Of a stretch of 64,000 nucleotides of DNA, positions 1 through 64,000 are shown piece after piece. Origin of the DNA: Luteimonas sp. (GTDB lineage: Bacteria; Pseudomonadota; Gammaproteobacteria; Xanthomonadales; Xanthomonadaceae). The translations under genes and the position numbers were made by a program. The number at the start of each line of letters is the position of its first letter. Position 1 is the stretch's first letter. Location: assembly GCA_024707405.1 (NCBI GenBank), contig JANPZU010000005.1, positions 62,001 to 126,000 of the forward strand. Direction: 5' to 3'. The notes under the pieces are model-generated. The model was not told where the DNA came from. It did no database searches and saw only the letters and a list, made by a program, of their open reading frames with translations.

Positions 1-54
1 CAGCACGGTGGCGTCGAAGTCGGTGTCGGTGGCATGGATGACGTGTTCGCTCAC
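1..54 (-). CDS. trxA: Thioredoxin (partial, N-terminal 18 residues)
   Basis: Only the first 18 codons lie in the window; the gene runs off the left edge. The start is GTG at 54 on the minus strand, and the translation ([17 protein letters not shown] after the start residue) matches the N-terminus of bacterial thioredoxin 1. The redox CxxC motif is outside the window. The gene is divergent from rhlB, the same arrangement known from enterobacteria and xanthomonads, where trxA is followed by rho. The call rests on this short match plus synteny. Confidence 0.8.
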
Positions 55-257
55 GGAAAGCTCCTGGGTCGGGGCGGGCAACCCGGGGCCGGGTCGCGGT
101 GCAACGGATGGTAAACTGGGGTGATTCGCGGCGGCTTCAAGGGGCTTGCCTGCCGCGGTTCTCACGGGACGGCGAAGGCGTCGTACCCGTCTCTGGGCAG
201 TCTGCGATGCGGGCGCCTTCCGCGCAAGCGCGCAACGCCAGACAGACCATCCTACGC

Positions 258-1961
<1,704 letters not shown>

Positions 1962-2093
1962 CGCCCGGTCGGGCCGAGGCCGCAAGGCCTTTCGCGCCTG
2001 CGGGATTTCACCCGCGGGCGCTGCGACATTGAACGCCATGCGTTGATCCGCGTCGCATCGCGCCTGCGATGACTTCTGCGATACTTCGCGGCC

Positions 2094-2783
2094 ATGGCCG
2101 TCCTTCGCTTCGACAACGTCAGCAAACAATATCCGGGCGGACGCGTGGCGCTGTCCGACGTCGCGTTCGAAGTCGATGCCGGCGAGATGCTGTTCATCAC
2201 CGGCCACTCCGGCGCGGGCAAGAGCACGTTGCTCAAGTTGATCCATCTCACCGAGCGCCCGTCGCGCGGCGCGGTGCTGTTCGCCGAACGCAACCTGCTG
2301 AAGGTGCGCGGGCGTCGCGTGGCATTGCACCGTCGCGAGGTGGGCGTGGTCTACCAGGATCACCGGCTGCTGACCGATCGCAACGTGTTCGACAACGTCG
2401 CGCTGCCGCTGATCCTGCGCGGGATGAAGCGCGGCGAGATCGGCAAGCGCGTGCGCAGCGTGCTGGAGCGGCTGGGACTGGATGATCGCGAACGCGCATT
2501 GCCCACGCAGTTGTCCGCGGGCGAGCAGCAGCGCGTCGGCATCGCCCGCGCACTGGTTGGCGAGCCGCGGCTGCTGGTGGCCGACGAGCCGACGGGCAAC
2601 CTGGATCCGACGCTGTCGGCCGAGATCATGGCCCTGTTCGCCTCGCTGCCCGAGCGCGGTACCAGCGTGATGATCGCCAGCCACGACCTTGCGCTGGTCA
2701 AGCGCATGAAGAAGCGCGTGCTGGTGCTCGACCACGGCAAGCTGCTCGATGACATCTCGCCGGAGGACCTGGCCGATGAATAG
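2094..2783 (+). CDS. ftsE: Cell division ATP-binding protein FtsE
   Basis: ABC-type ATPase of the FtsEX complex, which sits at the divisome and gates periplasmic peptidoglycan hydrolases through ATP hydrolysis. The 229-aa protein has Walker A GHSGAGKST (about 37–45), the signature LSAGEQQR, Walker B LLVADEPTGNLD and the H-loop in IASHDLALV. Length is normal for the family. It is followed by ftsX, but the usual overlapping stop/start junction has been pulled apart by a 74-bp duplication/insertion (see the repeat entry). The upstream 132-bp gap holds two weak hairpins and no clear promoter. Confidence 0.96.
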   Translation: MAVLRFDNVSKQYPGGRVALSDVAFEVDAGEMLFITGHSGAGKSTLLKLIHLTERPSRGAVLFAERNLLKVRGRRVALHRREVGVVYQDHRLLTDRNVFDNVALPLILRGMKRGEIGKRVRSVLERLGLDDRERALPTQLSAGEQQRVGIARALVGEPRLLVADEPTGNLDPTLSAEIMALFASLPERGTSVMIASHDLALVKRMKKRVLVLDHGKLLDDISPEDLADE

Positions 2784-2855
2784 CCATCCCCCCGTGCATC
2801 CTGAGCGTAGGCGCGCAGCGCTGGAGTCGAAGGGCGGAGAACCTGGCCGATGAAT
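2761..2855. repeat. 21-bp imperfect direct repeat flanking a 53-bp insert at the ftsE/ftsX junction
   Basis: The last codons of ftsE (2761–2781) recur at 2835–2855 across the start of ftsX with 20 of 21 bases identical; both contain ACCTGGCCGATGAAT. Between them lie 53 unrelated bases (2782–2834) including CATCCTGAGCG and GAGTCGAAGG. Reading the second copy alone restores a tight overlap in which GATGAATGA would be both the ftsE end and the ftsX start. The simplest inference is a later duplication plus insertion in an ancestral overlapping junction. The insert resembles dispersed intergenic repeats I recall from other proteobacteria; that resemblance is unverified. Confidence 0.85.
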
Positions 2856-3785
2856 GAGCCGCGCGTGCACAACTCCGGTTTCGGCACCTGGCTCGACCAC
2901 CACGCCTACAGTCTCGTCTCGGGCCTAGGGCGCGTGTTCCGCAAGCCCGGCGCGGCGCTGCTGACCATCGGCGTGATGGCGGTGGCGCTGGCGTTGCCGC
3001 TGGGGCTTTGGCTGGTGCTGGGCAACGTCGAACGCCTGGGTGGCAGCGTCGAGCAGTCGCGTGAGATCAGCATCTTCCTCAAGCAGGAGGTCTCGCCGGC
3101 GCGCGTGGAAGCGTTGGCGGGCGAACTGCGCGCGCGCGACAACATTGCCGGCGTGCGCCATGTCACGCCCGAGCAGGGCCTGGCCGCCTTGCGCGAACGC
3201 AGCGACCTGGGCGCGATCATCGACGCCGCGGGCGACGACAATCCGTTGCCGCACGTGCTGGTGGTCTCGCCAGCCGGCGACGAAATGCCGATTGCGGATT
3301 CGCTGCGCCGACTGCCCGAGGCAGACCTGGTGCAACACGATGCGCAATGGCGCCAGCGCCTCGATACGTGGCTCCGCTTCGGCGGGCGAGTGGTGTGGGT
3401 GCTCGGCGTGCTGCTCGGCCTCGGTGCGCTGCTGGTGGTCGGCAATACCGTGCGACTGGACATCCAGTCGCGGCGCGAGGAAATCGGCGTGCTGCAATTG
3501 CTCGGTGCGACCGACGGTTTCATCCGCAGGCCGTTCCTGTACCTCGGTGCGTGGTACGGGCTGGTATCGGGCACGTTGGCCATCGCATTGCTGGCTGCAG
3601 TCGGTTTCGCGTTGCGCGCACCGCTGGCGGAACTGTCGGCGAGCTACGGCAGCGGTTTCGCGCTGTCGGGATTCACTTGGGTGCAGGCGCTGTCGGTGCT
3701 CGGTGGCGCCACGTTGGTCGGCTGGCTGGGCGCGGGTTTCGTCGCCGGTCATTTCCTGCGCCAGACACGGCCGACGGACACCTGA
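2850..3785 (+). CDS. ftsX: Cell division protein FtsX
   Basis: Inner-membrane partner of FtsE. The 311-aa protein has an N-terminal cytoplasmic stretch, a first membrane helix (about 35–55, ALLTIGVMAVALALPLGLWL), a periplasmic domain (about 65–170) and three C-terminal helices (WVLGVLLGLGALLVVG, YLGAWYGLVSGTLAIALLAA, VLGGATLVGWLGAGFVAGHF), the standard FtsX/MacB-like permease layout. The motif REEIGVLQLLGATDGFI before the second helix is typical of FtsX. The start ATG lies inside the downstream copy of the 21-bp direct repeat, so its ribosome-binding region is a duplicate of the end of ftsE. Confidence 0.95.
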   Translation: MNEPRVHNSGFGTWLDHHAYSLVSGLGRVFRKPGAALLTIGVMAVALALPLGLWLVLGNVERLGGSVEQSREISIFLKQEVSPARVEALAGELRARDNIAGVRHVTPEQGLAALRERSDLGAIIDAAGDDNPLPHVLVVSPAGDEMPIADSLRRLPEADLVQHDAQWRQRLDTWLRFGGRVVWVLGVLLGLGALLVVGNTVRLDIQSRREEIGVLQLLGATDGFIRRPFLYLGAWYGLVSGTLAIALLAAVGFALRAPLAELSASYGSGFALSGFTWVQALSVLGGATLVGWLGAGFVAGHFLRQTRPTDT

Positions 3786-3789
3786 GGCG

Positions 3790-4635
3790 ATGACCCTCCG
3801 GGATCTGCGCCACCTGTCGACCGAGACGCCGCGCGTGCTGGTGGTCGATGGCTCCAAGCTCGTGCGCAAGCTGGTGAAGGCGGTGCTGGAGAAAGAGTTG
3901 CCGGGCGTCGAAGTGGTCGATGCGGGTGGCCTCGATGAGGCCAAGGCATCGATCGAAGCCGGCCCCGTCGACCTCGTCACGACCGCGCTCGTGCTGCCCG
4001 ATGGCGATGGCCTGCAGGTGGCGCGGGCGGTGCGCGAATCGGCCGCGCAACGCTACGTGCCGGTGATCGTGATTTCGGGCGACGTGCAATCTCATCTCGA
4101 GGATCGTCGCTTCACCGAGGACGTCACCGACTATTTCGACAAGGCGCTCGGACACAACGCGCTGGCCGCGTTCATCCGCGGCTACGTGCAACCGGCGCTG
4201 ATTCCCGACGCGCACGTGCTCTACATCGAGGACAGCCGCACGGTCGCGGTCGCGATCAGGCGCATGCTCGAATCGCAACGGATGCGCGTCACCCACGTGG
4301 TCAGCGCGGAGGATGCACTGGCCTACCTGGAGGCCTACCGTGACAGCGAGGGCGCGCCGGGTGCCGACCTCGTGCTGACCGACCTCTACCTGAAAGGCGA
4401 ACTCGATGGCCGCGACCTGCTCAATGCGATCCGCCACGACTTCGGCTACGGCAAGCGCCGGTTGCCGGTGCTGGTGATGACCGGCGACGGCAACCGCGAC
4501 AACCAGGCCGCATTGCTGCGCGATGGCGCCAACGACCTCGTGCTCAAGCCGGTCGAAGAGCGCCTGCTGGTGACCAAGGCGCTGTTTCAGTTGCGCGTCT
4601 CGGCCTTGCCCGAGCAACCATCGTTCGATCCGTGA
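3790..4635 (+). CDS. Double-receiver response regulator without output domain
   Basis: 281-aa protein made of two CheY-like receiver domains in tandem (about 14–130 and 142–270) and nothing else recognisable. The second receiver has the full set of residues: E147/D148 acidic pair, phosphoacceptor D198 (VLTDLYL), T231 and K253. In the first, D20, S96 and K118 are present but the acceptor position is Ala66 ([13 protein letters not shown], where LLDL is normal), so that domain should not be phosphorylated. No DNA-binding, GGDEF or enzyme domain follows. It starts 4 nt after ftsX and its stop overlaps the GTG start of ung. No histidine kinase is adjacent; role unknown. Confidence 0.88.
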
Positions 4636-5336
4636 GCGAGGATCGCGTCAAGCTGGAGCCGTCCTGGAAGTCGCGCGTGGGCGACTGGTTCCAGCGTGAC
4701 GACATGCAGGCGTTGTCGGCATTCCTGCGCGAGCGCAAGGCGTCCGGCGCTCGCATCTATCCGCCGATGGCGCAGGTGTTCGCCGCCTTCGACGCCACGC
4801 CCTTCGACGCGGTGAAGGTGGTGATCCTCGGGCAGGATCCCTACCACGGCCCGGGGCAGGCGCACGGCCTGTGCTTCTCGGTGCGGCCCGGCGTGCCGGT
4901 GCCGCCCTCGCTGCAGAACATGTACAAGGAGATCCAGCGCGACCTCGGTCTCCCGCCGCCCGGCCATGGCTACCTCATGCCGTGGGCCAGGCAGGGCGTG
5001 CTGTTGCTCAATGCCGTGCTGACGGTGGAGGACGGGCGCGCAGGCGCGCACCAGGGCAAGGGCTGGGAAGGCTTCACCGACCACGTGGTGGACGTGCTCA
5101 ACCGCGAGCGCGAAGGGCTGGTCTTCATGTTGTGGGGCAGCTACGCGCAGAAGAAGGGCGGGATCGTCGATCCCCGCCGGCACCGGGTCTTGAAGACCAC
5201 GCATCCGTCGCCATTGTCTGCCCATCGGGGTTTCCTCGGCAGCGGCCACTTTTCGGCAGCCAATACGTACCTGATCAGGCAGGGTTTGGCTCCGATCGAC
5301 TGGTCACTCCCGCCGATGGCGGAGCTGAGTCATTAA
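4632..5336 (+). CDS. ung: Uracil-DNA glycosylase
   Basis: Family-1 UDG that removes uracil from DNA in base-excision repair. The 234-aa protein has the water-activating motif GQDPYHG (about 68–74, catalytic Asp69), the [10 protein letters not shown] segment and the DNA-intercalation loop HPSPLSAHR with the catalytic His. The GTG start overlaps the upstream response-regulator stop (GTGA), which implies translational coupling. Size and motifs are fully typical. Confidence 0.96.
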
Positions 5337-5394
5337 ATCAACAAGTTAGAGCGGCTGCGTTCCATGTCCAGAACGATGGGGAACTTCTGGCACG

Positions 5395-5423
5395 GTTAGC
5401 AGTCATAGGCGCACACTGCTAAC
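5395..5423. promoter_or_regulatory. Perfect 9-bp inverted repeat just upstream of rpoH
   Basis: GTTAGCAGT (5395–5403) and ACTGCTAAC (5415–5423) are exact reverse complements separated by 11 nt, ending 9 nt before the rpoH start codon. There is no T-run, so an intrinsic terminator for ung is unlikely. The dyad could be an operator or an mRNA hairpin over the rpoH ribosome-binding region, for example one affecting temperature-dependent translation. Function is inferred only from position and symmetry. Confidence 0.6.
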
Positions 5424-5432
5424 ATCACGGCC

Positions 5433-6311
<879 letters not shown>

Positions 6312-6334
6312 CCTGCTTCAAGCTGCGTGAAAGG

Positions 6335-6360
6335 AAAAGCCCGGCATCGCCGGGCTTTTT
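6335..6360. terminator. Bidirectional intrinsic terminator between rpoH and the ZIP gene
   Basis: AAAAGCCCGGC (6335–6345) pairs with GCCGGGCTTTT (6349–6359) around a 3-nt loop and is followed by T. A-rich and T-rich flanks on both sides let it work for rpoH (+) and for the convergent ZIP transporter (−). Confidence 0.92.
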
Positions 6361-6399
6361 CATGTCGATCGTCTGGCGACATCGTTGCGTGATGCGCGA

Positions 6400-7209
6400 T
6401 CACCACTTGAACAGCACGAGGCTGATCGCCAGCGCGGCCATGCCGGCCACGAGGCCGTACACGGTTTCGTGCCCCTTGGAATAACGCTTGGCCGCGGGCA
6501 GCAGTTCGTCCAGTGCGAGAAAGACCATCACGCCGGCGATGACGCCGAATACCGCGCCGAACACTGCCTCGGACAGGAACGGGCGCAGCAGGGTGAAGCC
6601 GACGATGGCACCGATCGGCTCGGCCAGCCCCGACAACAGGCAGGCGACGAAGGCGTACATCTTGTTGTTGGTGGCGAAGTACACCGGTACCGCGATCGCG
6701 ATGCCTTCGGGGATGTTGTGGATCGCGATGGCGAATGCCAGCGGCATGCCGACGGCGGGCTCTTCGAGCGTTGCGAAGAAGGTCGCCAGGCCTTCAGGGA
6801 AGTTGTGCGCGGTGATCGCCAGTGCGGTCAACAGGCCGACACGCTTGATGTAGTCGCGGTTGTGTTGGCGGAAGTAGGGGTCGTCCACCTCGAGCCGCTC
6901 GTGCGGGTTGGGCACCAGGTGGTCGATGCCCATGATCAGCAGCACGCCGGCCAGGAACGACAGCGTGCCCCAGGTGAAGCCGAGCTGTTCGCCGTAGGCG
7001 TTGCTGAAGGACAGGATCGACTTGTTGAGGATCTCGCCCAGCGACACGTACACCATCGCGCCGCCCGCGAACGCGAGTCCGAACGCCAGCAGGCGTGCAT
7101 TCGGTTTCTTGGTGGCGAACACCAGCAGGCTGCCGAAGCCCGTCGCCAGTCCCGCGGCCGTGGTGACGGCCAGCGCGACCAGCCAGTTGTGCATCGGGAT
7201 GTCGGTCAT
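6400..7209 (-). CDS. zupT: ZIP-family divalent metal transporter (ZupT-like)
   Basis: Inner-membrane importer of zinc and related divalent cations. The 269-aa protein has about eight hydrophobic helices and the two ZIP signature motifs in the central helices, HNFPEGLATF and HNIPEGIAIA, which supply the His/Glu metal ligands. It has the length and motif spacing of ZupT rather than of long eukaryotic ZIPs. Metal specificity cannot be told from sequence. The start at 7209 (MTDIPMHNW) could alternatively be the Met five codons later. No Zur-like site was recognised upstream. Confidence 0.9.
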   Translation of the reverse strand: MTDIPMHNWLVALAVTTAAGLATGFGSLLVFATKKPNARLLAFGLAFAGGAMVYVSLGEILNKSILSFSNAYGEQLGFTWGTLSFLAGVLLIMGIDHLVPNPHERLEVDDPYFRQHNRDYIKRVGLLTALAITAHNFPEGLATFFATLEEPAVGMPLAFAIAIHNIPEGIAIAVPVYFATNNKMYAFVACLLSGLAEPIGAIVGFTLLRPFLSEAVFGAVFGVIAGVMVFLALDELLPAAKRYSKGHETVYGLVAGMAALAISLVLFKW

Positions 7210-7268
7210 GCCGGCGGCTTATCTGGGGACGCGCCATCCTAGCCGAAGCCCAACGTGCATGGCGTTCG

Positions 7269-8552
7269 TTATTTTGTATCGGAACGATCGTCGCCGCCGA
7301 GGATGATCCGCGCCGCGCGCTGGTGCGTCCAGTACGCCACCGACCAATTGAGCAGCACCACGCTGCGGTTGCGGAAACCGATCAGGAAGAACAGGTGCGC
7401 CAGCAGCCAGAACCACCAGGCGACGATGCCGGAGAACGTCCACTTGCCGAGATCGACGACGGCCGCCATGCGGCCGATGGTGGCGAGGTTGCCGTAGTCC
7501 CTGTAGCGGAACGGCGCGACCTTGCTTCCCGCCAGTCGTGCGCGGATCGCGTTGGCAACGTGCCGCCCCATCTGCTTCGCCGCGGGCGCGACGCCGGGCA
7601 CCGGCTTGCCGTTCGCCTGCTTGAGCGTGGCGAGGTCTCCGGCGACGAAGATGTCGGGATGGCCCGGCACCGAGAGATCCGGTTCCACCGGCACGCGCCC
7701 GGCCCTGTCCAGCGGCACGCCGAGGCATTCGGCCAGTGGCGATGCGGATACGCCGGCGGCCCAGACCACCGTGCGTGCGCGCACGAAGCGTTCGCCGAGC
7801 TGGAAGCCCTCGGCGGTGATGTCGTCGACGGGCGTGCCGGTCAGCACCTCGACGCCAAGCTTTTCGAGCTGCCGTTGCGCGCGTGCAGACAGGTCATCCG
7901 GGAATGATGACAGCACGCGCGGGCCGGCCTCGACCAGCCGCACGCGTGCGCGGGCGGGATCGATGTTGCGGAACTCGCCCTGCAACGTGTGCCGTGCAAT
8001 TTCGGCCAGCGTGCCGGCGAGTTCGACGCCGGTCGGGCCGCCGCCGACGATGGCGAAACTCAGCCACGCATCGCGCTCGTCGGGGTCGCTTTCCGATTCC
8101 GCGCGTTCGAACGCGAGCAGCAACTTGCGACGCAGGTCGAGCGCGTCGTCCAGCGTCTTCAATCCCGGCGCGTGCCTGGCCCAGTGGTCGTTGCCGAAAT
8201 AGGCATGCGTGGCGCCCGATGCGAGCAGCAGGACATCGAAACCGATCGATTGCCTGCCGGTTTCGCTGTCGAGTTCGACGGTCTTCGCATCGGTGTCGAT
8301 CCGCGACACGGTGGCCATGCGCACTTCGACGTTCTTCTGCCGGCGCAGGATCTGGCGCAACGGTGCCGCGATGTCCGGCGCCGACAATCCGGCGGTGGCC
8401 ACCTGGTACAGCAATGGCTGGAACAGGTGGTGGTTGCCGCGATCGACCAGCGTGATCCGCACCGGCGCCGATGCCAGTGCGCGCGTTGTCCACAGGCCGG
8501 CGAAGCCTCCGCCGACGATCACGACGTGCGGGCGTTCGCCGGATGCCGTCAT
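7269..8552 (-). CDS. ndh: Type II NADH dehydrogenase (NDH-2)
   Basis: Single-subunit, non-proton-pumping NADH:quinone oxidoreductase at the inner membrane. The 427-aa protein has the FAD-binding Rossmann motif near the N-terminus (VVIVGGGFAGLWTTRALA), a second nucleotide-binding segment (FAIVGGGPTGVELAGTLAE), and the FAD-contact motif IFVAGDLATLK. A hydrophobic/amphipathic C-terminal region (WTFSGIVAWWFWLLAHLFFL) is the expected membrane anchor. It starts 7 nt after the transaldolase stop, so the two are probably co-transcribed. Confidence 0.92.
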   Translation of the reverse strand: MTASGERPHVVIVGGGFAGLWTTRALASAPVRITLVDRGNHHLFQPLLYQVATAGLSAPDIAAPLRQILRRQKNVEVRMATVSRIDTDAKTVELDSETGRQSIGFDVLLLASGATHAYFGNDHWARHAPGLKTLDDALDLRRKLLLAFERAESESDPDERDAWLSFAIVGGGPTGVELAGTLAEIARHTLQGEFRNIDPARARVRLVEAGPRVLSSFPDDLSARAQRQLEKLGVEVLTGTPVDDITAEGFQLGERFVRARTVVWAAGVSASPLAECLGVPLDRAGRVPVEPDLSVPGHPDIFVAGDLATLKQANGKPVPGVAPAAKQMGRHVANAIRARLAGSKVAPFRYRDYGNLATIGRMAAVVDLGKWTFSGIVAWWFWLLAHLFFLIGFRNRSVVLLNWSVAYWTHQRAARIILGGDDRSDTK

Positions 8553-8559
8553 CGGAATG

Positions 8560-9507
8560 TCAGCCGATGCGGGCCGCGACCAGTGCTTCCAGCTTGCGCT
8601 GGTCGGCGGCGAACTTGCGGATGCCGTCGGCCAGCTTGTCGGTCGCCATCGCGTCCTCGTTGTGATCCCAGCGGAACGATGCTTCGCCCAGTGCGGCGGG
8701 TGTCGCGCCGCGTTCGCCGCCGTCGATCAGTGCGCGCTCGACGTTGCCATCCGCGCCTTCCAGCGCTTCAAGCAGGTCGGGCGAGATCGTGAGTCGGTCG
8801 CAACCGGCCAGCGCCAGCACCTGCCCGGTGTTGCGGAAGCTCGCGCCCATCACCACGGTGTCGTAGCCGTGGCGCTTGTAGTACGCCCAGATGCGCTGCA
8901 CCGACTGCACGCCCGGATCGTCCTGCGGCGTCGCCGGCTTGTCGGCACCGTTGGCGAGGTGCCAGTCGAGGATGCGGCCGACGAAGGGCGAGATCAGGAA
9001 CACGCCGGCCTCGGCGCACGCCACCGCCTGCGCGAACGAGAACAGCAGGGTCAGGTTGCAGTGGATGCCTTCGCGCTCCAGCTGTTCGGCGGCGCGGATG
9101 CCTTCCCAGGTCGATGCGGTCTTGATCAGCAGGCGGTCGGTGCCGATGCCCGCGTCGGCGTACAGCTCGACGAGGCGGTGCGCCTTGGCGATGGTCGCCT
9201 GCGTATCGAAGCTCAGGCGTGCGTCGACTTCGGTCGAGACGCGGCCCGGGATCAGCTTCAGGATCTCGCCGCCGATGGCGACGGCCAGTCGATCACAGGC
9301 ATCGGCCACCTTCGCTTCGCCGCTGCCGGAGGCTTTCGCGGTTGCGTCGTCGATCAGGCGTGCGTACGCCGGGATCGAGGCGGCCTTGAGCAGCAGAGAC
9401 GGATTGGTGGTGGCGTCCATCGGCTTGAAGCGGGCGATGGCGTCGATGTCGCCGGTGTCGGCGACCACGGTGGAAAGCGCGCGGAGCTGTTCGAGCTGGT
9501 TGGCCAT
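8560..9507 (-). CDS. tal: Transaldolase
   Basis: Pentose-phosphate enzyme transferring a dihydroxyacetone unit between sedoheptulose-7-phosphate and glyceraldehyde-3-phosphate. From the start at 9507 ([20 protein letters not shown]) it is 315 aa, matching E. coli TalB (317 aa) along its length. Visible family motifs are [13 protein letters not shown], the Schiff-base Lys region [11 protein letters not shown], and [22 protein letters not shown]. An ATG at 9546 in the same frame would add 13 residues; neither start has a strong Shine-Dalgarno, and I chose 9507 by alignment to TalB. Confidence 0.94.
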
Positions 9508-9634
9508 GTCCGGAACGTCTGCAGGGGAGTTGAAGGGCGCGTGCATTGTCGCCCATCCCGTGGCGGGATGCAGTGAGGATGGCGTCCGGGCTGTAACGCG
9601 CTAACCTGCACGCATCGTGGCGCGGGGACGGGGC

Positions 9635-10441
9635 ATGGCCGACATCGAGAAACGGATCGCGTTGCTGATCGACGCCGACAACGCGCCGGCGGCGAAGATC
9701 GACGCGATCCTCAACGAGGTCGCGCGACATGGCGTGGCCAACGTGCGCCGTGCCTACGGCAACTGGAAGAGCCCGCACATCAGGTCGTGGGAAGCGGTGC
9801 TGCACGAGTACGCGATCCGCCCGATCCAGCAGTTCGCGTATTCCAGCGGCAAGAACGCCTCGGACATGGCGATGGTCATCGATGCGATGGATCTGCTGTA
9901 CGCGCGCAACCTCGACGGCTTCGCGATCGTGTCCAGCGATGCAGATTTCACCCCGCTGGTGATGCGGCTGTTGACCGAAGGCGTGAAGGTCTATGGCTTC
10001 GGCGAGAAAAAGACGCCGATGCCCTTCGTCAACGCGTGTTCGCGTTTCACGTATGTCGAAGCCTTGGGGAGGGATGCCGTTGCTGACGCGGATCCCCATC
10101 CCGATGCCGCGACCGGCGCCAATGACGTGCAGCCGGTGCGCAAGAGCAGCGCGCAATTGCGGCAGGACACGCGCCTGGTGCAGATGTTGCGAAGCGCGGT
10201 GTCTGCAGCGGCAGAGGGTGACGACGGTTGGGCCAACCTGTCTGCGGTGGGGTCGCAGATCGGCAACCAGGCCTCGTTCGACGCCCGCAACCATGGTTAC
10301 GCCAAACTCAGTGGACTGGTGGCGGCGATCGATCTGTTCGAGCAGAAGAAGGACGGCAAGACGATTTACATCCGGCCCAAGCAACAGAAACCGCAAGCGA
10401 AGGCCAAGCCCGCGAAAAAAGCCGCCAAGAAGGCCGGATAG
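9635..10441 (+). CDS. NYN-domain (PIN-like) protein with OST-HTH/LOTUS-type C-terminus
   Basis: 268-aa protein. The N-terminal half is a NYN/LabA-type PIN-fold domain (RIALLIDADNAPAAKID; FAIVSSDADFTPLVMRL), with the acidic residues expected of a metal-dependent RNase (DADN, SDADF). The C-terminal half (about 170–250: VQMLRSAVSAAA … WANLSAVGSQIG … DLFEQ) looks like an OST-HTH/LOTUS RNA-binding winged helix, followed by a Lys/Ala-rich tail. It probably processes or degrades RNA; the target is unknown. ATG 9635 follows GGGGACGGGG; a GTG at 9617 is an alternative. Convergent with priA, 6 bp apart. Confidence 0.85.
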   Translation: MADIEKRIALLIDADNAPAAKIDAILNEVARHGVANVRRAYGNWKSPHIRSWEAVLHEYAIRPIQQFAYSSGKNASDMAMVIDAMDLLYARNLDGFAIVSSDADFTPLVMRLLTEGVKVYGFGEKKTPMPFVNACSRFTYVEALGRDAVADADPHPDAATGANDVQPVRKSSAQLRQDTRLVQMLRSAVSAAAEGDDGWANLSAVGSQIGNQASFDARNHGYAKLSGLVAAIDLFEQKKDGKTIYIRPKQQKPQAKAKPAKKAAKKAG

Positions 10442-10447
10442 GGCTTT

Positions 10448-12628
10448 TCAGTACAGATCCACCGGATCCACGTCCAGCGACCAGCGCGCCTTACGCGACT
10501 CGGGCAAGGCGTGCAGCGTGGGCACCGCTTGGTCGAGGGCGTGGTGCAGGTCGCGGCGGGTGGCGGCGGAGAGGATCAGTTGCGCGCGATGCATGCCGGC
10601 GCGGCGCGGCATGGGGGCCGGCATCGGGCCGTTGACGTCGACGTTGCCGGACGCATCCTGCGCGATGCCGCGGGCGGCCTGCAGGAAGGCCATCGGCGGA
10701 TCGGCGTGCTTGGCTTCGGCACGCAGCATGGCGAGGTGTGCGAACGGGGGAAAGCCGGCGGCTTCGCGCAGCGGCAATTCGTTTTCTGCAAAGGCGTGGT
10801 AGCCGCCTTCGATCAGCGTCGCCAGCAGCGGATGCTCCGGATGGTGCGTCTGCAGCAGCACCTCGCCCGCGCGCTGCGCGCGGCCGGCACGGCCGGCGAC
10901 CTGGATCAGCAATTGCGCGAGCTTTTCATGCGAGCGGAAGTCGGCTGAGAACAGTCCTTCGTCGATGCCGACCACGCACACCAGGGTGAGGTTGGGCAGG
11001 TCGTGGCCCTTGGCCAGCATTTGCGTGCCGACGAGGATGCCCGGCGCCTCGCCCAGTTCGCCCAGCAGCTTTTCCAGCGCATCCTTGCGCTGCGTGCTGC
11101 CGCGGTCGATGCGCAGCACCGGCACGTCGGTAAAGTGCTCGGCCAGCATCGCCTCGATGCGTTCGGTGCCATTGCCCTGCGGCTGCAGTGCGAGACTGGC
11201 ACAGTCGGGGCAAGCGGGCGGCGACGGCTTGCGGTGGCCGCAGTGATGGCACTGCAGGCGACGGCCGTGCGCGTGCACCGTCATCGGTGCGTCGCAGCGC
11301 GGGCACTGCGCGCTCCAGCCGCAGTCGTGGCACAGCAGTACCGGCGCGTAGCCTCGGCGGTTCTTGAACACCAGCACCTGTCCGCCGGCATCCAGCGCGG
11401 CGCGGATCGCGTCGCGCATCTGCACCGACACGCCGGCATCGAGCGGGCGCTTGCGCACGTCCACCACGCGCACGGCGGGCGGGCGCGCATCGCCGGCACG
11501 CTGCGAGAGTCGCAGGTATCCATAGCGACCGACGCCGGCGTTATGGAGGGTCTCCAGCGACGGCGTGGCGCTGCCCAGCAACACCGGAATGCCCAGCGCC
11601 TTCCCGCGCACCAGCGCGAAATCGCGTGCGTGGTAGCGGATGCCGTCCTGCTGCTTGTAGCTGCCGTCGTGCTCTTCGTCGATGACGATCAGGCCGCCAT
11701 CGGGCAAAGGCGTGAACACCGCCGAGCGCGTACCCACGATCACCCGCGCCTCGCCGCGCCACGCGGCGGCCCAGGTGCGTGCGCGTTCGCCGTCGTTGAG
11801 GCCGGAGTGGCTGACGTGGATCGGCACGCCCAGCCGCGTGCGGAAGCGCTGCAGCAGTTGCGGCGTCAGGCCGATCTCCGGCACCAGCACCAGCGCCTGC
11901 CTGCCGCGCGCCAGGCAGTCGGCGATGGCGTGCAGGTAGACCTCGGTCTTGCCGCTGCCGGTCACGCCGTCGAGCAGCATCGGCGCGAAGCCCGATGCCT
12001 CGCGCAGCGCTGTGATCGCGGCTAGCTGCTCGTCGTTCGGCAGCGGCCCCGGCTGCGGTGCCGGGGCGAGTTGCGAGGCCGGCACCGCGACGCGTTCGAC
12101 ATGCCCACGCTTGAGCAGCGCACGTGCGGCGGCGCGCCAGCCGTCGAGCGCGTCGTCCAGCGCATCCTCGTCGCGTTCGCCTGCCTGCAGCCACTCGGCC
12201 AGGTGCCGTGGCTTGCTGCCCTTGCGCAGTCCAGCCAGGCCGGTGGCGCCGGCTTCGGTCAGGCGCCAGGCCCAGGCGTGGGTGTCGGGCACCGGTTCGC
12301 CGCGGCGCAGGGCGGCGGGCAGGGCGGTCGCCAGTACTTCGCCCAGCGGCGCATGGGTGTAACGCGCCAGCCAGCGCAGCGAGGCGAGCAATTCATCGGA
12401 AAGCAATGGGCCATCGTCGAGCCAGTCGAGGATGCCGCGCAGTTCCGGCGCATCGTCCTGCGCGGTGCCGACCGAAGCGACCACGCCCACCAATTCGCGC
12501 GGCCCGAACGGCACGCGCACGCGGCGGCCGATGTCTTGCGGGCCGGTGGGCGTGGGGCTGCGGTAGTCGAACAGGCGCGGCAGCGGCAGCGGCAGCGCGA
12601 CCTGCAGGATGGTGTCGTCGTTGGGCAC
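10448..12628 (-). CDS. priA: Primosomal protein N' (replication restart helicase PriA)
   Basis: 3'-to-5' DNA helicase that recognises stalled forks and reloads the replisome. The 726-aa protein has an N-terminal DNA-binding domain (LPLPRLFDYR), Walker A GVTGSGKTEVY, the DEEH box (VIDEEHDGSYKQQDG), SAT-like GSATPSLE, and two zinc sites inserted in the second helicase lobe (CHDCGWSAQCPRC … CHHCGHRKPSPPACPDC), followed by QVAGRAGRAQRAG. All expected elements are present. The upstream gap contains an inverted pair of DnaA boxes about 135 bp from the start codon. Confidence 0.96.
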   Translation of the reverse strand: MPNDDTILQVALPLPLPRLFDYRSPTPTGPQDIGRRVRVPFGPRELVGVVASVGTAQDDAPELRGILDWLDDGPLLSDELLASLRWLARYTHAPLGEVLATALPAALRRGEPVPDTHAWAWRLTEAGATGLAGLRKGSKPRHLAEWLQAGERDEDALDDALDGWRAAARALLKRGHVERVAVPASQLAPAPQPGPLPNDEQLAAITALREASGFAPMLLDGVTGSGKTEVYLHAIADCLARGRQALVLVPEIGLTPQLLQRFRTRLGVPIHVSHSGLNDGERARTWAAAWRGEARVIVGTRSAVFTPLPDGGLIVIDEEHDGSYKQQDGIRYHARDFALVRGKALGIPVLLGSATPSLETLHNAGVGRYGYLRLSQRAGDARPPAVRVVDVRKRPLDAGVSVQMRDAIRAALDAGGQVLVFKNRRGYAPVLLCHDCGWSAQCPRCDAPMTVHAHGRRLQCHHCGHRKPSPPACPDCASLALQPQGNGTERIEAMLAEHFTDVPVLRIDRGSTQRKDALEKLLGELGEAPGILVGTQMLAKGHDLPNLTLVCVVGIDEGLFSADFRSHEKLAQLLIQVAGRAGRAQRAGEVLLQTHHPEHPLLATLIEGGYHAFAENELPLREAAGFPPFAHLAMLRAEAKHADPPMAFLQAARGIAQDASGNVDVNGPMPAPMPRRAGMHRAQLILSAATRRDLHHALDQAVPTLHALPESRKARWSLDVDPVDLY

Positions 12629-13093
12629 GCGCGCAGTCTATCGACAGGCCATGGATTTGCCCCGGCGGGCGAGCGTTGGCCCCATCGACCCGACTTGCGA
12701 GCCAATGTTGTCGCGGCGTGAACGATTCGTGTGCAAGCCCTCGCTGCAGAAGGACTTTTTCGTTATCCACACGCGCTGTGGATAACCTTGTGCATTGTGA
12801 TGCTCCACGGCGATTTCGTGCCACTACGTCCCGTGAAAACCGAAGTTTGGTGAAAAAAATGCCAAAAGGCGTTTTCCTTTTGTAAACATGCGGTTAGGTG
12901 TGGAACATGGCTGTCATGGGATGTGGATCGCCCTCGAGCCGGGTTTTTGTGTCGTTGCGATGACCGTTGTGCACAACCGCATCGCGGAAAAGCCGGAGGT
13001 GGAGTGCGGGCGAACTCCGCCGTCAACCCCCTGCGCCCGGACACGGCACCGATTTATCATCGGTCGACTCCCCCGACCCTGCCGGATATCGCC
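12629..13093. other. 465-bp gene-poor gap between divergent priA and the sigma-like gene
   Basis: No convincing gene. It contains, in order: an inverted pair of consensus DnaA boxes (12763–12785); an AT-rich block around 12835–12890 with a 7-bp stem-loop CAAAAGG/CCTTTTG (12863–12869 and 12876–12882); a partial DnaA-box match TGTGGATCG at 12922; and a 12-bp perfect palindrome GTTGTGCACAAC at 12966–12977, whose two strands each read TTGTGCACA, one base off a DnaA box. Promoters for priA and the sigma-like gene must lie here, but no clear −35/−10 pair stands out. Confidence 0.6.
12763..12785. promoter_or_regulatory. Inverted pair of perfect consensus DnaA boxes
   Basis: TTATCCACA (12763–12771) and its exact reverse complement TGTGGATAA (12777–12785) are separated by 5 nt; one more matched base on each side extends the dyad to 10-bp arms. 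TTATCCACA is the strongest-binding E. coli DnaA box sequence. dnaA, dnaN and gyrB are not nearby, so a regulatory DnaA-binding site (DARS-, datA- or promoter-type) is more likely than the replication origin. Confidence 0.7.
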
Positions 13094-13951
13094 TTGACTG
13101 CCAGCCCCTCCTCGAATGGTGCGCTGACCGCCTTCCTGCGTGGCGTGGAACGCAGGGGGCTGGTCTTTGCCGAGCTGCAGAGTGGCGATCCGGCGAAGGC
13201 AGAGGCGTCGCTGGCGACGACCCTGGAAGCGTTCACCAGGCTGGCGGGACGATCCCCGTTCGCCGAGTGGCCGCGCCGGTTCTGGTCGATGCTGCTCGCC
13301 GCTCCCGACCTGCGTGGCGCCAATGCGCCGCAGCTGCGTGATGGCCCGCTGGCGGTGCTGGCGGGCGTGGGCAGTGGGCCGCGCGCCGCATTGCTGCTGC
13401 GCCTGGTGGCCGGACTGCCGGAAGCCGATGCCGCGGCGGTGCTGGGGATTTCGCCATCCACCTACCGACTGGCGTTGCAGCGTGCGTTGCCGCGCACGGT
13501 CGATGGCGGGCTGGATCCCGAGCTCTGGCGCGCGATGGCAGAGGCATCGCAGCAGGCGATCCGCGCGCTGCCCGAAGACCGGCTGCGCCGGCTGGCCGGC
13601 ATGTCCGGCACGGCGCGCCCGGTGGTGCGTGACGAGGGGTCGCGCCGACGCTGGCTGTGGCCGGCGACCTGGGGCGTGGTGTTGCTCACCGCGCTGGCCT
13701 TGGCGGCCACGTGGTGGTGGCCGGGCCCGGCAACGGAAACCGAGGATGGCGGGCCGCGGATCCGTTCGGATGCGCTGCAGCCGACGGGCGAACCCGGCGG
13801 TCGCTACGACGAAGGCTTTGCGCTGCTGACGCATCGAGACCTCGAGCTTCTGCTCGATGCTGGTGGGTCGGAGGCGGTGTCCGACGACCCCGCGTTCGAT
13901 GCCTGGCTGGTGTCCACGTTGCCGCAAGAGGTCGGCGATGCCACGCCTTGA
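13094..13951 (+). CDS. Sigma-70-region-4-like protein with a transmembrane anchor
   Basis: 285-aa protein from a TTG start at 13094 (TASPSSNGALTAFLRG follows); the frame is open further upstream but that part is not protein-like. Residues about 95–135 (LLRLVAGLPEADAAAVLGIS, then PSTYRLALQRAL) read like a sigma region-4 helix-turn-helix. A single membrane helix follows at about 177–192 (WGVVLLTALALAATWWWPG), leaving an acidic C-terminal periplasmic segment of about 90 residues. No sigma region 2 is visible, so it is not a complete ECF sigma factor. The DUF3106 gene overlaps its end by 14 bp. Function unknown; a membrane-tethered regulator is possible. Confidence 0.75.
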   Translation: MTASPSSNGALTAFLRGVERRGLVFAELQSGDPAKAEASLATTLEAFTRLAGRSPFAEWPRRFWSMLLAAPDLRGANAPQLRDGPLAVLAGVGSGPRAALLLRLVAGLPEADAAAVLGISPSTYRLALQRALPRTVDGGLDPELWRAMAEASQQAIRALPEDRLRRLAGMSGTARPVVRDEGSRRRWLWPATWGVVLLTALALAATWWWPGPATETEDGGPRIRSDALQPTGEPGGRYDEGFALLTHRDLELLLDAGGSEAVSDDPAFDAWLVSTLPQEVGDATP

Positions 13952-14575
13952 GTCACGGGTGGCCTGCCTGCTGGCGTGCTGCCTGATCGCGTATGGGGGG
14001 TGGCGCAGGCCGTGCCGCCGGTGTTGCAGGACATCGTGCAGCGCCTGCCGGAACCGGAGCGCGTGCAATTGCTCGAACGCCAACAGCGATTGGACGCCCT
14101 GTCCACACCGCAACGCGACGCATTGCTGGCACGGGTGGCGGTGTGGGATGCGTTGCCCGATGCCGAGCGCGATCGCCGTCGCGAAGCCTGGCAGGCGTGG
14201 CGCGCATTGCCCGACGCCGAGCGCGCGCGCATGCACGAGGCACGCACGACGTACGAAGCCTTGCCGCTTGAGCGCCGGCAGGCGCTCCGGCAACAGTTCG
14301 ACGCGCTCGATGCCAACCTGCGTCGCGGCTGGCTGCTGGGCCCGGCAATCGGTGCCGACTGGCCGCGCCTGCACGCCTTGCTGGCGCAGGCACCGCCTTC
14401 GGAACACGCCTTGTTGCTGTCGGCCCTGCGCGGGCTGTCCACGCAGGGACGCAACGACCTGGGCGTGCTTGCGCAACGCACCGCGCCGGAGGATCGCGAT
14501 GCGCTGCGGCAGGCGCTGCTGGCCCAGCCGGTCGCGGCGCGCGATGGCTGGTTGCGTCGTCGCGTCGATCCGTGA
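13938..14575 (+). CDS. DUF3106 periplasmic protein, apparently frameshifted at a G6 run
   Basis: The signal peptide and mature protein are in different frames. ATG 13938 gives MPRLESRVACLLACCLIAYGG, a good signal peptide, and then runs into the wrong frame. The frame from about 13994 gives VAQAVPPVLQDIVQRLPEPE and continues to 14575. Adding one G to the G6 run at 13995–14000 joins them into a 212-aa protein with an AQA cleavage site. The mature part is rich in repeated RxxLLxRxxxLxALPxxER-like units (PDAERDRRREAWQAWRALP), as in DUF3106. It overlaps the upstream sigma-like gene. Sequencing error, true loss or phase variation are all possible; a late ATG at 13976 would give a form without signal peptide. 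Confidence 0.75.
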
Positions 14576-14578
14576 CGA

Positions 14579-14893
14579 TCAGTCGGCCGCGACCAGCACC
14601 CTGCGCGACGCGCTGAAACGTTCGCCGAACCGCGCGGCGCCATCGGCGCGCATGCGCGGGGCATGGTCGCGCAGGTAGGCCTGCAGCGCGTCATCGCCGG
14701 TCATCCGGTAATGCACGCAGAACGCGATGCGGCCGGGCGGTGGTGGCGGGTCGTGCAACTCGAACGTCTCCGCCCCGGTGAATCCAGGCAGCGACAACAT
14801 CTCGGCGACATGTTCGCGCAGCCAGGCGCGGTAGGCGTCCGCGATCCCGGCGTCCACCTCGAGGTTCACCTCGTAGACCAGCGCGCCGTTCAC
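14579..14893 (-). CDS. DUF4286-family protein
   Basis: 104-aa cytoplasmic protein starting GTG at 14893 (VNGALVYEVNLEVD). The pattern of an N-terminal strand, then AYRAWLREHVAEMLSLPGF, FCVHYRMTGDDALQAYLRDH and RMRADGAARFGERFSASRRV resembles the ferredoxin-like (dimeric alpha-beta barrel) DUF4286 family found in xanthomonads. Its start overlaps the stop of the DUF3667 gene by 4 nt (GTGA), so the two are translated together. Function unknown. Confidence 0.85.
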   Translation of the reverse strand: MNGALVYEVNLEVDAGIADAYRAWLREHVAEMLSLPGFTGAETFELHDPPPPPGRIAFCVHYRMTGDDALQAYLRDHAPRMRADGAARFGERFSASRRVLVAAD

Positions 14894-16090
14894 ATCCACA
14901 CCAGGCTGACCAGCACCGCGAATGCCGAACCGAAGCTCAGCAGGATCACGTAGCAGAAGCCGATCACCGAGTACTTGAGCAGCGTCATCGGCCAGCCCTG
15001 CGCGTAGACGCGTTTCTGCATCAGCAGCAGATAGACCGGCATCCAGACCCACAACGCGGCTTCGACCAGCGAGAACACCGCGCGCAGCCCCCCGTCCTGC
15101 GGCGCCAGCCAGTCCTTGAGCGCCATGGTCACGAACATCAGCAAGAGCGAGAAACACAGGAATGCATGGCTGTGCAGCGCCACGATCAGGTGTTCCATGT
15201 ACAGCCTGCGCTTGAACACGTAGGCGACCTTGAGCATCAATGCGAACAGCGGCAGCAGCACGAACAGCGTCATCGGTACCGCGCCGAGCAATGAATCCTT
15301 GAACAGATCCGGGTCTTCCTGGAACCGCTGGATGTTCTTCTCGGTGCGGCCGACCTGGCGGTTGATCCAGTCGTTGGCGAAGCCCGGCAGCCAGCCAATG
15401 CGGATCGGATTGGTCTCCGCATCCCAGGTGTCACTACCGAAACTCAGCTTGTTCAGGCGCGGGATCGGGGGCGGGCCGCCGGTTTCCTCGGCCGTGCGGA
15501 AGGCGGCGATGCGCTCGTCGGCCTGCTTGCGGATGGCTTTCTCGTTGGCGCGGAGGATGTTGGTCGCGGTCCCTGTGCTCGATCCGTGCCGAGCGATCCT
15601 GCTGCGGGGCGTCCTTCGTCTTGGCCTCCAGTTCCTCCCGCGCGCGGGCGATGCCGGCAAGGGCCTTGTCGCGAGCCGCCTCCACTTCGCCGATGTCGCG
15701 GGCAACCTCGATCGCGCTGTTGCTGCGCAGGTCGATCGGGTTGCGTCCCTCATCGAAACTGACCACGAGCCTGCCGACGAAGAACGTGAGGATGGCGAGG
15801 AAGAAGAACAGCCTGACCGGACTGACATAGCGGACGCGATGGCCGGCGAAGTATTCGAGCGTCAGATGGCCCGGACGCACGAACAGCGGCCAGGTCGTGC
15901 GCGGCAGCCGTCCGTCCCAGTCGAACACGCTGTCGAGGAAATCGCCGACCAGGCTGGAAAAATGCCGCACCAATCCCTTCACCGGCTGTCCACAGGCATA
16001 GCAGTGGTCGCCAAGCAGGGGAATGCCGCAGTTCAGGCAGTTGCCGCGATCCGGGTCTGGGATCGGCGGGGGCTCGTGGGTGGCGTGCAT
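14890..16090 (-). CDS. DUF3667 membrane protein, apparently frameshifted
   Basis: Start ATG at 16090 (MHATHEPPPIPDPDRG) with GGAGG upstream. The N-terminal part has a zinc-ribbon-like pair (CLNCGIPLLGDHCYACGQ), the DUF3667 hallmark, and one membrane helix (LFFFLAILTFFVGRLVV). The reading then changes frame near 15571–15573: upstream it reads QQDRSARIEHR, downstream TNILRANEKAIRKQADERI, continuing through four C-terminal helices to 14890. Removing one base at the GGG run makes 1200 nt, or 399 aa. This suggests a single-base insertion, real or a sequencing error. Function of the family is unknown. Confidence 0.78.
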
Positions 16091-16255
16091 CGTGTCCTCC
16101 TCGCGGGCAGCGTGCATCGGGCGTCCGGCGCAGGCCAGCGGTGCGATCGACGGGAAATGCGCCAAGGCGCGCGACAGCCACTAAAATAACGGCCCGGCAC
16201 GACCCGGCGCCAGCGCCCGCCTCCAGGTGCGCGGCTGCAGTCGCGGCTTTTCCTC

Positions 16256-17647
16256 ATGTCCCCTACGCCCGAGCGCGCGCGCTTCCCGGTCGAAGTGCGC
16301 GCCACCGCCGTCCTTGCCGCTCCCCTCGTCGCCGGGCACCTGGCCACGGGCCTGATCGGCTTCGTCGACAACGTCATCGCCGGTCGCCATGGCACCAACA
16401 CGCTGGCCGGCGTGGCGGTGGGCACGGCGATGTTCTGGTTGCCGATGATGATCCCGATGGGCACGTTGATGGCGTTGCCGCCATCGGTGTCACAGCTCGA
16501 CGGCGCGGGTCGCCGCGGCGAAGTCGGCCCCTTGTTCCGGCAGGCACTGTGGTTGTCGGCCGCGCTGGGCCTGCTGTTGTTCGCGTGCCTCACGCTCTCC
16601 GTGCATGCGCTCGCGCCAATGGGCATCGCGCCGGAAGTGCGGCCCACGGCCGAAGCCTTCCTGCACGGCATCCGCTGGGGCATCCCTGCGCTCACGTTCT
16701 ACTTCTGCATGCGCTACCTGTGCGATGGCCTGCATTGGACCTTGCCGACGATGGTGTTCGGCTTCGGCGGATTGCTGGTGCTGTTGCCGCTGGGCTATGC
16801 GATGACCTTTGGCGCATGGGGCTTCGCCGAACGCGGTGCCGGCGGGCTCGGCCTGGCCTCGTCGATCATGATGTGGGTGCAGGCGCTGGGCTTCCTGCTG
16901 TATCTGGTGCGCGTGCGGCGCTTCGATGCATTGCGCCTGTTCGAGCGCTTCGATCCGCCACGCTGGCGCGAGATATCCGCGTTGCTCAAGACCGGCCTGC
17001 CGATCGGCGTGACCGTGGCGATGGAGGGCGGCCTGTTTATCGTCACTGCGTTGTTGATCGGCCGGCTTGGCGAGCTGGAAGTCGCCGCGCACCAGATCGC
17101 GATCAACGTCGCCAGCCTGTGTTTCATGATCCCGTTCGGCGTGGCCGAGGCGACCACCGTGCGCGTGGGCCATGCGGTCGGCAGCGGACGCGGAGGGTTC
17201 GGCGTGCGTCGCGCAGCGCTTGCGGGACTGGCGCTGGTGCTGGCGACGCAGGCGCTGTCGGCGACGGTGCTGCTGGCCGGGCACGAGGTCATCGCCGGCA
17301 TCTACACCCGCGACCTCGCCGTGGCTTCGCTGGCTGGCAGCCTGCTGCTGTTCGCGGCGGCGTTCCAGTTTCCCGACGGCATCCAGGTGCTGTCGGCTGG
17401 CGCGCTGCGCGGGCTCAAGGACACCCGTGTGCCGATGTTCATCGCCGCGTTCGCGTACTGGGGCGTTGGCATGCCGCTCGGCGCCGGGCTGGGGCTGGGG
17501 CTTGGCTGGGGGCCGAAGGGCATGTGGCTGGGCCTGATCGCCGGGCTGGTGGTCGCGGCGGTACTGATGTCCCGGCGGTTCCTGCGCAGCAGCCGGCGGG
17601 AAGCCTTGGTCGGCGTGACTGCAGTCGCGGTGACCAAAGACGCATGA
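16256..17647 (+). CDS. MATE-family multidrug/metabolite exporter (NorM-like)
   Basis: 463-aa inner-membrane protein with about twelve hydrophobic helices in two homologous halves, typical of Na+- or H+-coupled MATE exporters. Family features include LVAGHLATGLIGFVDNVIAG near the N-terminus, VAAHQIAINVASLCFMIPFG in the middle and the conserved GVAEATTVRVGHAVGSG. The substrate cannot be told. It is divergent from the DUF3667 gene, with a 165-bp gap that holds no clear promoter, and is followed 53 bp later by sppA. Confidence 0.92.
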   Translation: MSPTPERARFPVEVRATAVLAAPLVAGHLATGLIGFVDNVIAGRHGTNTLAGVAVGTAMFWLPMMIPMGTLMALPPSVSQLDGAGRRGEVGPLFRQALWLSAALGLLLFACLTLSVHALAPMGIAPEVRPTAEAFLHGIRWGIPALTFYFCMRYLCDGLHWTLPTMVFGFGGLLVLLPLGYAMTFGAWGFAERGAGGLGLASSIMMWVQALGFLLYLVRVRRFDALRLFERFDPPRWREISALLKTGLPIGVTVAMEGGLFIVTALLIGRLGELEVAAHQIAINVASLCFMIPFGVAEATTVRVGHAVGSGRGGFGVRRAALAGLALVLATQALSATVLLAGHEVIAGIYTRDLAVASLAGSLLLFAAAFQFPDGIQVLSAGALRGLKDTRVPMFIAAFAYWGVGMPLGAGLGLGLGWGPKGMWLGLIAGLVVAAVLMSRRFLRSSRREALVGVTAVAVTKDA

Positions 17648-17700
17648 AAACGGTGGCGGCCCCGGTTAGGCTGTCGGCATGATCCAAGGAGCTTGTGCAC

Positions 17701-19593
17701 ATGAGTGACAACCCCACGCGGCGCGGCCCGATCGCGCGCGCGCTCGTCGGCGTCTGGGACGGCATGAATTTCGTCCGTCGCCTGATCCTCAACTTGCTGT
17801 TCTTCTTGCTGCTGTTGCTGGTGCTGCTGGTGTTCTTCGGCGGTCGCGGCGCGCCGGTGGCGTTGGGCGAACGCACCGCGCTGGTGGTCGCGCCCGAGGC
17901 AAGGCTGGTCGAGCAGTTCACCTCCGATCCGTTCACGCGTTCGCTGGAAGGTTCGTTCGGCCGTGGCCCTGCCGAAGTGCAGTTGCGCGACCTGCTGCGC
18001 GTGCTGGAATCGGCCCGCGAGGACGACAACATCGAACGCGTGCTGCTGCGCGTCGACCGCATGTCCTTCTCCGGCTATGCATCGCTCCGCGAAGTGGCCG
18101 ACGCGATCGCCGCGTTGCGCGCATCCGGCAAGCAGGTCGTCGCCTTCGGCGAGTATTTCACCCAGGCGCAGTACTTCCTCGCCGCGCAGGCCGACGAGGT
18201 CTACCTCGACCCGCTGGGCGGCGTGCTGCTGGAAGGGTTGTCCAACCATCGCCAGTACTTCCGCGAAGGCCTGCACGACAAGCTCGGCGTCGACATGCAC
18301 CTGTTCAAGGTCGGCGAATACAAGTCGGCGGCCGAACCCTACATCCTCGATGCGGCATCGCCGGAAGCCAAGGAAGCCGACCTCTACTGGATGAACGATG
18401 TCTGGCAACGCTACACCGCCGACATCGCGAAGTTGCGCAAGCTCGACCATGCCGCGCTCAACGCCGCCATCGACGATGTCGCCGCCGGGATCGCCTCGGT
18501 CGAAGGCGACATGGCCCGGTACGCGCTGGAGCAGAAGCTGGTCGACGGGCTGAAGACGCGCGAAGAGGTCGAGGCGCTGATGGTCGAGCGCGGCGAGGTG
18601 GACGAGGATGCCCAGGGCGGCTTCCGCCAGATCGGATTCGTCGATTACCTCAAGCGCGTGCAGGATCCGCCGGCCATGGCGACCGACAACCGCCCGCAAG
18701 TCGCAGTGGTGGTCGCGCAGGGTGCCATCGTCGGTGGCCAGCAGCCGCCGGGCGGGGTGGGTGGCGAATCCACTTCCGCGATGCTGCGCGAAGCGCGCGA
18801 CGACGAGAACGTGCAGGCCGTCGTGCTGCGCGTAGACTCGCCGGGCGGCGAAGTCTTCGCCTCCGAGCAGATCCGTCGCGAAGTGGTCGCGCTGCAGGAA
18901 GCGGGCAAGCCGGTCGTGGTGTCGTTCGGCGATGTTGCCGCGTCCGGCGGCTACTGGATCAGCATGGATGCCGACCGCATCTACGCCGACGAATCCACGA
19001 TCACCGGTTCGATCGGCATCTTCGGGCTGGTGCCGACGTTCCCGCGCGCGCTGGAGAAGATCGGCGTGCGCACCGATGGCGTCGGCACCACGCGCGTGGC
19101 CGGCGTGTTCGACGTGACCCGGCCGCTGACGCCGGAACTCGGCCAGATCGTGCAGTCGGTGATCGACAAGGGCTATCGCGACTTCACCGGCAAGGTGGCG
19201 CACGGGCGCAACCGCACGGTGGAGCAGATCGACGAAGTCGCGCGCGGCCGCGTCTGGAGTGGTGCGCAGGCGAAGGAGCGCGGGCTGGTGGACGAGTTCG
19301 GCGGCTTGCGTGCCGCGATCGCGGATGCTGCGGTGCGTGCGAATCTCGGTGACGCCGGCACTTGGCGCGTGCGCTACATCGAGCGTACCGCCACGCCGTT
19401 CGAGCGCTGGTTCTCCGGCTTCGTCGGCAGCCGCATCGGCCAGGCGTGGTTGGCCGAATCGTCGTTTGCGCAGTCGCTGCTGGTGCGGGTCGCGCCGCGT
19501 GCGGAGCAGGATCTCAAGCTGCTTGAACGCGTGCTGGCGCCGACGCCCGGCATGCAGGTCAAGTCACTGGCCTACTGCTTCTGCGGTTGGTGA
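17701..19593 (+). CDS. sppA: Signal peptide peptidase SppA, 67-kDa type
   Basis: Membrane-anchored serine protease that degrades cleaved signal peptides. The 630-aa protein has one N-terminal anchor (about 24–45, LILNLLFFLLLLLVLLVFFGG) and the tandem ClpP-like domains of the long SppA form. The catalytic Ser lies in GDVAASGGYWISMDADRI in the second half, and the Lys general base in the first half (VGEYKSAAEPYILDAAS). ATG 17701 follows AAGGAG at a plausible distance; a GTG at 17695 lies too close to it. A strong bidirectional terminator follows. Confidence 0.94.
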   Translation: MSDNPTRRGPIARALVGVWDGMNFVRRLILNLLFFLLLLLVLLVFFGGRGAPVALGERTALVVAPEARLVEQFTSDPFTRSLEGSFGRGPAEVQLRDLLRVLESAREDDNIERVLLRVDRMSFSGYASLREVADAIAALRASGKQVVAFGEYFTQAQYFLAAQADEVYLDPLGGVLLEGLSNHRQYFREGLHDKLGVDMHLFKVGEYKSAAEPYILDAASPEAKEADLYWMNDVWQRYTADIAKLRKLDHAALNAAIDDVAAGIASVEGDMARYALEQKLVDGLKTREEVEALMVERGEVDEDAQGGFRQIGFVDYLKRVQDPPAMATDNRPQVAVVVAQGAIVGGQQPPGGVGGESTSAMLREARDDENVQAVVLRVDSPGGEVFASEQIRREVVALQEAGKPVVVSFGDVAASGGYWISMDADRIYADESTITGSIGIFGLVPTFPRALEKIGVRTDGVGTTRVAGVFDVTRPLTPELGQIVQSVIDKGYRDFTGKVAHGRNRTVEQIDEVARGRVWSGAQAKERGLVDEFGGLRAAIADAAVRANLGDAGTWRVRYIERTATPFERWFSGFVGSRIGQAWLAESSFAQSLLVRVAPRAEQDLKLLERVLAPTPGMQVKSLAYCFCGW

Positions 19594-19626
19594 TGCCGAG
19601 CCGCAAGGCTCTGCAGACAGAATGCG

Positions 19627-19654
19627 AAAAAGCCCGGCGAAAGCCGGGCTTTTT
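19627..19654. terminator. Bidirectional intrinsic terminator between sppA and kdgK
   Basis: AAAAAGCCCGGC (19627–19638) pairs perfectly with GCCGGGCTTTTT (19643–19654) around a GAAA loop. It serves the convergent genes sppA (+) and kdgK (−). The stem resembles the rpoH terminator, a common terminator type in this genome. Confidence 0.95.
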
Positions 19655-19677
19655 CGTGCTGCACACAGATGCTGGCG

Positions 19678-20706
19678 TCAGCGTTTGACGTCCAGTCGCC
19701 CGCCTTCGACCAGCGCCATCACGTCGTCGCTGCCGACCAGGTTGAAGTCGCCCGGCACAGCGTGCTTCAGGCAGGCGGCGGCATGGCCGAAGCGCAGGCT
19801 GTCGTCGTCGCTCCAGTGCTGGATCAGGCCATGCAGCACGCCGGCGGCGAAGGCATCACCACCGCCGATGCGGTCGACGATGCCGGGGATCGCGCGATCC
19901 TCCACTTGGACGAGTTCGCCCGTGCGGGTGGCCATCAGCGCGCCCAGTGCGTGGTGGTCGACGCTGTCCTGCCTGCGTACGGTGCAGGCGATGCGCTGCA
20001 GCCTTGGGAATGCAGCGAATGCGCGTGCGGCTGCCGCCGCGAAGCGTTGTGCATGGGGCGTCGCGTCGTCGCCATCGCCAGCGGGGCCGAGCACGACGTC
20101 GATGTCGCGATGGTCGGCGAAGGCGATCGAGGCATTGGCGAGCAGGGGACGCAGGATCGTCGCGGGATCGCCATCCCACGCTGCCCACAGCTTGGGCCGG
20201 AAGTTGCCGTCGAAGGACACCTGGATGCCGGCCGCGGTCGCGGCTTGCACGGCTTCGTTGGCCGCGCGCGCGGTAGCCGGGCCGAGCGCGGGCGTCACGC
20301 CCGACAGGTGCAGCCATGCCGTGCCGGCCAGCAGCGCGGGCCAGTCGTAGCCGTCGGCCGGCGCAATGGCGAATGCCGAGCCGGCGCGGTCGTAGAGCAC
20401 TTCGCTGGGGCGCAGGCCGGCACCGGTGGCCAGGAAGTACAGCCCCATCCGCCCCGGGGTGGCCTGCATACGGCTGGTGTCCACGCCGTGGCGGCGCAGT
20501 TCGCCCAGCGCGGCCTGCCCCAGTGCGTTGTCGGTGAGCGTGCCGGCCATGGCGGCGTGGTGGCCGAAGCGGGCCAGCGAGACCGCCACGTTGGCCTCGG
20601 CGCCGCCGACCTGCACGTCCAGGCGAGGCGATTGCAGCAGCAGTTCGCGCCCGGGGGCGCCCAGCCGCAGCAGCAGTTCGCCGAAACAGAGGATGCGATC
20701 GGCCAT
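19678..20706 (-). CDS. kdgK: 2-dehydro-3-deoxygluconokinase (KdgK), PfkB family
   Basis: Phosphorylates 2-keto-3-deoxygluconate to KDPG, the last committed step of uronate breakdown before the aldolase. The 342-aa protein has the PfkB N-terminal signature (LDVQVGGAEANVAVSLARFG) and the C-terminal ATP/catalytic signature (DRIGGGDAFAAGVLHGLI, with the catalytic Asp in GGGD). Start ATG 20706 (MADRILCFGELLLRLG) with GGAG upstream; a longer frame to 20745 lacks support. Its gap to the divergent TonB gene holds a candidate LacI-family operator. The partner aldolase (KdgA) is not in the window. Confidence 0.93.
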   Translation of the reverse strand: MADRILCFGELLLRLGAPGRELLLQSPRLDVQVGGAEANVAVSLARFGHHAAMAGTLTDNALGQAALGELRRHGVDTSRMQATPGRMGLYFLATGAGLRPSEVLYDRAGSAFAIAPADGYDWPALLAGTAWLHLSGVTPALGPATARAANEAVQAATAAGIQVSFDGNFRPKLWAAWDGDPATILRPLLANASIAFADHRDIDVVLGPAGDGDDATPHAQRFAAAAARAFAAFPRLQRIACTVRRQDSVDHHALGALMATRTGELVQVEDRAIPGIVDRIGGGDAFAAGVLHGLIQHWSDDDSLRFGHAAACLKHAVPGDFNLVGSDDVMALVEGGRLDVKR

Positions 20707-20805
20707 GGGGACTCCGGGTTGGGGGGTGGGGACATGATCGGACACCGGGCTTGCGGGGCGTTTTGCGCCGCAGCATGCCTTGTCGCCGACCTTTTGGTAG
20801 GGTTT

Positions 20806-20820
20806 TGACCAGCGGTGTCA
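20806..20820. promoter_or_regulatory. Candidate LacI-family operator between kdgK and the TonB receptor genes
   Basis: On the minus strand it reads TGACACCGCTGGTCA, sharing the half-site TGACACCG with sites at 29848, 34793 and 35910; its other half (TGACC on the plus strand) keeps dyad symmetry. It lies in the 201-bp gap between divergent kdgK and the first TonB receptor, where one bound repressor could control both. This is the most divergent of the four sites. Confidence 0.6.
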
Positions 20821-20907
20821 TTCCGGCCGCGGCGACACCATAGCAAGCACAATTTTCCAGTCAACAATCGCACCCAGATGCGAGTTGACCCCATGAGGAG
20901 GGAAGCC

Positions 20908-23703
20908 ATGCAATTCGTTCGCACCGTAAAAAAGACACCGGTTACCTTGCTGGCACTCTCGATCGGCCTCGCCCTCCAGGCGCAGGCGTTTTCGGTGCTG
21001 GCGCAGGATGCCGACGAGCCGCAAACCGAGCAGGCAGCACAGGCAGCACAGGCCAGCAGCAACGACAGCGGATCGCTGGGTACCGTCACGGTGACCGGCT
21101 ATCGCGCCAGCCTGGAAAAGGCGGTCGACATCAAGCGCAGCGAGGCCGGCATCGTCGACGCGATCGTCGCCGAGGACATCGCCGACTTCCCCGACCTCAA
21201 CCTCGCCGAGTCGCTGCAGCGCATCCCGGGCGTGTCCATCACCCGCGAAGGCGGTGAGGGGCGCAACATCTCGGTACGCGGCCTGGGGCCGCAGTTCACC
21301 CGCGTGCGCATCAACGGCATGGAGACGATTTCCACCACGGGCGGCACCGATACCTCGGGCGGCGTGAACCGGGGCCGCGGTTTCGATTTCAATACCTTCG
21401 CGTCCGAACTCTTCAGCCAGTTGGTGGTGCGCAAGACCTCGTCGGCCGACGTGCCGGAAGGTTCGCTGGGCGCCACCGTCGACCTGCGCACCGCGCGTCC
21501 GTTCGATTTCGACGGCTTCACCTTGGCCATTGGCGGGCAGTTGGGCTACAGCGACCTCGCATCCGAGACCAATCCCCGCGGCACGTTCCTGATCAGCAAT
21601 ACCTTCGCGGACAACAAGCTGGGTGCGCTGCTGTCGGTGGCCTATACCGACCGCACCGTGCTGGAGGAAGGTTCCGACACGGTGCGCTGGTCGGCGGCGA
21701 GCGCCAACGGTGGCTTCAGTCCCGCTTCGACGTTCGCGGTGCCGGGCACGGCCTACCATCCGCGCATCCCGCGCTACAACCGTTACCTGCACGAACAGGA
21801 GCGGCTGGGCGTGACCGCCTCGGTGCAATTCCGCCCGAGTGCGAGAACCGAACTGGTGTTCGACGGCCTGTTCTCGCGTTTCGACGCCAACCGCTGGCAG
21901 GACAACATCAACGCGGTGGCATTCAGTGCCAGTGGCGCCACCGGCAAGCCCGGCATCATCGTGCGCGACGGCGAGGTGGATTCCACCGGCAGCCTGGTCT
22001 ACGGTGTGTTCGACAACGTGCGCATCCGCTCGGAAGGCCGCTACGACGAGCAGACGTCGGAATTCGACCAGTGGTCGTGGTCGCTGCGGCACGACTTCAG
22101 CGATGCCTTGCGGCTCAATGCCTTCGTAGGCAGTGCCAAGTCCGTTTACGACAATCCGGTGCAGACCACGGTCATCGCCGACAAGCTTGGCGTGAATGGC
22201 TACTCGTACGATTACCGTGGCGACCGCAGGTTGCCGACCCTCAGCTACGGCAACATGAATCCGTCCGATCCGTCGGGATGGACGCTGGCTGAAATCCGGC
22301 TGCGTCCGTACAAGGTCACCAACGAGTTCGACAACGTCACGCTCGACCTTGCCTGGACGGCTTCACCCTACTTCACGCTCAAGGGCGGCGCCGATTACAA
22401 GGATTTCGATTACCAGGTGCAGAACTGGGGCCGCGGCACGCCGGGTGGCAACCGCGTCGAGACCGTGCCCGCCGGGCTGGTCAGCAGTGCGGAACTCGCG
22501 CAACTGATGCGGCAGTACAACATCAGCGCCGGTGGCGCCGGTACGGCCGTGGTGCCGGATGTGGCGGCGTTCGCGCGCGCGCTGGGCATCCATGACGGCA
22601 GCGGCATCTTCACCGTGCACAGCAACCTCAACAACCTCGCGGCCGACAACCGGCAGGTGAACGAAGAGGTGAAGGGTTATTTCGTGCAGGGCGACTTCAA
22701 CTTTGACGTCGGCTCGATCCTGGTGCGCGGCAACGTCGGTGTCCGCCGCGTCGAGACCACCTTGACCAGCGATGGCTGGTCGATCATCGGTGGCGTGCCG
22801 GTCGCGACGCGTGTCGTGAATGAATACAGCGACACCTTGCCTTCGTTCAACCTCGCGGCGGAAATCTCCCCGGACGTGGTGCTGCGCCTGGCCGCGGCGG
22901 AAGTGATGACGCGCCCCGACCTGGGGTTCCTCAACCCTGGTGCCTCAGTCAGCGTCGCGGGCAGTGCGCGCACGGTGACCACGGGCAACCCGCGCCTCGA
23001 TCCGTTCCGTGCCAAGACCCTCGACCTCGGCGTCGAGTGGTACTTCGGTGATGGCGGAATCCTGTCGTTCGGCGCGTTCTACAAGGACATCGACAGCTAC
23101 ATCCAGACCTCGCGTGAGACCCGCCCGTACAGCACGTCCGGCCTGCCCGAGTCGCTGATTGCCGGCACGGGTGCGACGGTCAACGACGAGTTCACCTTCC
23201 AGCAGCCATTGAACACGCCGGGCGGCAAGCTGAAGGGATACGAGATCGCATATCAACAGCCGTTCACCTTCCTGCCCGGCTTCTGGCGCGATTTCGGCGT
23301 GCAGTTGAACTACACCTGGGTGGATTCGGATATCCAGTACCTGAGTTCGACCGGCGCGCCGACGGCCAAGGGGCCGATGATCGGTTTGTCGAAGAATGCG
23401 TGGAATGCGACGTTGTACTACGACAACCAGAAGTTCTCGGCGCGTGTTTCCGCTGCACACCGCAGCGATTACGCCAACCAGATCCCCGGGCGTGAAAGCA
23501 CGGACATGGAGGGCACGGCCGCGACCACGACCGTGGATGCCTCGTTGTCGTACAACTTCAACGAAAGGTTCTCGATTTCGCTCGAAGGCCTGAACCTGAC
23601 CGACGAGTGGAACGACATGTGGATCGACAGCGGTCGCGACCTGCCGATCGCCTACACGCACACCGGACGGCAGTACATGCTCGGCTTCCGCTACAAGTTC
23701 TGA
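20908..23703 (+). CDS. TonB-dependent receptor (first of tandem pair)
   Basis: Outer-membrane active transporter, likely for pectin oligosaccharides by context. The 931-aa protein has a signal peptide ending near SVLAQD, then a Ser/Gln/Ala-rich linker, a plug domain (VTVTGYRASLEKAVDIKRS … SVRGLGPQFTRVRINGME) and a long beta-barrel ending in aromatic Phe (YMLGFRYKF). It belongs to the TonB-receptor type with the SLEKA…K and DFPDLNLAESLQRIPGV signatures typical of carbohydrate receptors in xanthomonads and Caulobacter. ATG 20908 has an excellent Shine-Dalgarno (GAGGAGGG). A paralogue follows 59 bp downstream. Confidence 0.93.
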   Translation: MQFVRTVKKTPVTLLALSIGLALQAQAFSVLAQDADEPQTEQAAQAAQASSNDSGSLGTVTVTGYRASLEKAVDIKRSEAGIVDAIVAEDIADFPDLNLAESLQRIPGVSITREGGEGRNISVRGLGPQFTRVRINGMETISTTGGTDTSGGVNRGRGFDFNTFASELFSQLVVRKTSSADVPEGSLGATVDLRTARPFDFDGFTLAIGGQLGYSDLASETNPRGTFLISNTFADNKLGALLSVAYTDRTVLEEGSDTVRWSAASANGGFSPASTFAVPGTAYHPRIPRYNRYLHEQERLGVTASVQFRPSARTELVFDGLFSRFDANRWQDNINAVAFSASGATGKPGIIVRDGEVDSTGSLVYGVFDNVRIRSEGRYDEQTSEFDQWSWSLRHDFSDALRLNAFVGSAKSVYDNPVQTTVIADKLGVNGYSYDYRGDRRLPTLSYGNMNPSDPSGWTLAEIRLRPYKVTNEFDNVTLDLAWTASPYFTLKGGADYKDFDYQVQNWGRGTPGGNRVETVPAGLVSSAELAQLMRQYNISAGGAGTAVVPDVAAFARALGIHDGSGIFTVHSNLNNLAADNRQVNEEVKGYFVQGDFNFDVGSILVRGNVGVRRVETTLTSDGWSIIGGVPVATRVVNEYSDTLPSFNLAAEISPDVVLRLAAAEVMTRPDLGFLNPGASVSVAGSARTVTTGNPRLDPFRAKTLDLGVEWYFGDGGILSFGAFYKDIDSYIQTSRETRPYSTSGLPESLIAGTGATVNDEFTFQQPLNTPGGKLKGYEIAYQQPFTFLPGFWRDFGVQLNYTWVDSDIQYLSSTGAPTAKGPMIGLSKNAWNATLYYDNQKFSARVSAAHRSDYANQIPGRESTDMEGTAATTTVDASLSYNFNERFSISLEGLNLTDEWNDMWIDSGRDLPIAYTHTGRQYMLGFRYKF

Positions 23704-23712
23704 CGATACAAC

Positions 23713-23737
23713 GGGCGCCACCGACCTGGTGGCGCCC
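23713..23737. promoter_or_regulatory. Intercistronic stem-loop between the two TonB receptor genes
   Basis: GGGCGCCACC (23713–23722) and GGTGGCGCCC (23728–23737) form a perfect 10-bp stem with a 5-nt loop. No T-run follows, so this is more likely an mRNA-stabilising or partial-attenuation element that sets expression of the second receptor below the first than a full terminator. Confidence 0.7.
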
Positions 23738-23762
23738 GCGCTACTCGACCCTGGGGAGGGAA

Positions 23763-26690
23763 ATGGTGCACAAGACCAACGATCGACGCGTGGCCGTGGT
23801 GTCCGCGCTTGCATTCGGCATCGGCCTGGCATTGCAGTCGGTGTCCATGCCTGCGAACGCGCAGGATGCAAACGAGGCGGCGGCTGCCGCCGACGACCTG
23901 GACAGGGTGGTGGTCACGGGAACATATCGTGCCAGCCTCGAGAAATCGCTGGACGAGAAACGCTACAGCACCGACCAGGTCGACAGCATCGTCGCCGAGG
24001 ACATCGGCAAGTTCCCGGATCTGAACCTCGCCGAGGCGCTGCAGCGCATCCCCGGCGTCAGCATCGACCGCGATGCCGGCGAAGGTCGCTCGATCAGCGT
24101 GCGCGGACTTGGCGGAGATTTTTCCCGCGTTCGCATCAATGGCCTTGAAGCCCTGACCACCACCGGCGCCACCGACAGCTCAGGCGGCGCCAACCGCAGC
24201 CGTGGCTTCGATTTCAACGTCTTCGCTTCGGAGCTCTTCAGCAACGTGCGCGTGCGCAAGACCCAATCGGCATCCATCGACGAAGGTTCGCTGGGCGCGA
24301 CAGTCGACCTGCGCGTGGCGCGTCCGTTCGATTTCGATGGGTTCGCATCGTCCATTGCGGTGAAGGGCGGCTACAACGACCTGAAGGACGACTTCCATCC
24401 ACGCCTCTCCGCGCTGGTAGCCAATACCTGGGCCGATGGCCGCGTCGGCGCACTGTTCTCTGCCGCCTACAGCGAACGCTCGATCTACGAAGAAGGCTTC
24501 AGCAGCGTGCGCTGGCAGGAAGGCGGCACGTCGGGTACCAATACCTTCTGCAGTCCGTTGGGCTACACCCCGAGCCTGCCTGGCAACAACAGCGGACGAG
24601 GATCCTCGGCGACGCATTGCCACAATTCCGACGGCGTGGTGATCCCGCGTCCGGACAACACGCCGCAGAATGTCGCCGCATACGAGACTGCGCGTGATGC
24701 ATTCCATCCGCGCCTGCCGCGATACGGGCGGCTGAGCCACGAACAGGAGCGGCTGGGCCTGACCGGATCGCTGCAGTTCAAGCTGGGCGATGCCACCACG
24801 TTGAGTTTCGATGCGCTGTATTCGAAGCTGGAAGCCACGCGCAAGGAGGACTTCCTGCAGTCGATTTCCTTCAGCCGCAACTCGTCGCAGGGCGGCAAGC
24901 CGCAGACGATCGTGCGGGCTGCCGAAGTGAACGACCGCGGCGACCTGGTGTACGGCGTGTTCGACAACGTCGACGTACGCGCGGAATCGCGCTTCGACCA
25001 GCTCGAAACCGAGTTCAGCCAGTTCAGCCTCGACCTCGAGCACAAGTTCAGCGACCGATTGAGCATGAATGCGCTGGTCGGGACATCGAAGTCGGAATTC
25101 GCCAATCCCTACCAGACCACGGTGACCTTCGACATCCAGAACATCCAGGGCTACAGCTGGGATTTCCGCAACAATCCCAACCTGCCCGACTTGAACTACG
25201 GCAGCCTGAACCCGGACGACCCGAATGCCTGGGGCTGGCTCAGCAGTCCGCCGGCCAACAGCACCGGATCGGAAATCCGCATCCGTCCTCAGGGCACCAG
25301 CAACGAGTTCGAGAACGCCAAGGTCGACTTCGCCTTCATCGGCAACGAGCACCTCACCTGGCGTGGCGGCCTGGCGTGGAAGCGCTACGACATGAGCGCA
25401 TGGGAATCCCGGCGCGCATCGGAAACCGTGGTGCCTGCGCTGCCTGCGGGCGTGACGCTGGCCGACATCGCCACGCGCGTGACGGGCTTCGGCCGTGGCC
25501 TGGGTGCCAACGTGCCGTCGTCGTGGGTGATCCCGGACGTGCGTGCGGTGGCCGACCTGTTCAACATCTACAGCAACAGCGGGATGTTCGAGCTGACCGG
25601 CATCACCAACGGCAGTGCGCGCATCAACAACTTCGGCGTGGAGGAAGAAAACTCCGGCGGCTACCTCCAGCTCGATTTCGACATCGACCTGCTGGGGCGC
25701 CCGCTGCGCGGCAACACCGGCGTGCGCTACGCCAAGACCGACATCACCGCGACCGGCTACACCTCGGTCGGAGGCGGCACACAGGTGGTGTACGACCACG
25801 GCTACGACGACTGGCTGCCATCGCTGAACCTCGCGTGGGATGTCCATGACGATGTCGTCCTGCGCTTCGGCGCGGCCAAGGTCATGGCGCGTCCGCAACT
25901 GGCCGCGCTCAACCCCGGCTCGGGCATCACCTTCAACCCGGCCGGCACGATCACCGCGCGCGTCGGCAACGCCTTCCTCGAACCGTTCCGCGCGAAGACC
26001 TACGACCTGAGCGTGGAGTGGTACTTCGCGCCGGAATCGGTGCTGTCGTTTGCGTTCTTCTACAAGGACATCGACACCTATATCCAGGAATTCCGCGCGT
26101 CGATGACCTACCTCGAGACCGGCCTGCCGCTCGACTGGTTGCCGACCGGCTTCGATCCCGAGAACGAGACCGACCTGCGGCAATGGATCAACACCCCCGG
26201 TGGCCCGCTCAAGGGCATCGAGATCGGCTACCAGCAGCCGTTCTCGTTCCTGCCCGGCGCGTGATCCAACTTCGGCGTGCAGGCGAACTACACCCGCGTC
26301 GAATCGGAGATCACCTACGGCAACTCCGACGTGGCCGGTTCCGACGTGACGTTCGTCAATGACCTGGTCAACCTGTCTCCCACTTCGTACAACGGCACGC
26401 TGTACTACGATGACGGCAAGTTCAGTGCCCGGGCTTCGCTCGCGTACCGCGACGATTACCTGCAACGCGTGCCGGGCCAGAACGGCAACGACGTCGAAGG
26501 CAAGCGCAGCGTGCGCAGCGTGGATGCGAGCATCCAGTACAAGGTCAACAAGAACCTGACGCTGACGCTGGAAGGCATCAACCTGACCGACGCCTTCAAC
26601 CATCAGTACGTCGATTCCTACCGCGGCAGCACCTCGGTGTACCACCACACCGGGCGGCAGTACTTCGCCGGCTTGCGCTACCGGTTCTGA
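23763..26690 (+). pseudogene. TonB-dependent receptor (second of pair), interrupted by in-frame TGA
   Basis: Paralogue of the upstream receptor with the same order: signal peptide (ending PANAQD), plug (VVVTGTYRASLEKSLDEK … SVRGLGGDFSRVRINGLE) and barrel. Start ATG 23763 follows GGGGAGGG. The frame is stopped by TGA at 26262–26264 after 833 residues, then continues in the same frame for 141 more codons to a normal end (YFAGLRYRF). In the paralogue the aligned codon is TGG (Trp: PGFWRDFGVQ versus PGA*SNFGVQ), so one G-to-A change explains it. If real, the truncated barrel lacks its last strands and C-terminal Phe and should not assemble. A sequencing error is the main alternative. Confidence 0.88.
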
Positions 26691-26740
26691 TGCGCAGGGC
26701 AGCGTCCCGGAGAGGACGCGCCGCATCGATCTGTTCCTCC

Positions 26741-26766
26741 AGGGGCCCGGTTGGGCCCCTTCCTTT
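26741..26766 (+). terminator. Intrinsic terminator after the TonB receptor operon
   Basis: AGGGGCCC (26741–26748) and GGGCCCCT (26753–26760) form a perfect 8-bp stem with a GGTT loop, followed by the T-rich TCCTTT. It closes the receptor operon 50 bp after the second gene and lies before the convergent carboxylesterase. Confidence 0.85.
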
Positions 26767-26810
26767 GCCTGCACCGATGCTCGCGTTCGTGTCCGGGCGA
26801 GCGTTTTGCG

Positions 26811-28403
26811 TTACATCGTCCCGCGTTGCACGAACGGTACGCGCTGGTAGATGCGGCGCTCGCCACCGCGCGGATCGTGTTCAAGCCGCGGCGCACCAGC
26901 GAAAACCATGGTCTCCCGTTGGTCGAGCGAGTAGGGTGACCATCCTTGCGTGGCGCCGGTACGCGGATCGCCATGACGGGCGAAAGCCAGCAAGGCATCG
27001 CTCATGGCATCTGCGACACGTTGTGCCTGCGGCGATGTGCCGGTACGCGAGCCCGGTTGCGCGATGTTGTCGAACACCAGCGGGATGTCGAGGGTATGGA
27101 AGGCGCGCATTCGCCGTCCTTCTTCATCGGTCGGATGCCAGTCGAGCTGGTAGGCCCAGGTGTTGTTGGCCTGCGCCGCGCGGACTTCGAGTTCCTCGAT
27201 GGCGCCGCGCCAGGAACGTCCTGCGGTGGTGGCGGCGAAGAAGACTTCGCTCGGCGAATATCCGGGGTAAAGCCGGCGGTATTCGTCGATCACCTTGGTC
27301 GGGTCGATGTCGACGTACTGCTGTGCCCGCAGTTTTCCGGGCAGCGTGTCCCAGGTCAGCGTGAAGTTGTCCGGGTCATTGCCGAGGAAGGCGCGCGTCT
27401 CGTCGCGGGTGTTGCCGATCACCATCGGGATGCCCGCCGATTGCGATGGCGCGTCCGGCCAGAACGGGTGGCGCGGCAGGTGCATGCCGTCCATCACCGG
27501 GCCGAAATAGAGCGCGGTGTCTTCCACGCGCGATGGGTCGCGGATGGATTGGGCCTGCAGTAGCACATCGACGGGCAGCTTGCGCAACGCATCGATGTCG
27601 CCGTGAGACACCCCGAGTGCATCCAGGTAGAGGTGCGCGCGTTGGTCGGCTGCACGCGGGCCGGCGGCAGTGACCTGCTGCCCGCTCATCGTCCATGCGC
27701 GATGGAACAGCCCGGCTGCGGCCGGCATCGCCATCAGCGTGGCGATCTTCGCCCCGCCACCGGACTGACCGAACAGGGTGACGTTGCCGGCGTCGCCGCC
27801 GAACTCCGCCGCATGTTCGTGGATCCACTGAAGTGCCTGTATCAGGTCGAGTTGGCCGACATTGCCGGACGCAGCGTATTCGGCGCCGAAAATATCCCCG
27901 AGATGGAGGTAGCCGAAGGCGTTGAGCCGGTGGTTGAGCGTGACCACCACCACGTCGCCGCGAAGACAGAGCCGCGTGCCGTCGTAGAGTGGATCGCTGC
28001 CGGAGCCGGTGTTGTAGCCACCGCCGTGGATGTAGACGAGGATCGGGCGCTTGCCGCCATCACGCAATGCCGGCGTCCACACGTTGAGGAACAGACAGTC
28101 TTCGTTGCCCGGGCCTTCGCTGCCGCGTTGCGGTGCCGATGGGCCGAATTCGAATGCCTCCTGCACGCCATGCCAGTTCGATTCCGGCAATGCCGGCAGG
28201 AAGCGTCGCTGCGCGGTATCGGCGCCGTAGCGCAAGCCGCGGAACACGTGGATGCCTTGCTCGCGCACGCCTGCGACGCGGCCGCTGCGCGTGCGGGCGA
28301 CCACGTGCGGTGCCGACGGAACCGCAGCTACGCCTGCCGGCAACAAACAGGCCGCACCCGAGAGCGCGGCCTGTTGCAGGAATCGTCGCCGGGACGATGC
28401 CAT
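26811..28403 (-). CDS. Tat-exported type-B carboxylesterase
   Basis: 530-aa alpha/beta-hydrolase of the carboxylesterase type-B (pnbA/cholinesterase-like) family. The N-terminus is a twin-arginine signal (MASSRRRFLQQAALSGAAC), so it is exported folded. Visible are EDCLFLNVW (family signature), the oxyanion HGGGYN and the nucleophile elbow GQSGGGA. It follows the pectate lyase stop by 7 nt on the same strand and so is likely co-transcribed. In this locus it may remove acyl, methyl or feruloyl esters from pectin; the exact substrate is not readable from sequence. Confidence 0.88.
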   Translation of the reverse strand: MASSRRRFLQQAALSGAACLLPAGVAAVPSAPHVVARTRSGRVAGVREQGIHVFRGLRYGADTAQRRFLPALPESNWHGVQEAFEFGPSAPQRGSEGPGNEDCLFLNVWTPALRDGGKRPILVYIHGGGYNTGSGSDPLYDGTRLCLRGDVVVVTLNHRLNAFGYLHLGDIFGAEYAASGNVGQLDLIQALQWIHEHAAEFGGDAGNVTLFGQSGGGAKIATLMAMPAAAGLFHRAWTMSGQQVTAAGPRAADQRAHLYLDALGVSHGDIDALRKLPVDVLLQAQSIRDPSRVEDTALYFGPVMDGMHLPRHPFWPDAPSQSAGIPMVIGNTRDETRAFLGNDPDNFTLTWDTLPGKLRAQQYVDIDPTKVIDEYRRLYPGYSPSEVFFAATTAGRSWRGAIEELEVRAAQANNTWAYQLDWHPTDEEGRRMRAFHTLDIPLVFDNIAQPGSRTGTSPQAQRVADAMSDALLAFARHGDPRTGATQGWSPYSLDQRETMVFAGAPRLEHDPRGGERRIYQRVPFVQRGTM

Positions 28404-28410
28404 CTCGGCA

Positions 28411-29766
28411 TCAGCGCAAGTGCTGGATGCGCTGGTAGTTGCCGCTGACAGGCTCCATCGTGTCCAGGTTCCATTCCGCCTCGACGAAGGCATGCTGCGT
28501 GGCTTCGTACTTCGGGTAACCGCCCACCTGATCCTGGCTGTCGATGATGTCGCCGCGTCCTTCGACCACGTCGGCCACGATGCGCCGGTCGATCGCGTCG
28601 CGGTTCCACGGCGTGGCACCGGCGTTGAGGATCACGCTGTCCTGCACCTGCGCCGACGGCAGCAGGTTCACGCCGAACGGCAGCGCCGGAGCCGTGCGCA
28701 GGCGGTTCACCTTCACCGGCGCGGTGGTGTAGCTGCCAACCTCGGGGATGGTCTTCTCTCCGATCACGTCGACGGCGAGGTTGTCGTCGAGGTACAGGTC
28801 GATGTCGCCCGAGCCGCCGATCATGAACAGCGCGAGCTTCCTGGTGTCGTGGCCTGCACGCAGTACGTTGCCGCGTAAGGTCATGCTGCCCGTCGCGTAT
28901 TCGTGCCCCATCCACTCCTCGGCGATCAGGTTGTAGTGCGCCGCGCGCGTGCCGGGGTTATAGATCAGGTTGTTGATGACCTGTCCGGCCACGCCGCCCT
29001 TGAACAGCGGGTTGCGTTCGTAGTTGTGTGCGTACAGGTTGCCGACGATCAGGATGTCCTGCACATGGTCGTGCACCAGCGTGCCCTTCGAGTGCTCGCC
29101 CTTGCCGTGGCTGGAATCGGCCAGGCCCTCGGCAATGATGTTGTTGCTGAAGGTGATGCGGCGCGAAGTGCCCTTGCGGAAATCCTCGAGCGTCCTGCCG
29201 CCTTCGATGAAGCGCGTGCCCGAAGCGGACAGGCCTTCGTCGGTGGCCCAGGTCAACGAGCAGTGGTCGACGATCACGTTGTAGGCGCGAACTGTGGAGA
29301 TGGCGTCGAAATCCACCCCGCTGCGTTTGGGCTGGCTGGCATCACCCGGACGTGAACGGATGTGGCGCACGATCACGTCGTGCGTGGCGATGTCGATGCC
29401 GCCGCGGATGAAGGTGATGCCTGGCGACGGTGCGGTCTGGCCGGCGATGGTCAGGTGCGGCTCGGTGATGCGCAGTGTCTTCAGGTCGAGGTCGATCACG
29501 CCACCGACCTCGAACACCACGATGCGCGGCCCGGGCGTGTTCACCGCCTCGGCGAACGAGCCGGGCCCTTCCGCATCGAGGGTGGTGACCCGGATGATCT
29601 GGCCGCCACGGCCGCCCGCCGTGTCGGCGGCCCAGCCCTGTGCGCCGGGGAAGGCGATCTGGCGCGTCTCGGTGGCCTGTGCAGCGGGCAGGGCCAGCGC
29701 GAGCAGGCAGCCGAGTGCCGCCAGCCATGCGCTGGATCGATTGCGGGAGGAGGGGCGTGGGGTCAT
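28411..29766 (-). CDS. Secreted right-handed beta-helix pectate lyase
   Basis: 451-aa exported protein with a signal peptide (AWLAALGCLLALALPAAQA). The body shows the beta-helix pattern of PL1-type polysaccharide lyases: AFPGAQGWAADTAGGRGGQI at the start, then GVDFDAISTVRAYNVIVDHC and SLTWATDEGLS, the region where PL1 enzymes bind calcium, and SRRITFSNNIIAEGL. These match bacterial pectate lyases that cleave polygalacturonate by beta-elimination to unsaturated oligogalacturonides. It heads a two-gene minus-strand unit with the esterase, divergent from the TRAP operon across a candidate operator. Confidence 0.88.
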   Translation of the reverse strand: MTPRPSSRNRSSAWLAALGCLLALALPAAQATETRQIAFPGAQGWAADTAGGRGGQIIRVTTLDAEGPGSFAEAVNTPGPRIVVFEVGGVIDLDLKTLRITEPHLTIAGQTAPSPGITFIRGGIDIATHDVIVRHIRSRPGDASQPKRSGVDFDAISTVRAYNVIVDHCSLTWATDEGLSASGTRFIEGGRTLEDFRKGTSRRITFSNNIIAEGLADSSHGKGEHSKGTLVHDHVQDILIVGNLYAHNYERNPLFKGGVAGQVINNLIYNPGTRAAHYNLIAEEWMGHEYATGSMTLRGNVLRAGHDTRKLALFMIGGSGDIDLYLDDNLAVDVIGEKTIPEVGSYTTAPVKVNRLRTAPALPFGVNLLPSAQVQDSVILNAGATPWNRDAIDRRIVADVVEGRGDIIDSQDQVGGYPKYEATQHAFVEAEWNLDTMEPVSGNYQRIQHLR

Positions 29767-29840
29767 GCGATATCTCCGGATCTGGACGATTCTGATGCGT
29801 TACCGGCAGGGCCATTCTCGTGGAATTGACGCACTGCACA

Positions 29841-29869
29841 TTGAAGATGACACCGGTTTACCTTATACG
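29841..29869 (+). promoter_or_regulatory. Promoter and LacI-family operator for the hydratase–TRAP–pelA operon
   Basis: TTGAAG (29841–29846), a 17-nt spacer and TATACG (29864–29869) form a plausible sigma-70 promoter. The operator TGACACCGGTTTACC (29848–29862) lies exactly in the spacer, so repressor binding would block RNA polymerase. The site is also in the 170-bp gap of the divergent pectate lyase gene and could control it too. An upstream TTGACGCA-CGCA element recurs in the kduI promoter region. Confidence 0.6.
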
Positions 29870-29936
29870 GACATTCACGGCGCCGCGATCTGCACTGCAG
29901 CATCGGGGCATGGAAACGAAAGGAATGAGCAACGAC

Positions 29937-30782
29937 ATGGCAACCAGGTTAGACCCTGTCACTGACACCGGCGGACAATCATCGATCGCGGAAGCATTCG
30001 TCCGGGCCCGCCGGCAGGGCGCAAGCCTGCCGGGTTTCCCCGGGGCGGTTCCGGTCGACCTAGTGGCCGCGTACCGGGTGCAGGACGCAGCGATCTCGCT
30101 CTGGCCTGATCGCGTGGTCGGCTGGAAGGTGGGCTATATCGCGGCCGAGCGTCGCGACGGTTCCGGCGACGACCGCCTGCTGGGCCCGATGTTCGCGCGC
30201 AACCTGCACGTCGGTGCCGGTGGCGTCGCGTTCCCGGTGTTCGTCGGCGGCTTCGGTGCGATCGAGGCCGAGTACGTGCTGCGGCTCGAGGCCGATGCAC
30301 CCGAGGGCAAGCTCGACTGGACGCCCGAAGAAGCCGCGGCATTGCCGGCGCGGCTGTACATCGGCGTCGAGATCGCGAGCAGTCCGCTGGCGACGATCAA
30401 CGAACTCGGTCCGCGCGTTGTGGTATCGGATTTCGGCAACAACAACGGGCTGGTGCTCGGGCCGGAGATCGAGGGCTGGCTCGGCATTCCCGAGGCGGAA
30501 CTCCTGGCCGAGACCTGGATCGACGGCGTGCGCGTGGGCGAGGGCGGTGCATCGCGCCTGCCGGGCGGACTGCGCGCAGCCTATGCGTTCGCGCTGTCGC
30601 GTTCGGCCAGGCGCGGTCGGCCGTTGAGGGCGGGCGAACTGATCGCGACCGGCAATGCGACCGGCATCCATGACATCGTGGTCGGCCAGGAGGCCACGGT
30701 ACGCTTCGGTTCGCATGGCGAGATTTCGGGGCGTGCGGTCGCGGCTGCGCCGGATGCCACTGGAGAGGAAGGCAAGGCATGA
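29937..30782 (+). CDS. FAH-family protein (2-keto-4-pentenoate hydratase-like)
   Basis: 281-aa protein of the fumarylacetoacetate hydrolase / 2-keto-4-pentenoate hydratase fold. Recognisable parts are VVGWKVGY near the N-terminus, FGAIEAEYVLRLEAD (the acidic ExE metal ligands), YIGVEIASSPLATI, the Asn-rich SDFGNNNGLVLG and RPLRAGELIATGNATGIHDI near the C-terminus. These enzymes act on 2-keto acids with Mg2+. As first gene of the TRAP–pectate-lyase operon it probably handles an unsaturated or 2-keto sugar acid, but no standard pectin step uses it. Starts at 29925 and 29910 are possible. Its stop overlaps the dctP start (ATGA). Confidence 0.82.
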   Translation: MATRLDPVTDTGGQSSIAEAFVRARRQGASLPGFPGAVPVDLVAAYRVQDAAISLWPDRVVGWKVGYIAAERRDGSGDDRLLGPMFARNLHVGAGGVAFPVFVGGFGAIEAEYVLRLEADAPEGKLDWTPEEAAALPARLYIGVEIASSPLATINELGPRVVVSDFGNNNGLVLGPEIEGWLGIPEAELLAETWIDGVRVGEGGASRLPGGLRAAYAFALSRSARRGRPLRAGELIATGNATGIHDIVVGQEATVRFGSHGEISGRAVAAAPDATGEEGKA

Positions 30783-31774
30783 AACGACGTTCGTTCATCG
30801 CGGGCGGCATTGGTGCGGCCTGTGCGGCAGGCGCCGGTACGTGGCCTGCGTTCGCCGCCGCTGACGGTGCGAAGGTGCTCACCGCGACCGACGTGCACGT
30901 CAGCAACTATCCGACGGTCGAGGCGGTGCGTTGGATCGGGCAGGTGATGGAGAAGGAGACTGGCGGGCGCGTGGCGATCCGCCAGTACCACTCCGGCCAG
31001 CTCGGTCGCGAGTCCGAAGCCATCGACATGGCGCGCTACGGCGCGATCGACATCACCCGCGTCTATGGCGGCGCGCTCAACAACGCATTCCCGCTGACGA
31101 TTCCGCTCTGCCTGCCCTACGTGTTCGATTCGGTCGCGCACATGCGCCACGCGCTCGATGGCGGCATCGCGCAGGCGGTACTCGACGGCTTCCGTACGCG
31201 CGAGATCGTCGGTCTCGCGATCTACGACAGCGGTGCGCGCAGCTTCTACAACACGCGTCGTCCGCTGGTGAAGCCCGAGGACCTGCATGGCCTGAAGATC
31301 CGCGTGGCCGCGTCCGACATCTTCATCCGGCTGGTGCGCACGCTGGGCGCCAACCCGACGCCGATGTCGCTGGGCGACACGTTCTCCGGCATGGAGACGA
31401 AGATGATCGATGGCGCCGAGAACAACATGCGCAGCTTCCATTCCAGTCGTCATTTCGAGGCCGCGCACTACTGGTCGGAAAGCCAGCATTCGCGTGCGCC
31501 GGACATCCTGCTGATTTCGCAGCGCTCGCTCGATGCCTTGCTGCCCGGCGACCGCGACCTGCTGGTCGATACGTCGCGCGAATCGGTGAAGGTGATGCGC
31601 AAGCTGTGGGACGAATCCGAAGCGGCCGCGCGCCAGGCCGTGGTCGATGCCGGCGTGCAGCTCAACGAGGTCGACGGCGAGGCGTTCCGCCACGCGGCGC
31701 GCCCGCTGGTCGACGACTACCTGCGTGATCCTGCGATCGCCGACATCCATCGCCGCATCCGTGCAGCAGCCTGA
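30779..31774 (+). CDS. TRAP transporter substrate-binding protein (DctP family)
   Basis: Periplasmic solute receptor of a tripartite ATP-independent transporter. The 331-aa protein begins with a signal peptide (MKRRSFIAGGIGAACAAGAG, twin-Arg-like RRSF) ending near PAFAA. The DctP fold shows in HSGQLGRESEAIDMARYGAID, the substrate-carboxylate Arg region HGLKIRVAASDIFI and PTPMSLGDTFSGMETKMIDG. By context it likely binds galacturonate, unsaturated digalacturonate or a related acid. It overlaps the upstream gene by 4 nt and is followed 10 nt later by the Q subunit. Confidence 0.92.
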   Translation: MKRRSFIAGGIGAACAAGAGTWPAFAAADGAKVLTATDVHVSNYPTVEAVRWIGQVMEKETGGRVAIRQYHSGQLGRESEAIDMARYGAIDITRVYGGALNNAFPLTIPLCLPYVFDSVAHMRHALDGGIAQAVLDGFRTREIVGLAIYDSGARSFYNTRRPLVKPEDLHGLKIRVAASDIFIRLVRTLGANPTPMSLGDTFSGMETKMIDGAENNMRSFHSSRHFEAAHYWSESQHSRAPDILLISQRSLDALLPGDRDLLVDTSRESVKVMRKLWDESEAAARQAVVDAGVQLNEVDGEAFRHAARPLVDDYLRDPAIADIHRRIRAAA

Positions 31775-31784
31775 GGACAGCCCG

Positions 31785-32294
31785 ATGACGGAATCCAATG
31801 CAGAGGTCATCGCCGCGCCGAAAACCGCGCTCGATCGCCTGTCCGACGTGTCCATCGCAGTCGCGGTGTTCGCATTGCTCGGCCTGGTAGTGGTGCAGGG
31901 TTGGCAGGTGTTCGCCCGATACGTGATCAACGACTCGCCGAGCTGGACGGAGCCGGTGACCATCCTGCTGCTGTCGTCGGCGATGAGCTTCGGCGCGGCC
32001 TCGGGCGTGCACACCGGGCGCCACTTCGGCTTCTTCCTGCTGGCCGAGGCGATGAAGCCGTTGCACAAGCGGATCGTGGATACCGTGGTGAACCTGGTCA
32101 TCGTGTCGATCGGCGCGGTGCTCGCGGGCTGGGGCAGCGTGCTGCTGTTCGATGGCCTCGACATCAAGATGGCCGGCGCGCCGTTGCCGCAAAGCCTGCC
32201 GTACCTGCCCCTCACGTTGGGCGGGGCGCTGATGGTGGTGTTCGCGCTCGCGCGCGGCGTCGCCGTGTGGACGAAACAGGGTGGGGAAGGCTGA
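31785..32294 (+). CDS. TRAP transporter small membrane subunit (DctQ family)
   Basis: 169-aa inner-membrane protein with four predicted helices (SIAVAVFALLGLVVVQGWQV; VTILLLSSAMSFGAASGVHT; a helix near VVNLVIVSIGAVLAGWG; LTLGGALMVVFALARGVAV), the DctQ layout. The motif VFARYVINDSPSWTEP is typical of Q subunits. Its stop codon overlaps the dctM start by one base (TGATG). It works together with the P and M subunits in the same operon. Confidence 0.92.
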   Translation: MTESNAEVIAAPKTALDRLSDVSIAVAVFALLGLVVVQGWQVFARYVINDSPSWTEPVTILLLSSAMSFGAASGVHTGRHFGFFLLAEAMKPLHKRIVDTVVNLVIVSIGAVLAGWGSVLLFDGLDIKMAGAPLPQSLPYLPLTLGGALMVVFALARGVAVWTKQGGEG

Positions 32295-33580
32295 TGGCGA
32301 TTGCGTTGCTGTTCGGGATTTTCGTGCTGCTGCTGGCCATCGGCGTGCCGGTGGCGTTTTCGCTGGCAGCCGCGTCACTGGTGACGCTGGCCTACCTCGG
32401 CCTGCCCGAGGTGGTGATGGTGCAGCAGATCGGTGCCGGCATCGGCACCGCATCGCTGATCGCGATTCCGTTGTTCATTTTCGCCGGCGAGATCATGATG
32501 CGCGGCGGCATTTCCGAGCGACTGATCGCGTTGGCCTCGTCGCTGGTCGGTCGCATCCGTGGTGGCCTGGGACAGGTCAGCATCCTGTCGTCGCTTTTCT
32601 TCGGTGGCGTGTCGGGTTCGGCCATCGCCGACGTGTCGGCGGTCGGCGGCACGATGATCCCGCAGATGGTCAAGCGCGGTTACGACCGCGACTTCGCCGT
32701 GAACGTCAGCATCACCGCGGCACTCGTTGCGCTGCTGGTGCCGCCGTCGCACAACCTCATCCTGTATTCGGCGGCGATGGGCGGTGGCATCTCGATTGCC
32801 GACCTGTTCGCGGGCGGCATCCTGCCGGCGTTGCTGATGACGTTGACGCTGATGGTCACGGGTTATTTCGTGGCGCGTCACCGCGGCTACGGCGTGGAGA
32901 TCTTCCCGGGCTGGCGCGCGGTGCTGTTGCGGTTGGTGTCGGCGTTGCCGGGCCTCGGGCTGGTGGCGTTGATCTTCATCGGTATCCGTGCCGGCATCTT
33001 CACCGCGGTCGAGAGCGCCGCGGTCGCGGTGCTGTACGCGCTGCTGGTGACCACGGTGCTGTACCGCCAGCTCAAGCTGCGCGAGTTCTTCGAGACGGTG
33101 ACGCATGCGGCACGCACCACCGGCGTGATCCTGTTCGTGATCGCGACCGCGGCGCTGTTCGGCTGGCTGTTGGCCTACCTGCAGGTGCCGGCGGCGGCGG
33201 TGAATGCGTTGCAGTCGTTCGCCGACAGTCCGCAGATGGTGCTGCTGATGATCGTGGTGCTGTTGCTGTTGCTCGGTATCTTCATGGATCTCGCGCCGAT
33301 GATCCTGATCTGCACGCCGATCTTCCTGCCGGTGGCGCGCGCCTACGGCATCGACCCAATCCACTTCGGCATGGTGCTGGTGCTCGCTGGCGGCCTTGGA
33401 CTGGTGACGCCGCCTGTGGGTTCGGTGCTGTTCGTCGGCACCGCCATCGGCAAGATCACCATCGCCCAGAGCCTGCGCACCATCTGGCCGTTCTGGCTGT
33501 CGGGCCTGGCGGTGCTGCTGGTGGTGGCGTTCTGGCCGCCGCTGTCGCTGTGGTTGCCGGCGCTGCTGCGCGCGGGATGA
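32294..33580 (+). CDS. TRAP transporter large membrane subunit (DctM family)
   Basis: 428-aa ion-coupled permease of the TRAP system with about twelve helices. DctM-type motifs include IPLFIFAGEIMMRGGISERL, LFFGGVSGSAIADVSAVGGT, TAALVALLVPPSHNLILYS and the C-terminal GIDPIHFGMVLVLAGGLGLV. With the Q subunit it forms the Na+-coupled importer that receives substrate from the P protein. Its stop overlaps the ATG of the pectate lyase gene. The set is complete, so the transporter should be functional. Confidence 0.93.
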   Translation: MAIALLFGIFVLLLAIGVPVAFSLAAASLVTLAYLGLPEVVMVQQIGAGIGTASLIAIPLFIFAGEIMMRGGISERLIALASSLVGRIRGGLGQVSILSSLFFGGVSGSAIADVSAVGGTMIPQMVKRGYDRDFAVNVSITAALVALLVPPSHNLILYSAAMGGGISIADLFAGGILPALLMTLTLMVTGYFVARHRGYGVEIFPGWRAVLLRLVSALPGLGLVALIFIGIRAGIFTAVESAAVAVLYALLVTTVLYRQLKLREFFETVTHAARTTGVILFVIATAALFGWLLAYLQVPAAAVNALQSFADSPQMVLLMIVVLLLLLGIFMDLAPMILICTPIFLPVARAYGIDPIHFGMVLVLAGGLGLVTPPVGSVLFVGTAIGKITIAQSLRTIWPFWLSGLAVLLVVAFWPPLSLWLPALLRAG

Positions 33581-34785
33581 TGCGGGCGGGCTACCGCATC
33601 GTGCTGTGCGCACTGCTGTTCGCAGGCAGTGCGCATGCTGCCGGCGAGGCGGCGCACGTGATTCCGCTGGATGGCTTCAAGGACGGCATCCACCACTGGC
33701 AGAACCTGCATGGCAGCGACTATCCGCGCCATGCACCCGAAGACTACGTCCGTATCGCCGACAACATCCTGCTGTACCAGCGCCGCGATGGCGGCTGGGT
33801 CGAGAATCGCGATCCAGCCCGTATCATTCCTGATGAAGAACGCGATTCCATCCGTGCCGATGCAAGCAAGGCCGGCGGCAGCTTCGACAACCGCAATGTG
33901 TACACGCAGGTCGAGTACCTCGCCGAGGCGTTCGCGCTGGGTGGTGACGCGCGTTACCGCGATGCCGCCTTGAAGGGTCTCGACTTCATCCTGGCGCACC
34001 AGTCCGACGGGTGCGGCGCGTGGCCGCATACGGTGCCTGCGACGACGCGCTACCACCCCCTGCTCACCATCGCCGACGAAGTGACCTCCGGCGTGCTGTC
34101 GACCCTGCGCAGGGCGATGTCCGGAGGGGCGCCATTCGATTTCCTTGATCATGAAGCCCTTGCACGCATCCAGGTAGCGGTGGCGCGTGGCGATGCCTGC
34201 CTGCTCGCGTTGCAGGTGCGGCAGGGCGATGCACGCACCGGTTGGGCGGGGCAGTACGATCCGAAAACGCTGTCGCCGTCGCAGGGCCGAAGCTTCGAGT
34301 TGCCGTCGATCGCGGTGCAGGAAACCGTGGAAGTCGTGCGCTACCTGATGTCGATCCCCGATCCGTCGCCGGAAGTGGTGGAGGCCGTCGAAGGCGCGGT
34401 CGCCTGGCTCGACGCTGTGCAGATCGATGGGGTGCGACTGGAAACCTTCGAGGCCGAACCAGAGCAATACCGGTTCCACCGCACGACCCTGGATCGCAGG
34501 CTGGTGGAGGATCCCGCGGCACCACCGCTGTGGGCGCGCTTCTACGATGCCGCCGACAACAGCATCGTGCTGGCCACCCGCGAAGGTGTGCGCGTGACCG
34601 ACTATGCCGACATCCCCCGCGAGCGCCGCACCGGCTACGACTGGTTCGGCGGATGGCCGCGCACGCTGCTGTCGAAGGACTATCCGCACTGGAAATCCCG
34701 GTCGGGTGAGGGTGCCGGTGCGGCCGAGGGCGCACCGGCCGGGCGGGCGGCCGTGGCTGCCGGAATTCCCGCCGTCGTGCGCTAG
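33577..34785 (+). CDS. pelA: Pectate lyase, PL10 family (PelA-like)
   Basis: 402-aa exported protein with a signal peptide (RIVLCALLFAGSAHA). The alpha/alpha-toroid PL10 family is suggested by DNILLYQRRDGGWVENRDPA, SFDNRNVYTQVEYLAEAF, ALKGLDFILAHQSDGCGAWP and the C-terminal YDWFGGWPRTLLSKDYPHW. It would cleave polygalacturonate endolytically by beta-elimination. Start ATG 33577 (MMRAGYRI) overlaps the dctM stop; the frame is open far upstream only because it is antiphase to dctM. A secreted enzyme encoded in the same transcript as the importer links product release to uptake. Confidence 0.9.
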   Translation: MMRAGYRIVLCALLFAGSAHAAGEAAHVIPLDGFKDGIHHWQNLHGSDYPRHAPEDYVRIADNILLYQRRDGGWVENRDPARIIPDEERDSIRADASKAGGSFDNRNVYTQVEYLAEAFALGGDARYRDAALKGLDFILAHQSDGCGAWPHTVPATTRYHPLLTIADEVTSGVLSTLRRAMSGGAPFDFLDHEALARIQVAVARGDACLLALQVRQGDARTGWAGQYDPKTLSPSQGRSFELPSIAVQETVEVVRYLMSIPDPSPEVVEAVEGAVAWLDAVQIDGVRLETFEAEPEQYRFHRTTLDRRLVEDPAAPPLWARFYDAADNSIVLATREGVRVTDYADIPRERRTGYDWFGGWPRTLLSKDYPHWKSRSGEGAGAAEGAPAGRAAVAAGIPAVVR

Positions 34786-34806
34786 ACTGCCGGGACACCG
34801 GTATCA
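34783..34806 (+). promoter_or_regulatory. LacI-gene promoter −10 with adjacent palindromic operator (autoregulation)
   Basis: A −10-like TAGACT (34783–34788) is followed by GGACACCGGTATCA (34793–34806); its reverse complement TGATACCGGTGTCC shows near-perfect dyad symmetry around ACCGGT. This is the most palindromic of the four sites and defines the likely consensus TGAyACCGGTGTCA. It ends 16 nt before the regulator's start codon, so bound protein would block its own transcription. No convincing −35 is visible. Confidence 0.6.
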
Positions 34807-34822
34807 CCGGATTGGGCCGTAC

Positions 34823-35872
34823 ATGCCACGCACACGCAAGGAAGTTCCCGCCGACAAGCCGAAGCCCGGGAAGGCCGCGACGATCAATGACATCGCACGC
34901 CTGGCGGGTGTCTCGAAGAAGACGGTCTCACGGATCATCAACCGTTCGCCGCTGGTGCGCGAGGACACGCGTGAGAAGGTCGAGGCGCTGATGCGCGAAG
35001 TCGGCTACACGCCGGATCCGCTCGCGCGCGGCCTGGCGTTCCGCCGCTCGTTCCTGATCGGGATGGTCTACGACAATCCGACTGCGCAGTTCATCGTCAA
35101 CATGCAATACGGCGTGCTGGACAGCTTGCGCGATTCCGGCTTCGAGCTGGTGGTGCATCCCTGCGACAGCCGCAGCCCGAACTACATCGATGGCGTGCGC
35201 CGTTTCGTGCAGCAGCAGAAGCTGCATGGCGTGATGCTGGTGCCGCGCGTGTCCGAAGACCAGGCGCTGGCCGACATGCTCGACGAGATCGGCTGTCGTT
35301 ACGTGCGCATCGCCGCGGTGGCGATGGACAAGCCCGAACGCATGCTGGTCACCCACGATCATGATGGTGCGGCCGAGGTCGCGGACTACCTGCAGACGCT
35401 GGGCCACCGCGACATCGCGGTCATCACCGGCCCTGCCGACTACCGCTCGGCGATCGAACGCACGCAGGGTTTCGTCGGCGCGCTGGCACGGCGCGGCATC
35501 GAACTGCCCAAGGCGCGGATCGTGGAGGCCGGTTACACCTTCGAGTCCGGTGTCGCCGTGGCCGAGAAACTGCTCGGGGCGAAGAAGCGGCCGACCGCGA
35601 TCTTCTGCGAGAACGACGAAATGGCCGCCGGCGTGTACCGCGTCGCCTTGCGCACCGGCATCCAGATCCCGCAACAGTTGTCGGTGGTGGGCTATGACGA
35701 CAGCCCGCTGGCATCACGGCTGTGGCCGCCGCTCACTTCGGTGCGCCGTGACACCCGCGATACCGGGCGCATCGCAGCCGCGATGCTGCTGCAGTCCGAG
35801 GATGGCCCACGGCCGATGGCCAGCGTCCGCCCGCACCTCGTCATCCGCGATTCCTGCCAGCCGCCGGAGTAG
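34823..35872 (+). CDS. LacI-family transcriptional regulator of the pectin locus
   Basis: 349-aa repressor. The N-terminal LacI helix-turn-helix is at about 20–65 (ATINDIARLAGVSKKTVSRI, with the hinge region PDPLARGLAFRRS), after a Lys/Pro-rich extension. The periplasmic-binding-protein-like effector domain follows (IGMVYDNPTAQFIVNMQYGV; PTAIFCENDEMAAGVYR; LSVVGYDDSPLASRLWPPLT). Its place between the transporter operon and kduI, plus a palindromic site at its own promoter and similar sites at three other promoters in the locus, point to it as the pectin-catabolism regulator. The effector is probably a uronate breakdown intermediate such as KDG. Confidence 0.92.
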   Translation: MPRTRKEVPADKPKPGKAATINDIARLAGVSKKTVSRIINRSPLVREDTREKVEALMREVGYTPDPLARGLAFRRSFLIGMVYDNPTAQFIVNMQYGVLDSLRDSGFELVVHPCDSRSPNYIDGVRRFVQQQKLHGVMLVPRVSEDQALADMLDEIGCRYVRIAAVAMDKPERMLVTHDHDGAAEVADYLQTLGHRDIAVITGPADYRSAIERTQGFVGALARRGIELPKARIVEAGYTFESGVAVAEKLLGAKKRPTAIFCENDEMAAGVYRVALRTGIQIPQQLSVVGYDDSPLASRLWPPLTSVRRDTRDTGRIAAAMLLQSEDGPRPMASVRPHLVIRDSCQPPE

Positions 35873-35909
35873 GCGCAAGCCCTGCCCCGGACGTTGACGC
35901 ACCGCAAAA

Positions 35910-35938
35910 TGACACCGGTTACCAAGGTGGCCTAGAAT
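35910..35938 (+). promoter_or_regulatory. kduI–kduD promoter with LacI-family operator
   Basis: TGACAC (35910–35915) and TAGAAT (35933–35938) are spaced 17 nt, a plausible sigma-70 promoter. TGACACCGGTTACCA (35910–35924) is the operator match and overlaps the −35 and spacer. Only the left half-site is strong. The upstream TTGACGCACCGCA is shared with the TRAP operon promoter region and may be a second conserved element. Confidence 0.6.
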
Positions 35939-35996
35939 CCACCCAAGACCTTCATGGCGCCCCTGACCGGGTGCCCCGCGACCCAGGAGCCAGCCG

Positions 35997-36845
35997 ATGT
36001 TCTGCAAGACCTACCACGCCACCCACCCGGACATGATGGATGGCGCCAGCAACGACCAACTGCGCGACCGCTACCTGGTCGGCGACCTGTTCGTGGCGGA
36101 CACGGTGCAGCTCAACTACTCGCACAACGAGCGCTTCGTGATCGGTGGTGCCGCGCCGGTGGCGAAGGCGGTCGACCTGCCGAAGCAGACCGAACCCGAA
36201 TCGGCCAAGGGCAAGCCGTTCCTGGAGCGCCGCGAACTGGGCGTGATCAACGTCGGTGGCGGCAGCGGCACCGTGACCGTCGATGGCACCACGTACGCGC
36301 TCGGCCCGAAGGACGGGCTGTACGTCGCCATGGGCAGCATCGAGGTGTCGTTCGCGTCCGACGATGCGGCCAATCCGGCGAAGTTCTACCTCACCTCGAC
36401 GCCTGCGCATGCGCGCTTCGAAACCAAGCAGTTGTCGATCAAGGATGCCGTCGCACTGGAACGCGGCGCGTTGGAAACCAGCAACGAGCGCACGATCTAC
36501 CAGTTCATCGTGCCGGCGACATGCCAGTCCTCGCAGTTGCTGCTGGGCCTGACCGTGCTCAAGACCGGCAGCGTCTGGAACACCATGCCGCCGCACCTGC
36601 ACGACCGCCGTAGCGAGGTCTACTTCTACTTCGACCTCGGCGACAACGACCGCGTCTACCACTTCATGGGACAACCCGATTCGCAGCGCCACATCGTGGT
36701 GAAGAACGACGAGGCCGTGGTGTCGCCGCCGTGGTCGATCCACATGGGTTCGGGCACCAGCAACTACGCCTTCATCTGGGCGATGGGTGGCGAGAACCTC
36801 GACTACACCGACATGCACGTGCTGGACATCTGCCAGCTCAAGTAA
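35997..36845 (+). CDS. kduI: 5-dehydro-4-deoxy-D-glucuronate isomerase (KduI)
   Basis: Converts 4-deoxy-L-threo-5-hexosulose uronate (DKI) to 2,5-diketo-3-deoxygluconate (DKII). At 282 aa it matches E. coli KduI (278 aa). Typical are the start with [20 protein letters not shown], the bicupin zinc-site motif [20 protein letters not shown], and [21 protein letters not shown] followed by [16 protein letters not shown]. It is the first gene of the kduI–kduD pair, 124 bp after the LacI gene, with its own promoter and operator. Confidence 0.96.
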
Positions 36846-36885
36846 TCCATCCCTCGCGCAAACCACGCTCAAGGAAACGAACACG

Positions 36886-37644
36886 ATGGCAGGCAATCCT
36901 TTCAGTCTCGAAGGCAAGGTCGCACTGGTCACCGGCGCCAACACCGGCCTCGGCCGGGGCATCGCGCTGGCGCTGGCCGAAGCGGGCGCGGACATCGCCG
37001 CGGCAGGCATCGTCGAAGCCGCCGAGACCGGCGACAAGGTGCGCGCGCTGGGCCGCCGCTTCCTCAACCTCGAAGCCAACCTGATCAGCATCGATCCGGT
37101 GGAGCGGCTGGTGAAGGAAAGCATCGATGGCCTCGGCGGCCTCGACATCCTGGTGAACAACGCCGGCCTGATCCGTCGTGCCGACGCGGTCGACTTCAGC
37201 GAGAAGGACTGGGACGACGTGATGAACGTCAACATCAAGTCCGCGTTCTTCATGTCGCAGGCAGCGGGCCGGCACTTCATCGCGCAGGGCAGCGGCAAGA
37301 TCATCAACATCGCCTCGATGCTGTCGTTCCAGGGCGGCATCCGCGTGCCGTCGTACACCGCCAGCAAGTCGGGCATCGCCGGCATCACGCGCCTGCTTGC
37401 CAACGAATGGGGTGCGAAGGGCGTGAACATCAACGCCATCGCGCCCGGTTACATGGCGACCGACAACACCGCGCAATTGCGTGCCGATGCCGACCGCAAC
37501 AAGGCGATCCTCGACCGCATCCCGGCCGGGCGCTGGGGCGAGCCGTCCGACCTCGGCGGCACGGCGGTGTTCCTCGCCAGCCGCGCATCGGATTACGTCA
37601 ACGGCGCGGTCATCCCGGTCGATGGTGGCTGGCTGGCGCGCTGA
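36886..37644 (+). CDS. kduD: 2-dehydro-3-deoxy-D-gluconate 5-dehydrogenase (KduD)
   Basis: NAD(P)-dependent SDR enzyme reducing DKII to 2-keto-3-deoxygluconate, the KdgK substrate. The 252-aa protein starts MAGNPFSLEGKVALVTGANT, with the TGxxxGxG coenzyme motif (TGANTGLGRG), NNAG (VNNAGLIRRAD), catalytic Ser (INIASMLSFQGG) and YxxxK (YTASK). It matches KduD in length and the C-terminal DYVNGAVIPVDGGWLAR. It starts 40 nt after kduI, and a long hairpin with a T4 tail lies just downstream. Confidence 0.95.
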   Translation: MAGNPFSLEGKVALVTGANTGLGRGIALALAEAGADIAAAGIVEAAETGDKVRALGRRFLNLEANLISIDPVERLVKESIDGLGGLDILVNNAGLIRRADAVDFSEKDWDDVMNVNIKSAFFMSQAAGRHFIAQGSGKIINIASMLSFQGGIRVPSYTASKSGIAGITRLLANEWGAKGVNINAIAPGYMATDNTAQLRADADRNKAILDRIPAGRWGEPSDLGGTAVFLASRASDYVNGAVIPVDGGWLAR

Positions 37645-37651
37645 CCTTTTT

Positions 37652-37716
37652 CGGAACGGGCAGGGAAGGAACGGCAAATCCCTCCCCTCGGCACATCGCC
37701 CTGCCTGTTCCGTTTT
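37652..37716 (+). terminator. Long-loop hairpin with T4 tail after kduD
   Basis: CGGAACGGGCAGGG (37652–37665) pairs with CCCTGCCTGTTCCG (37699–37712), 13 of 14 bases, around a 33-nt loop, then TTTT. It could terminate the kduI–kduD transcript or attenuate read-through into the esterase–cupin gene 36 bp further on. Confidence 0.65.
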
Positions 37717-37751
37717 CATTCCGACATGGCGCATGCGCGCGTGAGCCCGGC

Positions 37752-38879
37752 ATGACTTTCTCCAGACCCATGCGCCTCCTGTGCGGCTTGGCATTGATGG
37801 TCGCGGCGAATGCATGGGCCGGGTCGAACGGGCGCGTGTTCATCGCGGGCGACTCCACTGCGAGCGAATATCCGACCGAACGCGCGCCGCGTGAAGGGTG
37901 GGGCATGCGCTTGCAGCCATACCTCGCCGATGGCTGGGAGGTGCGCAACCATGCGCAGAGCGGACGCAGTGCGCGCAGCTTCATCGAGCAGGGTTGGCTG
38001 GACGGCATTGCAAGCGAGTTGCGCGCTGGCGACGTGTTGCTGATCCAGTTCGGCCACAACGACGCCAAGGTCGAGGATCCGGCACGTTACAACGACCATG
38101 CCATCGCCTATCCGCGATGGTTGATGTGGTACGTGTCCTTGGCGCGTGAGCGTGGCGCAGTGCCTGTGCTGGTGACGCCGGTGGCCCGGCGCAAGTTCGA
38201 TGGCACGCAACTGCTCGATACCCACGGCCCCTATCCACAGGCGGTACGTGATCTTGCTGCACGCGAGCGTATTGCACTCATCGATCTCGCGGCGTCGAGC
38301 ATGGACTGGCTGAGAACGCTGGGCGACGTGACATCCAAACCGTATTTCATGCACGTATCGGCGCAACGGCAGGCGGACGATACGCATTTCAGCGCTACCG
38401 GTGCGCAGGCGGTGGCATGCCTGGTCGCGGCGGGCTGGCGTGCGGCGGATGCAGTCGCGCCAGTGAAGCCGGTATCGTTCGATGATTGCGCCGAGATCCC
38501 GGCACAGCCATTGCCTGGCATATCGCCATCGGTGGTCGTGCAGGAACGCGACATCGCCATCGAACAACCGGGCCCGCACGAGGGCGAAGGCACGACCACG
38601 GCGTATCCGTTCTTCGCCGATGCCACGGGTTTCGACGTGGTGTTCCGCAAGCGTGCCCTGCACCCGGGGGCGACCATCGGCGTACACGTCAACGACAAGG
38701 ACGAGATCTACTATGTGCTGTCGGGGCGGGGCGAGCTGACGCTCAATGGCACGGTGCGTGAAGTCGGGCCGGGCGATGCCATCCTCACCCGCAACGGCGA
38801 CAGCCATGCGCTGCGACAGACTGGCGACGACGATCTGGTCATCTTCATCGTCTTCGACAACGCATCGCGCTCGCCATGA
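37752..38879 (+). CDS. Rhamnogalacturonan acetylesterase-like SGNH hydrolase fused to a cupin
   Basis: 375-aa exported protein. The signal peptide (MRLLCGLALMVAANAWA) is followed by a GDSL/SGNH esterase domain (about 25–245): block I VFIAGDSTASEYP, block III QFGHNDAK and the catalytic Asp/His in DDTHFSATG, as in rhamnogalacturonan acetylesterases (CE12). After a Pro-rich linker, a cupin_2 barrel (about 285–370) shows GVHVNDKDEIYYVLSGRGEL and RNGDSHAL. Most CE12-type enzymes end after the esterase domain, so the cupin fusion is unusual. The esterase would deacetylate rhamnogalacturonan. The cupin could bind sugar or, like KdgF, act on unsaturated galacturonate (inference). Confidence 0.87.
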   Translation: MTFSRPMRLLCGLALMVAANAWAGSNGRVFIAGDSTASEYPTERAPREGWGMRLQPYLADGWEVRNHAQSGRSARSFIEQGWLDGIASELRAGDVLLIQFGHNDAKVEDPARYNDHAIAYPRWLMWYVSLARERGAVPVLVTPVARRKFDGTQLLDTHGPYPQAVRDLAARERIALIDLAASSMDWLRTLGDVTSKPYFMHVSAQRQADDTHFSATGAQAVACLVAAGWRAADAVAPVKPVSFDDCAEIPAQPLPGISPSVVVQERDIAIEQPGPHEGEGTTTAYPFFADATGFDVVFRKRALHPGATIGVHVNDKDEIYYVLSGRGELTLNGTVREVGPGDAILTRNGDSHALRQTGDDDLVIFIVFDNASRSP

Positions 38880-38885
38880 ACGGTG

Positions 38886-39101
38886 TCAGTCCGTTACGGC
38901 CTCGATCCGGCTGCGCTGCGCCTCATCGGCCTGTTGCATGGTGTCTTTGACAGCTTTCGCGCGCTCGATCGGTGCCTGGATAGCGTCGCGCATTTGCGTG
39001 GCCTGCGGCTCCGGCGGTTTTCGCTCCGGTGGATCGCCGGTTGGCGTGCAGGCGGCGCAACAGGCGACGGCCGCGATCGCGAACATCCTGATCCGGTGCA
39101 T
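38886..39101 (-). CDS. Small predicted lipoprotein
   Basis: 71-aa protein with a short hydrophobic leader ([14 protein letters not shown]) ending in a lipobox-like Cys at about residue 18, a Pro-rich linker ([15 protein letters not shown]) and a helical tail ([19 protein letters not shown]). A strong GGAGG lies at the right distance before ATG 39101, which supports it as real despite its size. Its end is 6 bp from the convergent esterase–cupin gene and it is divergent from the SDR gene. Similar small xanthomonad lipoproteins with DAIQ-type helices exist in my memory; function unknown. Confidence 0.7.
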
Positions 39102-39161
39102 GGCGTCCTCCGCGCGGTTGACGGCGCTATGCTACGCCGGACTCGATCAACGGAACGCGAC

Positions 39162-39938
39162 ATGGATCCGCATCGCTGGCGGCTGGACGGGCAACTTGCG
39201 CTGGTCACCGGCGGCAGTGCCGGGATCGGGCGGGCCATCGCCCGGGAATTGCTTGGGTTCGGCGCATCGGTGCTGATCGTGGCCCGCAATGGCGATGCGC
39301 TGGAGGCGACGCGCGACGAATTGGCCGAGGAATTCCCCAAGGGCGATATCCGCGCCTTCATCGGCAACGTCGCCGACGACGAACAGCGCCGCGAGGTGCT
39401 GGATTGGGTGGAAGACCAGGGTGAGGGCTTGAATATCCTGGTCAACAACGCCGGTGCCAACCTGACCCGCGCCGCCAACGATTACACCGAGGACGAGTGG
39501 CGCGAGATCTTCGAGGTCAACCTGTTCAGCGCCTTCGAGCTGTCGCGCTACGCGCATCCGCTGCTGACGCAGCATGCTTCTTCGTGCATCGTCAACGTGG
39601 GCAGCGTGTCCGGCATCACCCACGTGCGCAGTGGCGCACCCTACGGCATGACCAAGGCGGCGATGCACCAGATGACGCGCAACCTCGCGGTGGAATGGGC
39701 CGAGGATGGCGTGCGGGTCAATGCGGTCGCACCGTGGTACATCCGCACGCGGCGCACGTCCGACAAACTGTCAGATCCCGATTACCTCGATGACGTGCTG
39801 CTGCGCACGCCGATGGGACGTGTGGGCGAGCCGGAAGAAGTGGCTGCCGCGGTCGCCTTCCTGTGCCTGCCTGCGGCCGCGTACATCACCGGTGAATGCA
39901 TCGCCGTCGACGGCGGGTTCCTGCGTTACGGGTTCTGA
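39162..39938 (+). CDS. SDR-family oxidoreductase (tropinone-reductase-like)
   Basis: 258-aa short-chain dehydrogenase. Motifs are [19 protein letters not shown] (coenzyme site), LVNNAGAN (NNAG), VNVGSVSG (Ser) and YGMTKAA (YxxxK), with the C-terminal [19 protein letters not shown]. The ARNGD segment after the second strand suggests NADPH preference. It is most like the 'tropinone reductase' class of bacterial SDRs; the real substrate is unknown. It is convergent with the lipocalin gene, overlapping it by 13 bp. It may belong with the neighbouring lipid-modification cluster, where SDRs often occur, rather than with pectin use. Confidence 0.88.
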
Positions 39939-40480
39939 GTGGGCGGCGGCGGATCGCCCGATTGCGGCACCCGGCGCAGTTTGGACAGGTCGTAGCCCAG
40001 GTCGGCGATGCGAAGGGCCGCGGCGGCATATTCGTCATCGGGGATGGAGGGCGTGCGCGCCATCAGCCACACGTAGTCGCGCTTGCTGCGGCCGACGATG
40101 GTGCGCTGGTAGGCCGGGTCGAGATCGACGATGACGTACTCGGCCTGGATCGGCCACACGAACTGCATGCCCCATATCGCGCCGTTGGTGCCTTCGCGCA
40201 CGGTGCCGACGGGGTGCATCGTCTCCAGCGGCGCATCGAAGCTGCCGTCGCGGTAGTGGAAGGTGGTCTGGATGCGGCCGTCCTTGCGCAAGGCATAGGT
40301 CTCGATAGCATCGTAGGCGTTGCGCTCCGGTCGCGTGGGGATGTGGGCGATGACGTACCAGTCGCCCATGAAGCGTTCAATATCCACCTCCGTGACCGGC
40401 GGGATCCTGGGTTGGCGCGAGGAACATGCCGAGACCATCACGACCGCCAGTGCTGCCAGCATCCATCGGGTGGCGTTCAT
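39926..40480 (-). CDS. blc: Outer-membrane lipocalin (Blc-like lipoprotein)
   Basis: 184-aa lipoprotein with leader [13 protein letters not shown] (lipobox VSAC, Cys about 19). The bacterial lipocalin signature is seen in [20 protein letters not shown] (GxW motif), then [36 protein letters not shown] and [10 protein letters not shown]. Blc-type lipocalins bind membrane lipids or fatty acids at the outer membrane, which suits the fatty-acid-modifying genes upstream. Its ATG overlaps the stop of the methyltransferase gene by 4 nt, making it the last gene of the operon. Confidence 0.92.
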
Positions 40481-41571
40481 GGGGTGGCCTCCCCGTTGCC
40501 GCGCTCGAACAGGTAGTGCGCGACCAGCCACTCCTGGCCATCCCGGTAGCCGAACAGTTCCGCACAGGCCATCCAGAACATCCGCCACCTCTGGAACCAC
40601 AGTGGCGCGGCGGCCTCGCCGTAGGTGTCGCGCAGCACCTGCATGCACGCCTCGCGCTGGCGATCCTGGTTGCGCAGCCAGTGGTTGGCGGTGTTGCGAT
40701 AGTGGGTGCCGTCGAGCAGCCAGCGGCGTTCAAGCGACAGCCGATCCTGGAAGTGCAGTAACGTGTCCGCGGCCGGCATCAGCCCACCGGTGAAGAAGTG
40801 CCGCCCCATCCAGTTGTCTTCGCCTTCGGTCTGGTACGGATACATCAGTGTCCGGTGCGCAAAGATGTGCACGAACAGCTTGCCGCCGGGCCTGAGGCTG
40901 TCGGCGATGCGCGACATCAGCATGCCGTAGTTGCGCATGTGCTCGAACATCTCCACCGACACGCAGCGGTCGAACGCCTGCGATGGCAGGTCGACGTGGT
41001 TGACGTCCCCGGTGACGACGGTGATGTTGCCGATGCCGAGTTCGCGCGCACGGGCAAGGATGTATTCGCGTTGCCCGCGTGAGTTGGACACTGCAGTGAT
41101 CCGCGCATTCGGGTAGCGCTCGGCCATCCACAACGTCAGCGATCCCCAGCCGCAACCCAGTTCCAGGATCGATTGCCCGTCGGCCAGCTGTGCGCGTTCG
41201 GCATATAGCGCCAGCATCGCTTCTTCCGCTTCGTCCAGGGTTTCCGCGCCGGTGGGATAGAACGCGGCGCTGTACTTCATCCGCCGGCCGAGGCAAAGCC
41301 GGAAGAAGTCGGGCGGGAGTTCGTAATGCTGGCGATTGGCGGCGTCGACATGGAGCGCCACCGGGCTGTTGTGCAGTTCGTCGATCAGCGACGAAAAGCG
41401 TGCGGCCTGTGCGGTCTGTCCTCCCGCCTGTTCGTCGCGGAGTCGTTGCGCGCAGAGACGGCGGATGCCCAGGCGCACCAGCGCATCCGGCAGCAGGCCG
41501 CGTTCGGCCCATCCCGCCAGTCCGGCCGCGTGCTCATGGGTGGCGTGCAGGTCTTCGGTTCGCGTGTTCAC
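40477..41571 (-). CDS. Cyclopropane-fatty-acid-synthase-like SAM methyltransferase (short copy)
   Basis: 364-aa class-I SAM-dependent methyltransferase of the CFA-synthase superfamily. The CFA-type region begins HYELPPDFFRLCLGRRMKYS, then the SAM motif ILELGCGWGSLTLWMAE, TAVSNSRGQREYI and SVEMFEHMRNYG. It diverges from true CFA synthases (MFEHM in place of MIEAVG) and lacks the usual N-terminal domain, suggesting a different methylation on a fatty acyl chain. GTG start at 41571 overlaps the DUF1295 stop (GTGA). A second, more canonical CFA synthase lies two genes upstream. Confidence 0.9.
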   Translation of the reverse strand: MNTRTEDLHATHEHAAGLAGWAERGLLPDALVRLGIRRLCAQRLRDEQAGGQTAQAARFSSLIDELHNSPVALHVDAANRQHYELPPDFFRLCLGRRMKYSAAFYPTGAETLDEAEEAMLALYAERAQLADGQSILELGCGWGSLTLWMAERYPNARITAVSNSRGQREYILARARELGIGNITVVTGDVNHVDLPSQAFDRCVSVEMFEHMRNYGMLMSRIADSLRPGGKLFVHIFAHRTLMYPYQTEGEDNWMGRHFFTGGLMPAADTLLHFQDRLSLERRWLLDGTHYRNTANHWLRNQDRQREACMQVLRDTYGEAAAPLWFQRWRMFWMACAELFGYRDGQEWLVAHYLFERGNGEATP

Positions 41572-42377
41572 GTCGGACGCTCCTCGGTCGTCATCCCGTC
41601 GTCGGACGGGAACCATGGAAACAGCATCGGTGTCGTGCGCTGGTAACGGCGGTAATCGTCGCCGCGCGTGCGCAGGGCCTGTTGTTCGGTGAACGGAATG
41701 CCGCTGATCCAGCGCAGGAACACGAACATCACGACCGGGCCCGCCAACGACAGCCACCAAAGCGGCGAGCCGATTGCGAGCAGCACGTACGCGAACCAGT
41801 GCAACCACTCGAAGAAGTAGTTGGGATGGCGCGAATAGCGCCACAGGCCTTCCCGGAAAGTCTTGCCGCGGTTCTCCGCGCGGGCACGGAAACGGGCGAG
41901 TTGCCGGTCGGCGATGGCTTCGCCCGTAACGCTGGCGAGCCACAACAGCGTTGCGGCGATCCACCAGGCGATGGCGTCGCCGCGTAGGTTGGCGGCAACG
42001 GCCACGAACGGCAGTGCGAATAGTACGACGAGTCCGGACTGGAACAGGAAGAAGCCGAAAATCTTGCCTTGGTGTCCGTTCCAGTACGCACGCAAGTGTC
42101 GGTAGCGACCATCCTCCGGTTCGCTGCGCACGCGCCGCCACAGGTGCAGTGCCAGTCGCAATCCCCAGGCTGCCCCGAGGACGGCGAGCAGGACGCGCGG
42201 TGCGATGGCGCCATCGCCCAATACGGCTGCAATCACCGCTGCGCCGCCGACGCCGATGGCCCACAGCACATCGACGATGCCGATGTTGTCGTGGCGTTTC
42301 TGCCACCACCAGCCGAGCATCATCATCGCTGACGACAGCGACAGCACCACGGCCAGCGTCAGCGTCGTCGTGCTCAT
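41568..42377 (-). CDS. DUF1295 membrane protein (steroid 5-alpha-reductase-like)
   Basis: 269-aa integral membrane protein with about seven helices. The C-terminal half (SRHPNYFFEWLHWFAYVLLA, FRARAENRGKTFREGLWRYS) carries the conserved Arg/His/Asn/Tyr motifs of DUF1295 and the steroid 5-alpha-reductase/ICMT-like superfamily, which reduces or methylates membrane lipids using NADPH or SAM. It sits between the two CFA-like genes with 4-nt overlaps on both sides, implying a step in the same lipid conversion, perhaps reduction of an unsaturated methylated acyl chain (inference). Confidence 0.88.
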   Translation of the reverse strand: MSTTTLTLAVVLSLSSAMMMLGWWWQKRHDNIGIVDVLWAIGVGGAAVIAAVLGDGAIAPRVLLAVLGAAWGLRLALHLWRRVRSEPEDGRYRHLRAYWNGHQGKIFGFFLFQSGLVVLFALPFVAVAANLRGDAIAWWIAATLLWLASVTGEAIADRQLARFRARAENRGKTFREGLWRYSRHPNYFFEWLHWFAYVLLAIGSPLWWLSLAGPVVMFVFLRWISGIPFTEQQALRTRGDDYRRYQRTTPMLFPWFPSDDGMTTEERPT

Positions 42378-43633
42378 CGGACTCCCACTCCACCGGGTGC
42401 GGGACGATGACCTGGACGCGCCAGCAGCAGGTGCGAGACGCCGATCGAACGCTCACGGAAGCCGCCCTCGCAATAGGCGAGGTAGAACTCCCACAGGCGA
42501 ATGAAGCGCTCGTCGTATCCCTGTGCACGAACGGCCGCAAGATTGGCGAGGAAGCGTTGTCGCCATGCCTGCAGGGTGAGGGCGTACGACAGGCCGAAAT
42601 CGTGCTGGGCGACGAGTTGCAGGTCAGTGGCGCGGGTCTTGGCCTGCAATATCGCATCGATCGACGGGATGAAACTCCCCGGGAACACGAAGCGCTTGAT
42701 GTAATCCACGCTCCGCAATGCCTGCCGATAGCGATGGTCTTCGATGGTGATGGCTTGCAGCAGCGCCAACCCATCCGCTTCCAGCAAATCGCCGATCTTG
42801 CCGAGGTAGGCAGGCAGGTACTGTGCGCCAACGGCTTCGATCATCTCGATCGACACCACCTTATCGTAGCGGCCATGCAGATCCCGGTAGTCCTCGAGCA
42901 GCAAGGTGACGTGATCCTGCAGATTCGCCGATTCGACGCGCTGCTTCGCGAGTTCGAATTGTTCGCGCGAGATCGTGGTGGTGGTGACGTGGCAGCCATT
43001 GTGGCGTGCGGCATGGATTGCGAAGCCGCCCCATCCCGTGCCGATCTCCAGCACGCGGTCGCCCGGAACCAGTTGCAGCCACTGGCATATCCGTTCGAGC
43101 TTGCGGGTCGATGCCGTTTCGAGCGATTCGTCATCGCGCTCGTACAGCGCCGAGGAGTACATCATATCGGCGGACAGGAACAGCGCGAAGAACTCGTTTC
43201 CCAGGTCATAGTGTTCGGCGATGTTGCGACGGCTGCCATCACGCGTGTTGCGACGGGCCGCATGCCAGAGCCGCAATGCGAGTCCGCCGATCCGGGCCAG
43301 GCCGCCCTCCATGCCGTCCAGCAATCCACGATTGCGTACCAGAAGTTGCACGAGAGACACCAGGTCGCTGCAACGCCAGAGTCCTTCGATGTACGCCTCG
43401 CCGGCACCGACGCTGCCGTTGGCCGCGACCAGGCGATAGAAACGGCCGTCTTCGATATGGATGTCGATGCAAGGCGTCTCGTCTTCATTGCCGAGGATCA
43501 CCGTGCCGCTTGCGTCGTTGAGGCGGATGCGACCGCCACGCAGGCCCGAGAGCACATCGAGCAGGCGCCGCCGCAATGCGCGTTCGATCGCCGACAGCGG
43601 TGTCGTCGGCATGGCGTGGGCGATGCGGCTCAT
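42374..43633 (-). CDS. cfa: Cyclopropane-fatty-acyl-phospholipid synthase
   Basis: 419-aa protein with the full CFA synthase layout: N-terminal lipid-binding region (about 25–130), then [20 protein letters not shown], the SAM motif [29 protein letters not shown], the active-site region [16 protein letters not shown] and [15 protein letters not shown]. It methylates the double bond of unsaturated phospholipid chains. Start ATG 43633 overlaps the DUF1365 stop; its own stop overlaps the DUF1295 start. In this operon it may make a methylated intermediate rather than plain cyclopropane (inference). Confidence 0.93.
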
Positions 43634-44394
43634 GCGCGCTCCCTGGAGTGGTCGGGATGGTCGAACACGGGGATTCCCTTCAGCCACAGACGCAGCGCCT
43701 GCCAATGGATGCCGGCGACGACCTGCAGCGTCATCAACGGGTACCGGGCCAGCACCATCGCCAGTCCGCGCCCGTCGAGCGGGCGGCGCTCGAGCGCGAT
43801 GTCGGCATCGAACATCCGCATGTCGTCCCGCCAGACCTGCATGTGCACGCGCAAGTCCTCACCCGGAGCGGTGAAGCGCCAGTCGTAGCGGCAGTCCATC
43901 GGCAGGAACGGAGAGACATGGAAGCGCTTGTCGAACGCCCAGTGCCAGGCGCGGCCATGCACCACAGCGTCCGCTGTCGGCAACACGTAGCGATGGCGCT
44001 GCTTCCACGGCGTATTGGTGATCTCGGCGACGATGCTGTGCAAGGTTCCGTCGCTCGCGTGGCAGTAATAGAAACTGACCGGATTGAAGACGTGGCCGCC
44101 GTAGCGCAGATGGGCCAGCAGGCAGATCGGGCCCTCTGGGCGCGTGCCTGTGGCTTGCTGCACGCAGTCGCGCACCGCATCGGGCAGGGGTTGGGTCGCA
44201 TGTCCGAGATAGTCGCTGCGCCTGAACTCGGCGATGTTGCGTCGGTGTGCCGACCACAGCCAGCGTCGCTGGAACACCGTGTCCACTTCGTCCAGATCCA
44301 GCAGCAACTGGGCGACACCGTAGTCGAAGGCGTGCGCGCGTGGCAGGTGGCGCTGGTGGCGCACGTGGCCCACATAGATCGCGCTTGCGCTCAT
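43630..44394 (-). CDS. DUF1365 family protein
   Basis: 254-aa cytoplasmic protein of DUF1365, recognisable from [20 protein letters not shown] at the start, [40 protein letters not shown] and the C-terminal LVMTL-like [20 protein letters not shown]. The family has no firmly known activity to me, but its genes sit almost always beside the FAD amine-oxidase-like gene and a CFA synthase, as here, and it belongs to RpoE–ChrR regulons in alphaproteobacteria. It overlaps both neighbours by 4 nt. Confidence 0.92.
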
Positions 44395-45677
44395 GCGGCC
44401 TCCACCGTGGCGGGAGTGGCTTTGTCACGATGTGGTGTCGCCTCCATTGCGCCCACCATCTCGTATGCGCTGCGGATGCCGTCTTCGTGGAAGCCCCACC
44501 CCCAGTAAGCACCGGCGAACCAGGTCTTGCGGCGGCCTTGTATCTCGCCGCGCCGTGCCTGCGCGCGCACCATCGCGTGGTCATGCACGGGGTGCGAGTA
44601 GCGCATCGTGCGCAGCACGCGATCAGGTCGGATGGCATCGTTGCGGTTGAGGGTCACGATCAGTGGCCGTGCGCTGTCGATGCCCTGCAGCAGGTTCATC
44701 CAGTAGCTCACCGTGCACGCAGCGCCGGGTGTCGCGGGCACGTGTGCATTCCATGCCGCCCAGGCCTTGCGGTTGCGCGGCAACAGGCGTTCGTCTGTGT
44801 GCAGCACCGCATCGTTGGACTGGTAGCGGATCGCACCCAGCACTTCACGCTCGACAGCATCGGCATCCGTCAGCAAGGCCAGTGCCTGGTCGCTGTGGCA
44901 AGCCAGCACGACCTGGTCGAAACGTTCCTGTCCGGCGGTGCTGTCGATCAAGACGCCATCGCCACGCCGGTGCACGGCATGCACGGCATGCCCGATGCGC
45001 TCGCGAACCTGCCAGCGCGTGCGCATCGCATCGACATAGCGCGCCGAGCCACCGGAGACCACGTGCCACGGCGCACGGCCGGTGGCCTGCAGCATCTGGT
45101 GGTTGGACATGAACTGCACGAGGTAACGGGCCGGGAAATCCAGTGCGTTGGACGCCGGCGACGACCACAGTGCGGCGGCCATCGGCACCAGATGATCGTG
45201 CACGAAAAGTCGTCGGTAGCCGCCTTGAGCGAGGTAATCACCGAGGGTCGGGCCATCGGCGTCGCCGCTCAGCAATGCCGGTGCCTCGCGATAGAAACGC
45301 CGGATGTCGAGCAGCATCCGCCAGAACGCGGGCGAGACGAGGTTGCGTCGCTGGCAGAACAGTGTGTGGAGCGATCTCGCGTTGTATTCCAGCCCACTGC
45401 CTGCGTCGTGCACCGAGAAGCTCATCGTGGTCGGCTGGCTGGCGACGCCCAGCTCGTCGAACAATGTCGTCAGCAACGGGTAATGCAACGGATTGAACAC
45501 GATGAATCCGCTATCGACCGCAAGCCTCCGGCCTTCCAGTTCAATGTCGTGCGTGTGGGTGTGCCCTCCGAGGTAGTCGTTGCGTTCGAACAACGTCACT
45601 TCGTGGCGTTTCGACAGCCACCATGCGCTCGCGAGTCCCGCGATGCCCGACCCGACCACGGCGATGCGCTGCTTCAT
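44391..45677 (-). CDS. FAD-dependent amine-oxidase-like oxidoreductase
   Basis: 428-aa flavoprotein. The N-terminal dinucleotide-binding motif is [18 protein letters not shown] with the flavin-contact segment [15 protein letters not shown]. The C-terminal flavin motif ([20 protein letters not shown]) is near the end. It belongs to the COG2907-type NAD/FAD-binding proteins that always accompany DUF1365 and CFA synthase genes, probably desaturating or oxidising a membrane acyl chain. Start ATG 45677 overlaps the desaturase stop; its stop overlaps the DUF1365 start. Confidence 0.92.
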
Positions 45678-46675
45678 GGCGCGGCATCCGTGCGCGCGTG
45701 CTCGAACACCCACGCCGGTACCGGCTTGAGTCCGGACACCAGGCCCAGCGCGGCCATCAGTCGCAATCCGTACCAGGTGAGGTCGACTTCCCACCAGTAG
45801 AAGCCCTGGCGGGCGGATCCGGGAAAGAAATGATGGTTGTTGTGCCAGCCTTCGCCGAAGGTGATGACGGCAAGCCATGCATTGTTGCGGCTGTCGTCGC
45901 GGGTGGCGAAGCGGCGACGGCCGAAGCGGTGCGCCAGCGAATTGATCGTGACCGTGGCATGGAACAGCACCACGGTCGACACGAAGAATCCCCACACGAG
46001 CAGTTGCGGGCCATTGGTGCCGAACATCGGGGCCCATGCCGCCAGCGCTTCGCCGAGGGCGTACAGTGCGGCCGCGAGCAGCAATGGCACCAGCGTGTCG
46101 AAGCGGTCGAGCCAGCGCAGTTCGGGGTACTTCGCAAGATCCGGGATGCGGCTCCAATCGGTGCGGAATCCGTCGCGGGTCAGGAACCAGCCCGCGTGAC
46201 TTCGCCAAAAACCTTGACGCGGTGAATGCGGATCGTCGGGAGTGTCGGCGTGGCGATGGTGGCGGCGATGATGCGCGGCCCACCACAATGGCCCGCGTTG
46301 CACGCTGGCTGCACCGATCAATGCGAACACGAACTGGATCGGGCGCGAGGCGTGGAACGTGCGATGCGAGAAATAGCGGTGGTAGAACGCGGTGATCGCG
46401 AACATGCGGATGGCGTAGAGCGCGATGCATGCCGTGACCGCAAACCACGAGACACCCACCCACAACACAAGCAGGCATGCGGCGTGCATGCCCGCGAAGG
46501 GCAAGGCGCGAAGCCAGTCGATCCGTTCGCCGTCATGTTCGTTGCCGCTCGACGTCGTGGCCGACGTATCGAACCAGCGGCGCAATGCAGACAGCCATGC
46601 CTGCCTTGGATGATGCGCGATGCGGGAGTGTGGATCCACGAAGGTGTCCGGCGCAGCGGGAGTTCGTGGTGGCAT
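45674..46675 (-). CDS. Acyl-CoA/acyl-lipid delta-9-type fatty acid desaturase
   Basis: 333-aa integral membrane di-iron desaturase. The three histidine boxes are HRYFSH (99–104), HHRRHH (135–140) and HNNHH (about 285, in EGWHNNHHFFPGSAR), the pattern of stearoyl-CoA-type delta-9 desaturases. Four membrane helices flank them. It would introduce the cis double bond that CFA-type enzymes then methylate, so it is a logical first enzyme of the downstream five-gene overlap chain. An 88-bp gap with no clear promoter separates it from the upstream unknown gene. Start at 46675 (MPPRTPAAPD) is the only good Met before the conserved region. Confidence 0.92.
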   Translation of the reverse strand: MPPRTPAAPDTFVDPHSRIAHHPRQAWLSALRRWFDTSATTSSGNEHDGERIDWLRALPFAGMHAACLLVLWVGVSWFAVTACIALYAIRMFAITAFYHRYFSHRTFHASRPIQFVFALIGAASVQRGPLWWAAHHRRHHRHADTPDDPHSPRQGFWRSHAGWFLTRDGFRTDWSRIPDLAKYPELRWLDRFDTLVPLLLAAALYALGEALAAWAPMFGTNGPQLLVWGFFVSTVVLFHATVTINSLAHRFGRRRFATRDDSRNNAWLAVITFGEGWHNNHHFFPGSARQGFYWWEVDLTWYGLRLMAALGLVSGLKPVPAWVFEHARTDAAP

Positions 46676-46763
46676 ACGTGCATCCGGGCCAAGCGGATGC
46701 AGTGGCTCGCATCATCGGGCAGGCAGGTCACATTGGTGCACGCGGCGTGAAGTCCACGCCGGC

Positions 46764-47534
46764 TCAGTCCTTGCAGGCGGTGAGTTTCTCGGCCGAGGCT
46801 GCCGCCATCTCGGCGGCAGCGACCTGACGGCTTGCAGGCGCGAACGCGATCCGCACCTGCTGGTTGCGACCGCGGTCGTCGCGCACATCGCCGGTGCCGG
46901 AAAATTCGAGCAGTCGCCTGTCGGCGCGGGCATAGACCAGATGCACCGGCGGCACCGCGAAGCCGTACCACTGGTCGAGATCCATCCGCAGGCGTTCGGC
47001 GGCGATGCCGTTCCAGGTCGTCGCTCCGATGCGACGGATACGCACCGGATAGAAACGCTTCCGACCCGGCACGAGGAAACGCAATCGCACTTCCTCCCCG
47101 GAGGACAGCGCATGCCAATGTGCGCGAACGGCCGCATCGAAGCCTGCGTCGATCACACCGTCTGCGGGGACTTCAAGCGGGTAGCGCAGTTCCGGTCGTC
47201 CCGCTTGTTGCAGGTAGCCGTGCCGTCGGCCGGCGAGCAGGGATACGCCCTGGCGATAGCCATCCCGTCCATCCTCGAATGCGAAATCCGGCGCGCTGGC
47301 CGATCCGGAGGCACTGACCAGCTTGCGTGCGAACGCCTGTCCACCAGGGCAGCGATAGAGCACCAGTCGCTTGGCCGGGGATGCGGACTCGTCGACCCAG
47401 TGGCTTTCGGTGTACAGCAATCGTCCGTCGGCGCTGGCGTAGGCGCGCGCATCGTCGCGCTGCACCGAGGCCTGCGCCTGCAGCGCGAGGGACAGCAGGC
47501 AGGCTGCCGTGGCAGACAGCAATCGCGATGGCAT
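46764..47534 (-). CDS. Exported protein of unknown function in the sigma/ChrR cluster
   Basis: 256-aa protein with a clear signal peptide (LLSATAACLLSLALQAQA) and GAGGAGG before ATG 47534. The mature part is beta-rich, with short Arg/Tyr-rich strands (LRFLVPGRKRFYPVRIRRIG; MDLDQWYGFAVPPVHLVYAR; RLLEFSGTGDVRDDRGRNQQ) and one pair of conserved-looking Cys (YRCPGGQ and the C-terminal TACKD). I do not recognise the family. Its place between chrR and the lipid-modifying genes suggests a periplasmic or outer-membrane role in the same response. Confidence 0.82.
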   Translation of the reverse strand: MPSRLLSATAACLLSLALQAQASVQRDDARAYASADGRLLYTESHWVDESASPAKRLVLYRCPGGQAFARKLVSASGSASAPDFAFEDGRDGYRQGVSLLAGRRHGYLQQAGRPELRYPLEVPADGVIDAGFDAAVRAHWHALSSGEEVRLRFLVPGRKRFYPVRIRRIGATTWNGIAAERLRMDLDQWYGFAVPPVHLVYARADRRLLEFSGTGDVRDDRGRNQQVRIAFAPASRQVAAAEMAAASAEKLTACKD

Positions 47535-47572
47535 TTCGCCTCCTCGTCGGCTTGGCAAACAGTGCGTTGTCA

Positions 47573-47592
47573 CCGCATCCGCATGGATGCGG
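47573..47592. promoter_or_regulatory. Intercistronic hairpin downstream of chrR
   Basis: CCGCATCC (47573–47580) and GGATGCGG (47585–47592) form a perfect 8-bp stem with a GCAT loop in the 67-bp gap between chrR and the exported-protein gene. No T-run follows on the minus strand, so partial termination or mRNA processing separating regulator from effector expression is more likely than full termination. Confidence 0.55.
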
Positions 47593-47601
47593 CACGTCGT
47601 A

Positions 47602-48273
47602 CTAGATCTTGAACAAGGGTTGCAGCTTGCGTGCGATCCAGCTGTTGAAGCGCAGCGGCGCATCGAGTGCGGATACGCAGATGCAGGGCACGCCCGGCGC
47701 GGTCACCGGCTGGTGCTCGATGTCGCTGTCGAGGTCGGCGACATCGCCGGGCGTGAAATGACCGAGCGCATCGTGGTACGCGCCTTGCAGGATCTGGGTG
47801 ACCTCGGTCGATCCATGGCTGTGCAAAGGCATGCTCTTGCCCGGTGCGATCCTGAGCAGCAGCAAGGTGCTGGTGCCTTCGGCGCGGATGCAATGCACCC
47901 CGGGCGACATCCAGCGCCACTTCAGCGCCTGGTAGGACGTCCCGAAATACGGGTGCAGCGGTGTCGGCAGCTGATCCGGGTCGCGTGATGGTTCGACGTC
48001 TCTGCCTGCGTGCGAGTGTCCACGCACGGCACTGTTGCCTGCAGTCTCGTCGAGCTGTTCGAGCATTCGTGAGCGCAGTGCGGCCGGATGCGTGGCGGCA
48101 CCGTGTTGCTGTTCGACGAGCAGGCCACCAATGGACTCGGCGGCGGCGGCCTGCCGACGGCAATGCGGGCAGGCGTCGAGGTGGGTGGCCACGACCACGG
48201 ACAGTTCCAGAGGCAATGCACCGGCGGCGTAGCTGACCAGCGTCGACGGGTCGAGGTGGTGCCGGGGCGTCAT
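47602..48273 (-). CDS. chrR: ChrR-type zinc anti-sigma factor with cupin domain
   Basis: 223-aa anti-sigma factor. The N-terminal zinc anti-sigma domain has H6, H31, C35 and C38 (HHLDPSTLVSYAAG; THLDACPHC), the same positions as the zinc ligands of Rhodobacter sphaeroides ChrR. The C-terminal cupin has H151, H153, E157 and H187 (MPLHSHGSTEVTQ; DIEHQP), with exactly the HxHxxxE…30…H spacing of the ChrR cupin zinc site. In that system ChrR releases the sigma factor on singlet-oxygen stress. Its start overlaps the sigma stop by 4 nt, so both are made in equal amounts. Confidence 0.93.
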   Translation of the reverse strand: MTPRHHLDPSTLVSYAAGALPLELSVVVATHLDACPHCRRQAAAAESIGGLLVEQQHGAATHPAALRSRMLEQLDETAGNSAVRGHSHAGRDVEPSRDPDQLPTPLHPYFGTSYQALKWRWMSPGVHCIRAEGTSTLLLLRIAPGKSMPLHSHGSTEVTQILQGAYHDALGHFTPGDVADLDSDIEHQPVTAPGVPCICVSALDAPLRFNSWIARKLQPLFKI

Positions 48274-48896
48274 GGCTGTCCCCCGATGTCGCGCTGCAGC
48301 CGCAGGAAGGCGCGGCGCAGGTGCGACTTCACCGTGCCAAGCGGCATGGCCAGTTCCTGCGCGATTTCCTGGTGGCTCTTGGCTTCGAAGTACGACATGC
48401 GGATCAGCCGTGCCTGGATCGTCGGTAGTGCATCGATGCGGCGCTTGAGGCGGACGTGTTCGGCATGGGTTTCGGCGGTGGTGGTGGTCGGTGGGTCGTC
48501 CGCTTCGGCAAGTGTCACCGACTCCTGCACATGCGCCCAGCCGGGCTCCTTGCGCACGCGGTCGATGTAGAGGTTGCGCGCGATCCTGAACAGCCATGTC
48601 GACAGGCTGCTGCGGGCCGGATCGTAGAGGTCCGCGCGCAGCCAGAGCTTGAGCAGGGCTTCCTGCGCCAGTTCCTCGGCATTGCCGGCGTTCGTGCCCA
48701 GCCCGCGCAGGTACAGGCAGAGGCGCGGCATGAAGTGGTCGTAGATCCGCATGAAACTGTCGCGGCAGCGATGCTGCGAGACTGCAGCCATCTCATCCGA
48801 CCAGTCCTGGGGCTCGCGGGCGGGGTTCGGGGTGCTGGACACGCGTCTGCCTGCCTCGAAAGGCGATGTCGTTCCGTTTGCCGGATCAGCGGTCAT
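48270..48896 (-). CDS. rpoE: ECF sigma factor (RpoE/ECF11-like, partner of ChrR)
   Basis: 208-aa ECF sigma factor with region 2 (FMRIYDHFMPRLCLYLRGLG; AEELAQEALLKLWLRADLYD; SSLSTWLFRIARNLYIDRVR) and region 4 (LIRMSYFEAKSHQEIAQELA; PLGTVKSHLRRAFLRLQRD). The DPARSSLSTWLFRIARN segment is typical of the RpoE–ChrR group. Start ATG 48896 (MTADPANGT) is used, though the folded part begins near residue 36 and later Mets are possible. First gene of the minus-strand cluster and probably autoregulated with its anti-sigma. A TTGACA-like element lies at 48923–48928, but no consensus ECF promoter was recognised. Confidence 0.92.
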   Translation of the reverse strand: MTADPANGTTSPFEAGRRVSSTPNPAREPQDWSDEMAAVSQHRCRDSFMRIYDHFMPRLCLYLRGLGTNAGNAEELAQEALLKLWLRADLYDPARSSLSTWLFRIARNLYIDRVRKEPGWAHVQESVTLAEADDPPTTTTAETHAEHVRLKRRIDALPTIQARLIRMSYFEAKSHQEIAQELAMPLGTVKSHLRRAFLRLQRDIGGQP

Positions 48897-49002
48897 CGTA
48901 GGGCAGTCGTGGGTGCGAGTGGTGTCAAGTCGGGTGTGGTACGTAGAATCCGGGCCATCCGGATGCACCGGATGCGGCACCCACGGCAACGGAGGAGAAG
49001 GC

Positions 49003-49437
49003 ATGGAAACCCAGCATCTGCATCGCGGGCGCTTGATCGACCACCTGCAACTGGTGGTGCGCGACCTCGATGCCAGCCATCGTTTCTACGAAGCGGTGCT
49101 CGGCACGCTCGGGGTGCCGATGGGGGGCAGGGGCGACGACTGGTTCTGGGCGGATGAACTGTTCGTGTCCAGTGCCGACAGCCAGGCGGCGCAGGGCGTG
49201 CTGACCGGGCGCTCCCATTTTGCTTTGCAGGCGCGCGACCGTGCGACGGTCGACGCATTCCATCGCGTGGCGCTGGCCAATGGTGGCCGCGACAACGGTG
49301 CACCCGGCGAGCGCCCGTACCATCCCGGCTATTACGCGGCCTTCGTGCTCGACCCGGACGGCAACAACGTCGAGGCGGTGCATCATGGTGAAGCGTTGCG
49401 CAGCGCCGCCTCGGTGGAGATCACGTTCGAGGAGTGA
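49003..49437 (+). CDS. VOC (glyoxalase/bleomycin-resistance-like) protein
   Basis: 144-aa vicinal-oxygen-chelate fold protein: LIDHLQLVVRDLDASHRFYE at the N-terminus supplies the first metal-ligand His, then SHFALQARDRATVDAFHRVA and YAAFVLDPDGNNVEAVHH with the last Glu. This layout fits small glyoxalase-I-like or dioxygenase-like proteins; the substrate is not readable. ATG 49003 follows GGAGGAG. A −10-like TAGAAT lies at 48944–48949. It is divergent from the sigma factor gene and ends 9 bp from the convergent DUF4124 gene. Confidence 0.88.
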   Translation: METQHLHRGRLIDHLQLVVRDLDASHRFYEAVLGTLGVPMGGRGDDWFWADELFVSSADSQAAQGVLTGRSHFALQARDRATVDAFHRVALANGGRDNGAPGERPYHPGYYAAFVLDPDGNNVEAVHHGEALRSAASVEITFEE

Positions 49438-49446
49438 ATGCCTGCG

Positions 49447-50118
49447 TCAGGGCGGCAAGGCGCAGGTGGAATCGGTGAGGATCCTCGTCACCCGCGCAAA
49501 CTCCTCCTGCAGCGCGAACCTGTCCTGGCCGCGCGAGTGCCGCCATGTCGATTCGATTTCGCGTTGGCGTCGCTTCCAGCCATCGCAGGCGGCGTTGTCG
49601 CCGACGCGTGCGCAGATGTCGTATTTCATTTCACATGCCTGGCCGACGCCGCCCGTGTCGAGCCGGATGCAGCGCGGCTTCGGGGCTGGATCCTCGCTGA
49701 TGTAACTGTCGTTGTCCCAGGTTTCGCAGCGAAAGATCGGGGGCGGTGGCAGGCGATCGGCGTCTGCGATCCGTCGTGCGCCGGGCAAGCCCGGGCGTTC
49801 GGGGGATGCGATGGATTCGTTTGCCGGGGCCGCGACCTGGACGAAGTCTGACAGCGGTGGTGGCTGGTAAGCGGGCTCTTCTGCCACCGTCAGTGACGAG
49901 GATGCCATCGGTGGCGGCGTCGAGGGCAGCGCTTCCACGCGCCGGACTTCCTGCTTGCTGCCGGCGGGGCAGGGGATGTCGTTCTGGATTGTCACGCCGC
50001 CGCCGGCATCGGTGCAGCGATAGATCACCGGGGCGTTCTGCGCGCGAAGGGATGCGATGGCGGCAAAGGCCAGCAGGCAACAGCAGGCGAAGGCCAGGCG
50101 CGGTAGGCTCATCCGCAA
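49447..50118 (-). CDS. DUF4124-containing exported protein (downstream copy)
   Basis: 223-aa exported protein: signal peptide (AFACCCLLAFAAIASLRA), then a DUF4124 module (VIYRCTDAGGGVTIQNDIPC, CPAGSKQEVRRV) with two Cys that probably form a disulfide, a Pro/Ser-rich linker and a Cys-containing C-terminal domain (IFRCETWDNDSYISEDPAPK; QACEMKYDICARVGDNAACD). Its start lies within the last 10 bp of the upstream paralogue, so the two are translated together. Function of the family is unknown. Confidence 0.87.
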   Translation of the reverse strand: MRMSLPRLAFACCCLLAFAAIASLRAQNAPVIYRCTDAGGGVTIQNDIPCPAGSKQEVRRVEALPSTPPPMASSSLTVAEEPAYQPPPLSDFVQVAAPANESIASPERPGLPGARRIADADRLPPPPIFRCETWDNDSYISEDPAPKPRCIRLDTGGVGQACEMKYDICARVGDNAACDGWKRRQREIESTWRHSRGQDRFALQEEFARVTRILTDSTCALPP

Positions 50119-50870
50119 TCCGCCGCAAGGCGGGCATTGATGCCGCGTTCTTCGCGCCGCAATTCATTGCGCTCGGTTTCCTGCGCATTGAAGAAGCGAC
50201 GGCGGATTACTTCGCGACGGTCGGCCAGCCGCGAGCAGACTTCCGCCTGCGGCAATGCGTGGCAGGTGTCGCGCACCCAAGTGCCGCCGCCTGCGGAACC
50301 GTAAGGCGGCGGACGTTGGTGTCCCGGAGAGCGTGGGCGTTCTGGCGGAGTGACGGGTGCCGGGGAGGGGCGCGGATTGGTGGGGGCGCCGACCCTTCCG
50401 CCGAGCGGTCGGCCAGCCTGGTAGGCGTTCAGTTGCTGGGTCGCCACGTTTCCGGGGCCTGGCGAGCCATGCGTGCGCCAGCGGGAGTGATAGCCCAGCG
50501 TCCACAGCGGCACCCAGCGCGGATTGCCGTCTCCGGTGTCGCTTGTGTAGCGCTCGCCGTCCGGCGTGGTGCATTCGTACATCGGTTGCGGCGTGCGCAT
50601 GACGATGACGTGTGGTGGTGGAGGCGTCGGTGCTGCCACGGGCACCGCAGCCGGCACGTCCGGCGCGGGAACTTGCCGCGGTGGCGCGTCCTGTGGGCGT
50701 TGCATGGTGCGGACTTCTTCCTTCGTGCCGGTAGGGCACGGTGCATCTCCAAGCGTCACGTGGCCTTTCGCATCGATGCAGCGATACACCGTCACGGCCG
50801 TGGACTGCATCGCCCATGCAGCGTTGCACGAGGCAAGAAAGGAGAATGCGAGGGTGGCGACGGTGCGCAT
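50109..50870 (-). CDS. DUF4124-containing exported protein (upstream copy)
   Basis: 253-aa exported protein with signal peptide (TLAFSFLASCNAAWA) and a DUF4124 module (VYRCIDAKGHVTLGDAPCPT), a long Pro-rich linker, a second Cys-containing repeat (MYECTTPDGERYTSDTGDGN, PRWVPLWTLGYHSRW) and a C-terminal helix pair (DTCHALPQAEVCSRLADRRE). It shares module order with the downstream gene, indicating tandem duplication followed by divergence. No nearby gene reveals its role. Confidence 0.86.
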   Translation of the reverse strand: MRTVATLAFSFLASCNAAWAMQSTAVTVYRCIDAKGHVTLGDAPCPTGTKEEVRTMQRPQDAPPRQVPAPDVPAAVPVAAPTPPPPHVIVMRTPQPMYECTTPDGERYTSDTGDGNPRWVPLWTLGYHSRWRTHGSPGPGNVATQQLNAYQAGRPLGGRVGAPTNPRPSPAPVTPPERPRSPGHQRPPPYGSAGGGTWVRDTCHALPQAEVCSRLADRREVIRRRFFNAQETERNELRREERGINARLAADCG

Positions 50871-50961
50871 GCCGTTATCTTGGTCGCGAAGCCGGCGGTA
50901 CGGAAGTGCACGGGTTTGCCTGTGTTCACGAATCCGAGGGCCAGCCGCGCCTGAATACGCC

Positions 50962-52452
<1,491 letters not shown>

Positions 52453-52544
52453 CTAGGCAGGCAGGTGGAAGGATGGGGTGAACCGTGTTCAGGCGGCGGT
52501 CGCCGCGTCGCGGGTTCTCCGTTTCCGTTTCCAGGTGCGTGCGA

Positions 52545-55500
52545 TCACGCCGCCCTCCGCAATTCGTTGGCCAGTGCTTCCAGGCTGGCGGCCTTCGGCT
52601 TCACCAGCCAGAACTTGCCGATGTAGTCGCGGATGTCGTCGAGGATGCGCGTGCTCCATGCACTGCCGGTCAGGCGTGCGTGCGTTTCCAGCAGGTCGGT
52701 CAGGTGCTGGCGGTAGTTGTCGAAGCTTTCCGGCGAGATGCGCACGATATCGATCAGTTCGTGGTTGTAGCGATCGACGAAATCGCGATCCAGGTCGAGC
52801 ACGTAGGCCATGCCGCCGGTGAAGCCGGCACCGAAGTTCTGGCCGGTGCGTCCCAGCACCGCGACAACGCCGCCGGTCATGTATTCGCAGCAGTGGTCGC
52901 CTGCGCCTTCGATCACCGCGGTGGCGCCGGAGTTGCGCACGGCGAAGCGTTCGCCCGCGCGTCCGGCCGCGTACACTTCGCCACCGGTCGCGCCGTACAG
53001 GCAGGTGTTGCCGAGGATCGGCGCCTCCTGCGATGCAAACGTGCTGCCCGCGGGCGGTTGCAGCACGATGCGTCCGCCGGCCATGCCCTTGCCGACGTAG
53101 TCGTTGGCTTCGCCCTGCAGGTGCAGGTGCAGGCCGCCGGCATTGAACGCGCCGAAGCTCTGTCCAGCGCTGCCGCGCAGGTGCAGCGTCAGCGGGCGGT
53201 CGTCCATGCCGGTATTGCCGTGGTGGCGGGCGATCAGTCCCGACAGGCGCGTGCCGATGCTGCGGTCGGTGTTGCGGATCTCGAAATCGTATTCGCCGCC
53301 TTCGCCGCGCTCGACGATCTTCGACAATCGTGCTTCAAGCTCCGAAGCCAATCCGTCGGGCGTGGTTTGCAGTGCGGGGCTGCCGCAGTACGCGGCCGGT
53401 TGCGACGGGTCGCGTTGCAGCAGCTTCGAAAGGTCGATGCGTACGGCATCGCGCGGCGTGTCGATGGCCTGTTCCAGCAGGTCGGTGCGACCGACGATCT
53501 CGTCGAGGCTGCGCGCACCCAGCGACGCCAGCAGTTCGCGCACGTCCTCGGCAATGTTGAGGAAGAAGGTCTCGACGCGCTCGGGCAGGCCCTTGAAGTG
53601 GTTCTCGCGCAGGCGGTCGTCCTGCGTGGCGACGCCCGTCGCGCAGTTGTTGAGGTGGCAGATGCGCAGGTACTTGCAGCCCAGCACGATCATCGGCGCG
53701 GTGCCGAAGCCGAAGGTGTCGGCACCCAGCAGCGCGGCCTTGACCACGTCGAGGCCGGTCTTGAGCCCGCCATCGGTCTGCAGCAGCACCTTGTCGCGCA
53801 TTTCGTTGAACTGCAGCGCCTGGCGCGCTTCCGACAGACCCAGTTCCCACGGCACGCCGGCGTAGCGGATCGAGCCGATCGGACTGGCGCCAGTGCCGCC
53901 GTCGTGGCCGGAAATGGTGATGAGATCCGCGCCGGCCTTCACCACGCCCGCGGCAATCGTGCCCACGCCTGCGTGCGAGACGAGCTTCACCGAGATCAGC
54001 GCCTGCGGGTTCACCTGGCGCAGGTCGAAGATCAACTGCGCGAGATCCTCGATGGAATAGATGTCGTGGTGCGGCGGCGGCGAGATCAGGCCGATGCCGG
54101 GCTTGGCGTAGCGCAGGCGCGCGATCAGCGCATTGACCTTGGGGCCGGGCAACTGTCCGCCTTCGCCGGGCTTTGCGCCCTGCGCGACCTTGATCTGCAG
54201 CACTTCGGCGTTGATCAGGTATTCCGGGGTCACGCCGAAGCGACCCGATGCGATCTGCTTGATCTTGCTGCGCTTGTCGGTGCCGTAGCGCGCGGGGTCT
54301 TCGCCGCCTTCGCCGGAATTGCTGCGGCCGCCGAGGCGGTTCATGGCGATGGCGAGTGCTTCGTGCGCTTCCGGCGATAGCGCGCCGAGGCTCATCGCCG
54401 CACTGTCGAAACGCTTGACGATGGACGATACGGATTCCACTTCGTCCAGCGGCACCGGCGCGCCCAGCGGCTTCAGGTGCAGGAGGTCGCGCAGCGCGGC
54501 AGCCGGGCGCGTGTCGACGTGGTCGGCATACACCTTCCAGTCCGCGCGTTCGCCGGTCAGCACCGCGCGCTGCAGCGATTGCACCACGTCCGGGTTGTAC
54601 TGGTGGTACTCGCCGCCGTGCACGTAGCGCAGCAGGCCGCCGGGTTCGGGCAGCGCGGTGTCGTCCTCGGCGTGGTCGGTGAGCTGGCGCGCGTCGGCCT
54701 CGAGTCGTGCGAAACCGAGACCGGCGATGCGCGACGGCGTGCCGTCGAAACACTTGGCGACCACGTCGTCGTCGAGGCCGACGATCTCGAACAACTGTGC
54801 GCCGCGATAGCTGGCGATGCTGCCGATGCCCATCTTCGACAGGATCTTCAGCAGGCCCTTCTTCACGCCGCGGCGGTAGCTGCGTCCGATCTGAAGTTGT
54901 TCGTTGCCGGTCTTGCCGCCCAGCAGATTGCGCCGGCCGAGCGCGAACAGCGTCTGGTAGGCGAGGTAGGGGTACACCGCGGTCGCGCCGTAGCCGATCA
55001 GGCAGGCGAAGTGATGCGGATCGCGCGCGGTGCCGGTCTCGACCAGCAGGTTCACGTCGCAGCGCAGGCGCGCCTTCACCAGCCGCAGGTGGATCGAGCC
55101 GGTGGCGAGCAGGGCATGGATCGCCGACGCACCGGGGCGCGGGTAGCGGTCGCTGAGCAGCAGCAATTCGATGCCATCGCGTGCGGCCTGCTCGGCCTGG
55201 TCGCAGATGCGGTCGATGGCCGCTTCCAGTGTTTCGTCCTGGTCGAAGTAGAGGTCGATCAGCAGGTTCGATTCGGCGAAGCGTGGCAAAGCCAGCAATT
55301 GGCGCAACTTGCGCTGCGACAACACCGGCGAGTTGAGCATCACGTGGTGCACGTTCTCCGCGTGGTCGCGGAACAGGTTGCCTTCGCGGCCGATTTGCGT
55401 CGAAAGCGTCATCACGCATTCTTCGCGCAGCGGATCGATCGGCGGGTTGGTGACCTGCGCGAACGCCTGCCGGAAACAGTCGTACAGCGGACGGATGCGC

Positions 55501-57002
55501 TGGCTCAACGCCGCCATCGGCACGTCGTCGCCCATCGAGCCGATGCCTTCCTGCTCGGTCTCGGCCAGCGGGCGCAGCACGGATTCCTGCTCCTCGCGGC
55601 TGAACTGGAAACGCTTCTGGAACGCCAGCAGCACGTCATGAGTGAAGGGCTCGGCGGCGAGCGCCGGATCGATCAGTTCGGTGTGCAGCCAGCTCAGGCC
55701 CTGCTTCAGCCATTGCTTGTACGGCGCACGGGTGCGGTTGAGGTCGTCGATGGCGTCGTTGTCGAGCAAGGTCGCGTTGGCGAAATCGACGGCGATCATC
55801 TCGCCGGGGCCGAGCTTGCCCTTCGCCTTCACCTTTTCAGGTGGCAATTCATAGATGCCGGTTTCCGAGGCGATGATGAACACGTCGTCGGTCGACAGCG
55901 TCCAGCGCGCCGGGCGCAAGCCGTTGCGGTCGAGCGTGCAGGCCGCGTGCCTTCCATCGCACATCACCACGCCCGCGGGGCCGTCCCACGGCTCGGAGTT
56001 GATGGCGTAGTACTCGTAGAACGCGGCGAGGTCGGTGTCCTTGTATTCCAGCGACTGCGTCGCCGGCGGGATCAGGATGCGCATCGCCTTGGGGATGTCC
56101 ATGCCGCCCAGCAGCAGCCACTCGAGCATGTTGTCGAGCGATTGCGAGTCGGAACCATGCATGGTGACCGGCGCTTCGAACTCGGTGATGTCGAGCAGCG
56201 GCGATTGCCAGGTGCCATGGCGTGCCTGCGCCCAGCGGCGGTTGCCTTCGATGCTGTTGATCTCGCCATTGTGAGCGAGTCGGCGGAATGGATGCGCCAG
56301 TGGCCAGCGCGGCAGCGTGTTGGTGGAGAAGCGCTGGTGGAACACCACGCAGCGCGCGGACAGTTCCGGGTGCGACAGGTCGGGATACAACTGCCGCAGG
56401 TGGCTGGGCAGCACCATGCCCTTGTAGCCGATCAGTTGCGACGACAGCGTGGCGATGTAGAAATCGCGCACGTCGTGCAGTTGTTGTTCACTGCGACGGC
56501 GCGCGAGGAACAGGGCGCGATCGAAGGCCTGGTCGTCATCGCCGTCGCCTTCCACGAACACCTGTTCGATGCGCGGCATCGATGAACGCGCCAGCTTGCC
56601 GCAGGCGGCGTCGTCGGTCGGCACTTCGCGCCAGCCCACCAGGCGCACTCCGACGGTATGCAGTGCGTCGCGCAGCACCTCGCGACAGCGCGAGGCTTCG
56701 CCTGCGTCGTGCGGCAGGAACACGTTGCCGCCTGCGAACAGGCCGTCATGCAGCGTGTGCCCCGCTTCGCCCGCGAGCACGCGCACGAAACCGCCGGCGC
56801 CGTGCATCAGCACGCCGCAGCCGTCGCCGGAAAGACCATCCGCGGCGACACCGCCGCGATGCGCCATGCGCGACAGCGCTTCCAGCGCGGCATCGACGAT
56901 CGCGCGCGAGCCCGCACCTTCGACCTGTGCGATCAGGCCGAAACCACAACTGTCGTGTTCGCTAGCGGGGTCGTACAAACCCCGATCCGGGCTGTGCCGC
57001 AT
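52545..57002 (-). CDS. gltB: Glutamate synthase large (alpha) subunit
   Basis: 1485-aa NADPH-GOGAT large subunit making glutamate from glutamine and 2-oxoglutarate. The start at 57002 (MRHSPDRGLYDPASEHDSC) gives an 18-residue propeptide before the catalytic N-terminal Cys19 of the class-II glutaminase domain. The FMN/2-oxoglutarate domain is marked by GEGGEDPARYGTDKRSKIKQ and the [3Fe-4S] cysteines in CKYLRICHLNNCATG. The C-terminal GXGXG-repeat helix domain follows. An open frame upstream of 57002 is not conserved. A sigma-70 promoter lies about 85–110 bp upstream. Confidence 0.97.
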   Translation of the reverse strand: MRHSPDRGLYDPASEHDSCGFGLIAQVEGAGSRAIVDAALEALSRMAHRGGVAADGLSGDGCGVLMHGAGGFVRVLAGEAGHTLHDGLFAGGNVFLPHDAGEASRCREVLRDALHTVGVRLVGWREVPTDDAACGKLARSSMPRIEQVFVEGDGDDDQAFDRALFLARRRSEQQLHDVRDFYIATLSSQLIGYKGMVLPSHLRQLYPDLSHPELSARCVVFHQRFSTNTLPRWPLAHPFRRLAHNGEINSIEGNRRWAQARHGTWQSPLLDITEFEAPVTMHGSDSQSLDNMLEWLLLGGMDIPKAMRILIPPATQSLEYKDTDLAAFYEYYAINSEPWDGPAGVVMCDGRHAACTLDRNGLRPARWTLSTDDVFIIASETGIYELPPEKVKAKGKLGPGEMIAVDFANATLLDNDAIDDLNRTRAPYKQWLKQGLSWLHTELIDPALAAEPFTHDVLLAFQKRFQFSREEQESVLRPLAETEQEGIGSMGDDVPMAALSQRIRPLYDCFRQAFAQVTNPPIDPLREECVMTLSTQIGREGNLFRDHAENVHHVMLNSPVLSQRKLRQLLALPRFAESNLLIDLYFDQDETLEAAIDRICDQAEQAARDGIELLLLSDRYPRPGASAIHALLATGSIHLRLVKARLRCDVNLLVETGTARDPHHFACLIGYGATAVYPYLAYQTLFALGRRNLLGGKTGNEQLQIGRSYRRGVKKGLLKILSKMGIGSIASYRGAQLFEIVGLDDDVVAKCFDGTPSRIAGLGFARLEADARQLTDHAEDDTALPEPGGLLRYVHGGEYHQYNPDVVQSLQRAVLTGERADWKVYADHVDTRPAAALRDLLHLKPLGAPVPLDEVESVSSIVKRFDSAAMSLGALSPEAHEALAIAMNRLGGRSNSGEGGEDPARYGTDKRSKIKQIASGRFGVTPEYLINAEVLQIKVAQGAKPGEGGQLPGPKVNALIARLRYAKPGIGLISPPPHHDIYSIEDLAQLIFDLRQVNPQALISVKLVSHAGVGTIAAGVVKAGADLITISGHDGGTGASPIGSIRYAGVPWELGLSEARQALQFNEMRDKVLLQTDGGLKTGLDVVKAALLGADTFGFGTAPMIVLGCKYLRICHLNNCATGVATQDDRLRENHFKGLPERVETFFLNIAEDVRELLASLGARSLDEIVGRTDLLEQAIDTPRDAVRIDLSKLLQRDPSQPAAYCGSPALQTTPDGLASELEARLSKIVERGEGGEYDFEIRNTDRSIGTRLSGLIARHHGNTGMDDRPLTLHLRGSAGQSFGAFNAGGLHLHLQGEANDYVGKGMAGGRIVLQPPAGSTFASQEAPILGNTCLYGATGGEVYAAGRAGERFAVRNSGATAVIEGAGDHCCEYMTGGVVAVLGRTGQNFGAGFTGGMAYVLDLDRDFVDRYNHELIDIVRISPESFDNYRQHLTDLLETHARLTGSAWSTRILDDIRDYIGKFWLVKPKAASLEALANELRRAA

Positions 57003-57085
57003 CGTTCGAAGGTCGCGTCTGGTGGAGGAAGGGCGCGAAAACCCTGCACGGCAACGGATGCCATGCAACGCTCCCACGGACACCG

Positions 57086-57114
57086 AATAAATCACACTTT
57101 GTGCAGTGCGACAA
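57086..57114 (-). promoter_or_regulatory. Sigma-70-like promoter for gltBD
   Basis: On the minus strand TTGTCG (57114–57109), a 17-nt spacer and TTTATT (57091–57086) face gltB, about 84 bp from its start codon. The region is locally AT-rich compared with its surroundings. Only the −35 is close to consensus, so confidence is moderate. Confidence 0.55.
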
Positions 57115-57216
57115 CAGTGCCGCAACGGCGCGCATCGTTGCAGTGGAAACTTGTCCGAAGGACATGCGGTCGCAGGCTTGCGGAAGCTTCGCTTCGCGAA
57201 GCGGCTGCGCCTCTGA

Positions 57217-57783
57217 TCAGCGGAGGATGTCGCCGGTGCGGGCGTCGCGGATCGTCGTGGGCTGCGACAAGCCCGTGGTTTCCCCGTCCACCACGACATC
57301 GACACCGGCGATGATGCGCGGGTCGAGTTCGCCGCGACTGCGCGGCGCGGGTTCGGTCGAGACGTTCGCGCTGGTCGAGACCAATGCGCGACCGAACGCG
57401 TTGCACAGCGCGGCCACCACCGGGTGTGCGCTGGCGCGGACGGCGACGCTGTCGCGGCCGCCGCTGACCCATGCCGGTACGCGCGTGGTGGCCGGGACGA
57501 TCCAAGTGTTGGGCCCTGGCCAACTGGCGAGCACCGCGTCGCGCTGTGCGTCGTCGAGTGCCGGCCAGTCGATCAGTCCGTCGAACTGCGCGGCATGTGC
57601 GCCGACCAGGATCAGGCCCTTGTCCACCGGACGTTGCTTCAGTGCGAGCAGGCGCAGCGTGGCGGCTTCATCGAACGGGTCGCAGCCGAGCCCCCACACG
57701 CCTTCGGTCGCGTAGGCGATCACGCCGCCGTGCCCGAGCGTGGCGACGGCGTCTGCGATCGAAGTGGAGGTGGCGTCGTGCAA
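57217..57783 (-). CDS. tsaC: Threonylcarbamoyl-AMP synthase (TsaC/Sua5/YrdC family)
   Basis: Makes threonylcarbamoyl-AMP for the t6A37 tRNA modification. The 188-aa, single-domain form matches E. coli TsaC. Motifs include GGVIAYATEGVWGLGCDPFD at the N-terminus, LKQRPVDKGLILVG (the KxRp lysine/arginine pair), WPGPNTWIVPAT and SVAVRASAHPVVAALC with LVSTSANVS. It lies downstream of topA, as the conserved dprA–smg–topA–tsaC order predicts. Confidence 0.95.
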   Translation of the reverse strand: MHDATSTSIADAVATLGHGGVIAYATEGVWGLGCDPFDEAATLRLLALKQRPVDKGLILVGAHAAQFDGLIDWPALDDAQRDAVLASWPGPNTWIVPATTRVPAWVSGGRDSVAVRASAHPVVAALCNAFGRALVSTSANVSTEPAPRSRGELDPRIIAGVDVVVDGETTGLSQPTTIRDARTGDILR

Positions 57784-57832
57784 CGGCGGGCCCTTGCCTT
57801 GAATCCCGCCTGCGGGCAGGCGGGGTGATGAT

Positions 57833-60379
<2,547 letters not shown>

Positions 60380-60438
60380 GGCGACGGGGTTCCGGGCGCG
60401 GCGAGGGGCCGCGTCGTCAGGGGGATGTCGAGACAATG

Positions 60439-60464
60439 ACGCCCGGGAACAAGGCCCCGGGCGT
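60439..60464. promoter_or_regulatory. 9-bp GC hairpin between the RDD gene and topA
   Basis: ACGCCCGGG (60439–60447) and CCCGGGCGT (60456–60464) form a perfect 9-bp stem with an 8-nt loop in the 162-bp gap upstream of topA. No T-run follows on the minus strand (the T-rich CTCTTTTT is on its plus-strand side), so it may separate the RDD and topA transcripts or lie in the topA leader. Confidence 0.6.
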
Positions 60465-60541
60465 TCAGGTTCACTCTTTTTATAGTGGAATCACGGCCGG
60501 GGTCGGGCTGTCAAGCAATCCCGGCCCCGGGTGTCGCCAGA

Positions 60542-61453
60542 TCAGCCGTACAAGGCCGGAATTGCGATGGCGGCCACGATTGCCAGCAGGGCGAGCGCGA
60601 CCAGTCCGCCGCCGATGATGATCGCCACCCAGGCCACCACGCCCAGCTCCCGGCGCTGCAGGTCGGGGCGGTCGGTGAAGGCCCATTTGTCGACCACGAG
60701 GGTGTCGCAGATCATGTCGTGCAGGGCCTGCTTGCGCTGGGTCAGGCCCGTGGTGAAGGCCGATACCACGGCGCCGATGCCCAGGGTGAACAATGCCAGC
60801 AGCAGGTAGGCCAGGTAGCGCAGGAATGCCCGCCAGAAGCCGATGCGCTGCCCGTTGCCCCCGGTCACCTTGATGCCGATCGCCATCTTGCCCAGCGAGG
60901 CCTGGCTGGCCGAGGAGTGCATCCAGGCGAAGTAGAGCAGCGGAACCAGGATGCCTACGCCGTACGACAACACGAACAGGCCTACCGAGCCGCCGGTCGA
61001 GAGCAGGTCGCCTCCCATCGCGCCGGTGGCGCCGGCCATGATGAACAACGGGATCTGCACCGCCCACGACGCGGCCGCCGTGATGAAGGCGTCGATGATC
61101 ATGGCGGCGAAGCGCTTCCAGAAGCCGGCCTGTACCACTTCGCCACCGAGCACCACGTGGCCGACGGTGTCGACCGGGGAGGTAGGTGGTGCATAGGGGG
61201 ATGCCCCGTCCGCCACCGAAGGCGCCGCATGGCCGACGACACTGCCGGAGCCCGTCGACAGCCACGGGCCGCGATCGTCGCCCTGCACGAAATCGTCCGC
61301 GAAGTCGGACATCGGTTGCCAGTTGGCCATGCCCTCGCGCCAGACCAGTGTCTGCCACGTCACCGCGCCTTGCTGGCGCAGGCGGGCGAGCTCCGAGGCT
61401 TCGACCGGCCCCTGGCGGTCGTTGCGGGCGTCGGCGTAGTACCAGGCTGACAT
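60542..61453 (-). CDS. GYF_2 (DUF4339) plus RDD membrane protein
   Basis: 303-aa protein. It begins with a GYF_2/DUF4339 domain (MSAWYYADARNDRQGPVEAS; QTLVWREGMANWQPM), a peptide-binding module, followed by a linker and an RDD domain with about four helices (FWKRFAAMIIDAFITAAASW, then SLGKMAIGIKVTGG). Its last helix ends in LLAIVAAIAIPALYG, like the end of a type IV pilin helix. Start ATG 61453 is set by the conserved GYF start. Function of RDD proteins is unclear, possibly transport. Confidence 0.88.
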   Translation of the reverse strand: MSAWYYADARNDRQGPVEASELARLRQQGAVTWQTLVWREGMANWQPMSDFADDFVQGDDRGPWLSTGSGSVVGHAAPSVADGASPYAPPTSPVDTVGHVVLGGEVVQAGFWKRFAAMIIDAFITAAASWAVQIPLFIMAGATGAMGGDLLSTGGSVGLFVLSYGVGILVPLLYFAWMHSSASQASLGKMAIGIKVTGGNGQRIGFWRAFLRYLAYLLLALFTLGIGAVVSAFTTGLTQRKQALHDMICDTLVVDKWAFTDRPDLQRRELGVVAWVAIIIGGGLVALALLAIVAAIAIPALYG

Positions 61454-61514
61454 GCGTCGTGTTCCCCTTGGAGTAGGCAATCGATGGACGTGCCGCCCCC
61501 GCGGCAGGGCCGGT

Positions 61515-62024
61515 TCAGGTGCGACAAACGATGGGCAGGTAGCGATCCTCGATGTCGGCGCGGCATGTCCACTTGCCGTCACCGGTATCGTATTCGAGCA
61601 GGAGCTGGACACCGGCGATGGTGCTGCCCTGGTTTTCGCCGATCAGGATCTCGATCGCGCACAGATCATCGGCTGGTGCCCAGAAATCGACCTGGTCGCG
61701 CAGCGCGCTGGCATAGTCCCGTGCGTTGCCGAATCCGGCATCGCCGTTGACGGGGCAGTGGCCTTGGCTGGCATGGAAGGCGACCACCTGCTGCTTCAAT
61801 GGCTCGGCTTCGAGGACGGCCTCGTGGAGCCTGGCGCGCGACAGGTAGTCGTTGTACGCGGGAAATGCGATCGCGGCGAGGATGCCGACCACAGGGATCA
61901 CCAGGCACGCCGCCACGATCAAGGCGATCAGGCAGCCATGCATGCGCGTGCGCGGCACAGGCGCTGGCGTGCGGGGCTGGATGGGCGGAAGCGGCGGCGG
62001 GCCACCGCCCACGGTCTGGTTCAA
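61515..62024 (-). CDS. Pilin-like protein without a normal prepilin leader
   Basis: 169-aa protein. A Pro-rich cytosolic segment (residues 1–28) is followed by a helix (29–60) ending GILAAIAFPAYNDYLSRAR, which matches the type IV pilin helix end GILAAIAIPAY. However, the position of the leader-peptidase site reads MHGCLIALIVAACL instead of GFTLIEL, so the Glu5 needed for assembly is Ala or absent. The C-terminal domain resembles a pilin head with two Cys (DLCAIEILIGENQG; YDTGDGKWTCRADI). It may be a membrane-anchored pilin-derived protein, not an assembled pilus subunit. Upstream of the GYF/RDD gene. Confidence 0.85.
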   Translation of the reverse strand: MNQTVGGGPPPLPPIQPRTPAPVPRTRMHGCLIALIVAACLVIPVVGILAAIAFPAYNDYLSRARLHEAVLEAEPLKQQVVAFHASQGHCPVNGDAGFGNARDYASALRDQVDFWAPADDLCAIEILIGENQGSTIAGVQLLLEYDTGDGKWTCRADIEDRYLPIVCRT

Positions 62025-62051
62025 GCGGACGACTCCCTGTCGTTGAAGCGC

Positions 62052-62525
62052 TCAGTGCACCGGTTCGGGTTCGTCGGCGAACATCTGGGTTTCCATCCAG
62101 GCGTAGGCGGCCTCGCTGCCGGGTTGGTTGAACAGCACCATCAGCACGACCCACTTCAGGTCGTCGAGGTCGAGCTCGTCCTGGTCGAGTGCCATCGCGC
62201 GGTCGAGCACCAGTTCGCGCTGGTCGGCATCGAGGATCCCGTGCTGTTCGAGGAACAGCAGGAAGCCGCGGCATTCGACGTCGAGGCGGTCGAGCTCGGG
62301 GCCGAAGTACACGCGGGTCGGGCCGTCGGCGCGCGGGCTGGTGGCGTGCGGCCGCTGTTCGGCCAGGGCATCGAGCCAGTCGAAGGCCTTGTTGATTTCG
62401 GCGGGGCTGAAGCCGGCCTGGAGCAGGCCGTTCTGGAGGGAATCGCGATCGCGGACGATGTCCGCGTCTTCGGTGAAGTAGTGTTCGAACAGGTAGAGCA
62501 GGACGTCCAGGATGCTCTCTTTCAT
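62052..62525 (-). CDS. smg: Smg/DUF494 family protein
   Basis: 157-aa cytoplasmic protein matching the Smg family throughout ([60 protein letters not shown]). Its role is unknown, but it is consistently encoded between dprA and topA in gammaproteobacteria, as here. The gene lies 33 bp downstream of dprA. Confidence 0.94.
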
Positions 62526-62558
62526 TTCCCCTCGGCCTGCGCCCGGGGGCGCGGTGTG

Positions 62559-63664
62559 TCAGGACAGTCGGGAATAGCGGCCATGTTCGCAAGCGACCCG
62601 GCCTTCCAGCTCCATGACCAGCAGCATGGAGGACAGTTCGGCAGCCGTCAATCCGGTGCGGACGACCAGACTGTCCATAGGGCTTGGGTCATGGCCAAGG
62701 GCCGACCACAACCGCTGGTAGTCCGGATCATCACCTCCGATGGCGGTGTCGGCATCGCGACGGCGACTCCCGGTCTCCTGGGTGGGGGCGTGCAGGCGGC
62801 CACGCAAGGCATCGCCAAGGGCATGGGCGACCGGCCCGAGTGTGGCGAGCACGTCGCCGGGGGTCTGCACCAGTCCGGCGCCCTCGCTGATGAGGCGGTG
62901 GCAACCGCGGGACATGGGGTTGTGGATCGAGCCGGGGATGGCGAAGACCTCGCGGCCGGATTCGGCCGCCATCCGGGCCGTGATCAGCGCGCCTGAGCGC
63001 TCCGCGGCCTCGATCACCAGCGTGCCGAGGCTGAGTCCGGCGATGATCCGGTTGCGGCTCGGGAAGTGCTCCCGGCGCGCGCTGGCACCGGGCGGGTGCT
63101 CACTGACCACGACGCCATGTCCGGCAATGCGTGCGTGCAGATCGGCGTGCGCACGGGGGTAGGGGATGTCGATCCCGCTGCCGAGGACGGCGATGGTGGA
63201 GCCACCGGTCGCCAGGGTGGCCTCGTGCGCGGCGGCATCGATGCCCGAGGCCAGGCCGCTGCACACGGCGAAGCCGGCATCGGACAGGGCGGCGGCGAAA
63301 TCGCGTGCGTTGTCGCGCCCCCGGCCGACGGCAGGCGGCTGCCGACCACGGCCACCGAGGGATGCCAGAGCAGGTTGGCGTCGCCGGCGACGAACAGCGC
63401 CAGTGGCGGACTCGGGATGCGGCGCAGCAGGGCGGGGTAGTCCGGGTCGTGCCAGCCGATGATGCGGTGGCCCGGGCGGGCCAGCCAGTCGCGGATGCGC
63501 GGGGAGATGGGGCGCAATGCGGCCAGGCTGTCGGCCTGGGCGTGATCCATGCCTGCTGCGTGCCAGGCATCCCGCCCGGCCGCGAGCGCGGCGTCGGGCG
63601 ACGCCCAGGCATCCAGCAATTGCCGCCGCGGGCGCGTCGCGCCGCCCACGCACATTAGGCGCAC
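62559..63664 (-). CDS. dprA: DNA-processing protein DprA, apparently frameshifted
   Basis: DprA loads RecA on incoming single-stranded DNA during natural transformation. The N-terminal part (VRLMCVGGATRPRRQLLDAW … LWHPSVAVVGSRLPSAGG) and the Rossmann/winged-helix rest (RDNARDFAAALSDAGFAVCS; GLASGIDAAAHEATLATGGS; SRNRIIAGLSLGTLVIEAAE) are in different frames. The break is at the C5 run 63318–63322 (G5 on the coding strand). Adding one base gives 1107 nt, a 368-aa protein of normal length. As read, the N-terminal piece would be cut off. GTG 63664 is the likeliest start, but no Shine-Dalgarno is clear. Confidence 0.85.
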
Positions 63665-63723
63665 GAGGGCTTCGTCAGGGGGATGTCGTGGAGACCGGGA
63701 TGCATCCCGGCAGCATGGGCCGG

Positions 63724-63751
63724 AAACGAAAACGGCGCCGTCGGGCGCCGT
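63724..63751 (-). terminator. Intrinsic terminator after the LysM gene
   Basis: ACGGCGCC (63732–63739) and GGCGCCGT (63744–63751) form a perfect 8-bp stem. Read on the minus strand it is followed by TTTTCGTTT, as expected for a terminator closing the LysM gene before dprA. Confidence 0.88.
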
Positions 63752-63780
63752 CCTCGCGTGTTGTAGGAAAACCCTGATAC

Positions 63781-64000
63781 TCAGTACGGCGCGTCCGGGT
63801 GCTTGAGGTGGTAGCCGATGCGGGTCGGCTTGACGCTGTCCATGACCAGGCCGTAGCTCATCTTCTCGAAGGTGCGGAAGACCATGACGTGGCCGGCGAA
63901 CTCGTCCGGCAGGCGCACCTTGTTCTCGAAGAAGACAGTGTCCTCGTCGCGGTATTCGCCCTTCTGCACGCGGTCGACGGTGTTGGTGCCTTCGCGCCAG
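63781..64000 (-). CDS. LysM-type peptidoglycan-binding protein (partial, C-terminal end)
   Basis: The last 72 codons of a gene that continues past the right edge, in frame from 63999. The visible end (VRLPDEFAGHVMVFRTFEKM, SYGLVMDSVKPTRIGY) matches the C-terminus of xanthomonad LysM-domain proteins encoded upstream of dprA, which have an N-terminal LysM and a conserved FRxFxxxSYGLV region. The LysM domain itself is outside the window, so the call depends on the conserved tail and synteny. Confidence 0.75.
   Translation of the reverse strand, partial: WREGTNTVDRVQKGEYRDEDTVFFENKVRLPDEFAGHVMVFRTFEKMSYGLVMDSVKPTRIGYHLKHPDAPY

What the first reader, a model, noticed from the sequence alone, without database searches (positions are those of the whole stretch)
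39926..48896. ECF sigma–ChrR pair heading a tightly overlapped lipid-modification cluster
A sigma/ChrR pair is followed on one strand by an unknown exported protein, desaturase, FAD oxidase-like, DUF1365, CFA synthase, DUF1295, second CFA-like methyltransferase and lipocalin. Seven junctions are exact 4-nt stop/start overlaps (48270, 45674, 44391, 43630, 42374, 41568, 40477). Family knowledge: RpoE–ChrR regulons in Rhodobacter respond to singlet oxygen and include DUF1365, FAD-oxidase and CFA-like genes, and SAM methylation of unsaturated chains leads to furan fatty acids there. Inference: this operon builds a modified (cyclopropane, methylated or furan) membrane acyl chain as an oxidative-stress shield, delivered or sensed by the lipocalin. 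No photolyase is present, unlike many relatives.
Basis: partly seen in the sequence, partly recalled or inferred. Interest (0 to 1): 0.82.

Follow-up and report, generated by a model that had tools for sequence, protein, structure and literature searches.

The report
Self-contained furan fatty acid operon
This bacterium appears to carry, in one gene cluster with its own stress switch, relatives of all four enzymes known to make doubly methylated furan fats, membrane lipids thought to soak up a damaging form of oxygen; the enzymes are of a known kind, but the all-in-one cluster and its extra parts look new.

Summary
In detail: ten same-strand genes with seven exact 4-nt overlaps. The 'CFA synthase' is probably not a cyclopropane synthase: it lies in the clade of the furan-fatty-acid methylase UfaM and has the UfaM-type active site (SEEAQY, not CGEHHY). 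The FAD enzyme and DUF1365 match UfaD and UfaO. The 'second CFA-like' gene groups with Rhodopseudomonas palustris FufM, which adds the second methyl, so a dimethyl-furan fatty acid is predicted. A promoter motif, GCATCC-N16/17-CGTA, precedes both the sigma gene and the desaturase gene; ChrR loci outside the family have TGATCC-N16-CGTA. In 119 sampled family genomes the FufM-type gene is in 62 of 62 with DUF1365 and 1 of 57 without. The gene block is constant, but its switch varies: sigma-ChrR, sigma-RskA (same motif) or none nearby. Desaturase, DUF1295, lipocalin and an exported half-barrel protein lie outside the published core; their roles are inference. Five Luteimonas strains, probable relatives, list no C18:1 but much iso-C17:1, so an iso-branched furan acid is the untested prediction. 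New variant of a known kind; no wet data.

The parts
48940..48966 (-). Predicted sigma-dependent promoter GCATCC-N17-CGTA before the sigma gene
   Evidence: motif before sig in ChrR-type relatives, there mostly with N16; the N17 form is expected 0.10 times per window by shuffles and found twice (the other, 47575-47601 on the + strand, points away from the operon genes)
48270..48896 (-). ECF sigma factor (alternative start GTG 48842)
   Evidence: best solved relative R. sphaeroides SigE 2q1z_A, 115 bits, against 62 for SigK
47602..48273 (-). ChrR-type anti-sigma factor, zinc domain plus cupin-like domain
   Evidence: TIGR02451 above cut-off; alignment to 2z2s_B keeps Hx3Cx2C and the HxH...E...H residues of the cupin part
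46764..47534 (-). Exported protein, no Pfam or NCBIfam match; predicted half-barrel
46675..46700 (-). Predicted promoter GCATCC-N16-CGTA before the desaturase
   Evidence: same place in 15 of 16 ChrR-type, 15 of 19 RskA-type and 6 of 25 other relatives; shuffles mean at most 0.02, max 1
45674..46675 (-). Acyl-CoA/acyl-lipid desaturase (SCD-like); possible start GTG 46639
   Evidence: PF00487; 4ymk 109.5 bits; three His boxes by eye
44391..45677 (-). UfaD-type FAD protein
   Evidence: 42% identity to the FAD gene before DUF1365 in R. palustris JSC-3b
43630..44394 (-). DUF1365, UfaO-type
   Evidence: 283 bits; 32% to the R. palustris JSC-3b protein; model pLDDT 92
42374..43633 (-). UfaM-type methylase (annotated as CFA synthase)
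   Evidence: UfaM clade 100/98; active-site string SEEAQY
41568..42377 (-). DUF1295 membrane protein, remote kin of steroid 5-alpha-reductase and ICMT
   Evidence: 217 bits; profile hits 7c83 at E 2.2e-4 and 4a2n at E 1.2e-3
40477..41571 (-). FufM-type SAM methyltransferase (plant CNMT-like)
   Evidence: 6gkv 245 bits; clade with R. palustris FufM 100/100; 46% identity
39926..40480 (-). Blc-type lipocalin; lipobox VSAC by eye, so probably a lipoprotein

Best explanation
A self-contained dimethyl-furan-fatty-acid operon under an ECF11-like sigma-ChrR switch. Steps with a characterised counterpart elsewhere: UfaM-type 42374 adds a methyl at a cis double bond of a phospholipid acyl chain and shifts the bond to trans; UfaD-type 44391 makes the methylated diene; UfaO-type 43630 puts in oxygen from O2 and closes the furan; FufM-type 40477 adds the second methyl. 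Inferred steps: singlet oxygen or peroxide releases sigma from ChrR; sigma reads two GCATCC-N16/17-CGTA promoters (its own and the desaturase's), giving positive feedback; the desaturase supplies the monounsaturated chain where vaccenate is scarce; DUF1295 acts on the furan lipid or its oxidation product; the exported half-barrel and the lipocalin bind or shuttle lipid in the envelope. The product quenches singlet oxygen.
For: Clade and active-site tests. R. palustris JSC-3b: FAD-DUF1365-UfaM in a row, and a FufM-type gene preceded by DUF1295 with a 4-nt overlap. Functions from PMC7380195 (first of seven parts of the text, passages and section 18 seen; 8, 9, 13, 44, 93, 127). A gammaproteobacterial UfaM, from Halomonas, made 11-methyloctadec-12-enoate in E. 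coli (PMC12089945, passages; 131). Linkage: MT2 in 62 of 62 sampled family genomes with DUF1365 and 1 of 57 without, Fisher 1.4e-33. Promoter motif before the desaturase in 15 of 16 ChrR loci, and TGATCC-N16-CGTA in 20 of 24 ChrR loci outside the family, often on both divergent sides. ChrR in 18 of 119 genomes (16 above cut-off, 2 split), all 18 with DUF1365, Fisher 2.3e-6; 20 further genomes with matches of 45 bits or less were not counted. The genome's only other CMAS match is partial, 38 bits.
Against: No lipid or expression data. DUF1365 is only 32% identical to the R. palustris protein. FufM identity rests on a JSC-3b orthologue, not on CGA009 itself. Luteimonas profiles (PMC12281983, passages and section 13; 116, 121) list no furan acid and no C18:1, while cis-vaccenate is the chain UfaM is reported to act on. 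In PMC12089945 cyclic acids were seen in the ufaM strain too. Genome-wide the motif is not specific: 18 sites against 11 for the reversed control; of the 15 outside the operon 8 are inside predicted genes. No exact motif before the exported gene in the window. Three of three sampled same-genus genomes lack DUF1365 and MT2. Two CMAS rows without a DUF1365 neighbour on short loci also fall in the UfaM clade.
Confidence: 0.75

Rival explanations
1. A cyclopropane-fatty-acid operon: the 42374 gene is a true CFA synthase and the rest are other lipid genes.
For: Annotation: CMAS 263 bits; NCBIfam CFA synthase 277 bits, but below its cut-off of 400. 36% identity to E. coli CFA, near the 40% to R. palustris UfaM (79). 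Cyclic acids were also seen when Halomonas ufaM was expressed in E. coli (131), though E. coli has its own cfa.
Against: Four of six positions tested differ from E. coli CFA (C139 to S, G236 to E, H240 to A, H266 to Q) as in R. palustris UfaM; E239 and Y317 are the same. One of six solo CMAS rows that read like E. coli CFA also has A at 240, so 139, 236 and 266 are the telling ones. 58 of 61 family relatives read SEEAQY and 3 AEEAQY (82). The tree leaves E. coli CFA outside the clade at 100/98 (79).
Confidence: 0.06
2. A monomethyl-furan operon in which MT2 methylates something else, such as a headgroup nitrogen or an amine, as its plant relatives methylate coclaurine.
For: Best solved relatives of MT2 are plant N-methyltransferases: CNMT 245 bits against 102 for the best CFA synthase (15).
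Against: R. palustris FufM is in the same clade. FufM is reported 37.87% identical to the plant protein AT4G33110 (PMC10940516, passages; 17), so CNMT likeness is expected of a FufM. Of 63 sampled family genomes with MT2, 62 also have DUF1365.
Confidence: 0.14
3. The operon is a furan pathway but not a singlet-oxygen response here; the switch answers another signal, such as peroxide, metal or light.
For: Relatives run the same block beside a sigma-RskA pair, and others beside no sigma of these kinds; Aeromonas and Salinivibrio have MerR and photolyase beside it, Klebsiella MerR without photolyase on the stretch. ChrR also answers organic peroxide (PMC6852236, passages; 14).
Against: Window ChrR keeps the zinc domain and the cupin-like domain, the latter reported as needed for the singlet-oxygen response (20; PMC6852236, passages; 14).
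Confidence: 0.25

Closest known systems
R. sphaeroides sigmaE-ChrR regulon with ufaM (RSP2144), ufaD (RSP1091), ufaO (RSP1090)
   Same: Sigma-ChrR pair; homologues of UfaM, UfaD and UfaO
   Different: Published core (PMC5507510, passages; 113) also has an SDR, a lipoprotein and phrB, in three loci, and no FufM, desaturase or DUF1295; here one cluster. ChrR loci read outside the family have TGATCC where this family has GCATCC (99); R. sphaeroides itself was not read
R. palustris dimethyl-FuFA genes RPA2571-2569 and RPA0924 (fufM)
   Same: Same four enzymes; in strain JSC-3b the FufM-type gene follows DUF1295 with a 4-nt overlap
   Different: In JSC-3b two loci 1.5 Mb apart; no sigma, ChrR or desaturase match on the 13-kb stretches read (67)
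Rhizobial ChrR clusters (Mesorhizobium terrae, Shinella sp. HZN7)
   Same: Sigma-ChrR with DUF1295-FufM; in M. terrae also divergent FAD-DUF1365-UfaM
   Different: Divergent operons; no desaturase on the stretches (45, 55)
Acinetobacter sp. WY4 plasmid cluster
   Same: Desaturase-FAD-DUF1365-UfaM-DUF1295-FufM in the same order, with a lipocalin
   Different: Lipocalin comes first; a two-component system lies next to it and no sigma-ChrR on the stretch (46)
MerR clusters (Aeromonas, Salinivibrio, Klebsiella)
   Same: FAD-DUF1365-UfaM
   Different: No DUF1295 or FufM on the stretches; SDR, DUF2878, DUF3833, and photolyase in two of three (48, 57, 58)
Halomonas sp. YLGW01 ufaM
   Same: A gammaproteobacterial UfaM, shown in E. 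coli to give the methylated intermediate
   Different: Single gene studied; no FufM or sigma-ChrR in the passages seen (131)

Membership tests
Furan fatty acid pathway (UfaM/UfaD/UfaO) | UfaM-clade methylase with the non-CFA active site | tested here: met
Furan fatty acid pathway (UfaM/UfaD/UfaO) | UfaD-type FAD protein and DUF1365 | tested here: met
Furan fatty acid pathway (UfaM/UfaD/UfaO) | Furan fatty acids in phospholipids, O2-dependent | not testable with these tools
   Needs GC-MS
FufM (dimethyl-FuFA methylase) | Groups with R. palustris FufM, apart from UfaM and CFA | tested here: met
   19-row clade, 100/100; through the JSC-3b orthologue
FufM (dimethyl-FuFA methylase) | Methylates 9M5-FuFA to 9D5-FuFA | not testable with these tools
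   Needs an enzyme assay
ECF11 sigmaE-ChrR | ChrR zinc domain and cupin-like domain with their ligands | tested here: met
   which residues are ligands is recalled
ECF11 sigmaE-ChrR | Promoter like TGATCC-N16-CGTA | tested here: inconclusive
   here GCATCC with the same -10 box and spacing 16 or 17
ECF11 sigmaE-ChrR | Induction by singlet oxygen | not testable with these tools
   Needs expression data
Published core sigmaE-ChrR regulon | SDR, RSP_1088-type lipoprotein and phrB in the same cluster | tested here: not met
   none of the ten genes. A photolyase is elsewhere in the genome (103), with no motif site within 50 kb (72). SDR and lipoprotein elsewhere in the genome were not sought
Cyclopropane fatty acid synthase | Active-site C139 and H266 (E. 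coli numbering; role recalled) | tested here: not met
   S and Q

The most novel reading that the evidence does not exclude
The operon makes an iso-branched dimethyl-furan phospholipid, from iso-C17:1 supplied by its own desaturase, and recycles or detoxifies it: DUF1295, remote kin of steroid 5-alpha-reductase, would reduce the ene-dione that a furan becomes on meeting singlet oxygen (this chemistry is recalled), while the exported half-barrel and the lipocalin carry the lipid in the envelope. It would then be a renewable singlet-oxygen sink run by interchangeable sigma/anti-sigma heads that read one promoter.
Probability: 0.12. Interest if true: 0.78.

Novelty: new variant of a known kind. 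Interest (0 to 1): 0.52.

Why it matters
Dimethyl furan fatty acid synthesis was worked out in R. palustris with the genes in separate places. A cluster that carries relatives of all four enzymes plus a desaturase could be moved as one piece into a laboratory host, and it points to new partners for the pathway (DUF1295, desaturase, lipocalin). The active-site string offers a simple rule to tell UfaM from proteins annotated as cyclopropane synthase. Two kinds of anti-sigma factor beside the same promoter motif make a natural test of how sensors are exchanged while a regulon stays put. The absence of C18:1 in the Luteimonas strains makes the substrate an open, directly testable question.

Tried and rejected
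Rejected: cyclopropane synthase. Rejected: that the desaturase is the only source of unsaturated chains, since a FabA (281 bits) and a second desaturase (56 bits) are in the genome. Rejected: that the genome lacks photolyase. Not upheld: further regulon members in the genome. The motif gave 18 sites against 11 for the control; of the 15 outside the operon 8 are inside predicted genes, one lies 16 nt before a predicted ORF (L201, not studied), two lie 536 and 980 nt before one, and four have none on the fetched stretch.

Limits and dropped rows. The 119 family genomes are a drawn sample, named by number only. Genes in fetched loci were called by my own codon-score script trained on Lysobacteraceae hits, so counts for other loci are lower bounds (no gene or only one was labelled on L181, L183, L187 and L189). 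The tree took the UfaM and MT2 proteins of 12 of the 61 family loci; of loci L217-L231, four (L218, L225, L228, L231) gave no UfaM/CFA gene call and were left out. One search kept the best 80 of 588 relatives. The one genome with MT2 but no DUF1365 (G063) was not followed up. Of 47 DUF2878-cluster and 19 RskA-cluster proteins, one of each was scanned with Pfam (41).
Full report
WHAT IS THERE. A 4-nt overlap is possible at the same places in many relatives, most of all fad-DUF1365 (52 of 60) and DUF1365-cfa (55 of 61) (104). Read from the sequence, the ATG taken for the desaturase (46675) shares its A with the -10 box of a predicted promoter, so GTG 46639 is a likelier start. For sigma, most relatives show a GAGG about 10 nt before the position of GTG 48842 (69, by eye), so either start is possible. 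The lipocalin has a lipobox; the exported protein has a signal-like start and no lipobox (by eye).

THE 'CFA SYNTHASE' IS UFAM-LIKE. A tree of 52 CMAS proteins puts the window protein in a 26-row clade (100/98) with the R. palustris JSC-3b UfaM and the CFA-like proteins that share a cluster with DUF1365, apart from E. coli CFA and six CMAS proteins without DUF1365 nearby (79). At E. coli CFA positions 139/236/239/240/266/317 the E. coli enzyme and five of those six read CGEHHY and the sixth CGEAHY. JSC-3b UfaM, the window and all ten further proteins outside the family that share a cluster with DUF1365 read SEEAQY; of 61 Lysobacteraceae operon proteins 58 read SEEAQY and 3 AEEAQY (82). Two proteins without DUF1365 on their short loci (L222, L227) also read SEEAQY and sit in the UfaM clade, so DUF1365 need not be adjacent. 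That some of these positions bind bicarbonate in CFA synthase is recalled. A Halomonas UfaM expressed in E. coli gave 11-methyloctadec-12-enoate; cyclic acids were reported in that strain as well (PMC12089945, passages; 131), so UfaM activity in gammaproteobacteria is already in print.

THE SECOND METHYLTRANSFERASE IS FUFM-LIKE. Its best solved relatives are plant coclaurine-type N-methyltransferases (245 bits), well above CFA synthases (102 and less; 15). This fits FufM, which PMC10940516 reports as 37.87% identical to AT4G33110 (passages; 17). A scan for relatives found Rhodopseudomonas palustris JSC-3b. Its genome holds two strong CMAS matches: one beside DUF1365 (UfaM) and the MT2 homologue; four others score 42.5 bits or less. 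The two are 27.8% identical over 230 residues. PMC7380195 gives 26% between FufM (RPA0924) and R. sphaeroides UfaM and 38% for the other candidate, RPA3082, so the MT2 homologue fits FufM; JSC-3b shows no third strong match that could be RPA3082. The window protein is 46% identical to it and in one clade with it at 100/100 (79). PMC7380195 reports that FufM makes dimethyl from monomethyl furan acid in vivo and in vitro.

GENETIC LINKAGE. Of 119 sampled family genomes 62 have DUF1365, 63 have MT2 at E up to 1e-60 and 62 have both (Fisher 1.4e-33; 126). Around the 61 DUF1365 genes other than the window's, tblastn finds the FAD protein, DUF1365 and UfaM in 61, the desaturase in 60, MT2 in 60 and DUF1295 in 58; the loci without desaturase (L059) and MT2 (L062) are cut by contig ends. 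A protein of the DUF2878 cluster is on 47 of the 61 loci, typically between UfaM and DUF1295; in the window those two genes overlap and it is absent. In the best 80 MT2 loci of a scan of named genomes, mostly alphaproteobacteria, DUF1295 is on 54 and directly upstream on the same strand in 49 (26 with a 4-nt overlap), DUF1365 on 48, ChrR on 24, and the desaturase on 3 (L182, L184, L188, none of them titled as alphaproteobacteria).

THE SWITCH. Upstream of sigma, the exported gene and the desaturase of ChrR-type relatives lies GCATCC-N16-CGTA: 44 sites (N15 to N17 allowed) on 15 of 16 loci. In the 320 nt around the called desaturase start it occurs in 15 of 16 ChrR-type, 15 of 19 RskA-type and 6 of 25 other loci; dinucleotide shuffles gave a mean of at most 0.02 and never more than 1. 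Of 24 ChrR loci outside the family, 20 have TGATCC-N16-CGTA, commonly before both sigma and the FAD gene. So sigma probably drives its own genes and the enzyme block from separate promoters. ChrR above the family cut-off occurs in 16 of 119 genomes and as split matches in two more; all 18 have DUF1365, and 17 have ChrR beside the operon. Twenty other genomes have weaker matches (45 bits or less) that I did not count. In 19 loci a different ECF sigma (30-37% identical to the window's) lies with a protein of the RskA cluster, and all 19 have the motif, 30 sites in all, in five loci within about 300 nt before that sigma. There the base after GCATCC is mostly G (23 of 30) where ChrR loci have mostly A (30 of 42); the window's two sites have G. 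One genome (G019) has RskA at the operon and ChrR elsewhere. Thus the block and promoter stay while the neighbouring sensor changes. That both sigmas read the motif is inference.

COMPARED WITH WHAT IS KNOWN. It works like, and by the sequence tests belongs to, the furan fatty acid pathway of PMC7380195 beside a sigma-ChrR pair. It differs from the published core regulon (SDR, lipoprotein, UfaO, UfaD, phrB, UfaM; PMC5507510, passages; 113) by lacking the SDR, that lipoprotein and the photolyase in the cluster, and by adding FufM, DUF1295, desaturase, lipocalin and the exported protein. No paper on furan fatty acids in this family was listed in searches (130 listed 40 of 245 holders of the term), in a library that lacks most subscription papers.

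VERDICT. Interest 0.52: the chemistry is known, while the complete cluster, the exchanged switches and the substrate question are new and testable.

Noticed in passing
L037, L039, L048, L092 and L088, L090, upstream of the desaturase: Among 12 of 25 loci without a local sigma-ChrR or RskA pair that I looked at, four share roughly TTCACTGC-NN-CATCAC-N-GCG and two share TACGCAAATCTAC: perhaps further kinds of control for the same block.
   Followed up: no
window 47575-47601 (+): A third exact copy of the promoter motif on the opposite strand, in the gap between ChrR and the exported gene, pointing away from the operon genes; possibly chance.
   Followed up: no
61 Lysobacteraceae loci L032-L092: A lipocalin gene goes with the ChrR head (16 of 16) rather than with RskA (8 of 19) or neither (4 of 26).
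   Followed up: partly
L115, L149, L158: Sigma-RskA pairs also sit beside furan-type genes in named alphaproteobacteria (3 of 80 loci), so the exchange of switches is not confined to one family.
   Followed up: no
L107 (Klebsiella pneumoniae plasmid stretch): FAD-DUF1365-UfaM with DUF2878 and DUF3833 beside a MerR regulator and a lipocalin, with an insertion sequence on the same stretch.
   Followed up: no
window 43630-44394: DUF1365 is predicted with confidence (pLDDT 92) as a beta-rich fold with a long C-terminal helix; no close solved fold found, best matches middling.
   Followed up: partly
window 48894-48900 and relatives: Eight of 17 sigma genes looked at by eye (window included) have TACGATG or TACCATG at the upstream ATG, which could be a second -10 element overlapping the start.
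   Followed up: no
genome G063: The one sampled family genome of 57 without DUF1365 that still has an MT2 gene (58% identity).
   Followed up: no
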